Below are positions 1 to 64,000 of a stretch of DNA of 64,000 nucleotides, piece by piece (within the stretch, counting starts at the first letter, position 1; each line of letters opens with the position of its first letter). Where the stretch lies: positions 1-64,000 of the forward strand of contig CAMBRG010000002.1 in the NCBI GenBank assembly GCA_945869845.1, given 5' to 3'. A model generated the notes under the pieces. That model saw nothing but the letters and a program-made list of their open reading frames with translations. It searched no databases and was not told where the DNA came from. Position numbers and translations under genes: made by a program. The stretch comes from Opitutus sp. GAS368. Its GTDB lineage: Bacteria; Verrucomicrobiota; Verrucomicrobiia; Opitutales; Opitutaceae.

Positions 1-199
1 CCTTGAACCCCGACAACGCATCGGCCAACGCGGCCGCAAACCCACGCGTTGCGGCGATGGACGCTGAAATTTTGCGGAGTGAGTCCGGTGGCGGTCCGGG
101 TGTTCCACCAAGTGCGGACTTCCGACGCCGGCGCGCCGCGAGGCGTGGCTGGCCGAGTGCGTGGCGTTGGGGCGGGGCGACGCGGCGGGCTAGCCCGGA

Positions 200-1255
200 T
201 CAGGCGAAGCGCGGCGCGAGAGCGGTGTGGATCTCGCGGACGAGAGCCTCGGTGGTGGGCCAGTCGATGCAGCCGTCGGTGATGCTGACACCGTAGCGGA
301 GCGTTTCTTTTGGCACGGGGAAGGCCTGGTTGCCGGCGGAAAGATTGCTCTCGATCATGGCGCCCATGATGGAGCGGTTGCCGGCGGCGATCTGGGTGAG
401 GAGGGCGCGCATGACCTCGGGCTGGAGCTCGGGTTTTTTCGCGGAGTTGTCGTGCGAGCAATCAACGAGGATCGATTTCGGCAGGTTGGCTTTGGCCAAA
501 AGCGTCTCGGTTTGCGCGATGTGATCCGGTGAAAAGTTGGGGCCGGCGGCACCGCCGCGAAGGACGACGTGGCAGTTGGGATTTCCGCGCGTGACGACGG
601 CTGAGGCGGCACCGTCGAGATTGATGCCGAGAAACGTTTGGGGTTGGCCGGCGGCCTTGATGGCGTTGACGGCGGCTTGGAGGGAACCATCGGTGCCGTT
701 TTTAAAACCGAGCGGCATCGAGAGGCCCGAGGCCATTTGGCGGTGCGTTTGCGACTCGGTCGTACGCGCACCGATGGCGCCCCAGCACACGAGATCGGCG
801 ACGTATTGCGGGGTGATGGGGTCGAGAAACTCGGTGGCCGTGGGCAAACCAAGGTCGAGTACGTCGCCTAGGAACGTGCGGCCGAGCCGGAGGCCGGCGG
901 CGATGTCGTGGGAGCCGTCGAGATGCGGATCCATTACCAGGCCCTTCCAGCCGACCGTGGTGCGGGGTTTCTCGAAATAAACGCGCATCACGACCACCAC
1001 GCGATCGGAGACCTCCCGGGCAAGCGCGGCGAGGCGTCGGGCGTAGTCGCGGCCGGCGTCCACGTCGTGGATCGAACAAGGGCCGATAAGCAGGAGAAAG
1101 CGGCGGTCGTCCGTGAAGATGATCCGCCGGATGTCCTCGCGGCTATGCGCTACAAACGCGGCCTGAGCCGTGGTTTTGGGCAATTCGGCCAGCAGCGCGG
1201 TAGGCGAGGGCAAGGTGCGGGTTTCGACGACGTTGAGGTCCGAGGTGCGGTGCAT
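200..1255 (-). CDS. aroG: 3-deoxy-7-phosphoheptulonate (DAHP) synthase, class I AroG type
   Basis: This enzyme condenses phosphoenolpyruvate with erythrose 4-phosphate, the first step of the shikimate pathway, in the cytoplasm. The 351-residue length matches class I AroG/AroF/AroH enzymes. Visible family signatures are LLLIGPCSIHD near residue 55, the segment RVYFEKPRTTVGWKG near 95, GARTTESQTHR and GFKNGTDG in the middle, and DCSHDNS near 265. The isoform (Phe-, Tyr- or Trp-sensitive) cannot be told from sequence alone; the symbol is used in the generic sense. No partner gene is seen downstream inside the window. A strong hairpin followed by six T residues lies about 85 nt upstream of the start on the coding strand and may attenuate transcription. 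Confidence 0.93.
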   Translation of the reverse strand: MHRTSDLNVVETRTLPSPTALLAELPKTTAQAAFVAHSREDIRRIIFTDDRRFLLLIGPCSIHDVDAGRDYARRLAALAREVSDRVVVVMRVYFEKPRTTVGWKGLVMDPHLDGSHDIAAGLRLGRTFLGDVLDLGLPTATEFLDPITPQYVADLVCWGAIGARTTESQTHRQMASGLSMPLGFKNGTDGSLQAAVNAIKAAGQPQTFLGINLDGAASAVVTRGNPNCHVVLRGGAAGPNFSPDHIAQTETLLAKANLPKSILVDCSHDNSAKKPELQPEVMRALLTQIAAGNRSIMGAMIESNLSAGNQAFPVPKETLRYGVSITDGCIDWPTTEALVREIHTALAPRFA

Positions 1256-1340
1256 GAGAGGATAGCTTGGTCGGCGGAAGCGAATCGGTGCAAGTCCGGG
1301 TTGGGTGACAAAGAAAACCTTGGAATTTGGGCAAAAAAGT

Positions 1341-1370
1341 GGCCGGCCACATACCCCTATGTGGCCGGCC
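1341..1370 (-). terminator. Intrinsic-terminator-like hairpin in the aroG leader
   Basis: A perfect 13-bp inverted repeat (GGCCGGCCACATA with its complement) with a four-base loop is followed on the minus strand by ACTTTTTTG. This is a textbook terminator shape pointing at aroG. No minus-strand gene lies upstream for it to terminate, so leader attenuation is a reasonable inference. On the plus strand the trailing sequence is only TTTGCTTTCTT, so a bidirectional role is less likely. Confidence 0.7.
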
Positions 1371-1394
1371 TTTGCTTTCTTAGTTACCCCAAAA

Positions 1395-1413
1395 CTCCCC
1401 GCTAAGCGGGGAG
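1395..1413 (-). promoter_or_regulatory. Second leader hairpin upstream of the aroG terminator
   Basis: An 8-bp perfect stem (CTCCCCGC/GCGGGGAG, loop of three) sits 24 nt before the terminator-like hairpin in the presumed aroG leader. A minus-strand mini-ORF (TTG at 1464 to TAG at 1402, 20 codons) ends within this hairpin and carries a Phe-rich stretch FLFNF. That arrangement resembles a leader peptide with a pause hairpin. I could not find a convincing antiterminator pairing or a well-placed ribosome site for the TTG at 1464. Confidence 0.35.
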
Positions 1414-1528
1414 AAGTGTGAAATTGAACAAGAAAAGACCTAACCTTTCGTAATGCTTCGTCAATGCAAAGTTCTAAAATTTCTCCGGAGGAATTGCTAA
1501 AGCACTAAAAAACAGCAGGATGAAATGC

Positions 1529-2407
1529 ATGACAAATTTGCGAGCGATGGAGTATTCCAAGTGGAGGCCGGGGACAATGTTGCGAGTCAGCGGGGAAGAT
1601 GCGGCAACTTTCTTGCAAGGCCAGTTCACCAATGAGCTGCGTGGCTTGGCGGCGGGGACGGGTGTTTACGGCCTGTGGCTCAACCAGAAAGGGAAAGTTT
1701 TGGGTGATAGTTTTGTCGTAGGCGGGGCGGTTGAGGGCGAGCGGTGGTTGGTGAGCTATTTTTGTGCGGCGGCAGGTATTAAGCGGCGCTTGGAAGATTA
1801 CATCATCGCAGATGACGTCGTGCTGGAGGACTTTACCCCCGAATGGATGGGGATTTCGGTGCTGGGCGACGGCGCAGGCGCGTGGCTGACCGCGAGCGCG
1901 CACGTGGGGCGGATTTTTCCGGGGCAGCGAGTGCTCGGGGAGAACTGGGAGTGGATATTTCCCGCGAGCACCCAAGCCGAGGTGTGCGCCAAGTTGGCGA
2001 CCGCGACGGAAATTGGGGCGGACGAGTTGGCGCGGCGACGAATCGGCGCGAGCCTTCCGGCGGTGCCGGTCGATCTCGGGCCGGGTGATTTGCCGGGGGA
2101 AGGCGGGCTCGAGGAGGTGGCGATTTCCTACACCAAGGGGTGTTATCTGGGGCAGGAAGTGATGGCGCGGTTGAAATCGATGGGACAGGTGCGGCGGCGG
2201 CTGATGCGGGTGCACGGGCCCGGGCCGGTGCCGGTCGTGCCCGCCGCGCTTTGGCAAAATTCGAAGCAGGTCGGGGAGTTGCGATCCGGGGTCGGGGGTG
2301 AAACCGGGTTTGTCGGGCTGGCCATGCTGTCACTGGTCAATTGGCAGCGGGAGCTCCCGCTTGCGCTTGAGGCGGCGGGCCCGGCGGTGATCCAAGTGGA
2401 GCCATGA
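1529..2407 (+). CDS. ygfZ: YgfZ/GcvT-like folate-binding protein
   Basis: The protein belongs to the COG0354 family of tetrahydrofolate-binding GcvT paralogues that support repair or assembly of iron-sulfur enzymes and tRNA modification. The diagnostic YgfZ signature KGCYLGQE is present in the C-terminal half, followed by MARLKSMGQVRRRL. The N-terminal part shows the usual SGEDAATFLQGQFTN segment. The ORF track starts at 1520, but AGGA at 1517-1520 is better spaced (8 nt) for the ATG at 1529, giving 292 residues. Its stop overlaps the next ATG (ATGA), so the following small ORF is translationally coupled. Confidence 0.88.
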   Translation: MTNLRAMEYSKWRPGTMLRVSGEDAATFLQGQFTNELRGLAAGTGVYGLWLNQKGKVLGDSFVVGGAVEGERWLVSYFCAAAGIKRRLEDYIIADDVVLEDFTPEWMGISVLGDGAGAWLTASAHVGRIFPGQRVLGENWEWIFPASTQAEVCAKLATATEIGADELARRRIGASLPAVPVDLGPGDLPGEGGLEEVAISYTKGCYLGQEVMARLKSMGQVRRRLMRVHGPGPVPVVPAALWQNSKQVGELRSGVGGETGFVGLAMLSLVNWQRELPLALEAAGPAVIQVEP

Positions 2408-2631
2408 ACGAGCAGGAGCAACTCGCGCAACTCTGCACCCGATTGGGCGCGCCGCCCGGGCAGGCGTCGGTGATGGCGGCGCAGTTGTTCAAACGGGCCG
2501 ACCAGCTGGCCCTCGAGCGCGGCCGGCCGCGGGAGGAAATGCTCGAGCATCTTTTGCGCTTGCTGATGAAAGGGAGCGCGGGGGAAGTGCCGGCGGATTT
2601 CCCGGCGACGCAGCCGCCGGAAAACCCTTGA
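2404..2631 (+). CDS. Small hypothetical protein coupled to ygfZ
   Basis: This 75-residue ORF starts in the ATGA overlap with the ygfZ stop codon, a typical translational-coupling junction, which supports that it is real. The protein is predicted mostly helical, acidic at its N-terminus (MNEQEQLAQL) and proline-rich at its end. No known motif, signal peptide or membrane segment is visible, and I do not recognise a family. It may be a partner of YgfZ, but only the gene arrangement suggests that. Confidence 0.65.
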   Translation: MNEQEQLAQLCTRLGAPPGQASVMAAQLFKRADQLALERGRPREEMLEHLLRLLMKGSAGEVPADFPATQPPENP

Positions 2632-2712
2632 GCGGTTTATCCGGCGCGGGTGGGGTGTGATTCCAGCTCGACGCGTGCGCCGGGGAGGGTTGTTTGAATC
2701 GACTGCACGCGC

Positions 2713-3852
2713 ATGAAATCACTGATCGCCGAAAAATTTCACCACGTCTATGGCCGGTCGCCCGAAATCGTGGCTTACGCGCCGGGGCGGATCGAGTTCA
2801 TCGGCAACCACGCCGATTATAACGGCGGCCCGGTGCTCGGGGCGGCGTTAGATCGGGGCGTATGGGTGGCGATCGCCGGGCGGGCCGATGGGCGAAGACA
2901 GTTTGCCAGCGACCAACGCGGTGCGCCGGTGGAAGTGCGTGCGGAGGACATGGTCAAACGAGCGGGTGCGACGAGTTGGGTGAATTATCCGCTCGGAGTT
3001 TTAGCGGCGATGCCGGAGTTCGGCGCGAAGGCGCCGGCGGGATTTGATTTTTTGGCGATGTCGAATCTGCCGGCGGGCGCGGGTCTCAGCAGCAGCGCGG
3101 CGATCGAGTTGGCGTCGGCGCTGGCGTTTTTGGAGATGGCCGGAGAGCGACCGCCGAGGGAGATCGTGGTGAAGATCGGCAAGCACGCGGAGAATAATTT
3201 CGTGGGCGTGCCGTGCGGCATTCTTGATCAGGGCGTTTCCGGGTTTGGCCAAAAAAACTGCCTCGTCTGGATCGATTGCCGCGGACCGGTTTTTGAAACG
3301 GTGCCGCTGCCGGCGGACGCGCATTTTTGGATTTTCAACACGCACACCAAGCACGCGTTAGTGGACGGGCTTTATGCGGAGCGTCACCGCGAGTGCATGG
3401 CGGCGGCGCGGGCGCTCGGCGTCGGCTTGCTCGTGGAGTCGGACGCGGCGGCGGTGGAGCGCGACCAGGCGCGGCTCACGCCCGAGGCGTTCAAGCGCGC
3501 GAAGCACATCGTCGACGAGATCGCGCGCGTGGCGGAATCGCGGTCGGCGCTGGCCCGGGGCGACTTGGCGCAGGTGGGACGGTTGCTGACGGCGTCGCAC
3601 CGGAGCTCGCAGTTTCTTTTTGAGAACAGCACGGCGGAGCTCGATTTTCTGGTCGATGGGCTGACGGCGACGGAGCACGTCTGCGGTGCGCGGCTCACGG
3701 GCGGAGGCTTTGGCGGCGCGGTGATGGCAATGACGAGCGGGGCGTTTGGCGAGGCGCAGGCGCACGCGGTCGTGGCGGCGTATCGGTCGAGATTCGGCGC
3801 GGCGCCGGATGTGTTGCACGCGCAGACCGGAGACGGCGCGACGTTGCTCTGA
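2713..3852 (+). CDS. galK: Galactokinase-type GHMP kinase
   Basis: Galactokinase phosphorylates galactose at C1 in the Leloir pathway. The 379 residues match the family length. Three GHMP motifs are in order: the galactokinase signature as PGRIEFIGNHADYNGG (residues 24-39), the ATP-binding loop LPAGAGLSSSAA (about 118-129), and GARLTGGGFGGAV near 330. The first motif differs from the common GRVNLIGEHTDYN at E/N/A positions, so the sugar specificity could be a relative of galactose. It is followed after 10 bp by an inositol-phosphatase-family gene, most likely in one operon. Confidence 0.87.
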   Translation: MKSLIAEKFHHVYGRSPEIVAYAPGRIEFIGNHADYNGGPVLGAALDRGVWVAIAGRADGRRQFASDQRGAPVEVRAEDMVKRAGATSWVNYPLGVLAAMPEFGAKAPAGFDFLAMSNLPAGAGLSSSAAIELASALAFLEMAGERPPREIVVKIGKHAENNFVGVPCGILDQGVSGFGQKNCLVWIDCRGPVFETVPLPADAHFWIFNTHTKHALVDGLYAERHRECMAAARALGVGLLVESDAAAVERDQARLTPEAFKRAKHIVDEIARVAESRSALARGDLAQVGRLLTASHRSSQFLFENSTAELDFLVDGLTATEHVCGARLTGGGFGGAVMAMTSGAFGEAQAHAVVAAYRSRFGAAPDVLHAQTGDGATLL

Positions 3853-3862
3853 TATTTTCACG

Positions 3863-4885
3863 ATGAAAAATGCCCCGATGACCGCAGCGGAAATGAACCG
3901 GGCTCGCCGGCTGTTGTGCGCGTTGCAGGATTCGATTCGGGATACGCTGGTGGCGGCGCAGGCCCGACAAGCGGCGACCTTTGCCAAGGTGGCGGCGGTC
4001 ACGGCGGCGGACACGATCTATCACGTCGATCGTTTGAGCGAGGCGGCGATTATGGCGTGGTTCGAGGCGCACTGGCCGCGGGCGTGGCCGGTGGAATTGG
4101 TGATGGAAGGACTCGAGGACGGCGAGCCGGCGACATTCCCTCACGGTACGCCGGTGGCGCAGACCCGGTTCAAGTGCATCCTCGATCCGATCGATGGCAC
4201 GCGGAGCTACATGTATGACAAACGCTCGGCATGGAGTCTTGCCGGGCTGGCGGTGCAACGCGGCGCCAAGAATACGCTCGGCGACATTGTGGTGGCGGCG
4301 ATGACGGAGCTGCCGACGAGCAAGCAATGGCGGGCCGATCAGTTGAGTGCCGTGCGTGGCGGCGGCGTGATCGCGGAGGCCGTGGATGTGCGCGGCGGCG
4401 GCGAGCGGAAAAAAATCAGCGTGCGACCCTCGCCGGCGGATAATTTCGAGCACGGGTTTGCCTCGCTGGCGCGTTTTTTTCCTGAGGGAAAAGGTCTGCT
4501 CGGCGCCGTCGAAGAGCAGTTGTGGCAGGAGCTCGGCGTGCACGGGAAAAACGGCGGCCAGTTGGTTTTTGACGACCAATACATTTCCACGGGCGGGCAG
4601 CTACACGAACTCATCGTCGGGCACGATCGAATGCTCGGTGATTTGCGGCCGCTGGCGTATGCGAAGCTGGGATTTTCGGCGGCGACGCTGTGTTGTCATC
4701 CCTACGATATCTGCACGGCGTTGATCGCGCGTGAGGCCGGTTGTGTGATCGAGGCGCCTGCGGGGGGAGCCCTGAATTATCCGCTGGATACGACGACGCC
4801 GGTGGCGTGGATGGGGTATGCCAACGCGAGACTCGCGCGCTTGGTGCGGCCGGCGCTGCGCCGGGTGATGGCGGCGAATTTCTAG
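3863..4885 (+). CDS. Inositol monophosphatase superfamily protein, divergent
   Basis: The superfamily comprises Mg-dependent sugar or nucleotide phosphatases. The metal-binding motif appears as LDPIDGTRSY (residues 107-116) with an upstream acidic ligand region VMEGLEDGE (80-88). The C-terminal WDxAA-type motif is degenerate (HPYDICTALIAREAG). The ORF track start at 3746 lies inside galK. ATG 3863, 10 bp after the galK stop, gives 340 residues, longer than the usual 260-270 because of insertions around the middle. Pairing with galactokinase suggests a sugar-phosphate substrate, but this is inference. The 3' end overlaps the convergent AraC gene by 4 bp. Confidence 0.78.
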   Translation: MKNAPMTAAEMNRARRLLCALQDSIRDTLVAAQARQAATFAKVAAVTAADTIYHVDRLSEAAIMAWFEAHWPRAWPVELVMEGLEDGEPATFPHGTPVAQTRFKCILDPIDGTRSYMYDKRSAWSLAGLAVQRGAKNTLGDIVVAAMTELPTSKQWRADQLSAVRGGGVIAEAVDVRGGGERKKISVRPSPADNFEHGFASLARFFPEGKGLLGAVEEQLWQELGVHGKNGGQLVFDDQYISTGGQLHELIVGHDRMLGDLRPLAYAKLGFSAATLCCHPYDICTALIAREAGCVIEAPAGGALNYPLDTTTPVAWMGYANARLARLVRPALRRVMAANF

Positions 4886-5703
4886 GGCGAAAGCGCGGCG
4901 CGGTAGGCCGAGGGGGTTTGACCGGTGCGTTGGGTGAACTGGCGGGAGAAGAAAAACACGTCGCGGAAACCGAGGGTTTCGGCGATCTGGCTGATGGTGA
5001 GCCCCGTCTCGGCCAAGAGTTGGCGAGCGCGGGCGAGGCGGGCGGCGATGATGAGCTCCTGCGGCCGTTGGCCGGTGATTTTTTCGAAGGTGCGCGAAAA
5101 GTGATCCACGCTGTAGCCGGCGGTTTTGGCGAGGGCCGCGACGGTCCGCGCGGTGCCGGGTTTTTCGCGGATTTCGGCGACGAGACGTTGGATGATTTCG
5201 CGGTGGTGTTGGTCGAGGCCGGGTGTGGGACGGTCGGCTTTGCGGGCGGCGGTTTCGCGAACCAGTTCGCCGAGGAGAGCGCCAAAAAGGGCGTCGGCGG
5301 AGGCGTGGGCGGCCGGGGTGGACTTGGCGCGCAACGTCAGGATGCGGCGCATCATCGCTTCGACGAAATCGGGGTGCGCCGTGCGGAGAACTTCGGCGGG
5401 CGGGGTGAAGCGGCGGGGGGGCTCGGCCAGAGTGAAATGAAAGAAGTTCACGACCAACGGGGCGGCAGGGTCGTGGGTGGCCTCGTAGCGCCGGCCGGGA
5501 CGCATCCACAGACCTACGCCGGGGGCAAGGGCGACTTCATCGTCGGTCGTGAGCATCCGGCCGCGACCGGCGCTCACGAACCAAAGATCGTAGTCGCGCA
5601 GGCGCGGCGCCCAATCCGGGCCGAGGTGCCAGTCGGGCTCGCAGCGAACCCGGTTGCAATGGGCGGAGAGCATAACGCGGTAGGCGGGTGGGGGAGCGGC
5701 CAT
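4882..5703 (-). CDS. AraC-family transcriptional regulator
   Basis: The last ~100 of 273 residues form the double helix-turn-helix of AraC proteins, with AALAKTAGYSVDHFSRTFEK as the first HTH and ISQIAETLGFRDVFFFSRQF as the second. The N-terminal ~150 residues look like a cupin-type sensory domain (WMRPGRRYEATHDP). It is transcribed divergently from the PhyH dioxygenase gene across a 114-bp gap, so it probably controls that gene and itself. The inducer is unknown. Confidence 0.9.
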   Translation of the reverse strand: MAAPPPAYRVMLSAHCNRVRCEPDWHLGPDWAPRLRDYDLWFVSAGRGRMLTTDDEVALAPGVGLWMRPGRRYEATHDPAAPLVVNFFHFTLAEPPRRFTPPAEVLRTAHPDFVEAMMRRILTLRAKSTPAAHASADALFGALLGELVRETAARKADRPTPGLDQHHREIIQRLVAEIREKPGTARTVAALAKTAGYSVDHFSRTFEKITGQRPQELIIAARLARARQLLAETGLTISQIAETLGFRDVFFFSRQFTQRTGQTPSAYRAALSP

Positions 5704-5817
5704 GGTATAAAAGCGGATAACTACAAAAAGATGGCGGACGGCTTCATGGCGAATGTGATTTAAAGCCGGTAGATTAAGCCCGGATTAGTTTATCTTCAAC
5801 CCCCGCACTTTAGCACC
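5704..5817. promoter_or_regulatory. Divergent control region between araC-type and phyH-type genes
   Basis: This 114-bp AT-richer gap holds both promoters. Two similar segments, GCCGGTAGATTA and GCCCGGATTAG, lie in tandem about 16 bp apart just upstream of the plus-strand gene, the layout expected for an AraC operator. The plus-strand leader has TTTATCTT but no clear Shine-Dalgarno. The operator assignment is inference. Confidence 0.35.
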
Positions 5818-6693
5818 ATGTCCACTGCCGCTCCCGCCCTGCCCGCCGCCGAATTTGACCACGGTGCCGAATTACACGTGCCCGAGCTCTACCAGCCCGA
5901 GGCCGGTGCCGCCCACTCGGTTGCCACGCTGGACGACATCGGCCCGAGCGAGATCGCGTTCTACCGGGAGCACGGCTACATCGCGGTGCGGGAAGCCTTC
6001 ACGCCCGCCGAGGTGGCGTCGGCGATCGCCGGCGTGGTGGATCTGATCATGGGCAAAGTGCCCGCGTTTACGGGCATCACTTTTGAGGCGGGCGCCAAGG
6101 CGATCTTGCCCACGCTCAGTCCCGAGCAGCGGCAGGACGCGGTGCGCAAGGTATGGTTCTTCGTGAACCACGAGGCCCGGCTCAAGGCGATCTCGCACCA
6201 TGCGAAAGTCCTCACGGTCGTGCGGAAACTGATGGGTGATCGTGAGCCCGAGATGTTCCAGGACATGTGCCTCGTGAAGCCACCGCGGCTCGGCCGGGAG
6301 AAACCGTGGCATCAAGATCATGCCTATTTCGATTATCCGCTGGGCACGCCGGTGGTCGGCACGTGGATCGCACTCGACGCCGCGACGATCGAGAACGGTT
6401 GCATGCAATTATTGCCCGGGCGCCACCGCGAAGGGCCGATCGTGCATTTCCAGCGGAGGGATTGGCAGATCTGCGACAACGTCATCCTCGGCACGCGGTC
6501 GGTCGCTGCGCCGTTGCCGCCCGGGGGAATGCTGTTGTTCGACGGACTGCTCCCGCACGGCACGCCGCATAATGCATCGGCCAATCGCCGCCGCGCGCTG
6601 CAATTCCACTACGCCCCCGCCGGTATTACCAAAACCACGGCCGAGGAGCGGATGAAGCATTTTGGCAGCGAAGGAAAAAACGTGAGCTGTTAG
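5818..6693 (+). CDS. Phytanoyl-CoA dioxygenase (PhyH) family protein
   Basis: This is a Fe(II)/2-oxoglutarate-dependent oxygenase of 291 residues. The HxD iron-binding pair is visible as WHQDHAYF (about residue 163) and the distal histidine as LLPHGTPHNAS (about 245), with the 2-oxoglutarate-binding arginine candidate in NRRRALQFHY. The region GTWIALDAATIENGCMQLLPGRH is typical of bacterial PhyH proteins. The substrate cannot be deduced. Divergent transcription from an AraC regulator suggests inducible catabolism of a small molecule or sugar derivative. Confidence 0.88.
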   Translation: MSTAAPALPAAEFDHGAELHVPELYQPEAGAAHSVATLDDIGPSEIAFYREHGYIAVREAFTPAEVASAIAGVVDLIMGKVPAFTGITFEAGAKAILPTLSPEQRQDAVRKVWFFVNHEARLKAISHHAKVLTVVRKLMGDREPEMFQDMCLVKPPRLGREKPWHQDHAYFDYPLGTPVVGTWIALDAATIENGCMQLLPGRHREGPIVHFQRRDWQICDNVILGTRSVAAPLPPGGMLLFDGLLPHGTPHNASANRRRALQFHYAPAGITKTTAEERMKHFGSEGKNVSC

Positions 6694-6774
6694 GCGGTTT
6701 AAGGATCGTTCGATCCGCACGATGCCTCCGCCTTGGTGCGGAATGAGCGGACGAAGCGCCGTTAGTCGCAGGGA

Positions 6775-7179
6775 TCAGCTGGCTGTGATCCGGCTCTGCG
6801 GTTCTTGGCGCACGTCCGCCAGCAAAAAGTCCCAATGGCTAGTCGTCGTTGGCTTAAAACTCAGGAGCACCGTCGGATTCGCGATCGGGCTCACTCCTTC
6901 ACAGATAAATGCCCAGGCAAAGCGGCCGAGGTAGAAAACTTGGGTGGTCTGTTTTGATGCCGGGCGGTATGGGCCGGCGCCGAGCGCGGCTTGATCGAAT
7001 TCGCAGAGCCTTCGTTCATCGGCGGCATCGTAGGCGCGGTTCAATTTTGTTTGCCTGCGAGTGATCGCGCGGGAAAGCGGGAGCGATCCCGTCGCGAGCA
7101 AGGTGGAAATGATTCCAGAGCGATCGGACGGCATGAAAGTTTTTGAGCGCGCCGTCGCGGTGAGTTGGCCCCGTCTCAT
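6775..7179 (-). CDS. Possible hypothetical protein
   Basis: This is the only long ORF (134 codons) in the 600-bp gap between the PhyH and SDR genes. The C-terminal half (VFYLGRFAWAFICEG and onwards) looks protein-like, with balanced composition rather than the Arg/Pro-rich pattern of shadow ORFs. Local GC is lower than in neighbours. No motif, signal peptide or recognised family. The ATG used could be at 7179 or internal (7134). It could be a horizontally acquired gene or a decayed fragment. Confidence 0.35.
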   Translation of the reverse strand: MRRGQLTATARSKTFMPSDRSGIISTLLATGSLPLSRAITRRQTKLNRAYDAADERRLCEFDQAALGAGPYRPASKQTTQVFYLGRFAWAFICEGVSPIANPTVLLSFKPTTTSHWDFLLADVRQEPQSRITAS

Positions 7180-7293
7180 GCGGCGATCAATCGGCCGAAT
7201 CCCCTGAACTTGATTTTCCTGTTTTTTGAATGGACCCGGGCGACTACGCTTTGACCTCGTGACCCGAAAACGTCGGCGATGGCGGGGCCGGCC

Positions 7294-8100
7294 TCAGTCT
7301 TTGCTGGTCCGGCCTCGGGCTTTGCGGGCGAGGCGGTCGAACTGCCAAAACAGGATCGGCCGCAGCAGGCTGCTGAGCCAATAAAGCGCCGTCACCGGCG
7401 CGCCGGGGGTGATGGCGAAACGGCCCCGGGCGAGCCCGGCCAGCGTGGCCTGCGCGACCGCCTCGGCGGTCCAGAGTCCGCCGCCGGCGGTGATCGCCTT
7501 GGTCTCAATCGGCTTGGTGCGTTTTTCCCCGGCGAGCTGCGGCGTATCGGTATCGGGCGGGTAGACGATCGTGATCTGCACGCCGGTGCCGCTGAGTTCG
7601 GCGCGCAGGGATTCAGCCAGCCCGCTTAGCGCGAACTTCGACGGCGCATACGCGGTGTAACCGAAGAATCCGTGCAGACCCGCGCCCGATGAGACGAGCA
7701 CCACCGCGCCGCGCCCGCGTTGGCGCATCGCGGGCACGACGGCCTTCAACGCGTAAAGCGTGCCGAAATAATTTACCGCCATCGCGCGCTGAAACGTTGC
7801 GGTGGGCAGGTCGGCAAAGTAGCCCGGCTCGGCCACCCCCGCCGAAGTCATGAGCACGTCGACCGGGCCGTGGGTCTGTTCCGCCGCGCGGATCGCCTCG
7901 GTCACGTGAGCTTCGACGGCGACGTCGGCCACGGCCGTAAAGGTCACGCCGCCGACGGCTTCGCGGGCGAGCGCTAGTTTCGCCGGATCGCGGGCGATGA
8001 GGCTCACGCGGGCACCGGCGGCGGCGGCCTGTCGAGCGAGCTCCAGGCCGATACCGCTCGAGCCGCCCGTGATGAGCACATGTTGATCCCGCAGAGTCAT
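7294..8100 (-). CDS. Short-chain dehydrogenase resembling 3-ketosphinganine reductase
   Basis: A classical SDR of 268 residues: NADP-binding TGGSSGIG (11-18), NAG-like SAGVAEPG, catalytic Ser region VLVSSGAG, and YTAYAPSK as YxxxK. The stretch VYPPDTDTPQL followed by KRTKPIET is very like the eukaryotic 3-ketodihydrosphingosine reductase (KDSR), which reduces 3-ketosphinganine in ceramide synthesis. A hydrophobic C-terminal segment (VTALYWLSSLLRPILFW) suggests membrane association, also as in KDSR. No serine palmitoyltransferase is in the window, so a role in sphingolipid synthesis is inference. Confidence 0.8.
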   Translation of the reverse strand: MTLRDQHVLITGGSSGIGLELARQAAAAGARVSLIARDPAKLALAREAVGGVTFTAVADVAVEAHVTEAIRAAEQTHGPVDVLMTSAGVAEPGYFADLPTATFQRAMAVNYFGTLYALKAVVPAMRQRGRGAVVLVSSGAGLHGFFGYTAYAPSKFALSGLAESLRAELSGTGVQITIVYPPDTDTPQLAGEKRTKPIETKAITAGGGLWTAEAVAQATLAGLARGRFAITPGAPVTALYWLSSLLRPILFWQFDRLARKARGRTSKD

Positions 8101-8286
8101 GGTGGTGATCGAAAGGAAAAGTGGGCTCAGGGCGAGGCTCTAGGCGGGGACGGCAAATCATCGTCTGGCCCGCGGCGATGAGGCCAGGCCGATTCGCCGC
8201 ATGGGTAAATCGTGAGTCAACGCTTGCGCTTGGTTTTAGTCGCACCTTCTTTTTTGCGGTTCCGTATTCCCGTTTCCCCCCGCCCC

Positions 8287-9639
8287 ATGAAAACCCCCGC
8301 CGCTACGCCGTCCTTGCCCCGCGCTCCGTTTGTTACCACCCGCCTGCCGCTTTCGCGTCGCCGGTTTCTGCGGGGCACGGGAATCGCGCTTTCGCTGCCG
8401 TTTTTGGAGTCGATGCTTTCTGGCGTCGCCCGCGCCGCGAAGGCCGATGGTCCGCTGGCTCCCGGGGCCAAGCCCCGCCGGATGCTCGCCGTGTGCAACA
8501 ATCTCGGGCTCCTCGGCGATCAGTTTTTCCCCACGGGCACGGGCCGCGACTACGTGGCCTCGCCCTACTTGAAGCCCCTGCAGCCCCACCGCGAGGACTT
8601 CAGCGTCTTCAGTGGTGTTTCTCACCCCAACGTCGATGGCGGCCACCCGGCCGACGTCTGTTTTCTCACCGCGGCGCCGCATCCCGGCAGCAGCTCGTTT
8701 CGCAATACCGTTTCGTTGGACCAGCACATGGCCGAGCGGATCGGTACGCTCACGCGTTTCCCGTCGCTCACCCTCGGCGTCAACACCCGCACGCGCAGTC
8801 TCTCCTGGACCGGCACCGGCGTCGCGATCCCGCCTGAGGACAAGGCCGCCGAGGTTTTCAAGCAGCTCTTTCTCCAAGGTTCGCCCGAGCAAATCAAAGC
8901 CCAGCTCCGCCAGCTCGACAACGGTCGCAGCATTCTGGACACCGTGGCCGGCCAAGCTCGTGAACTCCAACGCGGCGTGACGGCGCGCGATCGCGACCGA
9001 CTCGACCAATACTTCACGAGTGTGCGCGATCTGGAGAACCGGCTGCAGGCTTCGCGCGGTTGGGAAACCAAGCCCAAGCCCGTCGTCGACGCGCCCATGC
9101 CCGTCGATCCCACCAATCCCTCGGCCTACATGGCGAAGGTCAAAATCATGTATGACCTCGCCCGGCTCTCCTTCGAGACCGACTCCACCCGCGCGATTAC
9201 CTTGATGCTCGACGGGGTGAGCACCCCGGCGCTCGAGATTCCCGACACGACGATCTCCGACGGCTACCACAACCTTTCCCACCACGGAAAATCCGAAAAG
9301 AAACGCTCCGAGCTCATCACGATCGACGAGTGGCACATGAAACTGTTGGCCAACTTGATCTCCGATTTGAAGTCCGTGCGCGAAGCCGAGGACACGCTGC
9401 TCGACCGCACGATGGTGCTTTACGGTTCCAACTTCGGCGACGCCAACGCCCACACCTGTTTTAATATGCCCACGCTGCTGGCCGGCGGCGGATTCAAACA
9501 CGGGCAACATCACGCGTTCAGCACCTCGAACAATTATCCGCTGCCCAATCTCTACGTTTCCATGCTCCAACGCATGGGCATCGAGAGCGACAAGTTCGCC
9601 TCTTCCACCGGTACGATGCGGGGACTCGAGTTGGTATGA
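8287..9639 (+). CDS. DUF1552 domain protein, Tat-exported
   Basis: DUF1552 proteins are large secreted proteins typical of Planctomycetes and Verrucomicrobia and nearly always adjoin a DUF1592 cytochrome protein, as here. A twin-arginine signal is seen at residues 20-40 ([19 protein letters not shown]). The family-typical segments [24 protein letters not shown], and [17 protein letters not shown] (here [20 protein letters not shown]) are present. The ORF track start (8212, GTG) is rejected because ATG 8287 places the signal peptide properly, giving 450 residues. The stop overlaps the downstream start (ATGA). Confidence 0.88.
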
Positions 9640-12407
9640 GCGCCTTTCCGGTCGGGGCGTCGCTGGCCGACGCCCGTTCCGCCCGGGCAAACCGGGCGCC
9701 GACAAGCAGCGCCCCTACACTGGGCCTCGTCTCCGTCCTTATTTTCCTCTCCGCCGCGGCCTCCGCCGCCCTGCCGCCCGCGTTGCGCGACTACACCGAC
9801 AAATACTGCTCGGCTTGTCACAACGACGAGGACAAGACCGCCCGCCTCGACCTCACCTCGCTCACGCTTGATCTCACGGCGCAGTCCGACTTTGCGACTT
9901 GGATTAAAGTCCACGACCGCCTCGGCGCCGGCGAGATGCCGCCGAAGGAAAAAGCCCGCCCCGATCCGGCCGAGACCGCGGCCTTCCTCGCCGCGCTGCG
10001 TGAGGTCCTCATCACGCACGACCGCGCCCTCGTCGCCCGCGAGGGTCGCGCCACGCAGCGCCGGCTCAACGGCTACGAATACGAAAACGCCCTGCGCGAT
10101 CTGCTCGGCGCGCCGTGGCTCCAGATTCGCGGCCAGTTCCCCGACGACGGCGAGTCCAACCGCTACAATAAAATCGGTGATGCGCTCGACGTCTCCCACG
10201 TCCACCTCGCGCGTTACTTGGCGGCCGCCGATTACGCGATCCGCCAGGCGCTCACCGTGCAGCTCGAGCGCCCGCCCACGACGACCGTGCGGCATTACGC
10301 GCGCGACCAGCGCACCCTCACCAGCAAGTTTACCCCGAACCCCTTCAACTCGTCGCCCGATCGCATGACCTATCCGCTGCTCGGTCGAGAGCCGCAGCGC
10401 GCCGTCCGGATGCTCGACGCTCCACTCACGGTCGGCGCCGCCGATTCCGTCACCCGCGACCTTGAGGCGGTCGGCTGGGTGGCGAGCAACTACGTCACCG
10501 GCTTCACGTATCGTTGGGATGGTTTCCGCGCACCCGTCGCCGGCCGCTACCGGATTCGTTTCAACGGCTACACCATGTGGGCTGCGCCCGGCGGCGTGAC
10601 CAAGAGTTTCGCCCACAGCGACGACAAAGTCGGCAAGCCCCGACCACCCAATCCCAATACGCCTGACTACGACCGGATTTCGCCCGGTCGCACGATCGAG
10701 CCCATCACCGTTTATACGCGCAACGGCCTGCTCAACCGCCGGGTCGGCGAGTTTGATCTCACCCCCGAGCCCACGACCCACGAAGTCGGCGAGGTCTGGC
10801 TGCTGGCCAACGAGACCCTCGTCCCCGACGCGTCGCGTTTCTATCGGTCGCGGCCGAATGATTTTCGAAATCCACTCATGACGCCCGACGGTGTGCCCAG
10901 CGTCGCTTTCCGTTGGATGGAGGTCGAGGGGCCGCTCTACGATCAGGCCACCGCTGCCGGTTATCGGCTGCTCTTCGGCGATCTGCCCCTGGTGACGGTG
11001 AAGCCCAGCGCGCCGGGAATAGCGATTCCCGTGATCGCGCTCGGCGAACGGCGCGACGGCGGCCGGCAGGCGGGCCAGCGGGTCATTCCCGTTGAAGAAT
11101 CCCGGGTCGACATCGTGTCCGCTGCGCCCCGCCCCGATGCTGAGCGCCTGTTACGCGCGTTCTTGGCCCGCGCCTATCGGCGCCCCGTGGCCGAGGCCGA
11201 TGCGCAGCGTTTCCTCTCATTGTTCGACGAGCGTATGGCTGCCGGTCTGAGTTTCGGCGAGGCGATGGTCGCCACCTACACCGCTGTGCTCGCGTCGTCC
11301 GGCTTCATTTTCCTCGACGAGCAACCCGGCCGGCTCGACGACACGGCGGTGGCCACCCGCCTCGCGCTCTTCCTGTGGAATTCTCCGCCCGACGACGCCC
11401 TGCGCGGCCGGGCCGCCCGCGGCGAGCTCAGCCAACCGGCCGTGCTCCGCGCCGAGACCGAACGTCTGCTCAGCGACCCGAAATCGCGCCGCTTCCGGGA
11501 GGCGTTTCTCGATTACTGGGTCGACCTGCGGAAGATCGAGGACTCCACGCCTTCGACCACGCTCTATAATGATTACTACCTCGACGATGCCTTGGTCGAG
11601 GCGGCGGTCGCGGAGACCCAGCTGACGTTCGAGGAGATGATTCGCGCCAATCTTCCCGCGCGCACGATTGCCGCCGCCGACTTCACTTATCTCAACGAAC
11701 GCCTCGCCGCCCACTACGGCATCACCGGCGTAAAAGGGGCCGCGATGCGCCGGGTCACGCTGCCGCCCGACAGCCCGCGTGGCGGCTTCATGACGCAGGC
11801 CAGCGTTTTGAAAATCACGGCCAACGGCACGACGACATCGCCGGTGCTGCGCGGCAAATGGATCGTTGAACGCATTCTCGGCATCGACATCCCGCCGCCG
11901 CCGCCCGTCGCCGCCGTCGAGCCCGATATCCGCGGCGCCGTGACCATCCGCCAGCAACTCGAAAAGCACCGCGACAACGTCAGCTGCGCGTCATGTCACC
12001 GCAAGATGGACCCGCCCGGCTTCGCGCTCGAGAATTTCGATGTCATGGGTGCTTGGCGGGACCGCTACCGCGCGATCGATGAAACGAAAAAAGCGGAAGT
12101 GGGCCGCGGTAAAAACGGCCATCCCTTTGGCTATCACTATGGGCTTCCGGTCGATGCTGCCGGCGAACTCCCCGATGGCCGGCCATTTGTCGACGTGCGC
12201 GATTTCAAGAATCTCCTGCGCACGGAAGACGAAGCGCTCGCCCGCAATCTCGCACGCCAGTTTGTCGTCTATGCGACCGGTGCGCCCGTGCACTTCAGCG
12301 ACCGCGAGCACGTTGAGGCGATTATTACCGCCGCCCAACCCCAAGCCTATGGCGTGCGTTCGTTGATCCACGCCCTCGTGCAGAGCGATTTGTTTTTGAA
12401 GAAATGA
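9636..12407 (+). CDS. DUF1592/DUF1588/DUF1587/DUF1585 c-type cytochrome protein
   Basis: A 923-residue periplasmic multidomain protein of the PVC group. An N-terminal signal ([14 protein letters not shown], ~31-45) is followed by a haem motif CSACH (58-62), DUF1587 ([15 protein letters not shown]), the central DUF1592/DUF1588 domains ([17 protein letters not shown]), and a C-terminal [19 protein letters not shown] (DUF1585). These proteins are proposed to serve in oxidative polysaccharide or polyol metabolism, but no reaction is established. Translation is coupled to the DUF1552 gene by a 4-bp overlap. Oddly, the first ~30 residues are encoded by a palindromic intergenic-type repeat. Confidence 0.88.
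9653..9720. repeat. Palindromic repeat inside the start of the DUF1592 gene
   Basis: Imperfect inverted arms (GGGGCGTCGCTGGCCGACGC and its partner near 9715, about 17 of 22 positions pairing) surround a GC-rich centre. The same style of element (GGGGTGTCGCTTGACGACAC...GGCGCTCCTAC) occurs intergenically at 51318-51369. Here it is in frame and supplies the pre-signal N-terminus. Confidence 0.6.
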
Positions 12408-12588
12408 TCGGAATTTTCCCAAAAGAAAATCGGCCCCATGTTTTTTCATCCCAGTGAGCAGGTTCGGATTGAACTGCGATGAAGAGCGCATTGGTGCTCC
12501 GGTGCGGTTGGAAATCTGACCGCGTCACCCCCACTTTTACCCCATTTGCCCCAGCGCGCGCTTCAGTGTGCGGCTGCTGTTTTACCCT

Positions 12589-15500
12589 ATGAATACCCGT
12601 CCCTCCGCTGTTACCCCATCGTGTCGTCGTTCCCCAATTCCCGCGGTCTTGGCGATCGTAGCCATGCTCTGCGTCTCGGTCGTTCGAGCCCAAACCGCGC
12701 CGGCGCCCAAGCCTGAGACCAGCGGCGAAGCCATCACGCTGACGCCGTTTAATGTGAGCGCGGAAAAAGACGTGGGTTTCGTCGCCGCGAGCTCGCTGGC
12801 CGGCGGCCGCATCGCCACCGCACTGAAAGATACGCCCGTCGCTTACTCGGTCGTTACCGCGGAATTCCTCGAAGCCTTTAATCTTACCGACGTGGCCGAG
12901 GCCACCCAGTGGTCCGTCAACAGCACCGTCGTCGATGCCGACGGCACCAACCGCGCCTTCGGCACCTCCGTCGGCAACGGCGGCCTGCGTACGCGCGGCG
13001 TTTCGACCGGTCTGCCGACGCGTAATTTTTTCCCCTACATCACCACGGCCGACAGCTACAACCTCGACCGCGTGGATTACGGCCGCGGGCCGAACGCCGT
13101 CCTCTACGGCGCCGGCGGCGTCGGCGGCACCGTCAACTCCGTGACCAAGCAGGCCGACACCACCAAGAGTTTTCAGAGCGCGCGCGTGCAACTCGGCAGC
13201 TTTGAACGCTACCGCTTCACGGCCGATGTAAACCGGGCGCTCAACTCCCAGTTCGCGGTCCGCGCCAACGTCGTGTGGGACCAAGCCAACACGTGGCGCG
13301 ACAACGAGTGGAAAGACCGGTACGGCGCGCACCTCGCCGCCACGTTCAAGGCCACGTCGCGGCTGTCGTTTCGCGCCGAGGCCGAATACGGCAAGAGCCG
13401 CGAGCTGCGCGGGACGACCTCGCTCCGCGACCGCATCTCCGCCTGGGATGGCCGCACGACCTTCGCTTCGGTGCCGACGACGTTGCCCACCAACGCCGAG
13501 ATCGCGGCCGCCGGCATCGTGCGCTCCGGGCCGCGTTGGGTGCGAAACGACGCCTTCGGCGGCAATGTCGTTAACTTCGAAAACCGCTACGTCACGAAGG
13601 GCGCCGCCCAAAGCACCACCCTGTCGCTCACCAATCAGATCAACGGTGTTCCGATCCGTACGCCCAGCTTCTCGATCAACAATCAGGCGATGATCGATGA
13701 CAACTTTGGCGTCCCCGCCGACCGTTACGCCCGCGCGCTTGCCGGCTCACCGTTCTTTCGTGTGCCGACTCGCGAGTCCACGACGGTCTGGACCAACAAA
13801 CTTCCGACGTTCACCGAGGTCGGCCAAGACCTCGCGCTCACCGCTAACTACAAACTCGGCGACAGTCTTTTTCTCGAACTCGCCGGCGACATCAACCAAG
13901 GCGACGCCAACGGCCAGGCCGGCCTCGCCCGCCGCGGCGGGCAGGACATCTACATCGATATCGACTCGACGCTCCCCGGCACCGGCGCGGCCAATCCCTA
14001 CTTTAAACACGCCTACATGGAGTTCATGGAGTATCAGAACCTCCGCACCAACGACCTGAAGAATGTCCGCGCTCAGGCCGTCTACATCAAAGACACGCGC
14101 TTCGGTAAATTTCAGTTCAGCAGCATGGCCGGTCTCACCGAGCAGAAAACCAAGTCTCGCGCCCTCACGCTACTGCTCCCGCTGAAGAGCCGCACGCCCG
14201 ACGCCCGCAGCTGGGTCGATAATCTCGAATACAGTGAATACGGTCTCTACTCCCGTTTCTATCTCGACCAGCCCAACCGCGACTACACGCCCGCCACCGC
14301 GCCCGTGAAACTCGTCAATCCCGTCACCGGTGCCACCGAGACCGTCACGCCGACGTGGATGTTCGATACCCGTCGTGAGGACAACAACCGCAACAGTCTC
14401 CGGAAATACAAATTCATCCAAGCCGCCGGCAATCTCGACCTCTTCAAAAACCGCCTCGTCCTCATCGGCGCCTTCCGACGCGATTTCGCCGAGATCGGCG
14501 ACAAGCGCGTCGTCTCACCCGGCGACAACGCACCCGGTTGGGACGGCACCACGCTCGTCTTCCGCAAGGACTCGCCCAAGGATTACTTCGACCTCAAATA
14601 CACGCCGAAAAACGCCGCCGGCGTGCCCACCGGCCCCGCGCAGATCGCCGACGTCCGGCCCCGCGCAAACGTCAACGGCGCGAACATCCCGCAGCCCCAA
14701 TACGCCGGCGACCGTTTCCGCGACGACTACGATTCGCCGTCGCTCTCGCCGATTATCAACACCTTCACGCTCGGCGGCACCGTGAACATCACTCGCTGGC
14801 TCGGCGTCTACTCCAACGTCGCCGAGACGTTCAGCCTCACTTCGCCCCAGCAGAGGGTTGATGGGACGCTCGTGCCGCCCACCAGCTCGCGCGGCAAAGA
14901 CTACGGCGTCCGCGTCACCCTGCCCAACGGCCGGATGTCACTCAGCATCGGCGCCTTCGATTCCTATCAAGCCGGCACCTCGGTTCTTTCTCCCTCAGGG
15001 TTCAACGGCGCTTACAACGCGATCTCCGACGCCCCAGTGGTCGGCGACCTCAGTTCCGTCGGTCGCAATGCCCGCAATGTCGCCCGCTTCCCGCAGAACG
15101 TTTATTCCACCGTGACCTCGGAAACCAAGGGCTACGAGCTGGAGCTCACCGCCAACTTTACCCGCGCTTGGCGCACCGTGCTCAACGTCGGCAACACCAA
15201 GGCCAAGGTGCGCGACCAATACCCTGACATCATCGCCTATTTCAAATCACAGGACGCCATCTCCCGCCAGATCCTCGCGGACGCCGGCATCCTGATCGAT
15301 GCGAACAACGACGCCTCCATCAACCCAGCGCTCAATAATCCCGCCGCGATCAACCAGTCGCGCGTCCAAGCGGCCGTGAACGGCTGGAACAGCCTCACTG
15401 ACACGGTCATTCCCAATACCACCGCCCAAGTGCCCCAGGAGACCAACGGTAGCAGTCGCTGGGTCGGCAATCTCGCCACCGATTACCGTTTTCAAAACGG

Positions 15501-15915
15501 CCCGCTCAAGGGCGTCCGCGTGGGCGCGGGCGTCAACTATCGCGGCGGTCAGGTCGTTGGCTACAAGGGCAGCGATACCATCGTGGACCCGGCGAACCCG
15601 GCCGTCGCCATCGACGATCCCACCGTGGGGCCCGGCGACTCGGTTTACGCTCCTTCCCATTACCGCGGCGTCGCGAGTCTCTCCTACACCTTCAAACTGA
15701 AGCAGGGCCGCAGTCTTCAGGTCGATCTCAACGTCGATAACCTCTTCGACCGCCGCGAGCCGATCTACGGTAGCAACGGCGGCGTCATCGGCACCAACGC
15801 CACTAACCTGCGGCCCCGCACCGATATTTCTTCGCCCGCACGCGTGACCGTCCCCGGCAACTTCAGCTACCTCGTCCCGCGCAGCTATACGCTGTCGGCG
15901 AAGCTGACGTTCTGA
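12589..15915 (+). CDS. TonB-dependent outer-membrane receptor
   Basis: The protein (1108 residues from ATG 12589; the track start at 12568 is GTG without better support) has a signal peptide (VLAIVAMLCVSVVRAQ), then a plug domain with ALKDTPVAYSVVTAEFLEAF and RVDYGRGPNAVLYGAGGVGG, then a long beta-barrel ending in the outer-membrane consensus YTLSAKLTF. The LTPFNVSAEKDVGF leader after the signal peptide is characteristic of many Opitutaceae receptors. It imports an unknown ligand such as a siderophore or oligosaccharide in a TonB-dependent way. A hairpin follows the stop. Confidence 0.92.
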   Translation: MNTRPSAVTPSCRRSPIPAVLAIVAMLCVSVVRAQTAPAPKPETSGEAITLTPFNVSAEKDVGFVAASSLAGGRIATALKDTPVAYSVVTAEFLEAFNLTDVAEATQWSVNSTVVDADGTNRAFGTSVGNGGLRTRGVSTGLPTRNFFPYITTADSYNLDRVDYGRGPNAVLYGAGGVGGTVNSVTKQADTTKSFQSARVQLGSFERYRFTADVNRALNSQFAVRANVVWDQANTWRDNEWKDRYGAHLAATFKATSRLSFRAEAEYGKSRELRGTTSLRDRISAWDGRTTFASVPTTLPTNAEIAAAGIVRSGPRWVRNDAFGGNVVNFENRYVTKGAAQSTTLSLTNQINGVPIRTPSFSINNQAMIDDNFGVPADRYARALAGSPFFRVPTRESTTVWTNKLPTFTEVGQDLALTANYKLGDSLFLELAGDINQGDANGQAGLARRGGQDIYIDIDSTLPGTGAANPYFKHAYMEFMEYQNLRTNDLKNVRAQAVYIKDTRFGKFQFSSMAGLTEQKTKSRALTLLLPLKSRTPDARSWVDNLEYSEYGLYSRFYLDQPNRDYTPATAPVKLVNPVTGATETVTPTWMFDTRREDNNRNSLRKYKFIQAAGNLDLFKNRLVLIGAFRRDFAEIGDKRVVSPGDNAPGWDGTTLVFRKDSPKDYFDLKYTPKNAAGVPTGPAQIADVRPRANVNGANIPQPQYAGDRFRDDYDSPSLSPIINTFTLGGTVNITRWLGVYSNVAETFSLTSPQQRVDGTLVPPTSSRGKDYGVRVTLPNGRMSLSIGAFDSYQAGTSVLSPSGFNGAYNAISDAPVVGDLSSVGRNARNVARFPQNVYSTVTSETKGYELELTANFTRAWRTVLNVGNTKAKVRDQYPDIIAYFKSQDAISRQILADAGILIDANNDASINPALNNPAAINQSRVQAAVNGWNSLTDTVIPNTTAQVPQETNGSSRWVGNLATDYRFQNGPLKGVRVGAGVNYRGGQVVGYKGSDTIVDPANPAVAIDDPTVGPGDSVYAPSHYRGVASLSYTFKLKQGRSLQVDLNVDNLFDRREPIYGSNGGVIGTNATNLRPRTDISSPARVTVPGNFSYLVPRSYTLSAKLTF

Positions 15916-15934
15916 TTTCCCGCCATGGGTCGCG

Positions 15935-15958
15935 GGTGGGCTCGCCTCGGCGCCCACC
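15935..15958 (+). terminator. Possible terminator after the TonB receptor gene
   Basis: A 7-bp stem GGTGGGC/GCCCACC with a 10-nt loop lies 20 bp after the receptor stop and is followed by a weak T-rich stretch (TTCATTTTG). It would partly separate the receptor from the hydrolase gene that starts 19 bp later. Confidence 0.4.
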
Positions 15959-15976
15959 TGCGCTTCATTTTGCCTC

Positions 15977-17851
15977 ATGACCGTTTCGCCCGTTCCTGAA
16001 TCGCTGTCCGAACCCCGTCTCCGCTTCAGTCGCCGGCTGCTGGCCATTTGCTTGGTCGTCATCTTCGTCGGGAGCTGGCTCGCCTCGCAGGTGCAAACGT
16101 CGTCCGGTCGCGTGCGCGTGACCGAGATTCGGCTGCCGATGCAGAACGGCCAGTGGATCGTCGCCGACCTGTTCCGCCCGCTCTCCGCCACCGCCGAAAC
16201 GCCCGCGCCGCTGGTCATCGTGGTGCCGGGGTTTCAGCGTTCGAAAGAAACCCAAGCCAATATCTCCCTCGAACTCGCCCGCCGCGGCATCGTCGTGATC
16301 GCCATCGATCCTTACTCCCAAGGCTCGTCGAGCTCGTCCACCAACCAACGCTCCGCCACCAACGAGGGCTATGGCATGTTCGCCGTCGTCAATTACGCCG
16401 CCGACACCGACAACCTGAACTACATCGACAAGACCCGCATCGGCGTCACGGGCCACTCGGCCGGCGGCAACGCCGCGATTCAGGCCGCCTCTTATTTTGG
16501 AGCCCAGTCACTCAAAACCAAGACGCCGAGCAAGGTTCACTCAGTCTTCGTTTCGGGCTACGTGCTCACGTTTACGGAAAGAATTCTTCGCCCCGTCCGC
16601 TCGAATGTCGGCGCGAGCTACGCCTTCCACGACGAAGGCGCGTATCGCAACGAACTCAAAAACGGCGACATGCGTCGCGCCCCCGAAGCCCTCCGCGTGG
16701 TGAACTCCGGCCTGCCCGCCGACGCAAAAATCGACGAGATTGAAATGGGCCGTTTCTACGGGGACCCGACCGCCCGCACGCTCCGGGTGATTCACAACGA
16801 AGTGCTTTTGCACGCGTTCCAGCCTTACAGCCCTGAAGCGACCACCGCGCAGATCGCTTATTTTCAAAAAACATTCGGCCTCGAAAAGACCCTGCCGCCC
16901 GCCGACCAAGTTTGGTACTGGAAAGAGGTGCTCGGCCTCGCCGCGCTCATCGCCGCCTTTGTCTCGCTCGTCCCGCTCGCGCACCTGCTCCTCGCCCATA
17001 TTTCTTTTTTCCAAGGCCTCGTGCAGCCGGTGACCCCGGCGCCCGCCGCTCCCACCGGCCGCGGTCGGATCATCTTTTGGACGTTCTTCCTCGGTGGTGC
17101 GCTCATCGCGTGCCTCACTTACATTCCATTCTGCGAACTCTCCCAGCGGCTCTTTACCGAAGCCTCTGGCCGCGAGCAGACGTGGTTTTTTCCGCAACGC
17201 ATGAACAATGCCGTTGTCCTCTGGGCGTTTTGCAACGGCCTCATCGGTTTCACGCTGTTCTATCTCGGCTACCGCCTGCACGGCCGGGCCAACGGCGCCA
17301 AGCCCTCTGGGTGGGGCGTCGCGATCGGCCCGCGCGAACTTCTCCGCACGGCCGTGCTCGCGCTGGTGTTGTGGGCCGCGTTCTTCCTCACGCTCTTCGT
17401 CGTCTACGCCATTTTCCACGTGGACTACCGGTTTCTCTTCCTCGGCGTGCGGGTGTTCCAGCCCGCGCTGCTCCTGCTCGTGCCGATGTATGCGCCGTTC
17501 TTCTTTGTCTTCTTCCTTTCCAATTCGCTCCGCGTAAACGCCGGGATGCGCTTCGCCGGTCAACCCGAGTGGCGCAGTCTGCTGCTCGGCGGCCTCGGCA
17601 ATTCCCTCGGCCTCGTCTTCATCCTCGCCGCCCAATACATCACCTTTGCGCTGACCGGCACCGTGCGTTGGACCGACAGTTGGCTCTACGTGAACCTCCT
17701 CTTCGCGATCGTGCCGATGATGTTCATTTTGCCGTATTTTAACCGCATCTTCTACCGCATGACCGGCCGCATCTACCTCGGCCCGATGACAACGTGCCTC
17801 GTTTTCATCATGATCCTTTTGTCCAACACCGTCTGCTATCTGCCGCTTTAA
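15977..17851 (+). CDS. Alpha/beta hydrolase fused to a polytopic membrane domain
   Basis: The 624-residue protein begins with a membrane anchor (LLAICLVVIFVGSWLA, ~20-36), followed by an extracytoplasmic alpha/beta hydrolase domain with the oxyanion region VIVVPGFQRS and the nucleophile elbow GHSAGG (~162-167). From about residue 315 it changes to a membrane domain with roughly eight hydrophobic segments (LAALIAAFVSLVPLAHLLLA, WTFFLGGALIACLTYIPF, LVLWAAFFLTLFVVYAIF and others). Candidates for His/Asp of the triad were not fixed. The combination is unusual. Substrate is unknown, perhaps a lipid or an exported ester. The next gene follows after 16 bp, so they are likely co-transcribed. Confidence 0.82.
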   Translation: MTVSPVPESLSEPRLRFSRRLLAICLVVIFVGSWLASQVQTSSGRVRVTEIRLPMQNGQWIVADLFRPLSATAETPAPLVIVVPGFQRSKETQANISLELARRGIVVIAIDPYSQGSSSSSTNQRSATNEGYGMFAVVNYAADTDNLNYIDKTRIGVTGHSAGGNAAIQAASYFGAQSLKTKTPSKVHSVFVSGYVLTFTERILRPVRSNVGASYAFHDEGAYRNELKNGDMRRAPEALRVVNSGLPADAKIDEIEMGRFYGDPTARTLRVIHNEVLLHAFQPYSPEATTAQIAYFQKTFGLEKTLPPADQVWYWKEVLGLAALIAAFVSLVPLAHLLLAHISFFQGLVQPVTPAPAAPTGRGRIIFWTFFLGGALIACLTYIPFCELSQRLFTEASGREQTWFFPQRMNNAVVLWAFCNGLIGFTLFYLGYRLHGRANGAKPSGWGVAIGPRELLRTAVLALVLWAAFFLTLFVVYAIFHVDYRFLFLGVRVFQPALLLLVPMYAPFFFVFFLSNSLRVNAGMRFAGQPEWRSLLLGGLGNSLGLVFILAAQYITFALTGTVRWTDSWLYVNLLFAIVPMMFILPYFNRIFYRMTGRIYLGPMTTCLVFIMILLSNTVCYLPL

Positions 17852-17867
17852 CTTCATCGTCCCGCTC

Positions 17868-18842
17868 ATGAATTCGACGTCCACCCGCCGTTCTTTTCTT
17901 AAAGCCGCCGCCCTCCTCCCGTTTGCGGTGGCCGGCTCGTCTGCAACCGCCCGCGCCGCCTATACCGCGATCCCGCGCCACAGCGGCGCGCACTTGCGCC
18001 CGTCGCTTAACGTCTACTCCTTCCTCGAACTCCTCAACGCCAACGCCAAAGACAAGTCCAAGGGCCTTGACCTGTTCGGCGCCTGCGACTTTTGCGCCAA
18101 AGTCGGCTTCGACGCGATCGATGTCACCGGCTACTTTTTCCCCGGCTATCCCCAAGCTCCGGCCGACGACTACCTGATCCGTCTCAAGCGCCACGCCTTC
18201 AATCTCGGTCTCGCCATCAGCGGCACCGGCGTCCGCAACGACTTCACCGCCGCCGCTCCCGCCACCCGGGCCGAGGGCGTGCAGCGCATCAAGACGTGGA
18301 TCGAGGTCGCCGCCAAACTCGGCGCCCCCACCGTGCGCGCCTTTGCCGACTCGCAGCAGCCGTTCAAAACGTGGCAGCAGGCTTCCAATAATGCTTCGCG
18401 TGACTCGGTGGAGGCCTACCTCGCCGAGTCCCTTCGAGAATGTGCCGAGCACGGGAAAAAATTCGGCGTCATTGTCGCGGTTCAAAATCACGGCGACTTT
18501 ATCAGCACCGGCGCCGAGCACCTCAGCCTGCTCCGGCGCGTCGATCACGAGTGGTGCGCCGCGATGGTGGACACCGGCAAATATCTGACCCCCGATCCTT
18601 ACGCCGACATCGCGCTCATGGCGCCCTACGCCGTCAATTGGCAGATCAAGGAGACGATGCGCAGCGCGGTCGATTCGCCAAAGGTCGACCTAGCAAAAAT
18701 CGTCAAGATCCTCCGCGCCTCCGGCTACCGCGGCTACGTTCCGATCGAAACCCTCTCCATGCGCCGTCCCGACTACGACTCCTACGTAGAAATCACCAAG
18801 ATGCTCCGCGACCTCCAAGCCGCCATCCGTGCGACCGAGTGA
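17868..18842 (+). CDS. Tat-exported sugar phosphate isomerase/epimerase-like TIM-barrel protein
   Basis: Residues 7-32 form a twin-arginine signal (RRSFLKAAALLPFAVAG). The remainder resembles the AP-endonuclease family 2 (xylose isomerase-like) TIM barrel, with CDFCAKVGFDAIDVTGYFFP, VAVQNHGDFISTG and GYRGYVPIETL carrying the metal-ligand-type His and Glu residues. Such exported barrels are abundant in Verrucomicrobia and Planctomycetes and are linked to sugar catabolism, but no reaction is assigned. It is 324 residues, probably cotranscribed with the hydrolase-membrane fusion upstream. Confidence 0.85.
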   Translation: MNSTSTRRSFLKAAALLPFAVAGSSATARAAYTAIPRHSGAHLRPSLNVYSFLELLNANAKDKSKGLDLFGACDFCAKVGFDAIDVTGYFFPGYPQAPADDYLIRLKRHAFNLGLAISGTGVRNDFTAAAPATRAEGVQRIKTWIEVAAKLGAPTVRAFADSQQPFKTWQQASNNASRDSVEAYLAESLRECAEHGKKFGVIVAVQNHGDFISTGAEHLSLLRRVDHEWCAAMVDTGKYLTPDPYADIALMAPYAVNWQIKETMRSAVDSPKVDLAKIVKILRASGYRGYVPIETLSMRRPDYDSYVEITKMLRDLQAAIRATE

Positions 18843-18972
18843 AATCGTTCGGCTGATTCTGCTCTCGCCGCCGCCGAACTCGCCTCGTCGTCCCCGGTGG
18901 ACAGGGCGCCCGGGACGGCCTCGTGACCTCGCCCGCTTCCGGAGCAGACTGGGAATTCACGCGACGCTGCGG

Positions 18973-19929
18973 TCACTTCGCCAGCCACGGCAACGCGTCG
19001 AGATCGACGTTGCCGCCCGTAAGGATGATACCCACGCGCTTACCGGAGACGTTGATTTTCTGCTCCATGATCGCGGCGTAGGGCACCGCGCAGCTCGGCT
19101 CGATGATGATCTTGAGCACCTCCCAGATGCGGCGCATCGCGGCCACGATGCTTTCCTCGGAAACGGTCACGACCCCGTCGACGTGTTGTTGGATCAGCGG
19201 GAAATTGCGTTCACCGAGCGAGGTGCGCAGGCCGTCGGCGACGGTTGAGGCTCTTTCCAGCGGAATAATGTGGCCGGCGGTAAAGGATCGCGCCGCATCG
19301 TCGGCTCCCGCGGGTTCGGCGGCGATCACGCGAATGCCGGGGCGGGCGCCCTTGGCGGCGACCGCGGTGCCGCAAAGCAGCCCGCCGCCGCCGACGGGCA
19401 CGATGATAAGGTCGAGCTCCGGCGCCTGCTCGAGGAGCTCGAGCGTCGCGGTGCCTTGGCCGGCCATGACGGCGTAGTCGTCGAAAGGATGAACCAGCTG
19501 GGCCCCCGTTTCGGCGATGATCCGGGCGCACTCCGCCTCGCGGGCGACGAGGGTCGGTTCGCAGAAGACGATGATCCCGCCGTTGCGGCGCACGGATTCA
19601 ATTTTCGTTTTAGGCGCGTTGGACGGCATCACGATGTGGGCCGGGATGCCGCGGAGGCGGGCCGCGCGGGCGAGCGCCGCCGCGTGATTGCCGGAGGAGT
19701 GTGTAGCCACGCCGCGGGCGGCTTCGGCGTCGGTGAGCGAGAACACCGCGTTGGCGGCGCCGCGGGCTTTAAACGCGCCGATTTTTTGAAAGTTCTCGCA
19801 CTTAAAAAAAAGCTGACTGCCGCACAGCGCATCGAGCGTGGCGCTGGTGAGCACCGGGGTGCGGTGGATTTTATCCACGATTCGCGCGTGCGCCGCGCGA
19901 ATATCAGTGAGGGTGAGCGTGGTGTTCAT
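18973..19929 (-). CDS. Threonine dehydratase / serine racemase family PLP enzyme
   Basis: A fold-type II PLP enzyme of 318 residues from ATG 19929 (the upstream 19959 start adds an unsupported MRVYRFTGST). The PLP lysine is in KIGAFKARGA (K54), followed by HSSGNHAAALA and the glycine-rich phosphate loop VPVGGGGLLCGT. The short length without a C-terminal ACT domain fits catabolic threonine ammonia-lyase or serine racemase rather than biosynthetic IlvA. Whether it deaminates threonine/serine or racemises serine is not determinable here. Confidence 0.88.
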   Translation of the reverse strand: MNTTLTLTDIRAAHARIVDKIHRTPVLTSATLDALCGSQLFFKCENFQKIGAFKARGAANAVFSLTDAEAARGVATHSSGNHAAALARAARLRGIPAHIVMPSNAPKTKIESVRRNGGIIVFCEPTLVAREAECARIIAETGAQLVHPFDDYAVMAGQGTATLELLEQAPELDLIIVPVGGGGLLCGTAVAAKGARPGIRVIAAEPAGADDAARSFTAGHIIPLERASTVADGLRTSLGERNFPLIQQHVDGVVTVSEESIVAAMRRIWEVLKIIIEPSCAVPYAAIMEQKINVSGKRVGIILTGGNVDLDALPWLAK

Positions 19930-20087
19930 CGTGGACCCAGTGAATCGGTAAACTCGCACGCTCGGAACCGAAATGTCGGCCCTCTGCTTTCAATGGGTCG
20001 GGTTTTGATTTTCAATGGGTCGGAGCCTTTTCTCCTGAGAAAACAGCTTTCAGGTTCGGTAAATCGGGTGAGAGATTTGTCGCAAAT

Positions 20088-20147
20088 TGTGGGAGCGAGC
20101 TTGCTCGCGACGTGGGGCCCGGAGTCGCGAGCAAGCTCGCTCCCACA
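20088..20147. repeat. 60-bp perfect palindromic repeat
   Basis: Two 24-bp perfectly complementary arms (core GGGAGCGAGCTTGCTCGCGA) flank a 12-bp centre. It lies between the stop of the M20 gene and the start of the PLP-enzyme gene, both on the minus strand, so a transcript would form a very stable hairpin. The arm sequence is strikingly like the REP elements known from Pseudomonas. A diverged copy is at 56095-56173. Confidence 0.85.
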
Positions 20148-20176
20148 GCATACCTTGGAATCGTAGTTCGCCACCG

Positions 20177-21475
20177 TTACGCGCCGAGCAGCTCCTCCGC
20201 GATCGCGGCGTGGAGGGCGACGGCGTTAGGCAAGGCCGCTTCGTCGAGGTCGAAGCGCGGATGGTGATGCCCGGCGGGCAAGGGGGTGCCGACGAGCAGA
20301 TAGGTGGCTTGGCCGCCGCGCGCCTGCACCGCGTCCATCATGAGCGTGGCGTCTTCGCTGCCGCCGAGCGGAGAAAACTCCACGATGCGCGTTGCGCCGA
20401 TTTTCTCCGCGGCGCGGCGCACGACGGCGCGGGCGGCGGGATCGCAGGGCGCGTTGCCGGCCTCGCCCATATTTTCAACGGTGATTTCGACGCCATGCAT
20501 CGTGGCGGCGGCGCGGAGCACCCGTTCGGCTTCGACGGCCATCCACGCGCAGATCGGCGTGGTCTCGCCGCGCACCTCAAGTTTCAGGAGGGCGTGATCG
20601 GCGATGATGTTGCGGCCGCCACCGCCTTCGAGGCGACCGACGTTGATGCGCGAAGCCCCGGCGCCGTGGCGGGCGATGGCGTGTAATTGCACGGTGGCCG
20701 TGGCGGCGGCGAGCAGGGCGTTGCGGCCGACGTGCGGATCAACCCCGGCGTGGGCGGCGACGCCGCGAAAGGTCGCATCGAGTTTCGTCGTCGCGAGAAT
20801 GTGGTCGGTGCCGCAGGCGACGGCGCCGGTTTCGTTGAGCGAGATGCCGAGGTGGGTGGCGAAGTAGTGGTCGACATCGGCCAAGACGCCGGCCGCGACC
20901 ATAGACTTGGCCCCGCGGGCGCCTTCCTCGGCCGGTTGGAAGATAAGTTTGATTTTACCGCGCCAGTTTTTGGCGAGAGCGGGCAGCACGCTCGCGACGC
21001 CGAGGCCGATCGCGGTGTGTCCGTCGTGACCACAAGCGTGCATCCGGCCGGAGCGGTTTGAGGCAAACCGGTCGCGCACGGGCGCGTGGCTGGCCTCGGT
21101 GTTTTCGAGGACCGGTAGCGCGTCGAGGTCGACGCGAAACGCCACCGTTGGCCCGGGGCGTCCGGTATCAAACACGCCCACGACGCCGGTAAGTCCATCG
21201 CCCATTCGGGCGACCCACGTGGGATCGGCGCCATCGCGCAGCGCCTCGGCGCGGGCGGCGGCAATCTCGGCGGCGGGCGGAACCTCCATGCGGGCTTCGG
21301 CGCGCATGACCTCGGCACCGACGGCGACCTGCCAGCCGATTTTTTCCAAAGCGGCGGCGACGATGGCGGCCGTGCGGAACTCGCAGAAGCCGAGTTCGGG
21401 GTGGCGGTGAAAATCACGCCGCCAACGGGTCAGCTCGGCGGCAAGGGTGGGGGTGACGGGAGACGACGTAGACAT
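20177..21475 (-). CDS. M20 family amidohydrolase, AbgA-like
   Basis: Metal-dependent amidohydrolase of 432 residues. It shows RRDFHRHPELGFCEFRTA at the N-terminus, metal ligands in MHACGHDGHTAIGLG (about 150-165), FQPAEEGARG (~195) and the late GTPLPAGHHHPRFD motif. Length and the extended segment after the first strand resemble AbgA, the p-aminobenzoyl-glutamate hydrolase subunit, more than hippurate hydrolases. Substrate remains open. ATG 21475 is preferred over the TTG at 21481 because AAGGG lies 6 nt upstream of it. It faces away from the gamma-glutamyltransferase gene, sharing an 83-bp control region. Confidence 0.87.
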   Translation of the reverse strand: MSTSSPVTPTLAAELTRWRRDFHRHPELGFCEFRTAAIVAAALEKIGWQVAVGAEVMRAEARMEVPPAAEIAAARAEALRDGADPTWVARMGDGLTGVVGVFDTGRPGPTVAFRVDLDALPVLENTEASHAPVRDRFASNRSGRMHACGHDGHTAIGLGVASVLPALAKNWRGKIKLIFQPAEEGARGAKSMVAAGVLADVDHYFATHLGISLNETGAVACGTDHILATTKLDATFRGVAAHAGVDPHVGRNALLAAATATVQLHAIARHGAGASRINVGRLEGGGGRNIIADHALLKLEVRGETTPICAWMAVEAERVLRAAATMHGVEITVENMGEAGNAPCDPAARAVVRRAAEKIGATRIVEFSPLGGSEDATLMMDAVQARGGQATYLLVGTPLPAGHHHPRFDLDEAALPNAVALHAAIAEELLGA

Positions 21476-21558
21476 CAGCAACCCTTACCGCCGGGAGTGC
21501 GTGCGAAGCAAGACGCCCGGTGGGTTGACGGAGCGGAGGACCGTTGCAGATTGGCGCG

Positions 21559-23283
21559 ATGAGATTCCCCGCTCTTTTGGTCTCGCTCGGCCTCGGGTGC
21601 GCGTTCGCTTTGCCCCTCGCTGCGCAGCCCGATCGCGTCAACGGCCGGGCGTTTGCCACCCGTTCCGAAATCATCGCGCAACACGGGATGGCGGCGACGA
21701 GTCATCCGCTCGCGACCCAGGTGGCGCTCGACATCCTCAAGGCCGGCGGCTCGGCGGTGGATGCGGCGATCGCCGCCAACGCCGCGCTCGGCTTGATGGA
21801 GCCCACGGGTAATGGGATAGGGGGCGATCTTTTTGCCCTCGTCTGGAGCGCTGCGGACAAAAAACTAACCGGACTCAACGCCTCGGGGCGTTCGCCGCTC
21901 GGACTCTCCCGGGAGCAGCTCATGGCCGATCTGAAGAAACTCGGCCGAGAGACCATCCCCATGCGCGGCCTATTGCCCATCAGTGTGCCCGGTGCGGTGG
22001 ACGGCTGGTTCGAATTGCACGCGAAGTATGGCCGGCTGCCGATGCAGACGGTGCTCGCCCCCGCGATCCGTTACGCGCGCGAGGGCTTTCCCGTCACGCA
22101 GCTCATCGGCTATTACTGGGGCATTAGCGTGCGCAACGCCCGCGCCGATAAATTTCCTGGCGCCTTCCTCGACGTCTTTGCGCCCGGGGACCGGGCGCCG
22201 GCCGAAGGCACAATCTTCAGAAATCCCGCTCTGGCCGACACGTTGACGCGGCTCGCCGAGGGCGGGCGCGAGGCGTTTTACCGGGGCGAGATCGCGGACC
22301 GCATCGATGCGTTCATGCGGGCCAACGGCGGTTATCTGCGGAAGGCGGATTTCTCCGGACACACCTCGACGTGGGTCGAGCCCGTCTCGGTGAACTACCG
22401 CGGTTATGACGTTTATGAGTTGCCGCCGAACAGCCAAGGCATCGCGGCGCTCCAGATGCTCAACCTCCTCGAAGCCTATGATCTAAAGGCGATGGGCTAC
22501 AACTCGCCCGAGGCGCTGCACCTCATGATTGAGGCCAAGAAACTCGCGTTTGAAGATCGGGCGAAGTTTTACGCTGATCCCGAGTTCTCGAAAATTCCCC
22601 TGCGCGGCCTGCTCTCGAAAGCCTACGCGGCCGAGCGGCGTAAGCTGATCGGCGCGCGGGCCGCCCGCAGCTATGACGCCGGGAATCCTGCGTTGCAGGA
22701 AGGCGACACGATTTATCTCACGACGGCCGACGCCGCCGGTAACATGGTGTCGCTCATCCAGAGCAACTACCGCGGCATGGGCTCCGGCATCGTGGTGCCC
22801 GGTCTCGGCTTCGCGTTTCAGAATCGGGGCGAGATGTTCACGCTGCGCACCGGCCACGCGAATGACTACGCGCCGGGCAAGCGGCCGTTCCAAACGATCA
22901 TCCCGGCCTTCGTGCTCAAGGACGGCACGCCGTGGCTCAGTTTCGGCCTGATGGGCGGCGCGATGCAGCCGCAAGGCCACGTTCAGATCATCTGCAATCT
23001 GATCGATTTCGGGATGAACGTGCAGGAAGCAGGCGACGCGGCGCGTTGGCACCACGACGGCTCGTCGGACTATGATAATCCGCAGATGACCGACGGTGGC
23101 TTTGTCGAGTTGGAGAGCGGCGTCCCGTACGAAAGCGTGCGGGGCCTGATGCAGCGCGGTCACTCGGTGCGTAGCGGCAACGGCGGTTTCGGCGGCTATC
23201 AGGCGATCCAGCGCGACGCGGTCAACGGCACCTATCGCGGCGCCTCCGAGAGCCGCAAGGACGGGCAAGCGGCGGGCTATTGA
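21559..23283 (+). CDS. ggt: Gamma-glutamyltransferase family protein
   Basis: A secreted Ntn-hydrolase that hydrolyses or transfers gamma-glutamyl groups. The signal peptide (FPALLVSLGLGCAFALPLAAQ) requires ATG 21559 rather than the TTG at 21544, giving 574 residues. The large-subunit region HGMAATSHPLATQVALDIL and GNGIGGDLFAL is clear. The catalytic threonine aligns with the T of QEGDTIYLTTAD, although the usual TTH is changed to DTIY. The glycine-rich GLMGGAMQPQGHVQ is present near the end. The divergence suggests a GGT-like acylase rather than a glutathione-specific enzyme. Confidence 0.87.
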   Translation: MRFPALLVSLGLGCAFALPLAAQPDRVNGRAFATRSEIIAQHGMAATSHPLATQVALDILKAGGSAVDAAIAANAALGLMEPTGNGIGGDLFALVWSAADKKLTGLNASGRSPLGLSREQLMADLKKLGRETIPMRGLLPISVPGAVDGWFELHAKYGRLPMQTVLAPAIRYAREGFPVTQLIGYYWGISVRNARADKFPGAFLDVFAPGDRAPAEGTIFRNPALADTLTRLAEGGREAFYRGEIADRIDAFMRANGGYLRKADFSGHTSTWVEPVSVNYRGYDVYELPPNSQGIAALQMLNLLEAYDLKAMGYNSPEALHLMIEAKKLAFEDRAKFYADPEFSKIPLRGLLSKAYAAERRKLIGARAARSYDAGNPALQEGDTIYLTTADAAGNMVSLIQSNYRGMGSGIVVPGLGFAFQNRGEMFTLRTGHANDYAPGKRPFQTIIPAFVLKDGTPWLSFGLMGGAMQPQGHVQIICNLIDFGMNVQEAGDAARWHHDGSSDYDNPQMTDGGFVELESGVPYESVRGLMQRGHSVRSGNGGFGGYQAIQRDAVNGTYRGASESRKDGQAAGY

Positions 23284-23368
23284 GCGGCGCGGTCGGAGCC
23301 AGTGAGAAACGGCCGCGCGGGCTCATTGCTCGCTGGCGTCTGCCGCGTGTGGGTGTAAATCGTGGGCC

Positions 23369-23938
23369 ATGAAATTACTCTTTGGCTTGGCGTGGTGGTT
23401 CGGTGGGCTTGCGGCAGGGTTGGCGGCGGAACCGGCGGCCAACGCGGTGCTATGGAAAAATCTACAGGGCCTCTGCGGGCAGGCGTTTGAAGGCCGTGTG
23501 ATCGAAGGCTCGGCGGCGACGGACGCGATGTTCAAAGGCCAGCGGCTCGTGATGCACGTGCGGGGCTGTGGTGAGAACGAGATCCGGATTCCGTTTCACG
23601 TCGGCGCCAACCGCTCGCGCACGTGGGTGATCACGCGCACGCCGACGGGTTTGCGCCTGAAGCACGATCACCGCCACGAGGACGGCAGCGCCGACAAGGT
23701 CACGCAGTATGGCGGCGACACCGCGACGGCGGGCACGGCCGAACGGCAGGATTTCCGGGCGGATGCGTTCACCAGCGAACTGATTCCGGCGGCGAAGACG
23801 AACATCTGGACGCTCGCACTGACCCCGGGAAAGATCTTCGGCTACGGTTTGCGCCGAGAGGCAGAGGGCCGGCGGTTTTTCGTGGAGTTCGACCTGACGA
23901 AACCGGTCGAGGCCCCACCTGCGCCGTGGGGCGGTTGA
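23369..23938 (+). CDS. Conserved secreted hypothetical protein
   Basis: The 189-residue protein starts with a signal peptide (LLFGLAWWFGGLAAGLAA). The body contains LCGQAFEGRVIEG, GQRLVMHVRGCGENEIRIPFHVG and TGLRLKHDHRHEDG, which I recognise as a conserved secreted family with no assigned function. Two cysteines (one in LCGQ, one in RGCG) could form a disulfide. It stands alone between ggt and the CE12 esterase on the same strand, separated by about 85 bp on each side. Confidence 0.75.
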   Translation: MKLLFGLAWWFGGLAAGLAAEPAANAVLWKNLQGLCGQAFEGRVIEGSAATDAMFKGQRLVMHVRGCGENEIRIPFHVGANRSRTWVITRTPTGLRLKHDHRHEDGSADKVTQYGGDTATAGTAERQDFRADAFTSELIPAAKTNIWTLALTPGKIFGYGLRREAEGRRFFVEFDLTKPVEAPPAPWGG

Positions 23939-24026
23939 GCGAGGCGCGAGCCCGCGGGCCGCGGACATTCGAAGTGCAGCCAAAGGTTGCCGACCGCGCG
24001 GGCCGGGCCGAGGGTCAGCGATCGCC

Positions 24027-24767
24027 ATGACCAGAATTCTCCGAGCGCTTGTTCTGACGTTGTTCTTCGCCGCCGCGGTTTTTGCCGCGCCGACGCTGCA
24101 TCTCGTCGGTGACTCCACGATGGCGGACAAGCCGAAGGAGCCGACCAATCCGGAGACGGGTTGGGGCCAGGCGTTGCCGACCTTGCTGAAATCGGAAGCG
24201 GTGCGGGTCGTGAATCACGCGATGAATGGTCGCAGCACGAAGAGTTTTATTGCTGAAGGGCGTTGGGCGGCCGTGGTGGCGGCGCTGCGGGCGGGGGATT
24301 ACGTGATCATCCAATTTGCCCACAACGACGAGAAGGCCGATAAACCTGCCGTCCACGCGCCGGCGCGCGGGGCCTATCAAAATAATCTCCGGCGCTTCGT
24401 GCGTGAGGCGCGAGAAAGGGGAGCGAATCCGATCCTTGCGACGCCGGTGGTGCGCCGCCGGTGGAGCGCGGCGGGCGAACTCGTGGAAACGCACGGTGAC
24501 TACCCGGCGGCGTTGCGCGCCGTGGCGACGGAGGAAAAGGTGCCGCTGTTGGAAATGAATTTACTGACGGCGGAGCTGGAGCGCGCCCACGGGGTCGAAG
24601 GCTCGAAGCGATTGCACCTGCACTACGCGGCTGGGATCCAACCGCGCTGGGCCGAGGGCGTGAAGGATGACACGCATTTTTCCGAGTATGGCGCGGCCCG
24701 CGTGGCCGCGCTGGCGGTGCAGGAATGGCTGAGACTGGGGCTGCCGCTGGCGGAGTGGCTGAAGTAG
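24027..24767 (+). CDS. Rhamnogalacturonan acetylesterase, CE12-type SGNH hydrolase
   Basis: A 246-residue secreted esterase that removes acetyl groups from pectin backbones. After a signal peptide (ALVLTLFFAAAVFAA) come the four SGNH blocks: GDSTMAD with the nucleophile serine (~30), NHAMNGRSTKSF with the oxyanion Gly, FAHNDEK with the Asn, and DDTHFSEYGA with catalytic Asp and His near residue 215. The downstream transporter and LacI regulator fit a uronate/pectin utilisation set. Confidence 0.88.
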   Translation: MTRILRALVLTLFFAAAVFAAPTLHLVGDSTMADKPKEPTNPETGWGQALPTLLKSEAVRVVNHAMNGRSTKSFIAEGRWAAVVAALRAGDYVIIQFAHNDEKADKPAVHAPARGAYQNNLRRFVREARERGANPILATPVVRRRWSAAGELVETHGDYPAALRAVATEEKVPLLEMNLLTAELERAHGVEGSKRLHLHYAAGIQPRWAEGVKDDTHFSEYGAARVAALAVQEWLRLGLPLAEWLK

Positions 24768-25042
24768 GCGGAGGTGCCGGCGCATACCGCCGCTCGGGTG
24801 CGGGCGGGTTGGGCTTCCGGGACGAAGCGGGCATGTTGCCCGACCCTTTTCATTCCAAAATTGCTTAGGTCAAAGCGTAGCCCTTGCGCCGGGTGGTTTT
24901 GAAAATCGATCACGAGTTGCCCGGTCCCGAGATGCTTGAAAACCAAATTTTAACGTGCAATCGCCGCGCTAACGGCGACAACTGGAGGCCCCGCCGTAGA
25001 ATCGGTTAGCCCGCCTGACGGCGATCTGCCCTCCTTCACTTC

Positions 25043-26461
25043 ATGTTCCCCGCCATGCCTTCTCCTGCCCCCGGTCAAACCCCCACGCGCACCCGCAATA
25101 AAGTGATCGGTTTCGCGATCGTGCTCGCGGTCATTCAATACATCGATCGCGTCGCGATTTCGCAGGCCAAGGGCGACATCGCGAGGGACATGAGTTTCAC
25201 GGATGCGCAAATGGGCGCGATCTTCGCCGCGTTCGGCTTGTCTTACGCGCTGTTTGAAATCCCCACCGGCTGGCTGGGCGACAAGATCGGTGCGCGCAAG
25301 GTACTCGTGCGCGTGGTGCTCTGGTGGTCGTTTTTCACCGCCGCGACCGGCTGGGCGTGGAGTTACACCTCCATGTGGATCATGCGTTTTCTCTTCGGAG
25401 CGGGCGAAGCGGGTTGTTTCCCCAACCTGACCAAAGCGTTCAGCACGTGGTTGCCGAAAAACGAGCGCACCCGGGCGCAATCGCTCATGTGGATGGGCGC
25501 GCGCTGGGGCGGGGCGTTCACGCCGTTGCTGGTCGTGACCGTGATGGCGTTCGTGAGCTGGCGGATGGCGTTCCAGATTTTCGCGGTGCTCGGCGTGGTT
25601 TGGGCCATCATCTTTTGGTGCTGGTTTCGCGACAATCCGCGCGACCACAAAGGGGTCAATGCCGCCGAGCTCGAACTGCTGAAGGAGAACGAGCACAATG
25701 TTGAGAGCCACGGCAATGTGCCTTGGCGCCAGCTCGTGACGCGCCCGAGCATGTGGTTGCTGTGGGGCCAATATTTTTGCCTGAGCTACGGCTGGTATTT
25801 TTTCGTCACGTGGCTGCCGGATTATCTTAACACCAACGGCCGGCCGATCCTGTCCAATCAGTTCCTGAGCTGGCTCGCGGTGCAGATGGAGGGCACCGTC
25901 CGCGCCGATTTGATCCAACCCGTCCTCAAGGCGGTGCTGGCCGGGGTGCCGCTCTTTTTCGGCGGCTTCGGCTCGCTGGCCGCCGGGCTGATCAGCAGCC
26001 GATTGATTGCGCGCGGGAGCGGGGTTAAAACGGTGCGCCGCTCGTTCGGGGTCATTGGGTTCACCGGTGCCTCGGGTCTGCTCATGCTTTCGTTCTACAT
26101 CCAAGACCCGCTGCTCGCGATGTTGGCGATGGGGCTGGCCAGTTTTTGCAACGACCTGACGATGCCCGGCAGTTGGTCCGCGTGCATGGACATCGGCGGC
26201 AAATACGCCGGCACCGTTTCGGGCAGCATGAATATGATGGGGAATTTCGGCGGCATGGCCGGGCCTTTGGTGGTGGGTTACGTGCTGGCGGCCACGACGC
26301 TCAGCACGGCGACCGGGACAACCAAGAACTGGGAATTGGTCTTCGCCATCTCGTCGGTGATCTATTTTCTCGGCGCGCTCTGCTGGCTCGCGATCGACCC
26401 CGTCACGCCGTTGGAAGAGGGGTCGAAAAAACCTGATAAGGAGCCCGAAAAGGTGGCTTGA
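25043..26461 (+). CDS. MFS transporter, hexuronate/anion:cation symporter type
   Basis: A 472-residue major facilitator with about 12 hydrophobic segments. The N-terminal IQYIDRVAISQAKGDIARDM and the loop GWLGDKIGARKVL are typical of the ACS family (ExuT, GarP, sugar-acid carriers). It likely imports a hexuronate or related sugar acid across the inner membrane. An alternative ATG is four codons in (25055). It is convergent with the LacI gene (stops ~80 bp apart) and follows the CE12 esterase, supporting pectin-derived substrates by inference. Confidence 0.85.
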   Translation: MFPAMPSPAPGQTPTRTRNKVIGFAIVLAVIQYIDRVAISQAKGDIARDMSFTDAQMGAIFAAFGLSYALFEIPTGWLGDKIGARKVLVRVVLWWSFFTAATGWAWSYTSMWIMRFLFGAGEAGCFPNLTKAFSTWLPKNERTRAQSLMWMGARWGGAFTPLLVVTVMAFVSWRMAFQIFAVLGVVWAIIFWCWFRDNPRDHKGVNAAELELLKENEHNVESHGNVPWRQLVTRPSMWLLWGQYFCLSYGWYFFVTWLPDYLNTNGRPILSNQFLSWLAVQMEGTVRADLIQPVLKAVLAGVPLFFGGFGSLAAGLISSRLIARGSGVKTVRRSFGVIGFTGASGLLMLSFYIQDPLLAMLAMGLASFCNDLTMPGSWSACMDIGGKYAGTVSGSMNMMGNFGGMAGPLVVGYVLAATTLSTATGTTKNWELVFAISSVIYFLGALCWLAIDPVTPLEEGSKKPDKEPEKVA

Positions 26462-26539
26462 GGTCGGGACGCCTCGGAGCCACCTCGGCGTTTTCGCCGC
26501 CCTCTGAACCGAAGCCGGGCGGAGGGCTTTGGGTTGGGG

Positions 26540-27580
26540 CTACTTCTTTTTTGTCGCGACCTTCGTGGCGAGGGTGGGGCCGTCGACCCAGTGACCGGGG
26601 ATCATTGTGGTCGAAGCGGGGCTGGGGATGCCGCGTTCGTTGCGTTGGAGTTGGGCGATCAGCAGTTCGATGCCGCGCGCGCCGAGGGCGTGGGGGTGTA
26701 GGTCGAGTCCGGCGCAGGGGCGGTCCGTCTGGGTCACGTTGAGGCAAAAGTAGCCGTGGGTGCGCGGCACGCGGGCACCGGCGGCGGTCATCCACGTCAT
26801 GACTTCCGGGTCGTGGGCGAGGACGACGTCGGGCGTGTATTTGCGGAACCACCGGCTGAAATTGGCGGCGTTGACCTCGGGCACGATGAGCGGGGGCACG
26901 GTGCCGATCTCGGGATGGTTGCGTTGGTAGGCGGAGAACGCGCCTTCCCAGCGGTGTTGCAGGCGTTCGTCCTGCTGGCTTTGGACGACAAGGCCGGGCC
27001 GGTCGTAGCCCAGCGCTTGCAGACGGCCGAGGGCGGACATCAACGAGCGGTGGTGATCGGAGCACACCGAGTGCAGCGCGGGGTGGTCGATGACGTAGTC
27101 GCTGTAGATCCCGGCGTAGTGCGACCAATCGAGCTTTGTAAAATCGGGCGCGGCCCACGAAGGCAAAAGGAGCACGCCTTGGATGCCGCGGGATTGGAGT
27201 ATCGTATCGAGGCGTGGGAGCGTGACCCCTTTGCGGCCGACGAGAAAGGTCTCGAGTTTGAAACCGAGTTCGCCCGCGCGTTTTTGAGCGCCCTCGGTGA
27301 GCGCGGCGTGGAAGCGCGCGCCGGCGGGCGGACGTTCAGCTTCGTCGAGATCGACGGCGGCGATGACCCCGCGAAACATTTGGTTCCGCGAGCGGCGCAC
27401 CTCGGACATGACGGCGCCGACCAGAGGATTGGGCCGGTAGCCGGCGGCATCGGCGGCGGCGCGGATGCGGGCGGCGGTATCGGGTCGGACACACGCGGAG
27501 CCGCGGAGCGCCTCGGAAACCGTGGTGCGGGAAAGTCCGAGGGCAGCGGCGAGGGTACGGACGGTGGGGGCGGCGGGCAT
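26540..27580 (-). CDS. LacI-family transcriptional regulator
   Basis: The 346-residue protein begins with a LacI helix-turn-helix (TVRTLAAALGLSRTTVSEAL, residues 6-25) and the hinge region YRPNPLVGAVMSEVRR, followed by a periplasmic-binding-protein-like sugar-sensing domain. Position beside the MFS transporter suggests it controls sugar-acid uptake, but the effector is unknown. No perfect operator palindrome was picked out with confidence in the flanking gap. Confidence 0.88.
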   Translation of the reverse strand: MPAAPTVRTLAAALGLSRTTVSEALRGSACVRPDTAARIRAAADAAGYRPNPLVGAVMSEVRRSRNQMFRGVIAAVDLDEAERPPAGARFHAALTEGAQKRAGELGFKLETFLVGRKGVTLPRLDTILQSRGIQGVLLLPSWAAPDFTKLDWSHYAGIYSDYVIDHPALHSVCSDHHRSLMSALGRLQALGYDRPGLVVQSQQDERLQHRWEGAFSAYQRNHPEIGTVPPLIVPEVNAANFSRWFRKYTPDVVLAHDPEVMTWMTAAGARVPRTHGYFCLNVTQTDRPCAGLDLHPHALGARGIELLIAQLQRNERGIPSPASTTMIPGHWVDGPTLATKVATKKK

Positions 27581-27903
27581 GAGGAGGGCAGGGGAACTAA
27601 AGCAATCGGACAGACAAATAAATGGACGCCGGTAAAAGTTGAAATGTCATAATTCTTCCCTGGGACGCGTAACGGCGAACCGCTTGGGGCCATCGATTAA
27701 GCCGGGCGGGGCAGCGTGGTCATATATTTTTTAGCAGTTGGCGCGTCTACGACAGGGGAGGCGGGGAGCGAACCATTTGCCGGGAAAGAGCATCAGGCGC
27801 GGAATTTCAGGCACGCCCGTTTCGTTGGCGTTGAGCTGGGGTTATTCGAGTTGCCTCTCGCGACCACGCCTATGCTCCGACGCGCTTCAATGTCCGTAAC
27901 CCG
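27581..27903. other. Intergenic gap without a recognised gene
   Basis: This 323-bp gap contains the LacI promoter region (AT-rich ATATATTTTTTAG near 27723) and the 3' flank of the ATPase gene. The one ORF in the track here (27716-27982, plus) overlaps the ATPase end in antisense and has no protein-like features. I see no repeat or RNA gene. Confidence 0.5.
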
Positions 27904-29148
27904 CTACAGCAACCAAAAATCTCGGATCGGCACAGCCCAGATCCGTTTATCTTCCATCGGCAGCACGCTTCCGCCCGTGTAGGCCAACATCCCGCCTTGA
28001 AAATCCCTTCCGCATTGCTCGGCCAGTCGCCGTAGGCCGTGTCCGTCGGACTCGTTCACCGAGGCCGAAGACTTAACCTCTATGCCCCACGTCTTGCGCC
28101 CGAGCGTCAGTACTAAATCGACCTCCACTTGGTCTTTATCGCGGTAGTGCCAGTAACGCAGATCGGGATTCGTCCAACCCGCCTGCGCGATCACCTGTTG
28201 CACGACAAAACTCTCCAGCAGATGTCCGAATCGGTCGCGCCTTAGCGCCCAATCCTCAACGCTCAGACTGCTCAATACGGCCGCCAGTCCGCTGTCCACC
28301 AGGTGGATTTTCGGTGCTTTCACTAGCCTCGTGGCTTCGTTTCGGTGCCACGCGGGTAGTCGGCGCACTAAAAAAAGTTTTTCAAGAATTCCCAAATATT
28401 TCTCTACGGTATCTCGCTGCAAGCTGAGATCTTTACTTATATTAGTCACGTTGAGCAGCTCCCCCGTGCGCAACGTCAGTAACTCAAGTAAGCGCGCTAC
28501 CGCACCCACATCGTTCACGCGGGCGACGTCCTGCACATCGCGCTCCATCAGCGCACGCACGTAGTTCCGATGCCACAGGCGTGCTCGCTCTGGCGCTCGC
28601 CGGAGAGGCTCGGGGTAGCCACCCGCCACGATCCGACCTGGAAGTTCTAGCCCGTCTCCGCCCGTTCCGCGGATCTCGGGCCGCAGGGCTCCGGCGAGAA
28701 AAGTTTTTAAGAGGCCGCCCGCGGTTCGCTCCTTTTCGGACTCAGTTAGCGGGTGCAGCCCCACGATTTCCATCCGCCCGGCTAACGAATCGCCGAGTTG
28801 CGGCAGCAGCAACAGGTTCGCGGATCCCGTAAGCAGAAAATGCCCCGGCCGCCGTTTCTGGTCTACCACCAGTTTGATCGCGCGCAATATACCTGGCGCC
28901 CGCTGGACCTCGTCGATGATGGTTTGGTGGGGCAGCCCCGCCACGAACCCTGTTGGATCGTGCCGCGCCGTCGCTAACACCGCTTCATCGTCTAGGCTGA
29001 CATAAGTGAACTCCGGCGCGAAGGTCTTCACCAATGTGCTCTTGCCGCATTGGCGCGGTCCCAGCAGCGCCACCACCGGGGTGTCCGTGAGCGCGGTCGC
29101 CACGGCCGGGCGCATCGACCTTGGATAGAGTTTTTTAGATTCGTCCAT
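27904..29148 (-). CDS. AAA_14 ATPase with C-terminal DUF4143
   Basis: A 414-residue protein: Walker A LLGPRQCGKSTLVKTF (~29-44), Walker B TIIDEVQRAPGIL (~97-109), then the C-terminal DUF4143 fold with nuclease-like KTWGIEVKSSASV near residue 365. This family is widespread in bacteria and archaea as scattered accessory genes; no function is established. GC content and codon use are lower than in neighbours, which suggests transfer. The start codon lies inside the first of four 23-bp tandem repeats. No Shine-Dalgarno is visible. Confidence 0.88.
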   Translation of the reverse strand: MDESKKLYPRSMRPAVATALTDTPVVALLGPRQCGKSTLVKTFAPEFTYVSLDDEAVLATARHDPTGFVAGLPHQTIIDEVQRAPGILRAIKLVVDQKRRPGHFLLTGSANLLLLPQLGDSLAGRMEIVGLHPLTESEKERTAGGLLKTFLAGALRPEIRGTGGDGLELPGRIVAGGYPEPLRRAPERARLWHRNYVRALMERDVQDVARVNDVGAVARLLELLTLRTGELLNVTNISKDLSLQRDTVEKYLGILEKLFLVRRLPAWHRNEATRLVKAPKIHLVDSGLAAVLSSLSVEDWALRRDRFGHLLESFVVQQVIAQAGWTNPDLRYWHYRDKDQVEVDLVLTLGRKTWGIEVKSSASVNESDGHGLRRLAEQCGRDFQGGMLAYTGGSVLPMEDKRIWAVPIRDFWLL

Positions 29149-29233
29149 TTGCCGGTTATGATTTCGTCCAATTGATGGTTGTCAATGCGTCTAATTGTAG
29201 GTTATACATCCGTCCAATTGCAGGTTTTAAATT
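29142..29233 (-). promoter_or_regulatory. Four 23-bp tandem repeats running into the ATPase start codon
   Basis: Four consecutive imperfect 23-bp units occupy 29142-29164, 29165-29187, 29188-29210 and 29211-29233. Read on the minus strand they share AACCnnCAATTGGACG (last unit CAAATGGACG, which creates the ATG). The exact spacing of about two helical turns suggests a binding array. One unit has TTGACA and the next has TCATAA at promoter spacing, which would give an almost leaderless mRNA; this part is inference. Confidence 0.7.
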
Positions 29234-29651
29234 CGTCGCACCGATCCCTATTACGCCGATCTCGTCTCACGTGTTTCCTTACAGCTTTCATCATTATCGC
29301 CGGTTTTGCTGTTCCGCTTTCCTCTCGGCCGTCGCCTTAAACTGGCGCTGGGGTGGGAACGCAGCAATATGAGGCAAGCGCCGCGGAGAATGGGCAAGCG
29401 CGCGGGCCGAAATATTTTCGCTCCGGACGTAGCCCGACGCGGACCTTGGGCCGTCTTAGGGGGCCGATTGAGGCGCGAGCCTTGGGCGCGGAGGGCGAAT
29501 TGGGCGTGGGCGTGGGCGCGGAGGGCGGGCGCGGAGGGCGGGGATCCGGACTGAGGGATCGGTTGCCGTCCAGAGACCGGCCCTTTTGCCGGCCCCATCG
29601 CGGAGGGAGAGCAGACTTGATCGGGAAGGCGATCAGCGTAGTTTCGGAAGC
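29234..29651. other. Gene-free GC-rich stretch upstream of vapB
   Basis: This ~420-bp gap has no supported gene. It has low-complexity GGGCGTGGGCGCGGAGGGCG runs near 29510 and a small palindrome ACCGGCCCTTTTGCCGGCC near 29577. ORFs in both directions are Arg/Pro/Gly-rich shadows. Confidence 0.5.
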
Positions 29652-29867
29652 ATGAAGACGACGGTAGACCTTCCCGAAGACTCGTTGGCGGAGGCGATGA
29701 AACATTCGAAAGCGAAGACTAAGACCGAAGCGGTGGCGCTGGCGGTGTCCGAGTTCAACCGGCGCGCGCGGATGGCCGCGCTCACCAAACATCTCGGCAC
29801 ATTCAAAAATTTCATGACCCAGGCCGACCTCAAGCGGATGCGCGAAGACGGAAAAGTGCGGCCATGA
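29652..29867 (+). CDS. vapB: VapB-type antitoxin
   Basis: A 71-residue antitoxin starting at MKTTVDLPEDS; the longer track ORF (29586) is N-terminally extended without support. The N-terminus looks like a ribbon-helix-helix or DUF2191-type DNA-binding segment (EAVALAVSEFNRRAR). The charged C-terminus would wrap the toxin. It overlaps vapC by four bases (ATGA), the usual TA coupling, and presumably represses its own promoter. Confidence 0.85.
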   Translation: MKTTVDLPEDSLAEAMKHSKAKTKTEAVALAVSEFNRRARMAALTKHLGTFKNFMTQADLKRMREDGKVRP

Positions 29868-30232
29868 TCCTGATCGACAGCAGCGTGTGGATCGAAGCGT
29901 TGCGCGAGCGGGGCAGCATCGAGACCAAACGTCGGGTGCATGAGCATCTGCAAAGCGGCCGGGCGTGCTGGATGCCGATGATCCGACTCGAGCTTTGGAA
30001 TGGGGCGAGAGGCGAAAACGAAAAACGAGCGCTGCGGGAGTTTGAAGGAGTTCTGCCGGATTTGGAGGTCGGGCCTGAGGTCTGGGAGGTGGCGAGCGAT
30101 CTGGCGCGGCGCGCAAGGGCGGCGGGTTTGACGGTGCCGGCCGCAGATTTGCTCATCGTCGCGTGCGCCCGCCATCACGGGGTCGAGATCGAATCGCTCG
30201 ATGCGCACTTCGCGGAGTTGGAAAAACTCTGA
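29864..30232 (+). CDS. vapC: VapC PIN-domain ribonuclease toxin
   Basis: A 122-residue PIN-domain protein. Conserved acidic residues appear in ILIDSSVWIEAL (D5), the helix LELWNGA (E~43) and PAADLLIVACARHHG (D~95). VapC toxins cleave tRNA or rRNA when VapB is degraded. All catalytic acids seem present, so the pair is probably functional, unlike the two other TA loci in this window. Confidence 0.87.
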   Translation: MILIDSSVWIEALRERGSIETKRRVHEHLQSGRACWMPMIRLELWNGARGENEKRALREFEGVLPDLEVGPEVWEVASDLARRARAAGLTVPAADLLIVACARHHGVEIESLDAHFAELEKL

Positions 30233-30416
30233 TCTCGGAGAACCTCGTCGCAGGATTCAACGGAGACGATGCGGAGAAGGCCGGTCTTCGCCGGCCGGGA
30301 CTGGCTAGGAGAACGGTCGCTCTCCGGCAGTGCTGGTCGGGAGGGGAGATAAAGACATAAATCCGCCAACTTTTTTTGTCTTTCTTTCAAGTCGGCCTGA
30401 GACCCCGGCTCAAACT

Positions 30417-30468
30417 CACGGGCAAGATGCCCGTGCCACTTTCGGAGGTGCGCACTTTCGGAGGTGCG
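30417..30468. repeat. Palindrome plus 16-bp tandem direct repeat
   Basis: An 8-bp-stem palindrome (CACGGGCAAGATGCCCGTG, 30417-30435) is directly followed by two exact tandem copies of CACTTTCGGAGGTGCG (30437-30452 and 30453-30468). This is typical of small mobile palindromic repeats with local duplication at their edge. It ends about 38 bp before the YkgJ start. Confidence 0.7.
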
Positions 30469-30505
30469 GCTTGCGCTTGGGCGGGCGGCGGCGGGAAGGT
30501 GGGGC

Positions 30506-31039
30506 GTGAACATCGGTGAAGATCTCTGCCTCGCTTGCGGCTTGTGCTGCGACGGCACTCTTTTTGACAACGTCCAGCTCGGGCCGCGCGACGATGCGAA
30601 GCACCTGCGTGCGCTCGGTCTGCCGGTGGCGGTCACGCGCGGTCGGGCGCCCGTGACGTTCTTTCGGCAGCCGTGTGCAGCGTTGTGCACGGACCGTACG
30701 TGTCGGGTTTACGCGGATCGGCCGGGGCAATGCCGGGCATTTGAGTGCGGCGTGTTCAAGGCCGCGCAATCCGGCGCGATTTCGGCAGCCGCCGCTTTGC
30801 GCGAGGTGCGAAAGGCGCGGCGCGCGGCGGAGAAAATCCGCCGCCTTCTGCGCCGCTTGGGCGACACGGACGAGCATCGCCCGTTGGCCGAGCGCTTTCG
30901 ACGCACGCAGCGGCGGATGGAAAGCGGCGCGGCTGATGCGGCGGCGGGAGCGCTTTTCGCGGAGCTGGGCTTGGCCGTGCACCGCTTCAATCTGCTTGCG
31001 CATGAAAAATTTCACGTGCGGGCGGAGGCAGCTGGTTAA
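30506..31039 (+). CDS. YkgJ-family cysteine cluster protein
   Basis: The 177-residue protein (GTG 30506, preceded by GGAAGGTGGGG) has an N-terminal cysteine cluster CLACGLCCDG, then CAALC, CRVYADRPGQCRAFECGVF, the layout of the YkgJ/UPF0153 family proposed to bind zinc or an iron-sulfur cluster. The rest is an Arg-rich helical region (RKARRAAEKIRRLLRRLG). The track start 30464 would begin inside a repeat and is less likely. Function is unknown. Confidence 0.78.
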   Translation: MNIGEDLCLACGLCCDGTLFDNVQLGPRDDAKHLRALGLPVAVTRGRAPVTFFRQPCAALCTDRTCRVYADRPGQCRAFECGVFKAAQSGAISAAAALREVRKARRAAEKIRRLLRRLGDTDEHRPLAERFRRTQRRMESGAADAAAGALFAELGLAVHRFNLLAHEKFHVRAEAAG

Positions 31040-31188
31040 CCGCTAATTTCCGCTAATCCACGCTAATCCAGAGAGAAAATTCCGATTATCCGTCCGTGAA
31101 TTCCCGATTCACCGATCGGGTGAGCCGTATGGGTGTGGATAGTGATTCAATCTGCTTCATTGGCGGTCATTAGCGAAGATTAGCGGTT
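31038..31188. repeat. 151-bp element with 20-bp terminal inverted repeats
   Basis: The ends AACCGCTAATTTCCGCTAAT (31038-31057) and its inverted counterpart at 31169-31188 match at 18 of 20 positions. CGCTAAT is repeated several times in each arm. The left end starts inside the YkgJ stop codon. No ORF is inside. It has the size of a non-autonomous MITE-like unit, and its size equals that of the element at 43950-44102. Confidence 0.7.
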
Positions 31189-31218
31189 CCTCTTTCTGGA
31201 GGTTCTTAGGCAGAGCCT

Positions 31219-31316
31219 AGGCGGGTTGAGTGGGCGCGTCGCGCGCGGTTTCTCGTTGTTATGAACCGCGGTGCACTCGGGCCGGGCGATGAACGCGACG
31301 AGGGCGTCGCGTCTCC
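31219..31316. repeat. Copy of the GAGACGCGACGCCC-type palindromic repeat
   Basis: The right arm GCGACGAGGGCGTCGCGTCT is found here, near 45830 in variant form and near 63767. The left arm is only partly recognisable (GGCGCGTCGCGCGCGG). It lies in the ~400-bp gap before the oxidoreductase gene, which holds no gene that I can support. Confidence 0.5.
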
Positions 31317-31435
31317 AAGCACGTGAACGATGAAAGAATTTTATTGGTGAATCGGGTCTTGCGGCCGTCTCCGGGCTTGAGCCCGGCGGCGGGCGTGTAT
31401 GCTGGTCGGCGCGGCGCGAGTGTCGCTTTGATCCC

Positions 31436-32911
31436 ATGAAAAAAATTAACCGACGTGCATTTTTGGTGAAAACGGCTTGGGCGGCGGGAGCCGGTGCGCT
31501 GGCTGCCGGACTCCGGGCACCCGCGTGGGCCGCTCCGGTCGGGGCAAATGACGCGGTGCGGCTGGGCATCATCGGGTGCGGGGCCAAGGCGCAGGCGCAC
31601 ATCAAACAACTCATGCTGCGGACGGATGTGCGGGTCGTTGCGTTGTGCGATGTCGATCCGACACAGATCGCGAAGGCACAGGCCGCATTGAAACCGGGGG
31701 CGGCGGCGCCGTTTACCACCCCGGAGGCGCGTGCGTTGCTCGCGCGGTCGGATGTGGACGCGGTGCTCGTGGTGACGCCGAATCATTGGCATGCGTTGCT
31801 CACGGTGTGGGCGTGTCAGGCGGGCAAGGATGTCTACGTCGAGAAGCCGATGAGCCACACGGTGTGGGAAGGGCGCAAGATGGTCGAGGCCGCCGCAAAG
31901 TATGAGCGCATCGTGCAAGTGGGCACGCAGTATCGCTCGGAGGACGGGCTCGCGGCGGGCATCAAGTTTTTGCACGAAGGCGGGCTGGGGAAGATCAAGT
32001 ATGTCCACGCGCCCTACTACGGGAAACGTGACGCGATCCCACGCCGGGCGCCGTGGTATCCGGACTGGATGAACTACGAGGCGTTTTGCGGACCGGCGCC
32101 GGTGTCGCCGCTCGATCGGGACAAGGTGCACTACGACTGGCACTGGTCGTGGGCGACGGGCAACGGCGAGCTGGGCAACAACGGCGTGCACATCCTCGAT
32201 GTGGCGCGGCGCATGGTGCGGGCCGACGGACCGCCGAAGCGGGTGCTCGGACTCGGGGGCCGCTTCGTGCACGACGATCCGGCGGAGACGCCGAACGCGC
32301 AGATCGCGGTTTACGACTACGACGCGGCGCCGGTGATTTTCGAAGCGCGCGGGCTGTCGGCGAAGCCGGGCGTGACTTACATGGACCAAGCAGGCGGGCT
32401 GCGCGTGGGTGTGGTGGCGCACTGCGAAGGCGGCACGTTGGCGGGGCTAATCGGGTGCACGGCGAATGACTCGAGCGGCAAGGTCATCAAGAAATTCCCC
32501 GGGGAAGGCGGCGTCGTGGCGCACATGACGAACTTCCTCGATGCCGTGCGCAGCCGGCGCACGCAGGATCTCGCGGCTTCGGCCGAGATCGGGCACGCCT
32601 CGGCGGCGATGTGTCACCTCGGGAATATTTCGATGCGCGTCGGAACGCCGGCCACGCCGCAGGAGATCGCGGGCGCGTTGGACGCGATGCCGGCGGCGGC
32701 GGGGGTGGCGAGGTCGTTGACGGATCACCTCGGGGTGCACGGGGTCGATCTCGCGCGACGCCCGCTCTCGCTCGGCCCATGGCTGGATATCGAGCACGAC
32801 GGCGACGGGATTGCCCGGGTGGCGTCAGGTGGCGAAGGGACGCTGGAGCGCGCGCGCTATCTTCTGCGCGAGACGCAGCGCCCGCCGTATGTGATCCCGG
32901 AGAAGGTGTGA
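31436..32911 (+). CDS. Tat-exported Gfo/Idh/MocA family oxidoreductase
   Basis: An NAD(P)-dependent sugar or inositol dehydrogenase-like protein (491 residues). The N-terminus has RRAFLVKTAWAAGAGALAAG (Tat-type signal, residues 5-24) and the Rossmann motif GIIGCGAKA follows near 45. The segment DVDAVLVVTPNHWHALL and the catalytic EKPMSHTVWEG with its lysine are clear. Exported members are numerous in PVC bacteria; the substrate is unknown. It is followed after 8 bp by the ceramidase-like gene, forming an operon of three secreted proteins. Confidence 0.9.
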   Translation: MKKINRRAFLVKTAWAAGAGALAAGLRAPAWAAPVGANDAVRLGIIGCGAKAQAHIKQLMLRTDVRVVALCDVDPTQIAKAQAALKPGAAAPFTTPEARALLARSDVDAVLVVTPNHWHALLTVWACQAGKDVYVEKPMSHTVWEGRKMVEAAAKYERIVQVGTQYRSEDGLAAGIKFLHEGGLGKIKYVHAPYYGKRDAIPRRAPWYPDWMNYEAFCGPAPVSPLDRDKVHYDWHWSWATGNGELGNNGVHILDVARRMVRADGPPKRVLGLGGRFVHDDPAETPNAQIAVYDYDAAPVIFEARGLSAKPGVTYMDQAGGLRVGVVAHCEGGTLAGLIGCTANDSSGKVIKKFPGEGGVVAHMTNFLDAVRSRRTQDLAASAEIGHASAAMCHLGNISMRVGTPATPQEIAGALDAMPAAAGVARSLTDHLGVHGVDLARRPLSLGPWLDIEHDGDGIARVASGGEGTLERARYLLRETQRPPYVIPEKV

Positions 32912-32919
32912 TTTGAGCG

Positions 32920-34308
32920 ATGAGAATCCTGCATGCCGGAGCCCGGGGAGGGGCGTTGAGTCTGATGCTGGTGATCGCGCTGGGTGCCGCGGAAACGACG
33001 GTGGCGGTCGGCGGGGCGAAAGTTGATATCACGCCGGAGCTGCCGATCCGGCTGGCGGGTTACCAGTCGCGGCTCGCCGAAGCCACGCGGGTGGAGGCGC
33101 CGCTGTCGGCGCGCGCGCTCGCGATCGGATCGGATGCGGATGGGAAGGTGGTGCTGGTGACGGCGGAGGTGATCGCGGTGAGCGAAACGATGAGCGATGC
33201 CGTGGCGGCGGCGGTGCGGGCGAAGCATCCGGGGCTCACGCGGGAGCGCATCGCGGTGTGCGCGACGCATCAACACACGGGACCGGCGATCGCGGGCACC
33301 ATTCCCTTTATGTTTTCGCGGGATTTACCCGCGGAAGAGAACGCGCGAATCGAGCGCTATGCGGCGAAGTTGCAGGAGAAACTCATCGAAGTGGCGCTGG
33401 CGGCGTTGGCGGATCGACGGCCGGCACGGCTCGCGTGGGCGCAAGGCACGGCGGAGTTCGCGGTGAATCGCCGGCTGCTTGTTGACGGCAAACACACCGG
33501 TTACAAAGCGACGCCGGGCGGGCCGGTGGATCATGCGCTGCCGGTGCTGCGGGCGGTGGATGCGCAAGGCGCGGTGCGCGCCGTGTTGGTGAATTACGCG
33601 TGCCATTGCACGACGCTCAAGGGCGGCGACAACTACGTGCATCCCGACTGGGCCGGCGAGGCGGCGAAACGCATCGAGGGCAGGCACGCGGGGGCGGTGG
33701 CGCTCGTGGCGATCGGTTGCGGGGCGGACGCCGATCCGCAGCCCCGGGGCTTGCCGGCGGTGGCGACGAATGGCGGCGCGGTGGCCGATGCAGTGGCGCG
33801 GGTCATGGCGGGGGAAATGCGCGCGCTGGGCCGGGTGACGCACGCGGCGTTTCGGCGCATCGAACTGCCGCTGGGTCGCGTGGTGCCGCGCGCGGAACTC
33901 GAGGGGCGGCTCACGGGAAAGTCGAATGTGGCCTACGCGGCGGCGCAGTTTTTGCGGCAACTCGACGCCGGGAAACCGTTGCCCTCGGTCGTGCCCTATC
34001 CGGTGCAGGCGTGGGCGTTTGACGGGGATTTCGCGATGGTGTTTCTGGGCGGCGAAGTCGTCGCGGACTATGCGCTGCGGTTGAAACGCGAGCTCGGGGT
34101 TTCGCGCCTGTGGGTAAACGCCTACGCGAACCATGTGCCGTGCTACATTCCCTCGCGCCAAGTGCTCAAGGAAGGCGGGTATGAAGCGGAGGCCGCGATG
34201 GACTATTACGGCTGGCCGACGCGCTTGGCCGAAGATACGGAAGACCGGATCATGCGCACCGTGCACGACCTGTTGCCCGCAAATTTTCTGAAAGGAACAT
34301 CGCGATGA
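32920..34308 (+). CDS. Neutral/alkaline ceramidase-like secreted protein
   Basis: The 462-residue protein has a signal peptide (LSLMLVIALGAAE) and the N-terminal neutral/alkaline non-lysosomal ceramidase domain (PF04734-like): AKVDITPELPIRLAGYQSR, the zinc-binding CATHQHTGPA (~112) and NYACHCTTLKGGDNYVHPDW (~225). Bacterial members of this fold in PVC genomes often have no proven substrate. It overlaps the next gene by 4 bp (ATGA). Confidence 0.83.
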   Translation: MRILHAGARGGALSLMLVIALGAAETTVAVGGAKVDITPELPIRLAGYQSRLAEATRVEAPLSARALAIGSDADGKVVLVTAEVIAVSETMSDAVAAAVRAKHPGLTRERIAVCATHQHTGPAIAGTIPFMFSRDLPAEENARIERYAAKLQEKLIEVALAALADRRPARLAWAQGTAEFAVNRRLLVDGKHTGYKATPGGPVDHALPVLRAVDAQGAVRAVLVNYACHCTTLKGGDNYVHPDWAGEAAKRIEGRHAGAVALVAIGCGADADPQPRGLPAVATNGGAVADAVARVMAGEMRALGRVTHAAFRRIELPLGRVVPRAELEGRLTGKSNVAYAAAQFLRQLDAGKPLPSVVPYPVQAWAFDGDFAMVFLGGEVVADYALRLKRELGVSRLWVNAYANHVPCYIPSRQVLKEGGYEAEAAMDYYGWPTRLAEDTEDRIMRTVHDLLPANFLKGTSR

Positions 34309-37232
34309 AACTTTGGTTACGCGTGGGAATGCTGGTGGCGGCGAGTGCGGGGCTGGTCGCGCCGGTGCGCGCCTATAAGGAAGTCGCGCCGCCCGCCACG
34401 CTCGTGGTGCCGGAGGCGCGGAGCCCGGCGGCCTCGCTGGCGGCGATCAAGGTCTCCGCCGGATTTGAAGTGGAACTCGTCGCGGCCGAGCCGATGGTGC
34501 TGGATCCGATCAATTTCTCGTTTGGCCCCGACGGCCGCATGTGGGTGGTGGAGATGGCCGATTACCCGAGCGGCATGGATGGCAAAGGGAAACCGGGCGG
34601 GCGGATCCGCGTGCTGGAATCGACGCGGGGCGACGGGGTTTTCGATAAAGCCACGCTGTTTGCCGACGGCCTTAGGTCGCCCACCTCGGTGTTGCCGTGG
34701 CGCGACGGCGTGCTCGTGGCCTCGGTGCCGAACGTGCTCTTTTTGCAGGACACCGACGGCGACGGCCGCGCGGACCGGACGACGGTGCGATTTCGCGGAC
34801 TCGCCGAAGGCAACGAGCAGCACCTCACGAACAGCCTCGAGTGGTCGCTCGACGGTTGGGTGCATCTGGCGAACGGGGAGAGCGGCGGAAAAATTACCTC
34901 GACGAAAACCGAGCGGACCGTGGACGTGGGCCGGCGGGATTTTCGCATCGCGCCGGATACGGGCGAGATCGAGCTGTTGGTGGGGAACTCGCAGTTTGGG
35001 CGCAGCCGCGACGACTGGGGAAACTGGTTTGGCTGCAACAATTCGAACCCGCTCTGGCACTATGCGCTCGAAGAACGCTACCTGCGGAGAAATTCGCACT
35101 TGGTGCCGCCGAACGCGATCGTGACCGTGGGGGCGAGCGCGGGCGCGGCGCGGGTGTTCCCGGTGAGCGAGACCTTCGCGCGGTTCAACGACCCGCACGG
35201 TTTTAACCATTTCACGTCGGCGTGCAGCCCGGCGATCTACCGCGACGATCTGCTCGGGCCCGAGGTGGCGGGGAATATCTTTGTCTGCGAACCGGTGCAC
35301 AATCTGGTCCATCGCGAACGGGTGAGCGCGGTGGGGTCCTCGTTTGTCGGCGAGCGCCCGGAGGGTGAGAAGGAGTCGGAGTTTTTTGCGTCGGCGGATC
35401 TGTGGTCCCGATTCACGGCGGCGCGGGCGGGACCGGACGGGGCGCTGTATATCGCGGATATGTATCGGCTGGTGATCGAACATCCGAAATGGGTGCCGGC
35501 CGAGTGGCAGAAGCGGCTGGGCGATCTGCGGGCGGGCGAGGACAAAGGGCGGATCTATCGCGTGCGGGCAAAAGGTGTGCCGCTGCGGGCGGTGCCGCGG
35601 CTGGACCGGGCGGATGCAGCGGGCTTGGTCGCAGCGCTGGAAAGTCCCAGCGGCGTGTTGCGCGATCTTGCGCAGCAGCAACTCGGGTGGCGCGAGCTGC
35701 ACGGGGCTGCGCCGCAGCTGGAAGAACTCGTGGCGGAGTCGCTGCGGCCGGTAACGCGGGCGCAGGCGTTGTGGGCGTTGCAAGGGCTCGGAGCATTGCA
35801 GCCGGCGGTCGCGGCCCGCGCGATGGCGGATGTGCACCCGGGCGTGCGCCGGCAGGCGGTGCGGTTGAGCGAGGCGTGGGCGAAGGGCTCGCCGGAGTTG
35901 TTGCCCGCGATCATCGCGCGAGCGGACGACGCGGATGCGGGCGTGCGGTTGCAGGCGGCGTATTCGTTGGGCGAATGGCACGAGCCGGCAGCGGGTGAGG
36001 CCCTAGCGCGGCTGCTGCGGCGGGAGGCCGATCGTTTTGTAAAGGCGGCGGCGATGAGTTCGGCGCTGCCCCACGCCGAGACGTTGATGGCGGCGCTGCA
36101 GCGGGACGGCGGAGCGGAGAATTCGCTGCTCGTCGAAGTGGCGACCGTGACGGAGAACGCGAAGGCGCTCGCGGGTTTGTTGACGGCGATTGCGGGCCGG
36201 AGTGAAGCGGGCGACTGGCCGGCGGCGTTTCGTTCGCTGGCGCAACTCCTCGATTGGTTGCAGCGCAACAACAAGACCCTCGCGCAACTTCAGCGCACGG
36301 CGGATGAGCCGATGCAGCGGGCGCTGGCGGGGACGGACGCGCTGTTTGGCGCGGCGCGGCGCGTGGCGACCGAGGCGAACGCCCCGGTGACGGATCGGGT
36401 GGCGGCGGTGCGGATCTTGGGTCGTGCGCGCTCGGCGCAGGACGAAGACTTTGAGTTGCTCGCGGGATTGCTGGTGCCGCAAGTGCCGGTCGAAGTCCAG
36501 GTCGCGGCGGTGGCGACGCTCGGGCGGACGAATCGTTCGACGGTGCCAAATCGCGTGCTGGCCGGTTGGCCCAGCCACGGCGCGGCGGTGCGCGCGGCGG
36601 TGATCGAGCTGGTGACGAGCCGCGTGGCGTGGTCGCAGGTGTTGCTCGACCGCGTGGAGGCGGATCCGACGATGCTGGCACAGATTGATCCGGCGCAGAA
36701 GCAACGGCTGACGCATCACATCGATGCGAACCTAGCGGTCCGGGCGACGCGCGTGTTTCAGGCGGGCATCGATCCGAACCGGCAGGCGGCGATCGACCTG
36801 ATGTTGGCGGCGGTCAAGGACCGGCGGGGTAATGCGGAAAAAGGGTCGGCGGTGTTTGCGCAGAATTGCCGCGCGTGCCACGCGTTCGGCGCGGGAGGCG
36901 GCGGGCTGATCGGTCCGGATATCGCCGTCGTGAAGGACCGGACGGCGCCGTATCTGGTGACGCATATCCTCGATCCAAATCGTGCGGTGGAAGACCGCTA
37001 CATGATGTATGCGGCGACGCTGCTCGACGGACGTTCGCTGGCGGGAATGTTGGTCTCCGAGGCGGGCAACAGCATCACGCTGCGCGGACTCGACGGCACG
37101 GAGCATGTGATCCTGCGAAACGAAGTGCGACTGCTGGTCAGTTCCGGGCGGTCGCTCATGCCCGAGGGGTTGGAAGCCGCGCTCCCGCCGGCGGCGATGG
37201 CGGACTTGATCACGTATCTCGCCAGCAAGTGA
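34305..37232 (+). CDS. PVC-type haem-binding membrane-bound dehydrogenase with HEAT-like repeats
   Basis: A 975-residue periplasmic protein with a signal peptide (VGMLVAASAGLVAPVRA). Residues ~45-440 form a beta-propeller of the TIGR02604 type (NFSFGPDGRMWVVEMADYP, DGPDGALYIADMYR). The middle is a HEAT-like helical repeat region (DADAGVRLQAAYSLGEWHE). The C-terminus is a cytochrome-type domain with CRACHAFG and GPDIAVVKDRTAPYLVTHIL. Such proteins probably oxidise sugars or polyols and pass electrons to haem c, but no member is well characterised. Translationally coupled to the ceramidase-like gene. Confidence 0.9.
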   Translation: MKLWLRVGMLVAASAGLVAPVRAYKEVAPPATLVVPEARSPAASLAAIKVSAGFEVELVAAEPMVLDPINFSFGPDGRMWVVEMADYPSGMDGKGKPGGRIRVLESTRGDGVFDKATLFADGLRSPTSVLPWRDGVLVASVPNVLFLQDTDGDGRADRTTVRFRGLAEGNEQHLTNSLEWSLDGWVHLANGESGGKITSTKTERTVDVGRRDFRIAPDTGEIELLVGNSQFGRSRDDWGNWFGCNNSNPLWHYALEERYLRRNSHLVPPNAIVTVGASAGAARVFPVSETFARFNDPHGFNHFTSACSPAIYRDDLLGPEVAGNIFVCEPVHNLVHRERVSAVGSSFVGERPEGEKESEFFASADLWSRFTAARAGPDGALYIADMYRLVIEHPKWVPAEWQKRLGDLRAGEDKGRIYRVRAKGVPLRAVPRLDRADAAGLVAALESPSGVLRDLAQQQLGWRELHGAAPQLEELVAESLRPVTRAQALWALQGLGALQPAVAARAMADVHPGVRRQAVRLSEAWAKGSPELLPAIIARADDADAGVRLQAAYSLGEWHEPAAGEALARLLRREADRFVKAAAMSSALPHAETLMAALQRDGGAENSLLVEVATVTENAKALAGLLTAIAGRSEAGDWPAAFRSLAQLLDWLQRNNKTLAQLQRTADEPMQRALAGTDALFGAARRVATEANAPVTDRVAAVRILGRARSAQDEDFELLAGLLVPQVPVEVQVAAVATLGRTNRSTVPNRVLAGWPSHGAAVRAAVIELVTSRVAWSQVLLDRVEADPTMLAQIDPAQKQRLTHHIDANLAVRATRVFQAGIDPNRQAAIDLMLAAVKDRRGNAEKGSAVFAQNCRACHAFGAGGGGLIGPDIAVVKDRTAPYLVTHILDPNRAVEDRYMMYAATLLDGRSLAGMLVSEAGNSITLRGLDGTEHVILRNEVRLLVSSGRSLMPEGLEAALPPAAMADLITYLASK

Positions 37233-37360
37233 GCGACGGCGGGCGAGGGCCGTAGCCGACGGGTGGCGTCGAGGGCTTTGCGGGGGCGCGGAAGGAGAAT
37301 TGCGGGCTGGCCCGCGCAATCGACTCGGCCTCCTGCTGGCGCGGCCGGCCGATTCGAAGC

Positions 37361-37747
37361 TTACTTGAGCGGTGTTTCTCCGGGGACGGCGACGGTTGGA
37401 ACGGGTAGCGGGTCAAACTCCGTGGGCGGCTTGGCCTCGAAGTCCTCGCTCTGACGACCGACCGCGAGAAGGAGTGGGCTCTCGGCAATTTTTCCCGGCC
37501 GGACCGAAGGACCGCTGCCGCCACCCAGGAGAAACGCGGGGTGGGTGCGGAGATCGAGGCCGCCTTTGATCATGGCCTCGTCCTTGCCGTGGCACGCGAG
37601 ACACTCCTACTGCATGAGCGGCAGCACCCGGCGGAAGAACAACGCCTCCGTCTTCTGCGTCGCCGCAACGGCCACCATCGGTGCGCCGAGGAACATGACT
37701 GCAAGCGCACGGCGGGCGCAGCAACGGAGTCGGGGAATGGATGCCAT
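37361..37747 (-). pseudogene. Truncated PSCyt1-type cytochrome c gene with an in-frame amber stop
   Basis: From ATG 37747 the frame reads a signal peptide (RRALAVMFLGAPMVAVAA) and FFRRVLPLMQ, then TAG at 37609-37607, then ECLACHGKDEAMIKGGLDLR and ILLAVGR-like family sequence to TAA at 37361. The CxxCH haem motif directly after the stop, and GGSGPSVRPGKIAESPLL, are characteristic of the planctomycete cytochrome c domain that opens DUF1549/DUF1553 proteins of about 1000 residues. The frame ends after 128 sense positions, so the large C-terminal part is missing. The gene is inactive by both criteria. Confidence 0.8.
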
Positions 37748-37831
37748 GGTGATAACGAAACGCGTCCGATCACTGACCCACGAACGGTGAAATTAGAGCC
37801 CGGTTTTTTTATCCGGCCTGCCGCCAGCCAT

Positions 37832-39313
37832 TCACTCGTAGATCCATTTGTGCCGCCACGGATCTACGGTTCTTTCCTGAAACGCGCGGAGTTTTCCTAC
37901 GAGTTCGTTCTTCAATTCCTGATGCGCGGGATCGTCGGCGAGGTTCATGACCTCGTCCGGATCGGTTTGTAGATCGTAGAGTTCAAACGCCGGGCGGCGG
38001 AGGAACTGCGCAATCGGCCGGCGGCCAAAAACCGTGCCGCCCGCTCCCGTGACGCCAATCCACGACGGCGACTGGATGAGATCGAGCGCCGAGGGGAAGA
38101 CGAGTCCGCTCGCGAGATTATGGATGAGTTTGTGGCGGCGCGTGCGCACCGCGCGCATCGGATAATACATCGTAATCTCGTGCAGCGAGTGCGACGCGTA
38201 GACTTCGTCGCGGTCGGCCATGGGCGCGCCGTCGAGCGCGGGGCGAAACGAACGTCCGTCGAACTCTTTCGTCGCGCCCGCCGGCAGCGCGCCGACGACG
38301 TCGAGGAGGGTCGGTGTGAGATCGGCCCACGAGACCATCGCCGATTGCACGGCGCCGGGCCGGGTCCGGCCGGGTGCGCGCACGATCAGCGGGAGCCGGA
38401 TGCCGGGATCGTAGAGCGTCGTCTTGGCGCCGGGAAACGCCGGGCCGTTGTCCGAGAGATACACGATGAGGGTGTTGTCGTAGTGGCCTGTTTCCTTGAG
38501 GAGCGCGATCAGGCGGCCGACACCCTGATCGAGGCGCGCCACGGATTGATAATACTCGGCCAGCTCGGCACGGCAGGTCGGCGTGTCGGGGAGGAACGGC
38601 GGCACGACAACGTCCTCGGGGCGAAACTTAATCTCGGTCACGCCCGGATAGCCACGGTCGCGGTTGCCGAAACGATTCGGCGCGGGGTAGGTGTCGAACG
38701 TGGGCTTGCCGCCCGGCAGGATGGCGTTGGCGCGATGCGGATCGTCGGTGGCAAAATAAAGGAAGAAGGGCCGCGGATCCGCTGAGGCGAGCACCGCATG
38801 GGATTGCGTAGCCATCTCGACGGGGCTGCGACCAAGGCTCGCCGGATCGTTGGCCACGCCGCTCGAAAGCACGGTCTCAAACGCATAGACCGCCTCGGGG
38901 GCGACATGGAATTTTCCGATTCGCGCCGTCCGATAGCCGGCCTGCCTCAGCCGCACGGGGAGGCTTTTCACTTCGTCGAACGACGAGAAATGGTGGTCTT
39001 GATGCTGGAGGCCATACATGCCGTTGCGATGATTTTGCTGCTCCGTGAGCATCACCGAGCGGGACGGGCTGCAGCTGGCGGTGGTGCCGAAGGCATGAGT
39101 GAACCGCGTGCCATCCGCCGCGAGCGCATCGAGGTGCGGCGTCTTCACGACGCGGTTGCCATAGCAGCCGAGCGCATCTGGGCCGTGATCGTCGGAGACA
39201 ATGAGGACGATGTTGGGCCGCGCCGGCACCGCGGCGGTGAGCGGCAAGACGCACGCAATTGGCGCACACATGGCAACAGCCAGCAGGCGGAGCGGGGAGA
39301 GTGTTTTGATCAT
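37832..39313 (-). CDS. Sulfatase, S1_8-like (heparan N-sulfatase type)
   Basis: A secreted formylglycine-dependent sulfatase (493 residues). The signal peptide (LLAVAMCAPIACVLPLTA) precedes NIVLIVSDDHGPDALGCYGN with metal-binding Asp residues. The modification motif is CSPSR (C81), followed by LTEQQNHRNGMYGLQHQDHH, which is typical of the N-sulphoglucosamine sulphohydrolase (SGSH) group. YLSDNGPAFPGAKTTLYDPG carries the second metal pair. It would remove sulfate from glucosamine-like or other glycan residues. It needs a formylglycine-generating enzyme encoded elsewhere. First of three sulfatases on this strand. Confidence 0.9.
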   Translation of the reverse strand: MIKTLSPLRLLAVAMCAPIACVLPLTAAVPARPNIVLIVSDDHGPDALGCYGNRVVKTPHLDALAADGTRFTHAFGTTASCSPSRSVMLTEQQNHRNGMYGLQHQDHHFSSFDEVKSLPVRLRQAGYRTARIGKFHVAPEAVYAFETVLSSGVANDPASLGRSPVEMATQSHAVLASADPRPFFLYFATDDPHRANAILPGGKPTFDTYPAPNRFGNRDRGYPGVTEIKFRPEDVVVPPFLPDTPTCRAELAEYYQSVARLDQGVGRLIALLKETGHYDNTLIVYLSDNGPAFPGAKTTLYDPGIRLPLIVRAPGRTRPGAVQSAMVSWADLTPTLLDVVGALPAGATKEFDGRSFRPALDGAPMADRDEVYASHSLHEITMYYPMRAVRTRRHKLIHNLASGLVFPSALDLIQSPSWIGVTGAGGTVFGRRPIAQFLRRPAFELYDLQTDPDEVMNLADDPAHQELKNELVGKLRAFQERTVDPWRHKWIYE

Positions 39314-39585
39314 CAGGAGTGAAATCGCGGGGCACCCAGGTCAGTAAGCTCGCGGATGCTCAGGGACGAACCCGCTGCGGGCGACGTAGGATTTGGCGAG
39401 TTCGGCATTGAGTGGGTCGTCGAGGGCTGGGAGGTGGCGGAGGTCCGCGGAGAGCTAGGCCTGCACCTCAGGACGGAGGAGCTGCTTCTGGTATTGCTGC
39501 TGGGGTTTGTCGCGCCGGCGGTAGAAGGCGTGCAACGCCGTGCGATGGCTGTCCCCGGCGTGGGGAGTGGCAGTTTCTTGGTCAT
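39314..39585 (-). pseudogene. HigA-like antitoxin remnant
   Basis: The reading frame starting at ATG 39585 begins [17 protein letters not shown], like the first residues of HigA antitoxins (which read KLPPxHPGExL). It then loses all HigA character and becomes a Ser/Pro/Thr-rich shadow. The +1 frame carries protein-like sequence ([20 protein letters not shown]) interrupted by a stop. It is spaced 4 nt after the HigB fragment stop, as expected for a higBA operon. I judge it a broken gene, not a functional 90-residue protein. Confidence 0.5.
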
Positions 39586-39589
39586 AAGA

Positions 39590-39688
39590 TTAATGATAGT
39601 TTACGATTTCCACATCCCCGACCCCGCTTTCGGTCCAGACGAAACACACGCGGTATTTGTCATTGATGCGAATCCTTGCGACGAGGGG
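39590..39688 (-). pseudogene. HigB toxin C-terminal remnant
   Basis: Too short for the ORF track. The frame ending in TAA at 39590 reads ARIRINDKYRVCFVWTESG then VGDVEIVNYH, which is the C-terminus of RelE-superfamily HigB toxins almost residue for residue (SIRINDQYRxCFxW...DVEIVDYH). About 30 codons remain; the first two thirds of the toxin are absent, and the sequence joins directly to the 3' end of the neighbouring sulfatase gene. A deletion probably removed them. Confidence 0.75.
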
Positions 39689-39691
39689 CTA

Positions 39692-41215
39692 TTACTTTCG
39701 GGACGCTGGAATCACCGGGGGCTTCGCTGCCACGGCTTTGCGGGCCTCGGGGTGGGTGGCGAGAATCGCGCGGAGATCGGCGACGACGGCGGGTTGCTCG
39801 GCGGCGATGTTGCGGGATTCGACCGGATCGTCGGCGTAGTCGTAGAGTTCGATGTGCGCGGTGTCGGCGGGGGCGCCGATTTTTTTCCATTCCACGAGGC
39901 GGTAGCGATCCGTGCGGATGGCGCGGCCGAGCGAGTCGCCCCGGGGGAAGCAGTGGTAGGCGTGGTCGCGCACGCGGGCGGCGGGATCTTTCAGGACGGG
40001 CATGAGATTGATGCCGTCCAACGGGACCGGGCCGGAGGGTTGCGGCAGACGGGCGAGGGCGGCGAGCGTGGGGTAGAGGTCGACGGTTTCGGCGAGTTGG
40101 CCGGTGCTGGTGCCGGGGCGCGTGACGCCGGGCGCGATCACGACGAGCGGGATGCGGTTGGCCTGCTCGAAATTGGTGTGCTTCGTCCAGATGCCGAGAT
40201 CACCGAGGTGCCAGCCGTGGTCGCCCCAGAGAACGACGATGGTATTGTCGGCGAGTTTCAGGTCGTCGAGGGCGGTCATGACGCGGCCGATCTGCGCGTC
40301 GACGTAACTCGTGCTGGCGTAGTAGCCGTGGATGAGCCGGCGCTTGATGTCTTCGGGATACGGCTGCACCGGCGCCTTGGGCACGGGGAAAAACGCGTCG
40401 ATTTCGCCGCCGCGTTTCATGGCGGCGGGCACGACGCCCACCGGAGCGGTCTCGCGGGCGGGCATGGGCAGCCGGGCGGGATCGTAGAGATCCCAATATT
40501 TTTTCGGGGCGGAGAACGGCAGATGCGGGCGCACGAAGCCCACGGCGAGGAAGAAAGGCTCGGTGGGATTTTCTTTGGCGGCGCGCAGACGTGAGATCGC
40601 GTGGGCGGCGACGCGGGCATCGGCGTAGGCGTCGTCGGGCACGTCGGGCGATTCCCAAGCGGCACCGCGCGGGAGCGGACTGGAGCCGGGCGGGCGGCGG
40701 AGATTGGTGAAGAGCGCCTGCTCGTTGGTGGGTGAGCCGTCGCGTGTGCTGGCGGGATCAAGGTATTCGATCACGAGGTCCTTGTGCGCGGGCAGGCTCC
40801 AAGAGGCATCATCGTCGTAGGTGCCGTGACCCACGTGGAAGACCTTGCCCATCGATTCCGCGCGGTAGCCGTGGCGCCGAAAGAATTGCGGGAGCGTGAC
40901 GGCATCGGGGTAAGGGTCGCGGAAGTTGCGGCCGAACTGGTAGAGACCGGTCGTCGTGGAGCGCGCGCCGAGGAGGAGGGTGTAGCGCGACGAGGCGCAG
41001 ACGGCTTGGTTGCAATACGCGGCGTCGAAGCGCAGGCCGCGCCCGACGAGCCGGTCGAGATGGGGCGTGACCGCGGTGCGGTCGCCGTAGGCACCGAGCG
41101 TGGGCTTCAGGTCGTCGACGAGGATGAGCAAAATGTTGGGGCGCGCGGCGGCGGAGAGCGGGGTGTGGGGAGCGAGGAGAGAGACCAGGAGGAGAAGGGC
41201 GAAGGCGGAGCGCAT
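39692..41215 (-). CDS. Sulfatase, S1_7-like (iduronate-2-sulfatase type) with CASSR motif
   Basis: A secreted sulfatase of 507 residues; ATG 41215 places a proper signal peptide (MRSAFALLLLVSLLAP), so the track start at 41353 is rejected. Features of iduronate-2-sulfatases include NILLILVDDLKPTLGAYGD, SMGKVFHVGHGTYDDDASWS, and VVLWGDHGWHLGDLGIWTKHTNFEQ. The maturation motif reads CASSR (C73), with Ser instead of the consensus Pro/Ala at the third position, so activation may be affected or use a relaxed maturase. Likely acts with the neighbouring sulfatases on a sulfated glycan. Confidence 0.88.
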   Translation of the reverse strand: MRSAFALLLLVSLLAPHTPLSAAARPNILLILVDDLKPTLGAYGDRTAVTPHLDRLVGRGLRFDAAYCNQAVCASSRYTLLLGARSTTTGLYQFGRNFRDPYPDAVTLPQFFRRHGYRAESMGKVFHVGHGTYDDDASWSLPAHKDLVIEYLDPASTRDGSPTNEQALFTNLRRPPGSSPLPRGAAWESPDVPDDAYADARVAAHAISRLRAAKENPTEPFFLAVGFVRPHLPFSAPKKYWDLYDPARLPMPARETAPVGVVPAAMKRGGEIDAFFPVPKAPVQPYPEDIKRRLIHGYYASTSYVDAQIGRVMTALDDLKLADNTIVVLWGDHGWHLGDLGIWTKHTNFEQANRIPLVVIAPGVTRPGTSTGQLAETVDLYPTLAALARLPQPSGPVPLDGINLMPVLKDPAARVRDHAYHCFPRGDSLGRAIRTDRYRLVEWKKIGAPADTAHIELYDYADDPVESRNIAAEQPAVVADLRAILATHPEARKAVAAKPPVIPASRK

Positions 41216-41422
41216 GGGTGGAGGGATGGGGCGGAGGCGGGGAAATATTTCCGGCAGCGGACAACGGTTGAGGCATACACCGCGCCCGCACCACCTGAAA
41301 GCTCCACGCTCGCACATTTGACCGATGAAAATCCACCTGCCGATCCATCTCACCGCCGTTGGCCGTGACGGGCGGGTCGCGGAGGCGGTGCGGCGTCGCC
41401 GTCGCCGTCGGGGTGGGGTGGT

Positions 41423-42886
41423 TCAGCGGGCTTGCAGGTAGCCGGTTTGGCCGAAGCGGAAGAGCGGGGATTCGGTGCGGGCGCTGCGGAGGAGTTCGTT
41501 GAGTTTCTTCACCGTGTCGGGGTGGCGGGCGGCGAGGTCGGTGGTCTCGGTCGGATCGGTGGCGAGGTTGAACAAGGCGAGCGGGCCATCGGGGGCTTTG
41601 AGCACGTCGGTGCGCACGACTTTCCAGTCGCCTTGGCGCAGGGCGACGCGGCCGCCGCCCTCGTGGAATTCCCAGTAGAGATAGTCGTGCTGCGCTTGGC
41701 GGCCGCGACCCGTGAGAGTCGGGGCGAGGGAGAGGCCGTCGAGGTCGGCGGGAGCGGGCTGACTGGCGAGTTCGGCGAAGGTGGGCAGCCAATCCCAGAA
41801 CGCGGAGACGTGGGAGGAAACCGCGCCGCGGGCGACGGTGCCCGGCCAGTGGGCGATCATGGGCACGCGGATGCCGCCTTCGTACAGGTCGCGTTTCACA
41901 CCGCGCAGGCCGCCGCTGCTGTTGAAATACGCGGGATCGGAGCCCCCTTCGACGGAGGGACCGTTGTCGGAGGTGAAGACGATGAGGGTATTTTCAGCGA
42001 GGCCGAGGCGGCGGACGGTGGCGACGATCTCGCCCACCTGGTCGTCGAGCAGGTTGATCATCGCGGCGTAGGCGGCGCGCGGTTCGGGTTGGGAGATGTA
42101 GGGGCCTTGGCGGAACGTCGGGCCGTCATCGACGCCCCGATACGGCGTCTCCGGGCCGTAGTGGCCGCGGTGCCGCGCGAGATAGCTTTCGGGGGCGATG
42201 AGCTCGGCGTGGGGAATGATGGTGGCGACAAAACAGAAAAACGGGCGGTCGCGGTTGGCCTCGATGAAACCCAGAGTTTTTTCGTGAATAAGGGAGGGCG
42301 CGTAGTCGCCGTTGCGGCGGTTGGCGTTGCCGGCGAGCGGGATCTTGGTGTCGTCATCCCAAAGGTGATCGGGGTAGTAGTGATGGCCTAGGCGTTGGCA
42401 ATTGAAGCCGTAGAAGCGGTCAAAACCTTGGCGGCGCGGGGCGCCCTCGGAGCCGGGGAAGCCAAGACCCCATTTGCCGAAAACACCGGTGGCGTAGCCG
42501 GCGCGCTGGAGTTGTTTCGCAAGCGTGCGGGAGTCGGCGGGCAGTGGGTGCTGGCCCTCGGGTTGGACTTCTTTGTTGCCCCGGATGGGGGTGTGGCCGG
42601 TGTGCAGGCCGGTAAGCAAAGCGGAGCGTGACGGGGCGCACACGGTGGCGCCGCTGTAGTGTTGCGTGAACCGCAGGCCTTCGGCAGCGAGCCGGTCGAG
42701 GTGAGGCGTGGCGAAACGCTTTTGACCGTAGCTGCCGAGGTCGCCGAAGCCGAGATCGTCGGCGAGGATGAAAATGATGTTGGGTGGGCGCGCGGCGGAC
42801 GCAGCGGCGGCGAAGGCGACGGGCGCGGTGAGGAGGGCGAGCGTGACCAGCGTGGTGCGAAGCAAGGAACGAAGGAGGGACAGCAT
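41423..42886 (-). CDS. Arylsulfatase A-like sulfatase, S1_16-like
   Basis: A 487-residue secreted sulfatase. ATG 42886 gives a signal peptide (LLRTTLVTLALLTAPVAFAAA); the longer track ORF (43207) runs through the GNAT gene region and is rejected. The sequence contains NIIFILADDLGFGDLGSYGQ, the canonical CAPSR maturation motif (C83), LLTGLHTGHTPIRGN and the metal pair in VFTSDNGPSVEGG. This layout is typical of galactose- or GalNAc-sulfate-type arylsulfatases, but the substrate is not fixed by sequence. Confidence 0.9.
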   Translation of the reverse strand: MLSLLRSLLRTTLVTLALLTAPVAFAAAASAARPPNIIFILADDLGFGDLGSYGQKRFATPHLDRLAAEGLRFTQHYSGATVCAPSRSALLTGLHTGHTPIRGNKEVQPEGQHPLPADSRTLAKQLQRAGYATGVFGKWGLGFPGSEGAPRRQGFDRFYGFNCQRLGHHYYPDHLWDDDTKIPLAGNANRRNGDYAPSLIHEKTLGFIEANRDRPFFCFVATIIPHAELIAPESYLARHRGHYGPETPYRGVDDGPTFRQGPYISQPEPRAAYAAMINLLDDQVGEIVATVRRLGLAENTLIVFTSDNGPSVEGGSDPAYFNSSGGLRGVKRDLYEGGIRVPMIAHWPGTVARGAVSSHVSAFWDWLPTFAELASQPAPADLDGLSLAPTLTGRGRQAQHDYLYWEFHEGGGRVALRQGDWKVVRTDVLKAPDGPLALFNLATDPTETTDLAARHPDTVKKLNELLRSARTESPLFRFGQTGYLQAR

Positions 42887-42962
42887 GGCGGGAATGAGGG
42901 AAACTGAGGCGGCTTGGGCGTGGGGGTGGACGGATGAGGGAGAGAGAAGCGGCGCGTGGAGT

Positions 42963-43901
42963 CTATCCGGATTCGGGCAGGAAGGTGGGAAAGGTGAGGC
43001 CGCGGGCGGGGGCGACGGGGCCGAGGGCTTGGGCGGCGTGGAGTTCGACGTTGCGGGCGCCCCAGGCGTAGCACTGGCGCACGAGACCGGAGGCGGTGCA
43101 GGGCACGAGGAATACGGGACTCGCGCCGCGTTGCGCGTCGAGCGCGCGCCAGAGGAGCGCGGCGGCGGCGGTCTCACCGCGGGTGACGCCGGGGCCGAGC
43201 ATGACACATGAGGGGTGCTGGCTCGCGACGAGAAAACCCTCGAGTTCGCCGGCGGCGTTCTCCAGCACCCAAACGCGCCAATCGCCGACCGTGTTGCGCA
43301 GGAAAAAGGTGTAGTCGGTGGTGCGGTCGAGGCCTTGCCAAGCGAGTTCGAAGGCGGCGAGGCGCGAGGCCTCGGCGGGATCGGTCACGAGCCGCACGCG
43401 GTCAGCGCCGGGTGGAGGAGCGCCGGGCAGACCGGCGGCGGGCACGGTGAGCGTGAGATCTTGGTAGAGCGTGTGCGGGACAAACCCGAGGCGCGAGTAG
43501 AGCGAGAATGAATCGAGGTTGAGCAGGCTGGACACGAGTCGCACGGGCCGACCGGTGCGACGGGCGAGATCGAGGGCGGGCGCAAGCAAGGCGCGGGCGA
43601 CGCCGCGGCCCTGGGCTTCGGGGGCGGTGGCGACGATCCCGAGAGCGATGTGCGTGGGGCGCGGGTGGATGAAACACACGCCAAGTAAGTCGCCAGAAGT
43701 GGGGTCGCAGGCGGCGAGCGCTTCACCGGGATCGAGCGTGGCATAGACCTCAGGGAAGAGGCGAAACGGAACGGGCGAATCGCCAAAGCGGGCGCCTTGG
43801 TTGAGGTGGCGTTGATACCACTCCACGAGCGAACGGTGGAGCAGATGCGCGGTCGCGGCGTGGTCGGAGGCGAGCAGCGGGCGGATCGTGGGCGGGAGCA
43901 T
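42963..43901 (-). CDS. GNAT family N-acetyltransferase, probably two tandem domains
   Basis: A 312-residue protein. The N-terminal half is a clear GNAT domain with HIALGIVATAPEAQGRGVARALLAPALDLA (the acetyl-CoA-binding Q/RxxGxG/A motif, ~85-115) and LDSFSLYSRLGFVPH. The C-terminal half (WVLENAAGELEGFLVASQ, and LLWRALDAQRGASPVFLVPC) looks like a second, degenerate acetyltransferase fold. It transfers an acyl group to an unknown amine. It is upstream of the sulfatases on the same strand but 76 bp away. Confidence 0.82.
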   Translation of the reverse strand: MLPPTIRPLLASDHAATAHLLHRSLVEWYQRHLNQGARFGDSPVPFRLFPEVYATLDPGEALAACDPTSGDLLGVCFIHPRPTHIALGIVATAPEAQGRGVARALLAPALDLARRTGRPVRLVSSLLNLDSFSLYSRLGFVPHTLYQDLTLTVPAAGLPGAPPPGADRVRLVTDPAEASRLAAFELAWQGLDRTTDYTFFLRNTVGDWRVWVLENAAGELEGFLVASQHPSCVMLGPGVTRGETAAAALLWRALDAQRGASPVFLVPCTASGLVRQCYAWGARNVELHAAQALGPVAPARGLTFPTFLPESG

Positions 43902-43949
43902 GTGAGGGTAAGAGGAGTAAAAGGTCTAAGTCGGAACGATGCGGTAGGA

Positions 43950-44102
43950 AACCACGGATGCACACGAATGGACACGGATGAAGAGAGGAGATCCAAACGC
44001 AGCCGGAAAAATCAGAATCACCGAACCGAGCCCGCCGTCGTCCCGGGAGGAAGAGACTGATTCGCTCCGGAAATCCGTGTTCATCAGTGTCCATCCGTGG
44101 TT
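43950..44102. repeat. 153-bp element with 30-bp terminal inverted repeats
   Basis: Left end AACCACGGATGCACACGAAT (to 43979) and the inverted right end (44073-44102) match in 26 of 30 positions, with ATGnACAC motifs repeated inside each arm. It lies in the ~300-bp gap between the GNAT and CvfB genes, which are divergent, and holds no ORF. Size and design match the 31038-31188 element although the arm sequence differs. Confidence 0.75.
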
Positions 44103-44208
44103 AAAACGCATCGTTCGGGTTAAGAAGTGTAAGAGGTGTAAGAGCGGAAAGGGAAGGCGGTGCGAATTGCCTCCTCTTGCGGGGGGAATTGGGCACGTTG
44201 GCGGGCAC

Positions 44209-45051
44209 ATGGCTTCAATTGGTAAACGCAATCAGCTTCCTTTTCTGCGCGAGATGCCGCCGGGCTATTTTCTCGATGGGGGCACACACGGCGACGTGTT
44301 GCTGCCGGGCAAACAGCTGAAGCAGCGGCCGGCGGTCGGGGCGTTGGTGGATGTTTTTGTCTACCGCGATTCGGAGGATCGGATCGTGGCCACGACGGAG
44401 ACGCCCTATGCGATGGTGGGCGAGTTTGCTTATCTGCGGGTGGTGAGCGTCAACCCGCGCATCGGAGTGTTTCTTGATTGGGGTTTGGAAAAGGATCTTT
44501 TGCTGCCCATCCGCGAGCAGGCGGTGCCCTTGCGCGAGGGCGCGTGGCTCGTGGTGCGCGTCGCGCTCGACGAGAAGACGGACCGCGTCATCGCGAGCGC
44601 GCGGCTCAATCGTTACCTGAATCTTGTGCCGCCGCCGTTTGTAGAGGGCCAGCCGGTGAAGTTACTGGTGATCGGAGAATCGCCGTTGGGCTACAATGCG
44701 GTGGTGAACCACACGCATCGCGGGCTGTTTTATTTCAGCGATCTGACCGGTCCGCTGGCGACCGGGCAGGCGATGGACGGTTTCATCAAGGCGGTGCGTG
44801 CCGACGGAAAGATCGACCTCACGCTCAACGGCGGGCGCGTGGGTTACGGACGGATCTTGCCGCTGACGGAGACGATTTTTGAAACGCTGAAGGCGAGCCC
44901 GAACGGGTGGCTGGCGTTGCACGACGGGAGCCCGCCGGAGGAGATCCGGGCGACGTTCGAAGTGAGCAAGAAGGCGTTCAAGCAGGCGATCGGCGTCCTC
45001 TTTAAAGCGAAGCGGATCGTGATCGAGGCGACGGGGATCCGGCTGCCATAG
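44209..45051 (+). CDS. cvfB: CvfB-type S1 RNA-binding protein
   Basis: A 280-residue cytoplasmic protein with tandem S1 domains: LRVVSVNPRIGVFLDWGLEKDLLLPIREQ (~75-103) is the most typical one, and ATTETPYAMVGEFAYL precedes it, followed by the C-terminal winged-helix segment FEVSKKAFKQAIGVLFKAKRI. CvfB proteins bind RNA and affect regulation in Firmicutes. The track start (43978) lies in the inverted-repeat element; ATG 44209 starts with MASIGKRNQLPFLREMPPGY, typical of the family. Confidence 0.87.
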   Translation: MASIGKRNQLPFLREMPPGYFLDGGTHGDVLLPGKQLKQRPAVGALVDVFVYRDSEDRIVATTETPYAMVGEFAYLRVVSVNPRIGVFLDWGLEKDLLLPIREQAVPLREGAWLVVRVALDEKTDRVIASARLNRYLNLVPPPFVEGQPVKLLVIGESPLGYNAVVNHTHRGLFYFSDLTGPLATGQAMDGFIKAVRADGKIDLTLNGGRVGYGRILPLTETIFETLKASPNGWLALHDGSPPEEIRATFEVSKKAFKQAIGVLFKAKRIVIEATGIRLP

Positions 45052-45084
45052 TCGACCGAAGTCCCAAGCCCGGGCAGGGTGGGA

Positions 45085-45630
45085 TTATGGTTTTCGTGGG
45101 CGCACGGGGATGTGGACCTCGAAACGTTTCAGGAAAAAAGGCACGTAGGGGGCGTTCCAATAGACGCCGTAGGGTTCGCCCGCGGCCTCGACGGCGGACT
45201 GGGTGGCGAGCCAGGCGAGCAGGGTGGCGCTGGCTGTTTCGAAGTTGGCGCGCGAGTAGCCGCCGCGCGCGCCGTGGCTGGCGACGGGCCGCTCGGGGAT
45301 GTTGATGACCTCGACCCCCGCTTCGTTGCCGGCGACCTTGGTGCGCTCACTCTCGGCGACCCAAAAAAACATCGCCGCATCGTCGATACGCGCCTCGACC
45401 GGGGTGGTCATGGCGATCTTGTGTTTTGAAATGTAGCGGAAAAGCGGGCCGAAGAGGTTGTCGGCGCCGTCGAAGTAGTTGCCGCGCCCGGCGGATTTCA
45501 GGAGCACGCCGGCGGGCAAAGTCTTCAGCTCGGTGGTGCCGGGCGCGGTGGGCGGGAAGGCTTCTTGGGCGGACATGGGTGGAGTGAGCGCAAGCAGCGC
45601 CAGCGAGACGAAGAATGTTAAACGGGGCAT
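45085..45630 (-). CDS. SOUL-family haem-binding protein, secreted
   Basis: A 181-residue protein with signal peptide (LTFFVSLALLALTPPMSAQ) and the SOUL/HBP fold (GNYFDGADNLFGPLFRYISKHKIAMTTPVEA, ~50-80; FMxW-like MFFWVAESE; VYWNAPYVPFF near the end). The KIAMTTPV motif is diagnostic. Members bind haem or porphyrin. It converges on cvfB with a 33-bp gap. Confidence 0.85.
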   Translation of the reverse strand: MPRLTFFVSLALLALTPPMSAQEAFPPTAPGTTELKTLPAGVLLKSAGRGNYFDGADNLFGPLFRYISKHKIAMTTPVEARIDDAAMFFWVAESERTKVAGNEAGVEVINIPERPVASHGARGGYSRANFETASATLLAWLATQSAVEAAGEPYGVYWNAPYVPFFLKRFEVHIPVRPRKP

Positions 45631-45689
45631 GACTGAAGGGGACGCGAGAAACGCGCGAACGCAAACCCGCGGGCGCGGACATCACTGGA

Positions 45690-45852
45690 GACGCGACGCC
45701 CCCGTCGCGTTTCACTCGGAAACGGCGACGAGGGCGCGATGGTTTTTTTGACGCGCCCAAATAAATGCGGATAGCCCGGATTTGTTGTGGAGACGCGACG
45801 CCCCCGGCGCGTTTAACGCGGAGACGGCGACGAGGGCGTCGCCGCTCCAGTC
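45690..45852. repeat. Two adjacent copies of the GAGACGCGACGCCC palindromic repeat
   Basis: Copy one (about 45690-45738) and copy two (45791-45852) both start TGGAGACGCGACGCCCCC and end GACGAGGGCG. In copy two the outer arms TGGAG/CTCCA pair perfectly. They fill most of the 335-bp gap between the divergent SOUL and cyclase genes. A 24-bp string GACGGCCTCGTGACCTCG.. at 45867-45890 is shared with 18914-18937. Confidence 0.65.
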
Positions 45853-45965
45853 TGCACGGTGAGCCCGACGGCCTCGTGACCTCGTCCGCTATGCGAAGGA
45901 TCGGGAGCCGTGCCGCCGGGTTCGGACTTTCCATTTGAGGGCGCGGCCGTTTCACTGCGCGGACC

Positions 45966-46616
45966 ATGCGCCTCATCGACCTCTCGCAGCCGCTCCACGA
46001 TAATGCCCCGAATTGCCCGGTGCATCCGCCGGTGTCGTTTCGGCGCACGGCAGATCATCCGGCGGACGGCTGGCGGATGGAGGAGATCGCGATGGCGACC
46101 CACACCGGCAGCCATCTCGATGCGCCGCTGCACAAGATCGCGGGCGGAAAGAGCATCGACGCGCTCCCGCTGGAGACGTTTGTCGGTCCGGCGCGGATCG
46201 CGGATCTGCGCGGGCTGGTCGCGGATGCGCCGATCACGGCGGAGTTGCTCGCAGAAAAACTGCCGGGGCTGGTGTCGGGGGAAATCGTGTTGCTGGCAAC
46301 GGGCTGGGGTGACCGGCGGGCAAAGTCGGAGGAATGGCTGCACCACTCGCCGTATGTCGACCCCGCGGGCGCGCGCTGGCTCGTCGCGGGCGGGGTGCGC
46401 GGCGTGGGGATCGACCACTATTCGATCGGAGGAGGCGGCCCGATCAACGCGGAGACGCACACGATCTTGCTCGGGGCAGGGCTGTGGGTGGTGGAGGAGC
46501 TGAAATTTCCGGCGGAGGTGTTTGCGCTGGCGGCCCCGGTAAAATTTTGGGCGTTGCCGCTGAACTGGCCGGGTTGTTCCGGCGCGATGTGCCGGCCGGT
46601 GATCGAGGTGGGGTGA
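45966..46616 (+). CDS. Cyclase/kynurenine formamidase-like metal hydrolase
   Basis: The 216-residue protein has the cyclase-family metal motif HTGSHLDAPLH (~46-56; consensus HxGTHxDxPxH), MRLIDLSQPLHDNAPN at the start and IGGGGPINAETH in the middle. Family members include KynB and other amidohydrolases acting on N-formylkynurenine or cyclic substrates. No tryptophan-pathway gene adjoins; the following enolase-superfamily genes suggest a role in sugar-acid or lactone metabolism. Inference only. Confidence 0.83.
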   Translation: MRLIDLSQPLHDNAPNCPVHPPVSFRRTADHPADGWRMEEIAMATHTGSHLDAPLHKIAGGKSIDALPLETFVGPARIADLRGLVADAPITAELLAEKLPGLVSGEIVLLATGWGDRRAKSEEWLHHSPYVDPAGARWLVAGGVRGVGIDHYSIGGGGPINAETHTILLGAGLWVVEELKFPAEVFALAAPVKFWALPLNWPGCSGAMCRPVIEVG

Positions 46617-46688
46617 ATGACGGGCGGCGGAGTTGACGGCGGGTGATGGCTCGGCACGGTCTCCTTTTTCACGAAGCTTTCGACATCT

Positions 46689-47972
46689 ATGAAATCCATC
46701 ACCATCGCCACCGTCGGTTCAAATTTTGAGCGGGAGCCGCTCGTGCGGCCGTTTGGGTTTAAGGGCGGGTACATGTCGGAGATCTGGCAGAGCGCGGCGA
46801 TGCTCGGCAGTGCGAGCGGCAAGCGGGGGATCGGACTGTGTTCGCAGGGCGTGTTGTGGAGCGACGCCCACGTCTTCGCGGGGCATGCCGAGAGCGGTGG
46901 CAACGCGCTGATGTATGCGATGAGCGAGTGGGCGGTGCAGCAGCTCAAGGGGCAGACGTTTTCCGATCCCGTCGCGCTGCTCGAATCGATCCGGCACGAC
47001 GTCTATGCCTACGGCAAAAAAATCACAGGGCACGCGGGATTGCGCGAGACCTTTGCCCTCAACGCGCTCGTGGGCGTCGATTTCGCGGTGTGGCAACTCT
47101 ACGCGGCGGAGAACGGAATTTCTAATTTCGACGATCTCATCCCGGCCGCTTACCGGCCGGCGCTCGCGCATCGGCACGCGCAGGCGGCGAGCATTCCGCT
47201 CATGGCTTACGGCATTCCGATCGAGGAACTGAAAGCGGCGGTCGCGGACGGCTATTTTTTCATGAAGATCAAGATCGGCCAGCCCGGGACGCAGGCCGAG
47301 ATGCTGGAGAAAGACATGGCCCGGATCACGGCAATCCACGCGGCCATCGGTGATGCCCGCACGCCTTACACGGCGAACGGCAAGCTGCCGTATTATTTCG
47401 ATGCCAACGGACGTTATGAGAGCAAGGAGACGCTCCAGCGTTTGCTCGACCACACGAAAGCCATCGGCGCGTTTGACCAGATTGCGCTCGTCGAAGAGCC
47501 GTTTCCCGAGGAGCTGGAGATCGACATCCGCGATATTCCGGTGCGGGTAGCGGCGGACGAGAGCGCGCACACGGACCGCGATGCGTTGAAGCGAATTCAG
47601 ATGGGCTATTCGGCGATCGCGCTGAAGCCGATCGCGAAGACGTTCAGCATGTCGCTCAAGATCGCGCAGCTCGCGCACGAGCACGGCGTGCCGTGTTTCT
47701 GCGCCGACCTGACGGTGAGTCCGCTCCTCGTTGAGTGGAACAAGAACGTAGCCGCGCGGCTGGCGCCATTTCCGGGACTCGGCATCGGGTTGATCGAAAC
47801 CAACGGCCATCAGAATTACCGCAACTGGGAGACGATGCGCGGATACCATCCGCGCGCCGGCGCGCCGTGGGCGCGGACGCAGCGCGGGGTCTTCGAGCTC
47901 GACGCGGATTACTACGCGCAGAGCGGCGCGGTGTTGCAGCCCTCGCCTCACTTCGAGGCAATGTTTCCCTGA
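46689..47972 (+). CDS. Enolase-superfamily (mandelate racemase/muconate lactonizing) protein
   Basis: A 427-residue acid-sugar dehydratase-like enzyme. The KxK catalytic motif reads FMKIKIGQPG (~192), metal ligands are in YYFDANGRY (~239), LVEEPFPEE (~268) and AADESAH (~290), and HGVPCFCADLTV lies further along. No His/Asp dyad was confidently assigned. Such proteins dehydrate aldonic or glycaric acids in the cytoplasm. Substrate open. It begins 72 bp after the cyclase gene; a further enolase-like gene follows 211 bp downstream. Confidence 0.85.
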   Translation: MKSITIATVGSNFEREPLVRPFGFKGGYMSEIWQSAAMLGSASGKRGIGLCSQGVLWSDAHVFAGHAESGGNALMYAMSEWAVQQLKGQTFSDPVALLESIRHDVYAYGKKITGHAGLRETFALNALVGVDFAVWQLYAAENGISNFDDLIPAAYRPALAHRHAQAASIPLMAYGIPIEELKAAVADGYFFMKIKIGQPGTQAEMLEKDMARITAIHAAIGDARTPYTANGKLPYYFDANGRYESKETLQRLLDHTKAIGAFDQIALVEEPFPEELEIDIRDIPVRVAADESAHTDRDALKRIQMGYSAIALKPIAKTFSMSLKIAQLAHEHGVPCFCADLTVSPLLVEWNKNVAARLAPFPGLGIGLIETNGHQNYRNWETMRGYHPRAGAPWARTQRGVFELDADYYAQSGAVLQPSPHFEAMFP

Positions 47973-48009
47973 GGGACGATGATGCAACTTCGAGTTGACC
48001 GGCCGCATT

Positions 48010-48168
48010 TCTGTAGGCCCGACCGGTGGTCGGGCGGCGGGGCTTTTGCCGACACCGACCGACGGTCGGTGCTACAGTCGGGCCGTGGCCTGATAGCCGA
48101 GGGCGGGGCTTTTGCCGACACCGACCGGCGGTCGGTGCTACAGTTGGGCCGTGGCCTGATAGCCGAGG
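48010..48168. repeat. Tandem 66-bp palindromic repeat units
   Basis: Two nearly identical 66-bp units (48036-48101 and 48102-48167), each containing GCCGACACCGACCGACGGTC or a one-base variant, follow a partial unit (CTGTAGGCCCGACCGGTGGT). A third unit begins at 48168 and stops within 11 bases. They fill the space between the two enolase-superfamily genes. The CCGACC..GGTCGG palindrome is shared with the repeats at 61091 and 61311. Confidence 0.85.
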
Positions 48169-48183
48169 GCGGGGCGGTTTTTT

Positions 48184-49608
48184 ATGATTAAGCTTCGCTC
48201 CGTCAAAATGCACCGCACGCACCTGCGGCTGCGGATGCCGTTTCGCTACGGGATCGCGACGCTCACGGAGCTACCGCACGTGATTCTCGCCTTCACGTTT
48301 GAAATCGATGGGCGGGTCGCGACGGGGGTCGCGGCGGACCATCTGCCGCCGAAATGGTTCACCAAGGATCCGGTGCGGGCGCCGAAGGACGAGATCGAGG
48401 ATATGCTAGCGGTGATCCGCGCGGCGGTGGACCACGCGGTCGGGGTGAAGGCGGCGACGGTGTTCGAGTTTTGGCGCGAGTTGTATGCCGCGCAGGCGGC
48501 CTGGGCCGCGGGGGAAAAGATCGCACCGCTGCTCGCGCATTTCGGGACCTCGCTGGTGGAGCGTGGGCTGATCGACGCGTTTGGCCGGATGCACGGGGCG
48601 GGATTCGCGGCGGGCCTGCGGGCCAATATCTTTGGCGTGGACCTCGGGGCGCTGTGGGCGGAGCTCGCCGGCTCGGCGCCGCGCGACTGGCTGCCGGCGG
48701 TGCCGGCTGAGGCCGTCACGGTGCGGCATACGGTGGGGCTGGGCGATCCGCTGGAAGATGGCGACATCCCGCCGGAAGAACGGCTCAACGACCAGTTGCC
48801 GCAGGCGCTCGATGCCTGCGTGCGCGTTTACGGGCTGCGTCATTTTAAACTGAAGATCAACGGGGAGGAGCCGCGCGATTTCGAACGGCTAGCGCGGATG
48901 GCGAAGATTTTTTCGAAGGAGTGCGCGGGCACAGACTGGGCGTTCTCCCTCGACGGCAACGAAAGTTTTCGGGAGTTCGGGGCGTTTGCGGACTACGCGC
49001 GCCGGCTGATGGCGGCGCCGGAATTGGCGGTGTTGTGGCCGCGGTTGTTGTTCATCGAACAACCTTGGCATCGGGAAGTCGCGTTGTCGGACGCGATCGG
49101 CGAGCAGGCGCGCGCGTGGCCGGACCGGCCGCCGATCATCATCGACGAGTCGGATGCGGAGACGGGCAGCGTGCCGGCGGCGCTGGCGCTGGGCTACGCG
49201 GGAACGAGCCATAAAAACTGCAAAGGCATTTTCAAAGGCGTGGCTAACGCGTGCCGGCTGGCGCAGCGGCGCGCGGCGGGCGAACCGGGGATGCTCTCGG
49301 GCGAAGATCTCGCGAATGTGGGCCCGGTGGCGGTGTTGCAGGATCTGGCGGTGCAAGCCGCGCTCGGGGTGGAGAGCGTGGAGCGCAACGGGCACCATTA
49401 TTTCGCGGGGCTCTCGGCGTGGCCGCCCGCGGTGCAGGACCATGTCCTCGAACACCACGGCGATGTTTACTGTCGGGCGGCGATGGGGCCGCACTGGCCG
49501 CGAATGGATGTGCGGATGGGCGAAGTGCGGATCGGGTCGCTGACGCGCACGCCGGGCCTGGGGGCGGTGCCGCCGCCGTTGGACGGCTTGCCGGCGGAGG
49601 AGCTGTAG
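48184..49608 (+). CDS. Enolase-superfamily-like protein, divergent
   Basis: A 474-residue protein weakly resembling the mandelate racemase group: N-terminal capping region with MPFRYGIATLTELPHVIL, a KxK-like HFKLKINGEE (~224), metal-ligand candidates SLDGNESF (~258), LLFIEQPWH (~290) and IIIDESDAETG (~322), then TSHKNCKGIFKG with a possible catalytic lysine. It is longer than typical members. I have seen this type in PVC genomes but know of no assigned function. It follows the first enolase-superfamily gene, so both may act on related acids. Confidence 0.72.
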   Translation: MIKLRSVKMHRTHLRLRMPFRYGIATLTELPHVILAFTFEIDGRVATGVAADHLPPKWFTKDPVRAPKDEIEDMLAVIRAAVDHAVGVKAATVFEFWRELYAAQAAWAAGEKIAPLLAHFGTSLVERGLIDAFGRMHGAGFAAGLRANIFGVDLGALWAELAGSAPRDWLPAVPAEAVTVRHTVGLGDPLEDGDIPPEERLNDQLPQALDACVRVYGLRHFKLKINGEEPRDFERLARMAKIFSKECAGTDWAFSLDGNESFREFGAFADYARRLMAAPELAVLWPRLLFIEQPWHREVALSDAIGEQARAWPDRPPIIIDESDAETGSVPAALALGYAGTSHKNCKGIFKGVANACRLAQRRAAGEPGMLSGEDLANVGPVAVLQDLAVQAALGVESVERNGHHYFAGLSAWPPAVQDHVLEHHGDVYCRAAMGPHWPRMDVRMGEVRIGSLTRTPGLGAVPPPLDGLPAEEL

Positions 49609-49679
49609 GCAGCAGTCCGGCGGCGGGTTTTGAACAGTCCGGCCTTGCGCGGGGCGGGGGGACGCGACTGTTTCGGCGC

Positions 49680-50132
49680 ATGAAAGTTTCGTTCACAGCC
49701 AAGGAATATGCCCGCATTCTCGAACTCGCCTACATGGGCCTGCGGGTCGCGAGCGGCGGCAGCGATGCGCCGGACGTGCTGCCGGAACGGTATGCCGATG
49801 CGGCGCAAAAACTGTTCGCGCTCGCGACTCCGCTCGGCTGCGCCGATCTCGTTGAGGAAGTCGCCGAGGGTGAGTTTCAGCCGTCGGACAAATTAGAATC
49901 CGAAGCGTTGCTCGAAAAAATGGCGCGGTTTGAAGAGGACGCCTTTTGGCGCGAACTGGTCGAGCGGCTGGCAGAGCGCGATCTCAAGGCGGAGTTGGGT
50001 TCGACCAAGCTCAGCGAAGAATTGACTGAGGATGAAGCGAAGCGGCTGGAGGAGATCGAGGACAGTTATTGGCGCGAATTTGAATCGAAGGGCACCGATT
50101 TCCTCGTGCTGCTCAAGGGCGGGCGGGGTTAG
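49680..50132 (+). CDS. Conserved hypothetical acidic protein
   Basis: The 150-residue protein starts MKVSFTAKEYARILELAYMG (the longer track frame from 49251 overlaps the upstream gene and is a shadow). The protein is helical and acidic, with a C-terminal EELTEDEAKRLEEIEDSYWR region likely to be coiled or helical. There is no signal peptide or membrane segment. I do not recognise a family. It stands 71 bp after the enolase-like gene. Confidence 0.68.
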   Translation: MKVSFTAKEYARILELAYMGLRVASGGSDAPDVLPERYADAAQKLFALATPLGCADLVEEVAEGEFQPSDKLESEALLEKMARFEEDAFWRELVERLAERDLKAELGSTKLSEELTEDEAKRLEEIEDSYWREFESKGTDFLVLLKGGRG

Positions 50133-50183
50133 GGCGGTGCGGGTGGTTGCCGGTGCATAGCCGGCGAAACCAAGTCCGAACGT

Positions 50184-50283
50184 CGGAAATTTTAACCACG
50201 AATGGCTCCGCTACCGCTGCGCCTTCAAAGTGATTTTCGACTGACCGTCTCCACGGGTAACTTTGGGCCGGCTCATCGCCGGC
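50184..50283. repeat. 100-bp repeat, copy A
   Basis: This sequence and 55080-55179 align without large gaps over 100 bp, sharing CCGCGAATGGC-type text, the string CGCTACCGCTGCGCCT, and the palindrome GGGCCGGCTnATCGCCGGC at the end. Copy A ends 90 bp before the nucleotidyltransferase start, copy B 115 bp before the SDR start. Confidence 0.75.
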
Positions 50284-50373
50284 CGAGTTTTGATCATCCG
50301 GACGTGGCAGCGGTGCCTAGGGGTGGCTCAATTACAGGTTTATCTTTCCGCCGCGGTGATGTTGGTTCGGGCC

Positions 50374-51288
50374 ATGAAACCTACTCTGCTCGTGCTCGCT
50401 GCCGGGATGGGCTCGCGTTACGGCGGCCTCAAACAGATTGATCCGGTCGGTCCCTCGGGCGAGACGGTTTTGGATTATGCGGTGTTCGACGCGGTGCGGG
50501 CGGGTTTCAAGCGCGTGGTGTTTGTGATCCGCGAGGAATTCGCCGAGCTCTTCAAGGCGCAGGTCGCCGCGAAATACGACGGGCACATCGCGGTCGATTA
50601 CGTGTTTCAATCGCTCGCGGCGTTACCCGAAGGCTTCACGGTGCCGGCGGGGCGTGAGAAACCTTGGGGCACGGGACACGCGGTGTGGTGCGCGGGCAAA
50701 GTGCTCGACGGCAACTTCGCGGTAATCAATGCGGATGATTTCTACGGCGCCGATTCGTTTGCGCAGTTGGGCGGATTTCTGGCCCCGTCCCCGTCCGGCT
50801 ACGACCCGATGTCGGGGCACCGGCCGCCGAAGGCGACCCTGGCGGAGTTTGCGATGGTGGGCTTCCGGCTGGATCGCACGTTGTCGGAGCACGGCGCGGT
50901 GTCGCGCGGGGTGTGCGCGGTAAAGTTCGGGCAGTTGGGCGACATCGTGGAGCAGACGGGGATCTTGCCCGCCGAGGTTGGGGCTGGGAAAAAATTTACG
51001 GGTGAGGAAACGGTTTCGATGAACTGCTGGGGCTTTACGCCGGCGGTGTTGGCGGGGCTGGACGAGCAGTTCCGGGAGTTTTTGTCGACCAGAGGCACGG
51101 AGCCCAAAGCGGAATTTTATCTGCCGGCGGCAGTGGCGGGCATGGTGGCGCGGGCGCAGGCCACGGTGCGGGTGCTGCCGACGGCGAGCACCTGGTTCGG
51201 CGTAACCTATCGCGAGGACAAGCCACGCGTGCAGGCGGCGATCGCCGAATTGGTCGCGAGCGGGACGTATCCGGCGCGATTGTTTTGA
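50374..51288 (+). CDS. Nucleotide-diphospho-sugar transferase family protein
   Basis: The 304-residue protein begins with the NTP-transferase signature LLVLAAGMGSRYGGLKQ (3-19) and IDPVGPSGETVLDY. FAVINADDFYGAD (~118-130) provides the metal-binding DD, and KPWGTGHAVWCAGKVL is typical of sugar-1-phosphate nucleotidylyltransferases. The product sugar nucleotide is unknown. The track start 50263 runs upstream through the 100-bp repeat; ATG 50374 matches the fold start. Confidence 0.85.
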   Translation: MKPTLLVLAAGMGSRYGGLKQIDPVGPSGETVLDYAVFDAVRAGFKRVVFVIREEFAELFKAQVAAKYDGHIAVDYVFQSLAALPEGFTVPAGREKPWGTGHAVWCAGKVLDGNFAVINADDFYGADSFAQLGGFLAPSPSGYDPMSGHRPPKATLAEFAMVGFRLDRTLSEHGAVSRGVCAVKFGQLGDIVEQTGILPAEVGAGKKFTGEETVSMNCWGFTPAVLAGLDEQFREFLSTRGTEPKAEFYLPAAVAGMVARAQATVRVLPTASTWFGVTYREDKPRVQAAIAELVASGTYPARLF

Positions 51289-51317
51289 GCGGTGGTGCGG
51301 GCGCGGGACCGTCCGCG

Positions 51318-51370
51318 TAGGGGTGTCGCTTGACGACACCCGCGGGCGCCGGCGAGCGGCGCTCCTACAC
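51318..51370. repeat. REP-like palindrome
   Basis: GTAGGGGTGTCGCTTGACGA and the partner arm ending GGCGCTCCTAC form an imperfect inverted repeat between the nucleotidyltransferase and the small ORF. It is the same type as the repeat at 9653-9720. Confidence 0.55.
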
Positions 51371-51419
51371 GCATCGAACGATTGACGCCACGCGCGGCCG
51401 TCGGCTCGCTTTTGCGCCT

Positions 51420-51674
51420 ATGGCAACTGCTCCCAATTATCGCACTATGGCCGAGTATTACATCCGTGGCCTCACGGAAGGTTTCATCGATGCGGCGGAA
51501 GTGATCGCGTGGACCGACGGCGTAGTCGTCGAGGCGGCGAAGACGGAAGACTGGATGCTCGATATTTCCTCGGCCAGTCCCGAAGACCGCATGGGCGTGC
51601 TGCACCATTTGCATGCCGTGCAGGGCGAGGTCGACGAGGCCGCGCTGGCGGCGCTCTTGGCGGCGAAGAAATAA
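51420..51674 (+). CDS. Small hypothetical protein
   Basis: An 84-residue ORF starting at ATG 51420 (an alternative Met is at 51447); the track start 51330 lies in a repeat. The sequence (EYYIRGLTEGFIDAAEVIAW, WMLDISSASPEDRMGVLHHL) is acidic and protein-like. I recognise no domain. It lies 25 bp upstream of the PIG-L gene, so it may be in one operon with it. Confidence 0.65.
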   Translation: MATAPNYRTMAEYYIRGLTEGFIDAAEVIAWTDGVVVEAAKTEDWMLDISSASPEDRMGVLHHLHAVQGEVDEAALAALLAAKK

Positions 51675-51699
51675 ACGCGGTCCCAAGCGGAAGGGTCCG

Positions 51700-52551
51700 A
51701 TGAAGTTCTCCCGTCCTGAAGCCGATGTGTTTGTGCCTGCCGGCGGCGATGCTGCGCGTGCGCTCGCGCGGACGACGCACCTGTGCGTCATCGCCCACCA
51801 AGATGACATTGAGATCAACGCCTATTCGGCGGTGAGCGAATGTCTCGGGCGGGCCGACCGGTTTTTCACCGGGGTGGTCATGACCAACGGCGCGGGCTCG
51901 GCGCGCACGGGGAAATTTGCCCACGTGACCGATGCCGAGATGCAGGTGATTCGCCGCGACGAACAACGCACGGCCGCGGTGCTGGGTAACTACAATCTGC
52001 AGCTCCAGCTCGCGCATCCGAGCAGCGACGTGAAGCAAGCCGGCCACGCGGGCGTGACGGCGGACCTCGCGGCGATTTTTGGCGGCTGCCGGCCCGAGGT
52101 GGTTTACCTGCACCAGCCGGCGGACAAGCACGACACGCACGTCGCGTGTTTTTTGCGCTGCATCGAGGCCTTGCGGGCGTTGCCGCTCGACCGGCGGCCG
52201 GCGCGCGTGCTCGGCGTCGAAGGCTGGCGTGATCTCGACTGGCTCGCGGACAACGAGAAGGTGGCGATGGATGCCAGCGCGAATCCGGATTTGGCGGCAA
52301 AACTGGTCGGAGTCTTCGAGTCGCAGATTGCCGGCGGGAAACGCTACGACCTCGCGGCGATGGGCCGGCGGCTGGCGAATGCGACGTTCTTCAATTCACA
52401 CGCGACCGACGCGACGAACGCGATCTCGCTTGCGATGGACCTCACGCCGCTGGTGCGCGACGAGACGCTGAGCGTGCGGGAGTTTGCCCTGGGACATATT
52501 GACCGGCTGCGAGCGGATGTGGCCGGGCGGATCGAGAAGTTTGGCGGCTGA
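51700..52551 (+). CDS. PIG-L family deacetylase
   Basis: The 283-residue zinc hydrolase shows THLCVIAHQDDIEINAYSAV (~30-49; the family motif AHPDDE is varied to AHQDDIE) and the second ligand region VYLHQPADKHDTHVACFL (~138-155). Members remove acetyl groups from N-acetylglucosaminyl compounds. ATG 51700 is used because the track start (51613) lies within the upstream gene. Directly downstream (11 bp) is the remnant start of iolB with a good Shine-Dalgarno (GAGG), so PIG-L and iolB were formerly adjacent in an operon. Confidence 0.86.
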   Translation: MKFSRPEADVFVPAGGDAARALARTTHLCVIAHQDDIEINAYSAVSECLGRADRFFTGVVMTNGAGSARTGKFAHVTDAEMQVIRRDEQRTAAVLGNYNLQLQLAHPSSDVKQAGHAGVTADLAAIFGGCRPEVVYLHQPADKHDTHVACFLRCIEALRALPLDRRPARVLGVEGWRDLDWLADNEKVAMDASANPDLAAKLVGVFESQIAGGKRYDLAAMGRRLANATFFNSHATDATNAISLAMDLTPLVRDETLSVREFALGHIDRLRADVAGRIEKFGG

Positions 52552-52573
52552 CGAGGCCGGCGATGAATTCCGC

Positions 52574-52620
52574 CTCCCGTCACCTGCGCGCGTTCGACAA
52601 CCTGAACCGCGCGTTGGTTG
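52574..52620 (+). repeat. 47-bp direct repeat, left copy
   Basis: 45 of 47 positions are identical to 54172-54218 (core CACCTGCGCGCGTTCGACAA). Weaker similarity continues about 11 bp upstream to the start codon and about 20 bp downstream. The two copies are exactly 1598 bp apart. Confidence 0.92.
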
Positions 52621-52644
52621 GGCCGCACCCGGGACCGCTGCGCC

Positions 52645-52668
52645 GACTCGATCCGAAGGGGTCGAGTC
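52645..52668. terminator. Possible terminator at the left edge of the island
   Basis: GACTCGA and TCGAGTC form a 7-bp stem with a 10-nt loop, followed on the plus strand by TTGTAGTTTTTC. It lies between the iolB fragment and the convergent 184-residue gene. Confidence 0.4.
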
Positions 52669-52729
52669 TTGTAGTTTTTCATTCTTTCTTCGGAGGACAA
52701 AATGCAAAGTTTGATCCCTTTTCAGCCCC

Positions 52730-53284
52730 TTAGATAACATCCGAATTTCGCTCCTGTGATCGGTCCCAGGTTCCGCCGAATATAACCGCCCAATCGGGCT
52801 CCAACATCATCATGCTACGTGTCCAAGGATCGCGAAAATGATGCAGATAAAATCCCCACTTAATCTTGACCCAAAGCGGGCGATTTCCGGCAACCTGAAC
52901 AAGCTCCAGATCATGCTCAGGCCGCTTGGCGATCTCATCCGAAATCTGAAAAAGGCCGTCCAGAATTTGATTCAGTTGCACATCTAGCTTCCTCTTCGCT
53001 TCGTGATGACCGTAGACCGCGAGCGCGAAATAGCAGGGCTGAATGTGGTCACGTATGACTCTGGATGCGGCAACCCAAAGCTGCGCAGGATTATTTCGGC
53101 CATGGTCGACCTGCTCGACCTGCTCTCCGAGCGTCATGATGCGATAAGCTAAGTCCGCCACGACATCTTTGAACTTCGTATAGCGCTGAAACACGATCGT
53201 AGAGTAGATGCCGATCGCTGCTCCTATCAGAACACCTGTAAGCCCGTTTCCTAAGCTTTGAAAGCTGTCGATGAGCGCCGCCAT
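52730..53284 (-). CDS. Hypothetical membrane-anchored protein (island cargo)
   Basis: A 184-residue protein with one N-terminal membrane segment (GVLIGAAIGIYSTIVF, ~17-32), followed by a helical soluble region (KDVVADLAYRIMTLGEQVEQ) and an aromatic-rich C-terminus (WVKIKWGFYLHHFRDPW). GC content and codon use are clearly lower than in neighbouring genes. No recognised family. It is transcribed after the 165-residue gene with a 55-bp gap, so the two probably form a module. Anchoring plus soluble domain would suit an effector or sensor, but that is a guess. Confidence 0.75.
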   Translation of the reverse strand: MAALIDSFQSLGNGLTGVLIGAAIGIYSTIVFQRYTKFKDVVADLAYRIMTLGEQVEQVDHGRNNPAQLWVAASRVIRDHIQPCYFALAVYGHHEAKRKLDVQLNQILDGLFQISDEIAKRPEHDLELVQVAGNRPLWVKIKWGFYLHHFRDPWTRSMMMLEPDWAVIFGGTWDRSQERNSDVI

Positions 53285-53339
53285 TTCGTCGAGCGTTCAG
53301 CTGTCATCCACGCGCGAAGCGCGTAGTGCCTTTGTGCGC

Positions 53340-53837
53340 TTATAGGGCTCTTTTTTCTTCATGAATAACGTAGCGAGTCTTCGATCCTCGAAGAGTCAGC
53401 GGGCGTAAATGGCCCCCCCCGTGCTTCTTTAGAAACACGGCATAACTACGAGGATTGGCCTCTTTGAAGAGCTCATTTGCAGCGGCACCGCGATCCTTCT
53501 GAACGCTGGCCACTATATTGGCCATCGCGGAATTGAGCTCTACGAAATACGATAGCTCCTGAAAATCTTCTATGACGTAAACTCCAATATGACGCGCCAG
53601 CAACTCAAGCGCGGTCTTCGGGTTCGGCAGTATGGCCCACAAATGAACAACATGCTCACCATTCATCGCGAGCATCTCCTTACCGCGCCTTCGCATCTGG
53701 ATCTCCCACACGCGGAGCAGACACTCGAACGGCTCAAGCGACGGGAATTGCTCCGCGATGGTGGTAGCTTCGCGTCTCACTTCTTCCAAAAGCTTATAGA
53801 ACGCCTGCGAACCTTTAAATCTAGTTATGAATCCCAT
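53340..53837 (-). CDS. Hypothetical protein (island cargo)
   Basis: A 165-residue soluble, mostly helical protein beginning MGFITRFKGSQAFYKLLEEV, ending in a basic segment (LRPLTLRGSKTRYVIHEEKR). A central stretch (VVHLWAILPNPKTALELLAR) looks folded. No motif recognised. Its base composition is low-GC like its partner. It is the first gene of the presumed island transcript, with promoter sequence expected in the AT-rich DNA beyond 53838. Confidence 0.75.
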   Translation of the reverse strand: MGFITRFKGSQAFYKLLEEVRREATTIAEQFPSLEPFECLLRVWEIQMRRRGKEMLAMNGEHVVHLWAILPNPKTALELLARHIGVYVIEDFQELSYFVELNSAMANIVASVQKDRGAAANELFKEANPRSYAVFLKKHGGGHLRPLTLRGSKTRYVIHEEKRAL

Positions 53838-54154
53838 AGAAGTGGTTTTTTTTGCCGATCAGTGTTATCGAGCCCCAGTGGAAGGTCCAAGTTTGGTCGC
53901 GCCCATTGCTCGAAGGAAGGGTGCTAATGTGCTGATATTCAATGGCAGATTATCGATTTTCGGTTTTTTCGGCCGTGGTTCGCGCCGGCTAAAGCCTAAG
54001 TTGAAAACCGGCCGAGCCGAGGGGTCCGGCCGAGCCGAGGTGTCTGGCCGTTGTTTGCTATTCTTTCGGCTGAATCGTGGCCCTTGAATTACGGCATTAG
54101 CCCTTCCCTTCTTGATTGGCGTCACTTTTCGCTCCCGGTTTCCTTTCCTCTGTT
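53838..54154. other. Right part of the island without a gene
   Basis: This ~317-bp AT-richer stretch has no supported ORF. It contains the presumed promoter of the two minus-strand genes and, near 54010-54035, a direct repeat of CCGGCCGAGCCGAGG. The plus-strand ORFs 53589-53927 and 53827-54087 look like shadows. Confidence 0.5.
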
Positions 54155-55027
54155 TTGAAAACAATTTCCCTCTCCCGCCACCTGCGCGCGTTCGACAACC
54201 GGAACCGCGCGTTGGTTGCGCCTCAGTCCGGCCTGTTGGCGTTAAGTTATTTCAACGTGCTCCGGTTGCGGGCCGGCGAGTCGCTGACGTTGACCGTCCC
54301 GGGCTGCGAGTTGCTGTGCGTGGTGCTTGCCGGTGCGGCGGATGTGTCGGTGGCCGGGCAGGCATTTGAAGACGTCGGTCGGCGCGCGGGGATTTGGGAC
54401 GGCCCGGCGGACTCGGTTTACTGCGGCACCCACTCGCCCGTCACGGTGCGCGCGCGGCGCGACGGCACCGAGATCGCGGTGGCGGGCGGAATTTGCGGCG
54501 GGTCATTTGCGCCGTTTCGGATCACGCCCGAGGAAGTGGAAATGGTCGAGGTCGGCTCGGCGGCGACGCATTCACGGCGGCGGATATTTCATATTCTCGG
54601 CCAGAACGCCACGGGCCGCGCCGGCAATCTCCTCGTGAGTGAACTCTATGCCGATGCCGGCTGTTGGTCGGGCTATCCGCCGCATAAGCACGATACGGAG
54701 CGTCCGCCCGAGGAGACGGCGTTTGAGGAAATTTATCATTACCGCTTCTGGCCGGAGACGGGTTTCGGTGCGCAGTTCTGCTATGAAGAGCAGGCCGGGG
54801 TGCCCGACGCGGCGACGCCGCACGTCGTCATGACGAGGCACGGTGACACGTTCTTGGTCGACCGCGGCTATCATCCGACGGTGGCTTCGCCGGGCCACGA
54901 GGCGTATATCTTCACGATTTTGGTGGGCGCGCACCAACGCTCGCTCGTGCAGTCGTTCGAGCCGCAGCACCGGCATCTGATGGCGAAGATTCCGGGTATC
55001 GATGCGATGCGGAGTAAGTTTAAATGA
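54155..55027 (+). CDS. iolB: 5-deoxy-glucuronate isomerase, altered start
   Basis: IolB isomerises 5-deoxy-glucuronate in myo-inositol catabolism. The cupin metal motif is clear in GYPPHKHDTERPPEE with EEIYHYRFWPETGFG (~180-205), a hallmark of IolB, and the C-terminus HPTVASPGHEAYIFTILVG matches. At the position of the ATG in the left fragment this copy has ACA, so initiation would have to use TTG 54155 or TTG 54116, neither with a Shine-Dalgarno. The protein may be poorly made. No other iol gene is in the window. Confidence 0.82.
   Translation: MKTISLSRHLRAFDNRNRALVAPQSGLLALSYFNVLRLRAGESLTLTVPGCELLCVVLAGAADVSVAGQAFEDVGRRAGIWDGPADSVYCGTHSPVTVRARRDGTEIAVAGGICGGSFAPFRITPEEVEMVEVGSAATHSRRRIFHILGQNATGRAGNLLVSELYADAGCWSGYPPHKHDTERPPEETAFEEIYHYRFWPETGFGAQFCYEEQAGVPDAATPHVVMTRHGDTFLVDRGYHPTVASPGHEAYIFTILVGAHQRSLVQSFEPQHRHLMAKIPGIDAMRSKFK
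54172..54218 (+). repeat. 47-bp direct repeat, right copy
   Basis: Partner of 52574-52620, located inside the current iolB coding region in the same reading frame (SRHLRAFDNRNRALV). The two copies bracket the low-GC island. Confidence 0.92.
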
Positions 55028-55079
55028 GGGCGGCTCCGCGCTACTTCCGGCCGGGAACCGGCTGACCACCGCCAAGCTT

Positions 55080-55179
55080 CGGAGATTTTGACCGCGAATG
55101 GCTTCGCTACCGCTGCGCCTCGGAAGTGGGTTTCGCCTGATCGGCTCCACTTGGAGTTTCGGGCCGGCTGATCGCCGGC
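55080..55179. repeat. 100-bp repeat, copy B
   Basis: Copy of 50184-50283; the best conserved parts are GCGAATGGCTTCGCTACCGC and the terminal palindrome GGGCCGGCTGATCGCCGGC. It occupies the gap between iolB and the SDR gene. Confidence 0.75.
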
Positions 55180-55294
55180 AGGGGGTTCGGACCAAGGATG
55201 AGGGGGCGAAAGACGTCACCGATTCTCCCTTTGAAGACTGTAGGTAACCTCAAAGTATTCCACCAACGGCCGGTGCTTCAGGCCGAATTCTCCC

Positions 55295-56074
55295 ATGACG
55301 CCAAAATCTCCTCTCTTTGATCTCACCGGGCGCACGGCGCTCGTCACCGGTTCCAGCCAAGGCATCGGGCTGGCGCTCGCCCGAGGCCTCGCCGAAGCGG
55401 GCGCGGCGGTGGTGCTCAACGGCCGCGATGCGGCGAAGCTCGATGCGGCGGCGGAGGCTTTGCGGGTAGCAGTGCCGGGGGCGCGGGTGACGACCGCGGC
55501 GTTCGACGTGACCAACGCGGCGGCGATCGAGACGGCGGTGGCGCGGATCGAGGCCGAGTTCGCGCCGATCGATGTTCTCTTTAACAACGCCGGGATTCAC
55601 CGCCGCTCGCCGCTGGCCGAAATGTCCGAGGCGCAGTGGCGTGAGGTGCTCGACACGAATCTCACGAGCACCTTTCTCGTCGCGCGGGCGGTGGCGCCGC
55701 GGATGATCGCGCGCGGCGCCGGGAAAATCATCAACACCTGCTCGGTCATGAGCGAGGTGAGCCGGCCGACGATTGCCAACTACGCGGCGGCGAAGGGCGG
55801 CCTGAAAATGCTCACGCGCGCGATGGCCGTCGAGTGGGCGAAGCACGGCCTCCAGTGCAACGGGATCGGGCCGGGCTACATCGTCACCGAGCTGAACCGC
55901 GTGCTAGTTGAGAACGTGGAGTTTAACAAGTGGATCTGCGGCCGCACGCCGGCGGGGCGTTGGGGGCAGCCGGAGGAGCTCGTCGGCGCGGCGGTGTTTC
56001 TGGCGTCGGCGGCTTCGAACTTTGTCAACGGGCAGATTCTTTACGTGGACGGCGGTCTGCTGGCGGCGATCTGA
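55295..56074 (+). CDS. SDR oxidoreductase, gluconate 5-dehydrogenase (IdnO) type
   Basis: A 259-residue SDR: GRTALVTGSSQGIGLALARGL (NAD(P) motif ~12-32), NNAGIHRR, active-site TCSVMSEVSRPTIANYAAAKGG with Ser and YxxxK, and the C-terminal FVNGQILYVDGGLLAAI. The HRRSPLAEM and GPGYIVTELN segments are typical of gluconate 5-dehydrogenase/2-deoxygluconate 3-dehydrogenase. It probably oxidises or reduces a keto-sugar acid, in keeping with neighbouring IolB. Confidence 0.87.
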   Translation: MTPKSPLFDLTGRTALVTGSSQGIGLALARGLAEAGAAVVLNGRDAAKLDAAAEALRVAVPGARVTTAAFDVTNAAAIETAVARIEAEFAPIDVLFNNAGIHRRSPLAEMSEAQWREVLDTNLTSTFLVARAVAPRMIARGAGKIINTCSVMSEVSRPTIANYAAAKGGLKMLTRAMAVEWAKHGLQCNGIGPGYIVTELNRVLVENVEFNKWICGRTPAGRWGQPEELVGAAVFLASAASNFVNGQILYVDGGLLAAI

Positions 56075-56094
56075 GCGGCAACGATAAAGCCGCC

Positions 56095-56173
56095 GCTGTT
56101 GGAGCGAGCTTGCTCGCGATCTTGGGGCGAAAATCGCGCCTTCGGAAATCGCCCGCAAGCAGGCTCCTACAGC
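56095..56173. repeat. Diverged copy of the GGAGCGAGCTTGCTCGCGA palindrome
   Basis: The left arm (GGAGCGAGCTTGCTCGCGAT) is intact while the right arm (ATCGCCCGCAAGCAGGCTCC) has several changes, so pairing is imperfect over about 26 bp. It lies between the convergent SDR and exo/endonuclease-family genes, where it may act as a transcription end. Confidence 0.7.
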
Positions 56174-56198
56174 AATCATTGGAACGCCTGGCCGCCGA

Positions 56199-57056
56199 TT
56201 ATTTGAAGCGGAGTACGGCGGTGACGGGATAGTGATCGGACGGAAAACGGCCGTCGCGCGCGGTGCGGTCGATGGCGGCGGCGGTGGTCGTGAAATCGGC
56301 GGTGTGAAAAACGAAGTCGATGCGCGAGCCGGCGGTGCCGCCTTTGAAGCCGTTGAACGTAAGTTCGCCGGGCGTGCGGGTCGGATACACGGCGCGAAAG
56401 GTGTCGATCCAGCGGATCGCTTCCGGGGTGGTCGGGCGGGTCAGCACGGCGTAGGCGGGGTTGTCTTCGTTGATGTTGAGATCGCCGGTGAGGATCGCGG
56501 GCAAATTGGCGGCGATGAGCGGCAGGCGCGTGGAGATGACGCGGCTCGCTTCCCGGCGCGCGATGACGCCCCGGTGGTCAAAATGGGTGTTGGCGAAAAG
56601 AAACTCGCGGCCGGTCGCGGTCTCGCGGAGGCGCACCCAACTGCAGAGGCGGGTGAGGGCGGCGTCCCAGGATTTGCTCCCGGGAATCTCGGGCGTCTCC
56701 GAAAGCCAAAAGTCACCGCTGGCGATGGCGGTGAAGCGCGATGTGCGGTAGGCGATGAGGGACCACTCGCCTTTGCGTTTGCCGTCGTCGCGGGCCACGC
56801 CGGCGAAAGCGTAGCCGGAAAGTCGTGCGGTGATCGCGTCGTGTTGGACGGCGAGGACTTCTTGGAAGCCGACGAGATCGGGGCCGAAGGCTTTGACCGT
56901 TTCGAAGAAAAATTCAGTGCGCTTCGACCACGCGTTGGCGCCATCGGACTCGGTGGCGTAGCGGATGTTGAACGACATCACGCGCAGAGGTTCGGCGGCG
57001 TGGGCGGTGGCGGCGGCGAGGACGAAAAGGGCGAGGGCGCGGAGAAGCGAAGGCAT
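56199..57056 (-). CDS. Secreted endonuclease/exonuclease/phosphatase family protein
   Basis: A 285-residue secreted protein (signal LLRALALFVLAAATAHA from ATG 57056). Fold motifs include RVMSFNIRYATESDG, VGFQEVLAVQ with the metal Glu, FANTHFDHRG, ILTGDLNINEDNPAY and SDHYPVTAVL with the catalytic His. Proteins of this kind in PVC bacteria are usually exported phosphodiesterases of unknown target (nucleic acid, inositol phosphate or lipid). Confidence 0.87.
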   Translation of the reverse strand: MPSLLRALALFVLAAATAHAAEPLRVMSFNIRYATESDGANAWSKRTEFFFETVKAFGPDLVGFQEVLAVQHDAITARLSGYAFAGVARDDGKRKGEWSLIAYRTSRFTAIASGDFWLSETPEIPGSKSWDAALTRLCSWVRLRETATGREFLFANTHFDHRGVIARREASRVISTRLPLIAANLPAILTGDLNINEDNPAYAVLTRPTTPEAIRWIDTFRAVYPTRTPGELTFNGFKGGTAGSRIDFVFHTADFTTTAAAIDRTARDGRFPSDHYPVTAVLRFK

Positions 57057-57192
57057 GAGGGCTTGTGCAAGCGGGTCGGCGCGATGGCAATGTCGCTTCA
57101 GCAAATTACGTCCGGCGGGGCGAGCGGGTTTGCCCCGGTGGCGACATACGAACTCGATGGGATTCAGGTTTACCTGGCTTCGATTGATTTCG

Positions 57193-57570
57193 ATGGGCGT
57201 AATCCTCGGCGGGTGGCGGGTGGGTTGGGTGCTGGTGTTGGCGTGCGGCGCTTCGGCTGCGCCCGCCCCGGAGGAAGCGGAGTTGATCAGGCTGACGCGC
57301 GAGTTTGAGCGAGCGCTTGAAGGCGCCGGAGAGGCGGCGGCGTTGGGCCGGGTGTTGCACCCGGATTACATCGAGCGGCGTTATGTGCTCACGTGGACCA
57401 CGGGCTAAGCGGATCCGTTTCGTTTCAACACGATGCAATTTGAGGCCGGCGTGAAGCTCTTGGAGCTACCGCCGATGGGGTGGTATCGCTACGGTTACAA
57501 TCGCGACCTCACCGACTACTACCGACGCGATCACAGCTTCGGCCGGATGCTCTCGTTTTGGAGCTTCTGA
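57193..57570 (+). pseudogene. Broken gene for a small secreted protein
   Basis: From ATG 57193 the frame has a signal-like segment (VGWVLVLACGASAAPAP) and RLTREFERALEGAGEAAALG, then TAA at 57406, and then continues open in the same frame with LELPPMGWYRYGYNRDLTDY and HSFGRMLSFWSF to TGA at 57568. The second half is clearly protein-like, so the stop is a nonsense mutation or marks an internal deletion. The family is not recognised. Confidence 0.6.
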
Positions 57571-57590
57571 GTCCGACCGCCAGCCGGCGT

Positions 57591-58148
57591 TCAGGCGAGT
57601 CTGCGTTCCCGGGCCACGAACCAAAGGGGCTCATGGTCGTCGTCGAGCACGGGCGTGATCTCGATTTCGGCGACGTAGGCGGTGCCGTTTTTGTGGTAGT
57701 TGACCAAGGTTTCGCAAATGGACCGGCGCTCGGTGAGGGCGTTGCGGATACGCTGCACGGCGGCCGGATCGGTTTTGGGGCCTTGGAGCACCTGGCCGGG
57801 TTTCCGGCCGGCGAGTTCGGGGAGGGAGAAGCCGCACATCGCGCTGAAAGCGGGATTGAGCCATTCCACGCGGCCTTGCGGATCGGTGACGACCATGGCG
57901 GCTGCTGGGTCGGGTGCGGGGTGGGTCTCGAGGGTCGACAGGATTCGGGTCTTGAGATCGGACGGAAGGGCGGCGGTCGGGCGCGGGTCGGTGAGGGCCA
58001 GAGCGGCCGCGACTTGGCTCAGGTCGGCGACCTCGGCGCGGAGTTCCGGTTGAAATTCGAGCACCAGTTCAAATACGTCCCGCTCGGCCGCCGGCATCGT
58101 GCCTGCCACATAAAGCGAGGCGCGGGTGGTGAGAAGTTCGGAGAGCAT
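57591..58148 (-). CDS. Anti-sigma-type N-terminus fused to a LOV-like PAS domain
   Basis: A 185-residue protein. Residues ~8-55 (ASLYVAGTMPAAERDVFELV and ELRAEVADLSQVAAAL) resemble the N-terminal region of RskA-like anti-sigma factors. Residues ~83-185 form a PAS domain (DPQGRVEWLNPAFSAMCGFS, GRKPGQVLQGPKTDP, YHKNGTAYVAEIEITPV) with strong LOV layout. The photoactive Cys of the GXNCRFLQ motif is replaced (GRKPGQVLQ), so flavin-Cys photochemistry is not expected. No sigma factor gene adjoins. Confidence 0.7.
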   Translation of the reverse strand: MLSELLTTRASLYVAGTMPAAERDVFELVLEFQPELRAEVADLSQVAAALALTDPRPTAALPSDLKTRILSTLETHPAPDPAAAMVVTDPQGRVEWLNPAFSAMCGFSLPELAGRKPGQVLQGPKTDPAAVQRIRNALTERRSICETLVNYHKNGTAYVAEIEITPVLDDDHEPLWFVARERRLA

Positions 58149-58178
58149 CCCGTAAAGAAGGCAGAAAATTTGTCCACG

Positions 58179-59105
58179 TCAAATCCCCGGCACCCGAGAG
58201 CGGGCGGCGGGCGGCAGTTCAATGCCGCCGAGGGTGGCGTAGAGTTTGATCACGGCGCTATCGTCTTCGCCGCCGTGGCCGGCGGCGGCGGTGTCGAGGT
58301 AGAGTTGATGGGCGGCGGTCGCGAGCGGAAGGGGGAAGCCGAGTTGCCGCGCGGCCGCGAGTACGATGCCGAGATCTTTGACGAAGACGTTGACCGCCGA
58401 AAGAGGCGTATAGTCGCCGGCGAGGATGTGGGGCACGCGGTTGGCAAACATCCAACTCGAGCCGGCGGAACTGCAGATCACTTCGTAGAGCCGTTGTGGA
58501 TCGGCGCCGGCGCGGATGCCGAGGGCGAGGGCCTCGCAAGCGGCGGCGATGTGGATGCCGGCGAGGTGCTGGTTGACCATCTTGACGGTGGAGCCGATGC
58601 CCGCGCGATCGCCGAGGCGAAAGACTTTGCCGGCGACGGCGTCGAGTAATCCGCCGGCGGCGGTGAAGGCGGCGGGACGCCCCGAGGCCATGACGGTCAT
58701 TTCCCCGGCAGCGGCTTTGACGGCGCCGCCGGAGACCGGGGCGTCGATCAGCCACAGGCCGGCCGCCTCGAGCCGGGATTCCCAGTGTGGTGGTAACGCG
58801 GGATCAACGGTGGCGGAGGCAAACACGACGGAACCGGGCTTTAAGTGGGCAGCGAGGCCGGCGGCGCCGAAGAGCACGGCTTCGGATTGGACGGCGTTGA
58901 CGACGAGGAGCTGCACGGCGTCGCACACGCCCGCGAGTTCCGCCACACTGTCGGCGATGCGCCCGCCGGCGGCGGCCACGGTCGCGCAGGCCGCGGGATT
59001 AAGATCGAAGCCCCAGGTGGGCACGCCGCGTCGGAGCGCCGAAAGGGCGGCACCGCGTCCCATTGAGCCGAGTCCGATGATGCCGAGAGTGGTGGGAATG
59101 GGCAT
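58179..59105 (-). CDS. Beta-hydroxyacid dehydrogenase, L-threonate dehydrogenase-like
   Basis: A 308-residue NAD(P)-dependent enzyme of the 3-hydroxyisobutyrate dehydrogenase family: LGIIGLGSMGRGAALSALRRG (6-26), DAPVSGGAVKAAAGEMTVM (~122-140), and the catalytic lysine in GIGSTVKMVNQHLAGIH. Overall it is closest in layout to LtnD, which oxidises L-threonate or D-erythronate. It would fit four-carbon sugar-acid use. It sits 30 bp upstream of the PAS gene on the same strand. Confidence 0.85.
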   Translation of the reverse strand: MPIPTTLGIIGLGSMGRGAALSALRRGVPTWGFDLNPAACATVAAAGGRIADSVAELAGVCDAVQLLVVNAVQSEAVLFGAAGLAAHLKPGSVVFASATVDPALPPHWESRLEAAGLWLIDAPVSGGAVKAAAGEMTVMASGRPAAFTAAGGLLDAVAGKVFRLGDRAGIGSTVKMVNQHLAGIHIAAACEALALGIRAGADPQRLYEVICSSAGSSWMFANRVPHILAGDYTPLSAVNVFVKDLGIVLAAARQLGFPLPLATAAHQLYLDTAAAGHGGEDDSAVIKLYATLGGIELPPAARSRVPGI

Positions 59106-59248
59106 AAAAGAAAAAAGGGTGCGGAAATCGATGCCGAACGAATGGCCTCAGCGAACGCGCCGGAAGAAATCGGTCAACGGGCGAAAACTCCAAGCTCGCG
59201 CCGGCCCCCGGCCCTTCTTCAGCTAAGGGAAGGATCGTACCCCCACCT

Positions 59249-60805
59249 ATGAAACACCTCCTCGTTGCTTGCTGGTTTGCTCTCACCGCGATCGTGCGTG
59301 CCGCTACGCCGACGACCGCCCCCAACATCGTCTTCATTTTCTCCGACGACCACGCGTATCAGGCGATCAGCGCTTACGGTGATGGGCGGAAGCTGATCGA
59401 AACGCCCAACATCGATCGCCTCGCGAAACAGGGCATGCGCCTCGACCGCTGTCTCGTCACGAACTCCATCTGCGGTCCATCGCGCGCGACGATTCTCACG
59501 GGAAAATACAACCATCTGAACGGCTTCGTGAATAATTCGAACTCCACGTTCGACGGCACGCAGGTCACCTTTCCCAAGCTCCTGCAAAAGGCCGGCTACC
59601 AGACGGCGATCGTCGGCAAGTGGCACCTCGGCTCCGATCCGACCGGATTCGATTTTTGGCAGATCCTCCCGGCCCAAGGAATCTATTATAATCCGCCCAT
59701 GATCAAAATGGGCCAACGGGTGACCGTGCCCGGTTACGTCACGGATATCGTCGGCGATGTTTCGATCGACTGGCTCAAGCAGCGCGACAAGACGAAACCG
59801 TTTTTGCTCATGAGCCAGCACAAGGCGCCGCATCGCGAGTGGGCGCCGGCCCTCCGGCATCTCGGTTTCGACGGCGACCGGGTCTATCCCGAGCCGGCGA
59901 CGCTGTTTGACGATTACGCCGGGCGCGGCATCGCCGTCCGCGATCAGGACATGACGCTCGAGAAAACGTTTACCGACCGCGACGCCAAGCTCGCGGTGCC
60001 GCCCGGCCTGACCGCCGAGCAACGGGTGGCATGGGACGCCTACTACGAACCGCGCAATGCGAAGTTCCGCGCCGCCAATCTCACGGGCAAGGACCTCGTG
60101 CGCTGGCGCTATCAACGCTACATGCACGACTACCTCGCGACGGTGAAGGCCGTCGACGAAAACGTCGGTCGGCTGCTCGATTATTTGGAAAAGGAAGGTC
60201 TCATGGAGAACACGATTGTCGTCTATTCGAGCGACCAGGGATTCTTCCTCGGCGAGCACGGTTGGTTCGACAAGCGGTGGATCTTTGAAGAATCGGTGCG
60301 CACGCCGCTGATCGTGCGTTGGCCGGGTGTGACCAAGGCCGGATCGGCGAGCCCGGCGCTCGTCTCCAATCTCGATTTCGCGCAGACCTTTCTCGACGCG
60401 GCGGGCCTGCCGTCGCCCACGGAGATGCAGGGCCGCAGCCTGCGGCCGATCTTGGCGGGGAAGGCGCCGGCGGACTGGCGCACGGCGTTCTACTACCAGT
60501 ATTTTGAATATCCCGCACCGCACCGGGTGCGACCGCACTACGGCGTGATCACCGACCGCTATAAACTGGTGCGATATTTCGGCACCGGCGAAGACTACAC
60601 GGAGCTCTACGACCGGGAGAAGGACCCGAACGAAATGAAGAGCATGTGGGGCGATCCGGCCTATGCGGCGACGACGGCGGACTTGGAAAAGCAACTCGCG
60701 CGGCTGCGCACCGAGCTGAAGGTCCCCGAGACCGTGCCCGCGAGGTGGCTGGGGAATGCAGGAGCGGGTGGCGGTAAGAAGAAGGCGGCGCCGACGGCAC
60801 CGTGA
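59249..60805 (+). CDS. Sulfatase, S1_11-like (N-acetylglucosamine-6-sulfatase type)
   Basis: A 518-residue secreted sulfatase with a signal peptide ([15 protein letters not shown]), [20 protein letters not shown], the maturation motif CGPSR (C75), [16 protein letters not shown] and the metal pair [24 protein letters not shown]. The last motif is characteristic of glucosamine-6-sulfatase-type enzymes. The C-terminus ends in a short basic tail ([12 protein letters not shown]). This gene is separate from the three-sulfatase cluster, but could act on the same class of sulfated glycan. Confidence 0.9.
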
Positions 60806-60866
60806 GCCGGTGGCGGCGTTTCATCCGCTTCGGCTCAATCTTCCGATGATAACGCCCCTCGGTTCG

Positions 60867-61013
60867 GCCCGCGTTTGGATTTCCGTCTCGCTCTTCGGCC
60901 TCGCGCAGGCCCTGCGCCTGCAAAACAAAAATCCGGCGGAGGCGGCGGATTTGGAAGCGCGGTTTAAGCGCGTCTGGGCCAAGGCCGATGTGACGCTGAC
61001 GTCGTCATGCTTT
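60867..61013 (+). pseudogene. C-terminal fragment of a TPR-type protein
   Basis: The plus frame reads LFGLAQALRLQNKNPAEAAD and then FKRVWAKADVTLTSSCF, which resembles the usual last residues of secreted or cytoplasmic TPR proteins in PVC bacteria (AWKxADVTLTxSRF). No start, Shine-Dalgarno or upstream repeats are present; the fragment follows the sulfatase by 60 bp. It continues into the duplicated unit that begins at 61001. Confidence 0.5.
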
Positions 61014-61440
61014 TGCCTGCCGGGGACGTGAGGCGGGTGTGGAATTCGGCCGAAGCCGATCCGTCTTTAGCCGTGAAAGTGTTTCAGCTGTAGAACCGAC
61101 CGCTGGTCGGTTGCTCGTGGTTTTTGCCCGACCAGCGGTCGGGCCTACAGCGGAACGGATCAGCGCTCGAAGCTTGCGCTGTAGGCGACGACGTTGCGGC
61201 CGTTGATTTTGATGCGAATGTCGTCGTGCTTTTGCCTGCCGGGGACGTGAGGCAGGGGTGTGGAGTTCGGCGAGGCCGATACTTCTTCAGCCGTGAAATG
61301 GTCTCAGCTGTAGAACCGACCGCTGGTCGGTTGCTCGTGGTTTTTGCCCGACCAGCGGTCGGGCCTACAGCGGAACGGATCAGCGCTCAAAGACTGCGCT
61401 GTAGGCGACGACGTTGCGGCCGGTGATTTTGATGCGAATG
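61001..61440. repeat. ~220-bp tandem duplication covering the 3' end of the beta-propeller gene
   Basis: Unit 1 (61001-61219) and unit 2 (61220-61440) are about 90% alike. Each contains GTCGTCxTGCTTTTGCCTGC, the palindrome at 61091-61153 or 61311-61373, and the last ~19 codons of the minus-strand gene that ends at 61380. In unit 1 these codons are an orphan copy (RIKINGRNVVAYSASFER against RIKITGRNVVAYSAVFER). Confidence 0.88.
61091..61153. repeat. Palindromic repeat, first copy
   Basis: GTAGAACCGACCGCTGGTCG on the left and CCGACCAGCGGTCGGGCCTA on the right form an inverted repeat around TTGCTCGTGGTTTTTG. The same CCGACC/GGTCGG type is seen at 48010-48168. The second copy is at 61311-61373, carried along by the tandem duplication. 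Confidence 0.8.
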
Positions 61441-62876
61441 TTTTTGCCCTTGAGCGCATCGAGATTGGGTTGGGTTTTCCAGGCGATCTCGCGGCGCAGA
61501 TGGTCGCCGGTGACGGGGGTGCAGTCAGCGGTGGTGTAGCCGGGATACTCGCCGCCGTAGCCGGGACGTTTGATCGCGACGGTGACTTCGCCGGCACAGA
61601 TGAAATTTAAAAACAACCGGCCACCCGGGCAGACGAAGGGCAACGTCGCAAAGAAGCCGTCGTGCTCGGTCTGCTGGCCCACGAGACGGTTCTTGCGGAA
61701 CGTGGCGAAGGCGAGCGCTGGCCTTTGCGCGGGGTTGCCTCCGGTGTCGGCCGCGTCGTGACGGTCGGCGGAGGCGTAGTAATAATAGCGGTGCTCGTCG
61801 CCGACGGGAATGGGCTCGGCGAGTCCGACGTAGGCGCCGCCGCTGTCGTAGGTTCCCGGTGCTCCGGGCTGGAGAAGGTGGGGGCGTGAGGGCATGCGTT
61901 GCCAGTGGTGATTATCACCGCTCTCGATCAGTTCGACCCAGGTGGTCTGGGTGGTGAGATCGTAGAGATTGAGAAAGCCAAGGGTGCGGCCGCAGAGCGT
62001 GAAAGCGGACTGGTTATAGAAATGGGTGCCGGCGTGGTCGCCGTGGTCGGGCGTGAAAATCCACTGCGGCTCGCTCCAGGTTTTGAAATCGTCGCTGTGG
62101 GCGAGCATGCGGCTGCGGTGGTTGCCCTGGCGGTCCTTGAGAAAGGCGTAGTAGCGGCCGGTCCGGCGGTCCTGCCAGAGACACGAGGCGTCCTGCGAGG
62201 GGAGGACGGTGCCGGTGAACGTCCAGCGCAGGCCATCGGGTGACACAAAGAGGCCGCAGCCGTTGAGGTCGGCGTCCCGGGTATCGATGTGAAACATCAT
62301 CAGCTTGAAGCGGCGCTGCGGATCGGGGTCGTGCGAGTCCTCGATGACGGAGGGGGCGTCGTTGTAGTAAGAGGTCCAAGTGAGAATGATGTTGTTGCCC
62401 GGAAACTCCTTTTGGAAAAACAAGTCGAGGGCGGGGCGGCGCCAAGTGAGGCCGTCGTCGGACTCGGCGTAGCAGACGACGCAGTGGTTTTTTCCTTGCA
62501 TGGAATTGTCGACGAGGACGGCGTCGGCTTGGGCCCCGGGAAAATCGGTGCTGTAGAAAAAACGAAATTTCCCGTCGCGCGGCGAGCGGAGGACGCTGCC
62601 CCAGCAGACGCCGGCTTTCTCCCACAGCATTTCGGCCCGCAGCACCGGATTCTGCGCCGGTTTGCGGAGCGGCTCGTAGCGATCGTAACAGTTTTTCTTT
62701 TCGGTTATGAAACCGGGGCTGAAGAGGATTTCCCGAAGGATGTCGGAGTTGGGCGCGGGTGGCGGTGGATGAACGCTGGCGCCGGCGTTGGCGGCCGTGA
62801 GAGGGCGGTTCGCCAGCGGGAGCGTGGCTGCAAGCAGCGAGGTACTCCGAATAAAGGTGCGGCGAGAGGTATTCAT
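61380..62876 (-). CDS. Tat-exported beta-propeller glycoside hydrolase-like protein
   Basis: A 498-residue protein; the Tat-type signal SRRTFIRSTSLLAATLPLA (3-21) requires ATG 62876. Repeated sialidase/GH43/GH32-like propeller elements are seen, e.g. CYAESDDGLTWRRPALDLFF, GLFVSPDGLRWTFTG, MLAHSDDFKTWSEPQWIF. Conserved acidic residues in FRFFYSTDFPG, EDSHDPDP and GLAEPIPVGDE could be catalytic, but I cannot assign a GH family. It probably acts on plant or algal glycans. The 3' end is part of the tandem duplication. Confidence 0.75.
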   Translation of the reverse strand: MNTSRRTFIRSTSLLAATLPLANRPLTAANAGASVHPPPPAPNSDILREILFSPGFITEKKNCYDRYEPLRKPAQNPVLRAEMLWEKAGVCWGSVLRSPRDGKFRFFYSTDFPGAQADAVLVDNSMQGKNHCVVCYAESDDGLTWRRPALDLFFQKEFPGNNIILTWTSYYNDAPSVIEDSHDPDPQRRFKLMMFHIDTRDADLNGCGLFVSPDGLRWTFTGTVLPSQDASCLWQDRRTGRYYAFLKDRQGNHRSRMLAHSDDFKTWSEPQWIFTPDHGDHAGTHFYNQSAFTLCGRTLGFLNLYDLTTQTTWVELIESGDNHHWQRMPSRPHLLQPGAPGTYDSGGAYVGLAEPIPVGDEHRYYYYASADRHDAADTGGNPAQRPALAFATFRKNRLVGQQTEHDGFFATLPFVCPGGRLFLNFICAGEVTVAIKRPGYGGEYPGYTTADCTPVTGDHLRREIAWKTQPNLDALKGKNIRIKITGRNVVAYSAVFER

Positions 62877-63002
62877 AGGCGGGGCGGGGGAAGGAGGCGA
62901 CGAGCTGCGGGTCGAAGCGAAAGGGGGATTCGTCTTAAGCCGCATCTCTTCAAGTTCCATCAGTCAGCCCAATCGACAGTGCGCCGATCGTTAGCTTCAG
63001 AC

Positions 63003-63320
63003 CTATAATTCTAGGGCGAAGCTGAGCGCCGATTTGATTTGGGCGAGTTGACTTGAAGTGACGGTGCCCAGTGGGCGGATCAAACGTTCGTGGCCAACTG
63101 ACATCAGGCCTTGGACATTGGCCCATGATTCTTAGGTGAGGAAACGTGGTTTGCCGAGTGAGACCTCGTAGTCCGAGCCGCGATTCTCCGTGGTCAAAAG
63201 CACGAGCAGCGCAAGGGCACGGGGACTGTCGAGATCGTAGCGGGAAACGACCACGGCGGGACGGACCTTGGCGGCCAGCCCAAGGTCCACGAGATAGATT
63301 TCGCCCGGTTTGGGGGTCAC
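63003..63320 (-). pseudogene. mazF: MazF/PemK-type toxin disrupted by a nonsense codon
   Basis: Starting at GTG 63320 (overlapping the antitoxin stop, GTGA) the frame reads TPKPGEIYLVDLGLAAKVRP AVVVSRYDLD, the MazF core, but meets TAA at 63134-63132. It then stays open in the same frame for 42 more codons, reading ESWANVQGLMSVGHERLIRP LG to TAG at 63005-63003. The 105-codon total equals the family length and the second part is typical MazF C-terminus, so a single point mutation inactivates the toxin. Confidence 0.82.
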
Positions 63321-63565
63321 GGCTTCGCGAGGTGGGAGTAATCTTCTTGGTCGAGTTGATCCCAAACCTGCGCCGTGTGCTCGATAGGAACGGCAACCGT
63401 TCGGTCGTGCCCGAGTGAGAGCGTAAACGGGATCGCTTTGCGCAACTCGATTTGAGCGTAAAACATGTTGATGGCTTGATCGGGGCTGACCCCGAGCTTG
63501 GCGATGATCGCTTCGGCTTTGCGGCGCGGATCAATGCGGGTGCGGATGATGGCGGCCTGCGACAT
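63317..63565 (-). CDS. RelB/DinJ-type antitoxin
   Basis: An 82-residue antitoxin starting MSQAAIIRTRIDPRRKAEA; the longer track ORF (63907) is unsupported. The RelB/DinJ ribbon-helix-helix is recognisable in AIIAKLGVSPDQAINMFYAQ IELRKAIPF. It overlaps the GTG start of the broken MazF-type toxin by 4 bp (GTGA). With the toxin inactive it would remain only as a repressor or as an antidote against related toxins. Confidence 0.82.
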   Translation of the reverse strand: MSQAAIIRTRIDPRRKAEAIIAKLGVSPDQAINMFYAQIELRKAIPFTLSLGHDRTVAVPIEHTAQVWDQLDQEDYSHLAKP

Positions 63566-63884
63566 GGATTTACGAAGGCTCTGTTTGTGCCCGAGTGCAA
63601 GAATGAGGTGGGAAGGATTTGTTGACGGGATGTCTTCGATGCTGCGCGGCGGAGCGTGCTTCTCGGCGCGGAGCGGAAGCAAGACACGGTCGCCTGATTT
63701 GTGAACCAGAGACTTTTTTTGGCGCGTCCAAAACACTCCGCCCTCGGGCTGGGCCGGACGCAGACCGCGACGAGGGCGTCGCGTCTCCAGAGCGGTGAAA
63801 CAAAAATAAAAAGCTCTGATCCGCGAACTGAGGCAGTGCGCCACTTCCTTGACCCGGCCAAGTGCGGGCGCGATCACTGTCGGC
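63566..63884. other. Gap with one copy of the GAGACGCGACGCCC repeat
   Basis: This ~320-bp gap holds no supported gene. The right arm GCGACGAGGGCGTCGCGTCT is found near 63768, preceded by TTTTTTTGGCGCGTCCAAAA, similar to the GTTTTTTTGACGCGCCCAAA text at 45739. The antitoxin promoter should be near 63566-63620. Confidence 0.5.
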
Positions 63885-64000
63885 TTGTCATCGGCCGAAC
63901 GCATCAAACAGGGCTACGAGCGGTTTCCTTATCCGGGGAGCGACGTGGCGGCGCTCAGCCAGCGCGGCGGCTCGATGCCGGCGCTGCGGTGGATGCTCGG
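63885..64000 (+). CDS. Start of a SAM-dependent methyltransferase (partial)
   Basis: The plus frame running off the window reads SSAERIKQGYERFPYPGSDV then ALSQRGGSMPALRWML, which resembles the N-terminus of class I methyltransferases that begin with a FPYPxxD segment. Only ~38 codons are visible. The first possible start in frame is TTG 63885; no ATG or GTG is available upstream before a mismatch in frame quality. Identity is tentative. Confidence 0.5.
   Translation, partial: MSSAERIKQGYERFPYPGSDVAALSQRGGSMPALRWML

Follow-up and report, generated by a model that had tools for sequence, protein, structure and literature searches.

For CALINs, integron gene cassettes found without intI, three origins have been proposed: off-target insertion, loss of intI, and rearrangement (PMC8618304). 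Insertion of cassettes uses GTT-type sites (PMC10127599). Two other described systems are islands flanked by repeats: dusA-associated islands (DAIs) combine semi-conserved direct repeats with a gene start that is derived from the island (PMC4482086), and CIMEs are repeat-flanked islands that are recognised as a form of decay (PMC5704250). Here we describe an island at the start of an iolB gene that shares features with, and differs from, each of these systems.

Like a CALIN, the iolB island contains small, low-GC ORFs of unrecognised family that run in one direction, with putative attC-derived separators and without intI, and an array elsewhere in the same genome (contig C57) is itself CALIN-like. 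Unlike a CALIN, it has only two putative cassettes, its sites are degenerate and fall below the scores of attC models, and it interrupts a gene start of which one flank is duplicated; cassette insertion does not produce such a duplication. Off-target insertion also places cassette DNA outside the integron platform, but it uses a GTT-type site without a 73-bp repeat, whereas the junctions of the iolB island lie in such a repeat. The resemblance to DAIs lies in the imperfect direct repeats of a gene 5' end, the apparently island-derived downstream start and the displacement of the original start; however, DAIs encode their own integrase, rely on a 21-bp semi-conserved site and are present in many genomes, and the iolB island was seen to share none of these features. 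Finally, the island is, like a CIME, flanked by repeats and devoid of integration and transfer genes, but no related complete element with the same site was found, and the iolB repeats are putative att sites.

The duplicated iolB start

The window, that is, the whole stretch of 64,000 nucleotides analysed, belongs to contig C2 of a draft metagenome genome (G000; 3.62 Mb in 219 contigs, 83% complete). The features in and around the island are the following.

51700-52551, + strand: gene for a PIG-L family deacetylase; native, 85-100% identical to the relatives G005 and G008 (60-bp steps) up to the stop codon
52563-52640, + strand: iolB start, left copy; its ATG is 11 bp downstream of the PIG-L stop, and its resemblance to iolB extends over ~26 codons
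52574-52620, + strand: left 47-bp core; 45 of 47 positions identical to 54172-54218
52645-52668, + strand: terminator-like hairpin with a T-rich tail, reading with PIG-L; 2 such sites were found, against a mean of 2.5 in shuffles
52649-52731, no strand assigned: repeat dispersed in the genus, AAAGGGATCAAACTTTGCATTTTG..., with similar copies in G005:C16 and G007:C171
52730-53284, - strand: ORF1, 184 aa, no family recognised; gene of the putative second cassette remnant
53288-53348, - strand: degenerate site, apparently attC-derived, 61 nt, with hairpin CGCGC-TTC-GCGCG; homologous to attC sites of L089, L090 and L091, the hairpin being common to an attC of G000:C57
53340-53837, - strand: ORF2, 165 aa, no family recognised; gene of the putative first cassette remnant
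53854-53877, - strand: attC 3'-half-like motif TGGGGCTC-n8-TGATCGGCAAAA, located 16 nt ahead of the ORF2 ATG and presumably marking where the first cassette has its 5' boundary
54009-54074, no strand assigned: dispersed palindromic repeat CAAACAACGGCCAGAC..CCTCGGCTCGGCC, also in G000:C100, G008:C46, G001:C751 and G001:C701
54161-54238, + strand: iolB start, right copy, whose frame continues into the remaining iolB; it contains the core 54172-54218 and lacks an ATG, the TTG at 54155 being a candidate start
54239-54370, + strand: rest of the divergent iolB tract, with 55-62% identity to G008 (sister genome) and its right breakpoint near 54370
54377-55027, + strand: remaining iolB, 85-100% identical to G008 in 60-bp steps

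The start of iolB is present twice, as a direct repeat of 73 bp (52568-52640 and 54166-54238; 84% identical, spacing 1598 bp) that is the longest repeat within 51500-56000. The mismatches are concentrated outside the 47-bp core, which contains an imperfect inverted repeat (GCGCGTTC-GACAACCG-GAACCGCGC): the longest run with at most two mismatches is 47 bp, a length reached by 0.06-0.3% of random placements, and the clustering has a p value of about 0.001-0.005. The flanks outside the core are still iolB-like in both copies (GPHPGPL / APQSGLL), so that the left copy is related to iolB beyond the 47 bp, and only beyond about 78 bp does the identity drop to background (5-9 of 30 positions). The initial annotation had described these two copies, with their near-identical core and diverged flanks, the natural start of the left copy, the fusion of the right copy to the rest of iolB, the low-GC DNA in between and the lack of a visible integrase, and on all these points we agree. 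It also had the left copy dying after ~27 codons, which needs correction: the ORF that starts at 52563 has 56 codons (52563-52733), and what stops after ~26 codons is its resemblance to iolB. When the flanks are joined at the core, an intact iolB of 288 aa results, with its ATG 11 bp downstream of the PIG-L stop codon. The iolB product belongs to the KduI/IolB family (PF04962, 2.7e-69). Against TIGR04378 it scores 168 bits, short of the equivalog cut-off of 205 bits, and its intact relatives also stay under this cut-off.

The island between the copies measures about 1.53 kb and has a GC content of about 52% (0.48-0.54), against about 64% (0.60-0.72) in its surroundings; the view that it is foreign DNA inserted at the iolB start is supported. 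Short pieces of it match other loci within the genus, and no RNA family was found. The repeat at 52649-52731 (GGGTCAAACTTTGCAxTTTG) was also observed in L005 and L012, being inverted in L012. The palindromic intergenic repeat at 54009-54074 (CTAACAAACAACGGCCAGA-CCC-TCGGCTCGGCC) was seen in L002, L003, L009, L011 and L092; the genus has five or more copies, and none of the attC models recognised it.

On its right side, the island opens into a mosaic gene: from 54167 to ~54370 iolB is mostly 55-62% identical to G008, and from 54377 onward the identity is 85-100%. Judging from these alignments, the first ~200-210 bp of iolB is a divergent allele with a sharp recombination breakpoint near 54370; a donor of the tract 54167-54370 was looked for and not found. 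The reading frame of the right copy is open through to iolB, with TTG codons at 54116 and 54155 as the sole start candidates; no ATG or GTG start is present in the N-terminus supplied by the island, and no match to a sigma-70-like promoter was found for the right copy.

Among the genomes compared, the arrangement was seen in this one only. Freshwater Opitutia MAGs, from Lake Baikal and Tous, are among the same-genus genomes. Of 19 iolB loci from other, named genomes, 0 have a second iolB start; when the iolB start was used as a DNA query against 252 genomes of the family, the left copy turned up in G000 alone, and the exact 47-bp core had no further occurrence in these 252 genomes and was absent from the viral contigs searched. 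The outer flanks are syntenic with G005 and G008 on both sides of the island, and the sequence immediately 3' of the PIG-L stop has no match in these two genomes. Within the genus, PIG-L and iolB are separated by an alginate-lyase-like gene or lie 8.4 kb apart, or PIG-L is followed by an SDR gene. The initial annotation had looked to close relatives for an uninterrupted PIG-L-iolB junction with a single core, and to other genomes for the same core around different cargo. Neither was encountered: no uninterrupted junction was found in the genus, PIG-L directly before iolB without an insert was seen only in G036, a more distant member of the family, and the core does not flank other cargo in the relatives searched. 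We also considered the left copy as a remnant of the native iolB of the recipient, which is unlikely, as it does not resemble the G008/G005 allele.

Probable attC-derived sites and integron cassettes

The GC content by codon position is coding-like in both ORF1 and ORF2, and their overall GC resembles that of the C57 cassettes (about 52%). No homologues of either were found in the 252 family genomes, and their structure predictions are of low confidence (mean pLDDT 51 for ORF2 and 56 for ORF1). A phage or plasmid origin was dropped: the core and the ORFs are unmatched in the viral contigs, and the island had no match among plasmid sequences.

The DNA preceding the two ORFs points to integron cassettes. 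Firstly, the piece 53303-53360 matches sites in L089, L090 and L091 that were called attC by a covariance model built from cassette arrays of the family, and the alignment of 53288-53348 with these attC sites was matched by 0 of 2000 shuffles. Secondly, the 20-nt hairpin pattern of this site occurs five times in 13 genus genomes: in the island, in three sites recognised by the attC model, and in the C57 array. Thirdly, a motif of the attC 3' half was trained on 23 same-genus attC sites, the island being left out, and when the 64 kb were scanned with it, 53295 and 53861 were the two best minus-strand positions, and the second and fourth overall of 127,936; these matches directly precede the start codons of ORF1 and ORF2, respectively. 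It should be noted that the island sites had been spotted by eye before the motif was made, and that the scan itself took in all positions. Furthermore, the layout is that of cassettes: ORF2 and ORF1 lie in one direction (minus strand), R' is located 16 nt (ORF2) and 3 nt (ORF1) before the ATG, and the site at 53288-53348, which ends 3 nt before the ORF1 ATG, overlaps the stop codon of ORF2. The full attC covariance models did not score the island sites as significant (the regional best, 7.3-9.8 bits with E 0.07-0.43 in 2 kb, are located elsewhere), and the 5' halves of the sites are weak (ranks 338 and 369); therefore, the island sites are probably decayed. A genus-specific attC motif may thus recognise decayed sites that full covariance models miss. 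We conclude that the island most likely consists of two decayed integron gene cassettes, antisense to iolB and without an integrase.

Cassettes also occur elsewhere in this genome and its family. Contig C57 (L143, 6550-9934) carries a cassette array of about 52% GC with seven attC sites, six detected by the model and one with the island-type hairpin; no intI was recognised at this array, and no direct repeats flank it. Integron integrases are frequent in the family (TIGR02249 above cut-off in 28 of 95 relatives, including the same-genus G011), and none was found in G000. G005:C5 carries an array with two closely similar attC sites. At L089 (4963-5023) and L090 (14121-14181), a small ORF resembling a membrane protein, with ordinary chromosomal genes on both sides, is followed by a single attC-type site; these are apparently orthologous places in two genomes, and the site would represent a solitary cassette. 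Our search of the literature on integrons in Opitutales returned no matching report, and these loci document integron cassettes, both array-borne and scattered, in a freshwater genus of the Opitutaceae.

Possible origins of the island

The known reaction of cassette insertion leaves no long repeat, and none is present at the C57 array; the iolB repeat therefore does not belong to the mechanism by which cassettes insert, and the duplicated iolB start needs a second process. The explanation that we hold to be somewhat more probable than all others together is that the island is a decayed, integrase-less cassette pair of the CALIN type, and that the iolB duplication arose by accidental recombination in an acquired allele. 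A divergent iolB allele, together with its PIG-L-iolB junction, would have entered the lineage by homologous recombination, with its right breakpoint near 54370; cassette DNA and intergenic repeats would then have been joined into the start of this allele, by a recombination after which the first ~78 bp of iolB were present as two imperfect copies. Of these, the left one would have become a dead stub and the right one would continue into the main part of iolB, with the two cassettes lying in the order ORF2, ORF1, each behind what is left of an attC end. We infer this order of events, as well as the duplication by general (homologous or illegitimate) recombination rather than by a dedicated integrase. 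One variant was rejected: if a plus-strand cassette had been inserted off-target by IntI at the GTTGGGC of the left copy, the right copy would have to be attC and iolB together.

On the other hand, the repeats could be attL and attR of an element that integrates at the 5' end of iolB and replaces its N-terminus, the island being a minimal or decayed cis-mobilizable unit with the cassettes as passengers. The identity of the core, which exceeds that of the diverged yet iolB-like flanks, fits a reciprocal crossover at a fixed core, and is left unexplained by simple duplication followed by neutral decay; in this respect such an element accounts for the data better than accidental recombination. 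Moreover, an intact, ATG-started iolB is regained when the flanks are joined at the core, DAIs have the same layout (PMC4482086), and CIMEs provide a recognised form of decay (PMC5704250). However, no integrase lies in or near the island, whose ORFs belong to no recognised family, the intact tyrosine recombinases found in the genome (83% complete) are XerC/XerD-like only, the core and the second iolB start do not recur in the genomes and viral contigs searched, and the supplied 5' end has neither ATG nor GTG. We therefore consider this origin rather unlikely, and an old accidental recombination is favoured over a dedicated attachment site. If the repeats are true attachment sites, they would link integron cassettes to mobile elements that target gene 5' ends.

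The initial annotation had proposed such an element, in the form of a minimal att-flanked cargo unit mobilised in trans, or of a remnant. The foreign insert, the natural left start, the restoration of iolB on joining the flanks, the precedent of the dusA islands and the local lack of an integrase agree with this proposal; the lack of other cargo around the core in relatives, the 0 of 19 second starts and the supplied N-terminus with TTG only do not. In addition, degenerate integron cassettes as cargo point to a relic. A 1.6-kb integrase-less element with att sites specific for the iolB start and integron cassettes as cargo, mobilised by XerC/XerD or by an integrase of another replicon, appears improbable, and the island appears to be what remains of a gene capture, not an element that still moves. 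Apparent att-flanked islands in draft genomes may thus be explainable by cassette relics and recombination at a gene start.

We also give little credence to a one-step templated or slipped-strand event, in which replication would have stalled within the iolB start, which is rich in GC, taken up cassette DNA from another place as template and resumed upstream of the stall, so that ~80 bp around the insert were duplicated and then drifted. Such an event would yield an insert and a flanking duplication of a short gene start without a recombinase, and the imperfect inverted repeat in the core would suit it, but it predicts an even spread of mismatches instead of the observed clustering outside the core. 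Least probable is an assembly artefact in which strains were joined at the repeat: strain mixtures can yield chimeric joins in so fragmented and incomplete a draft metagenome genome, but if strains had been joined at the shared 47-bp core, the island would be missing rather than kept with both copies, and both flanks are syntenic with G005 and G008.

Elsewhere in the genome, contig C44 (L178, 1480-1824) encodes a 114-aa fragment of a Xer-like tyrosine recombinase; a Fic-like ORF lies about 0.9 kb from it.
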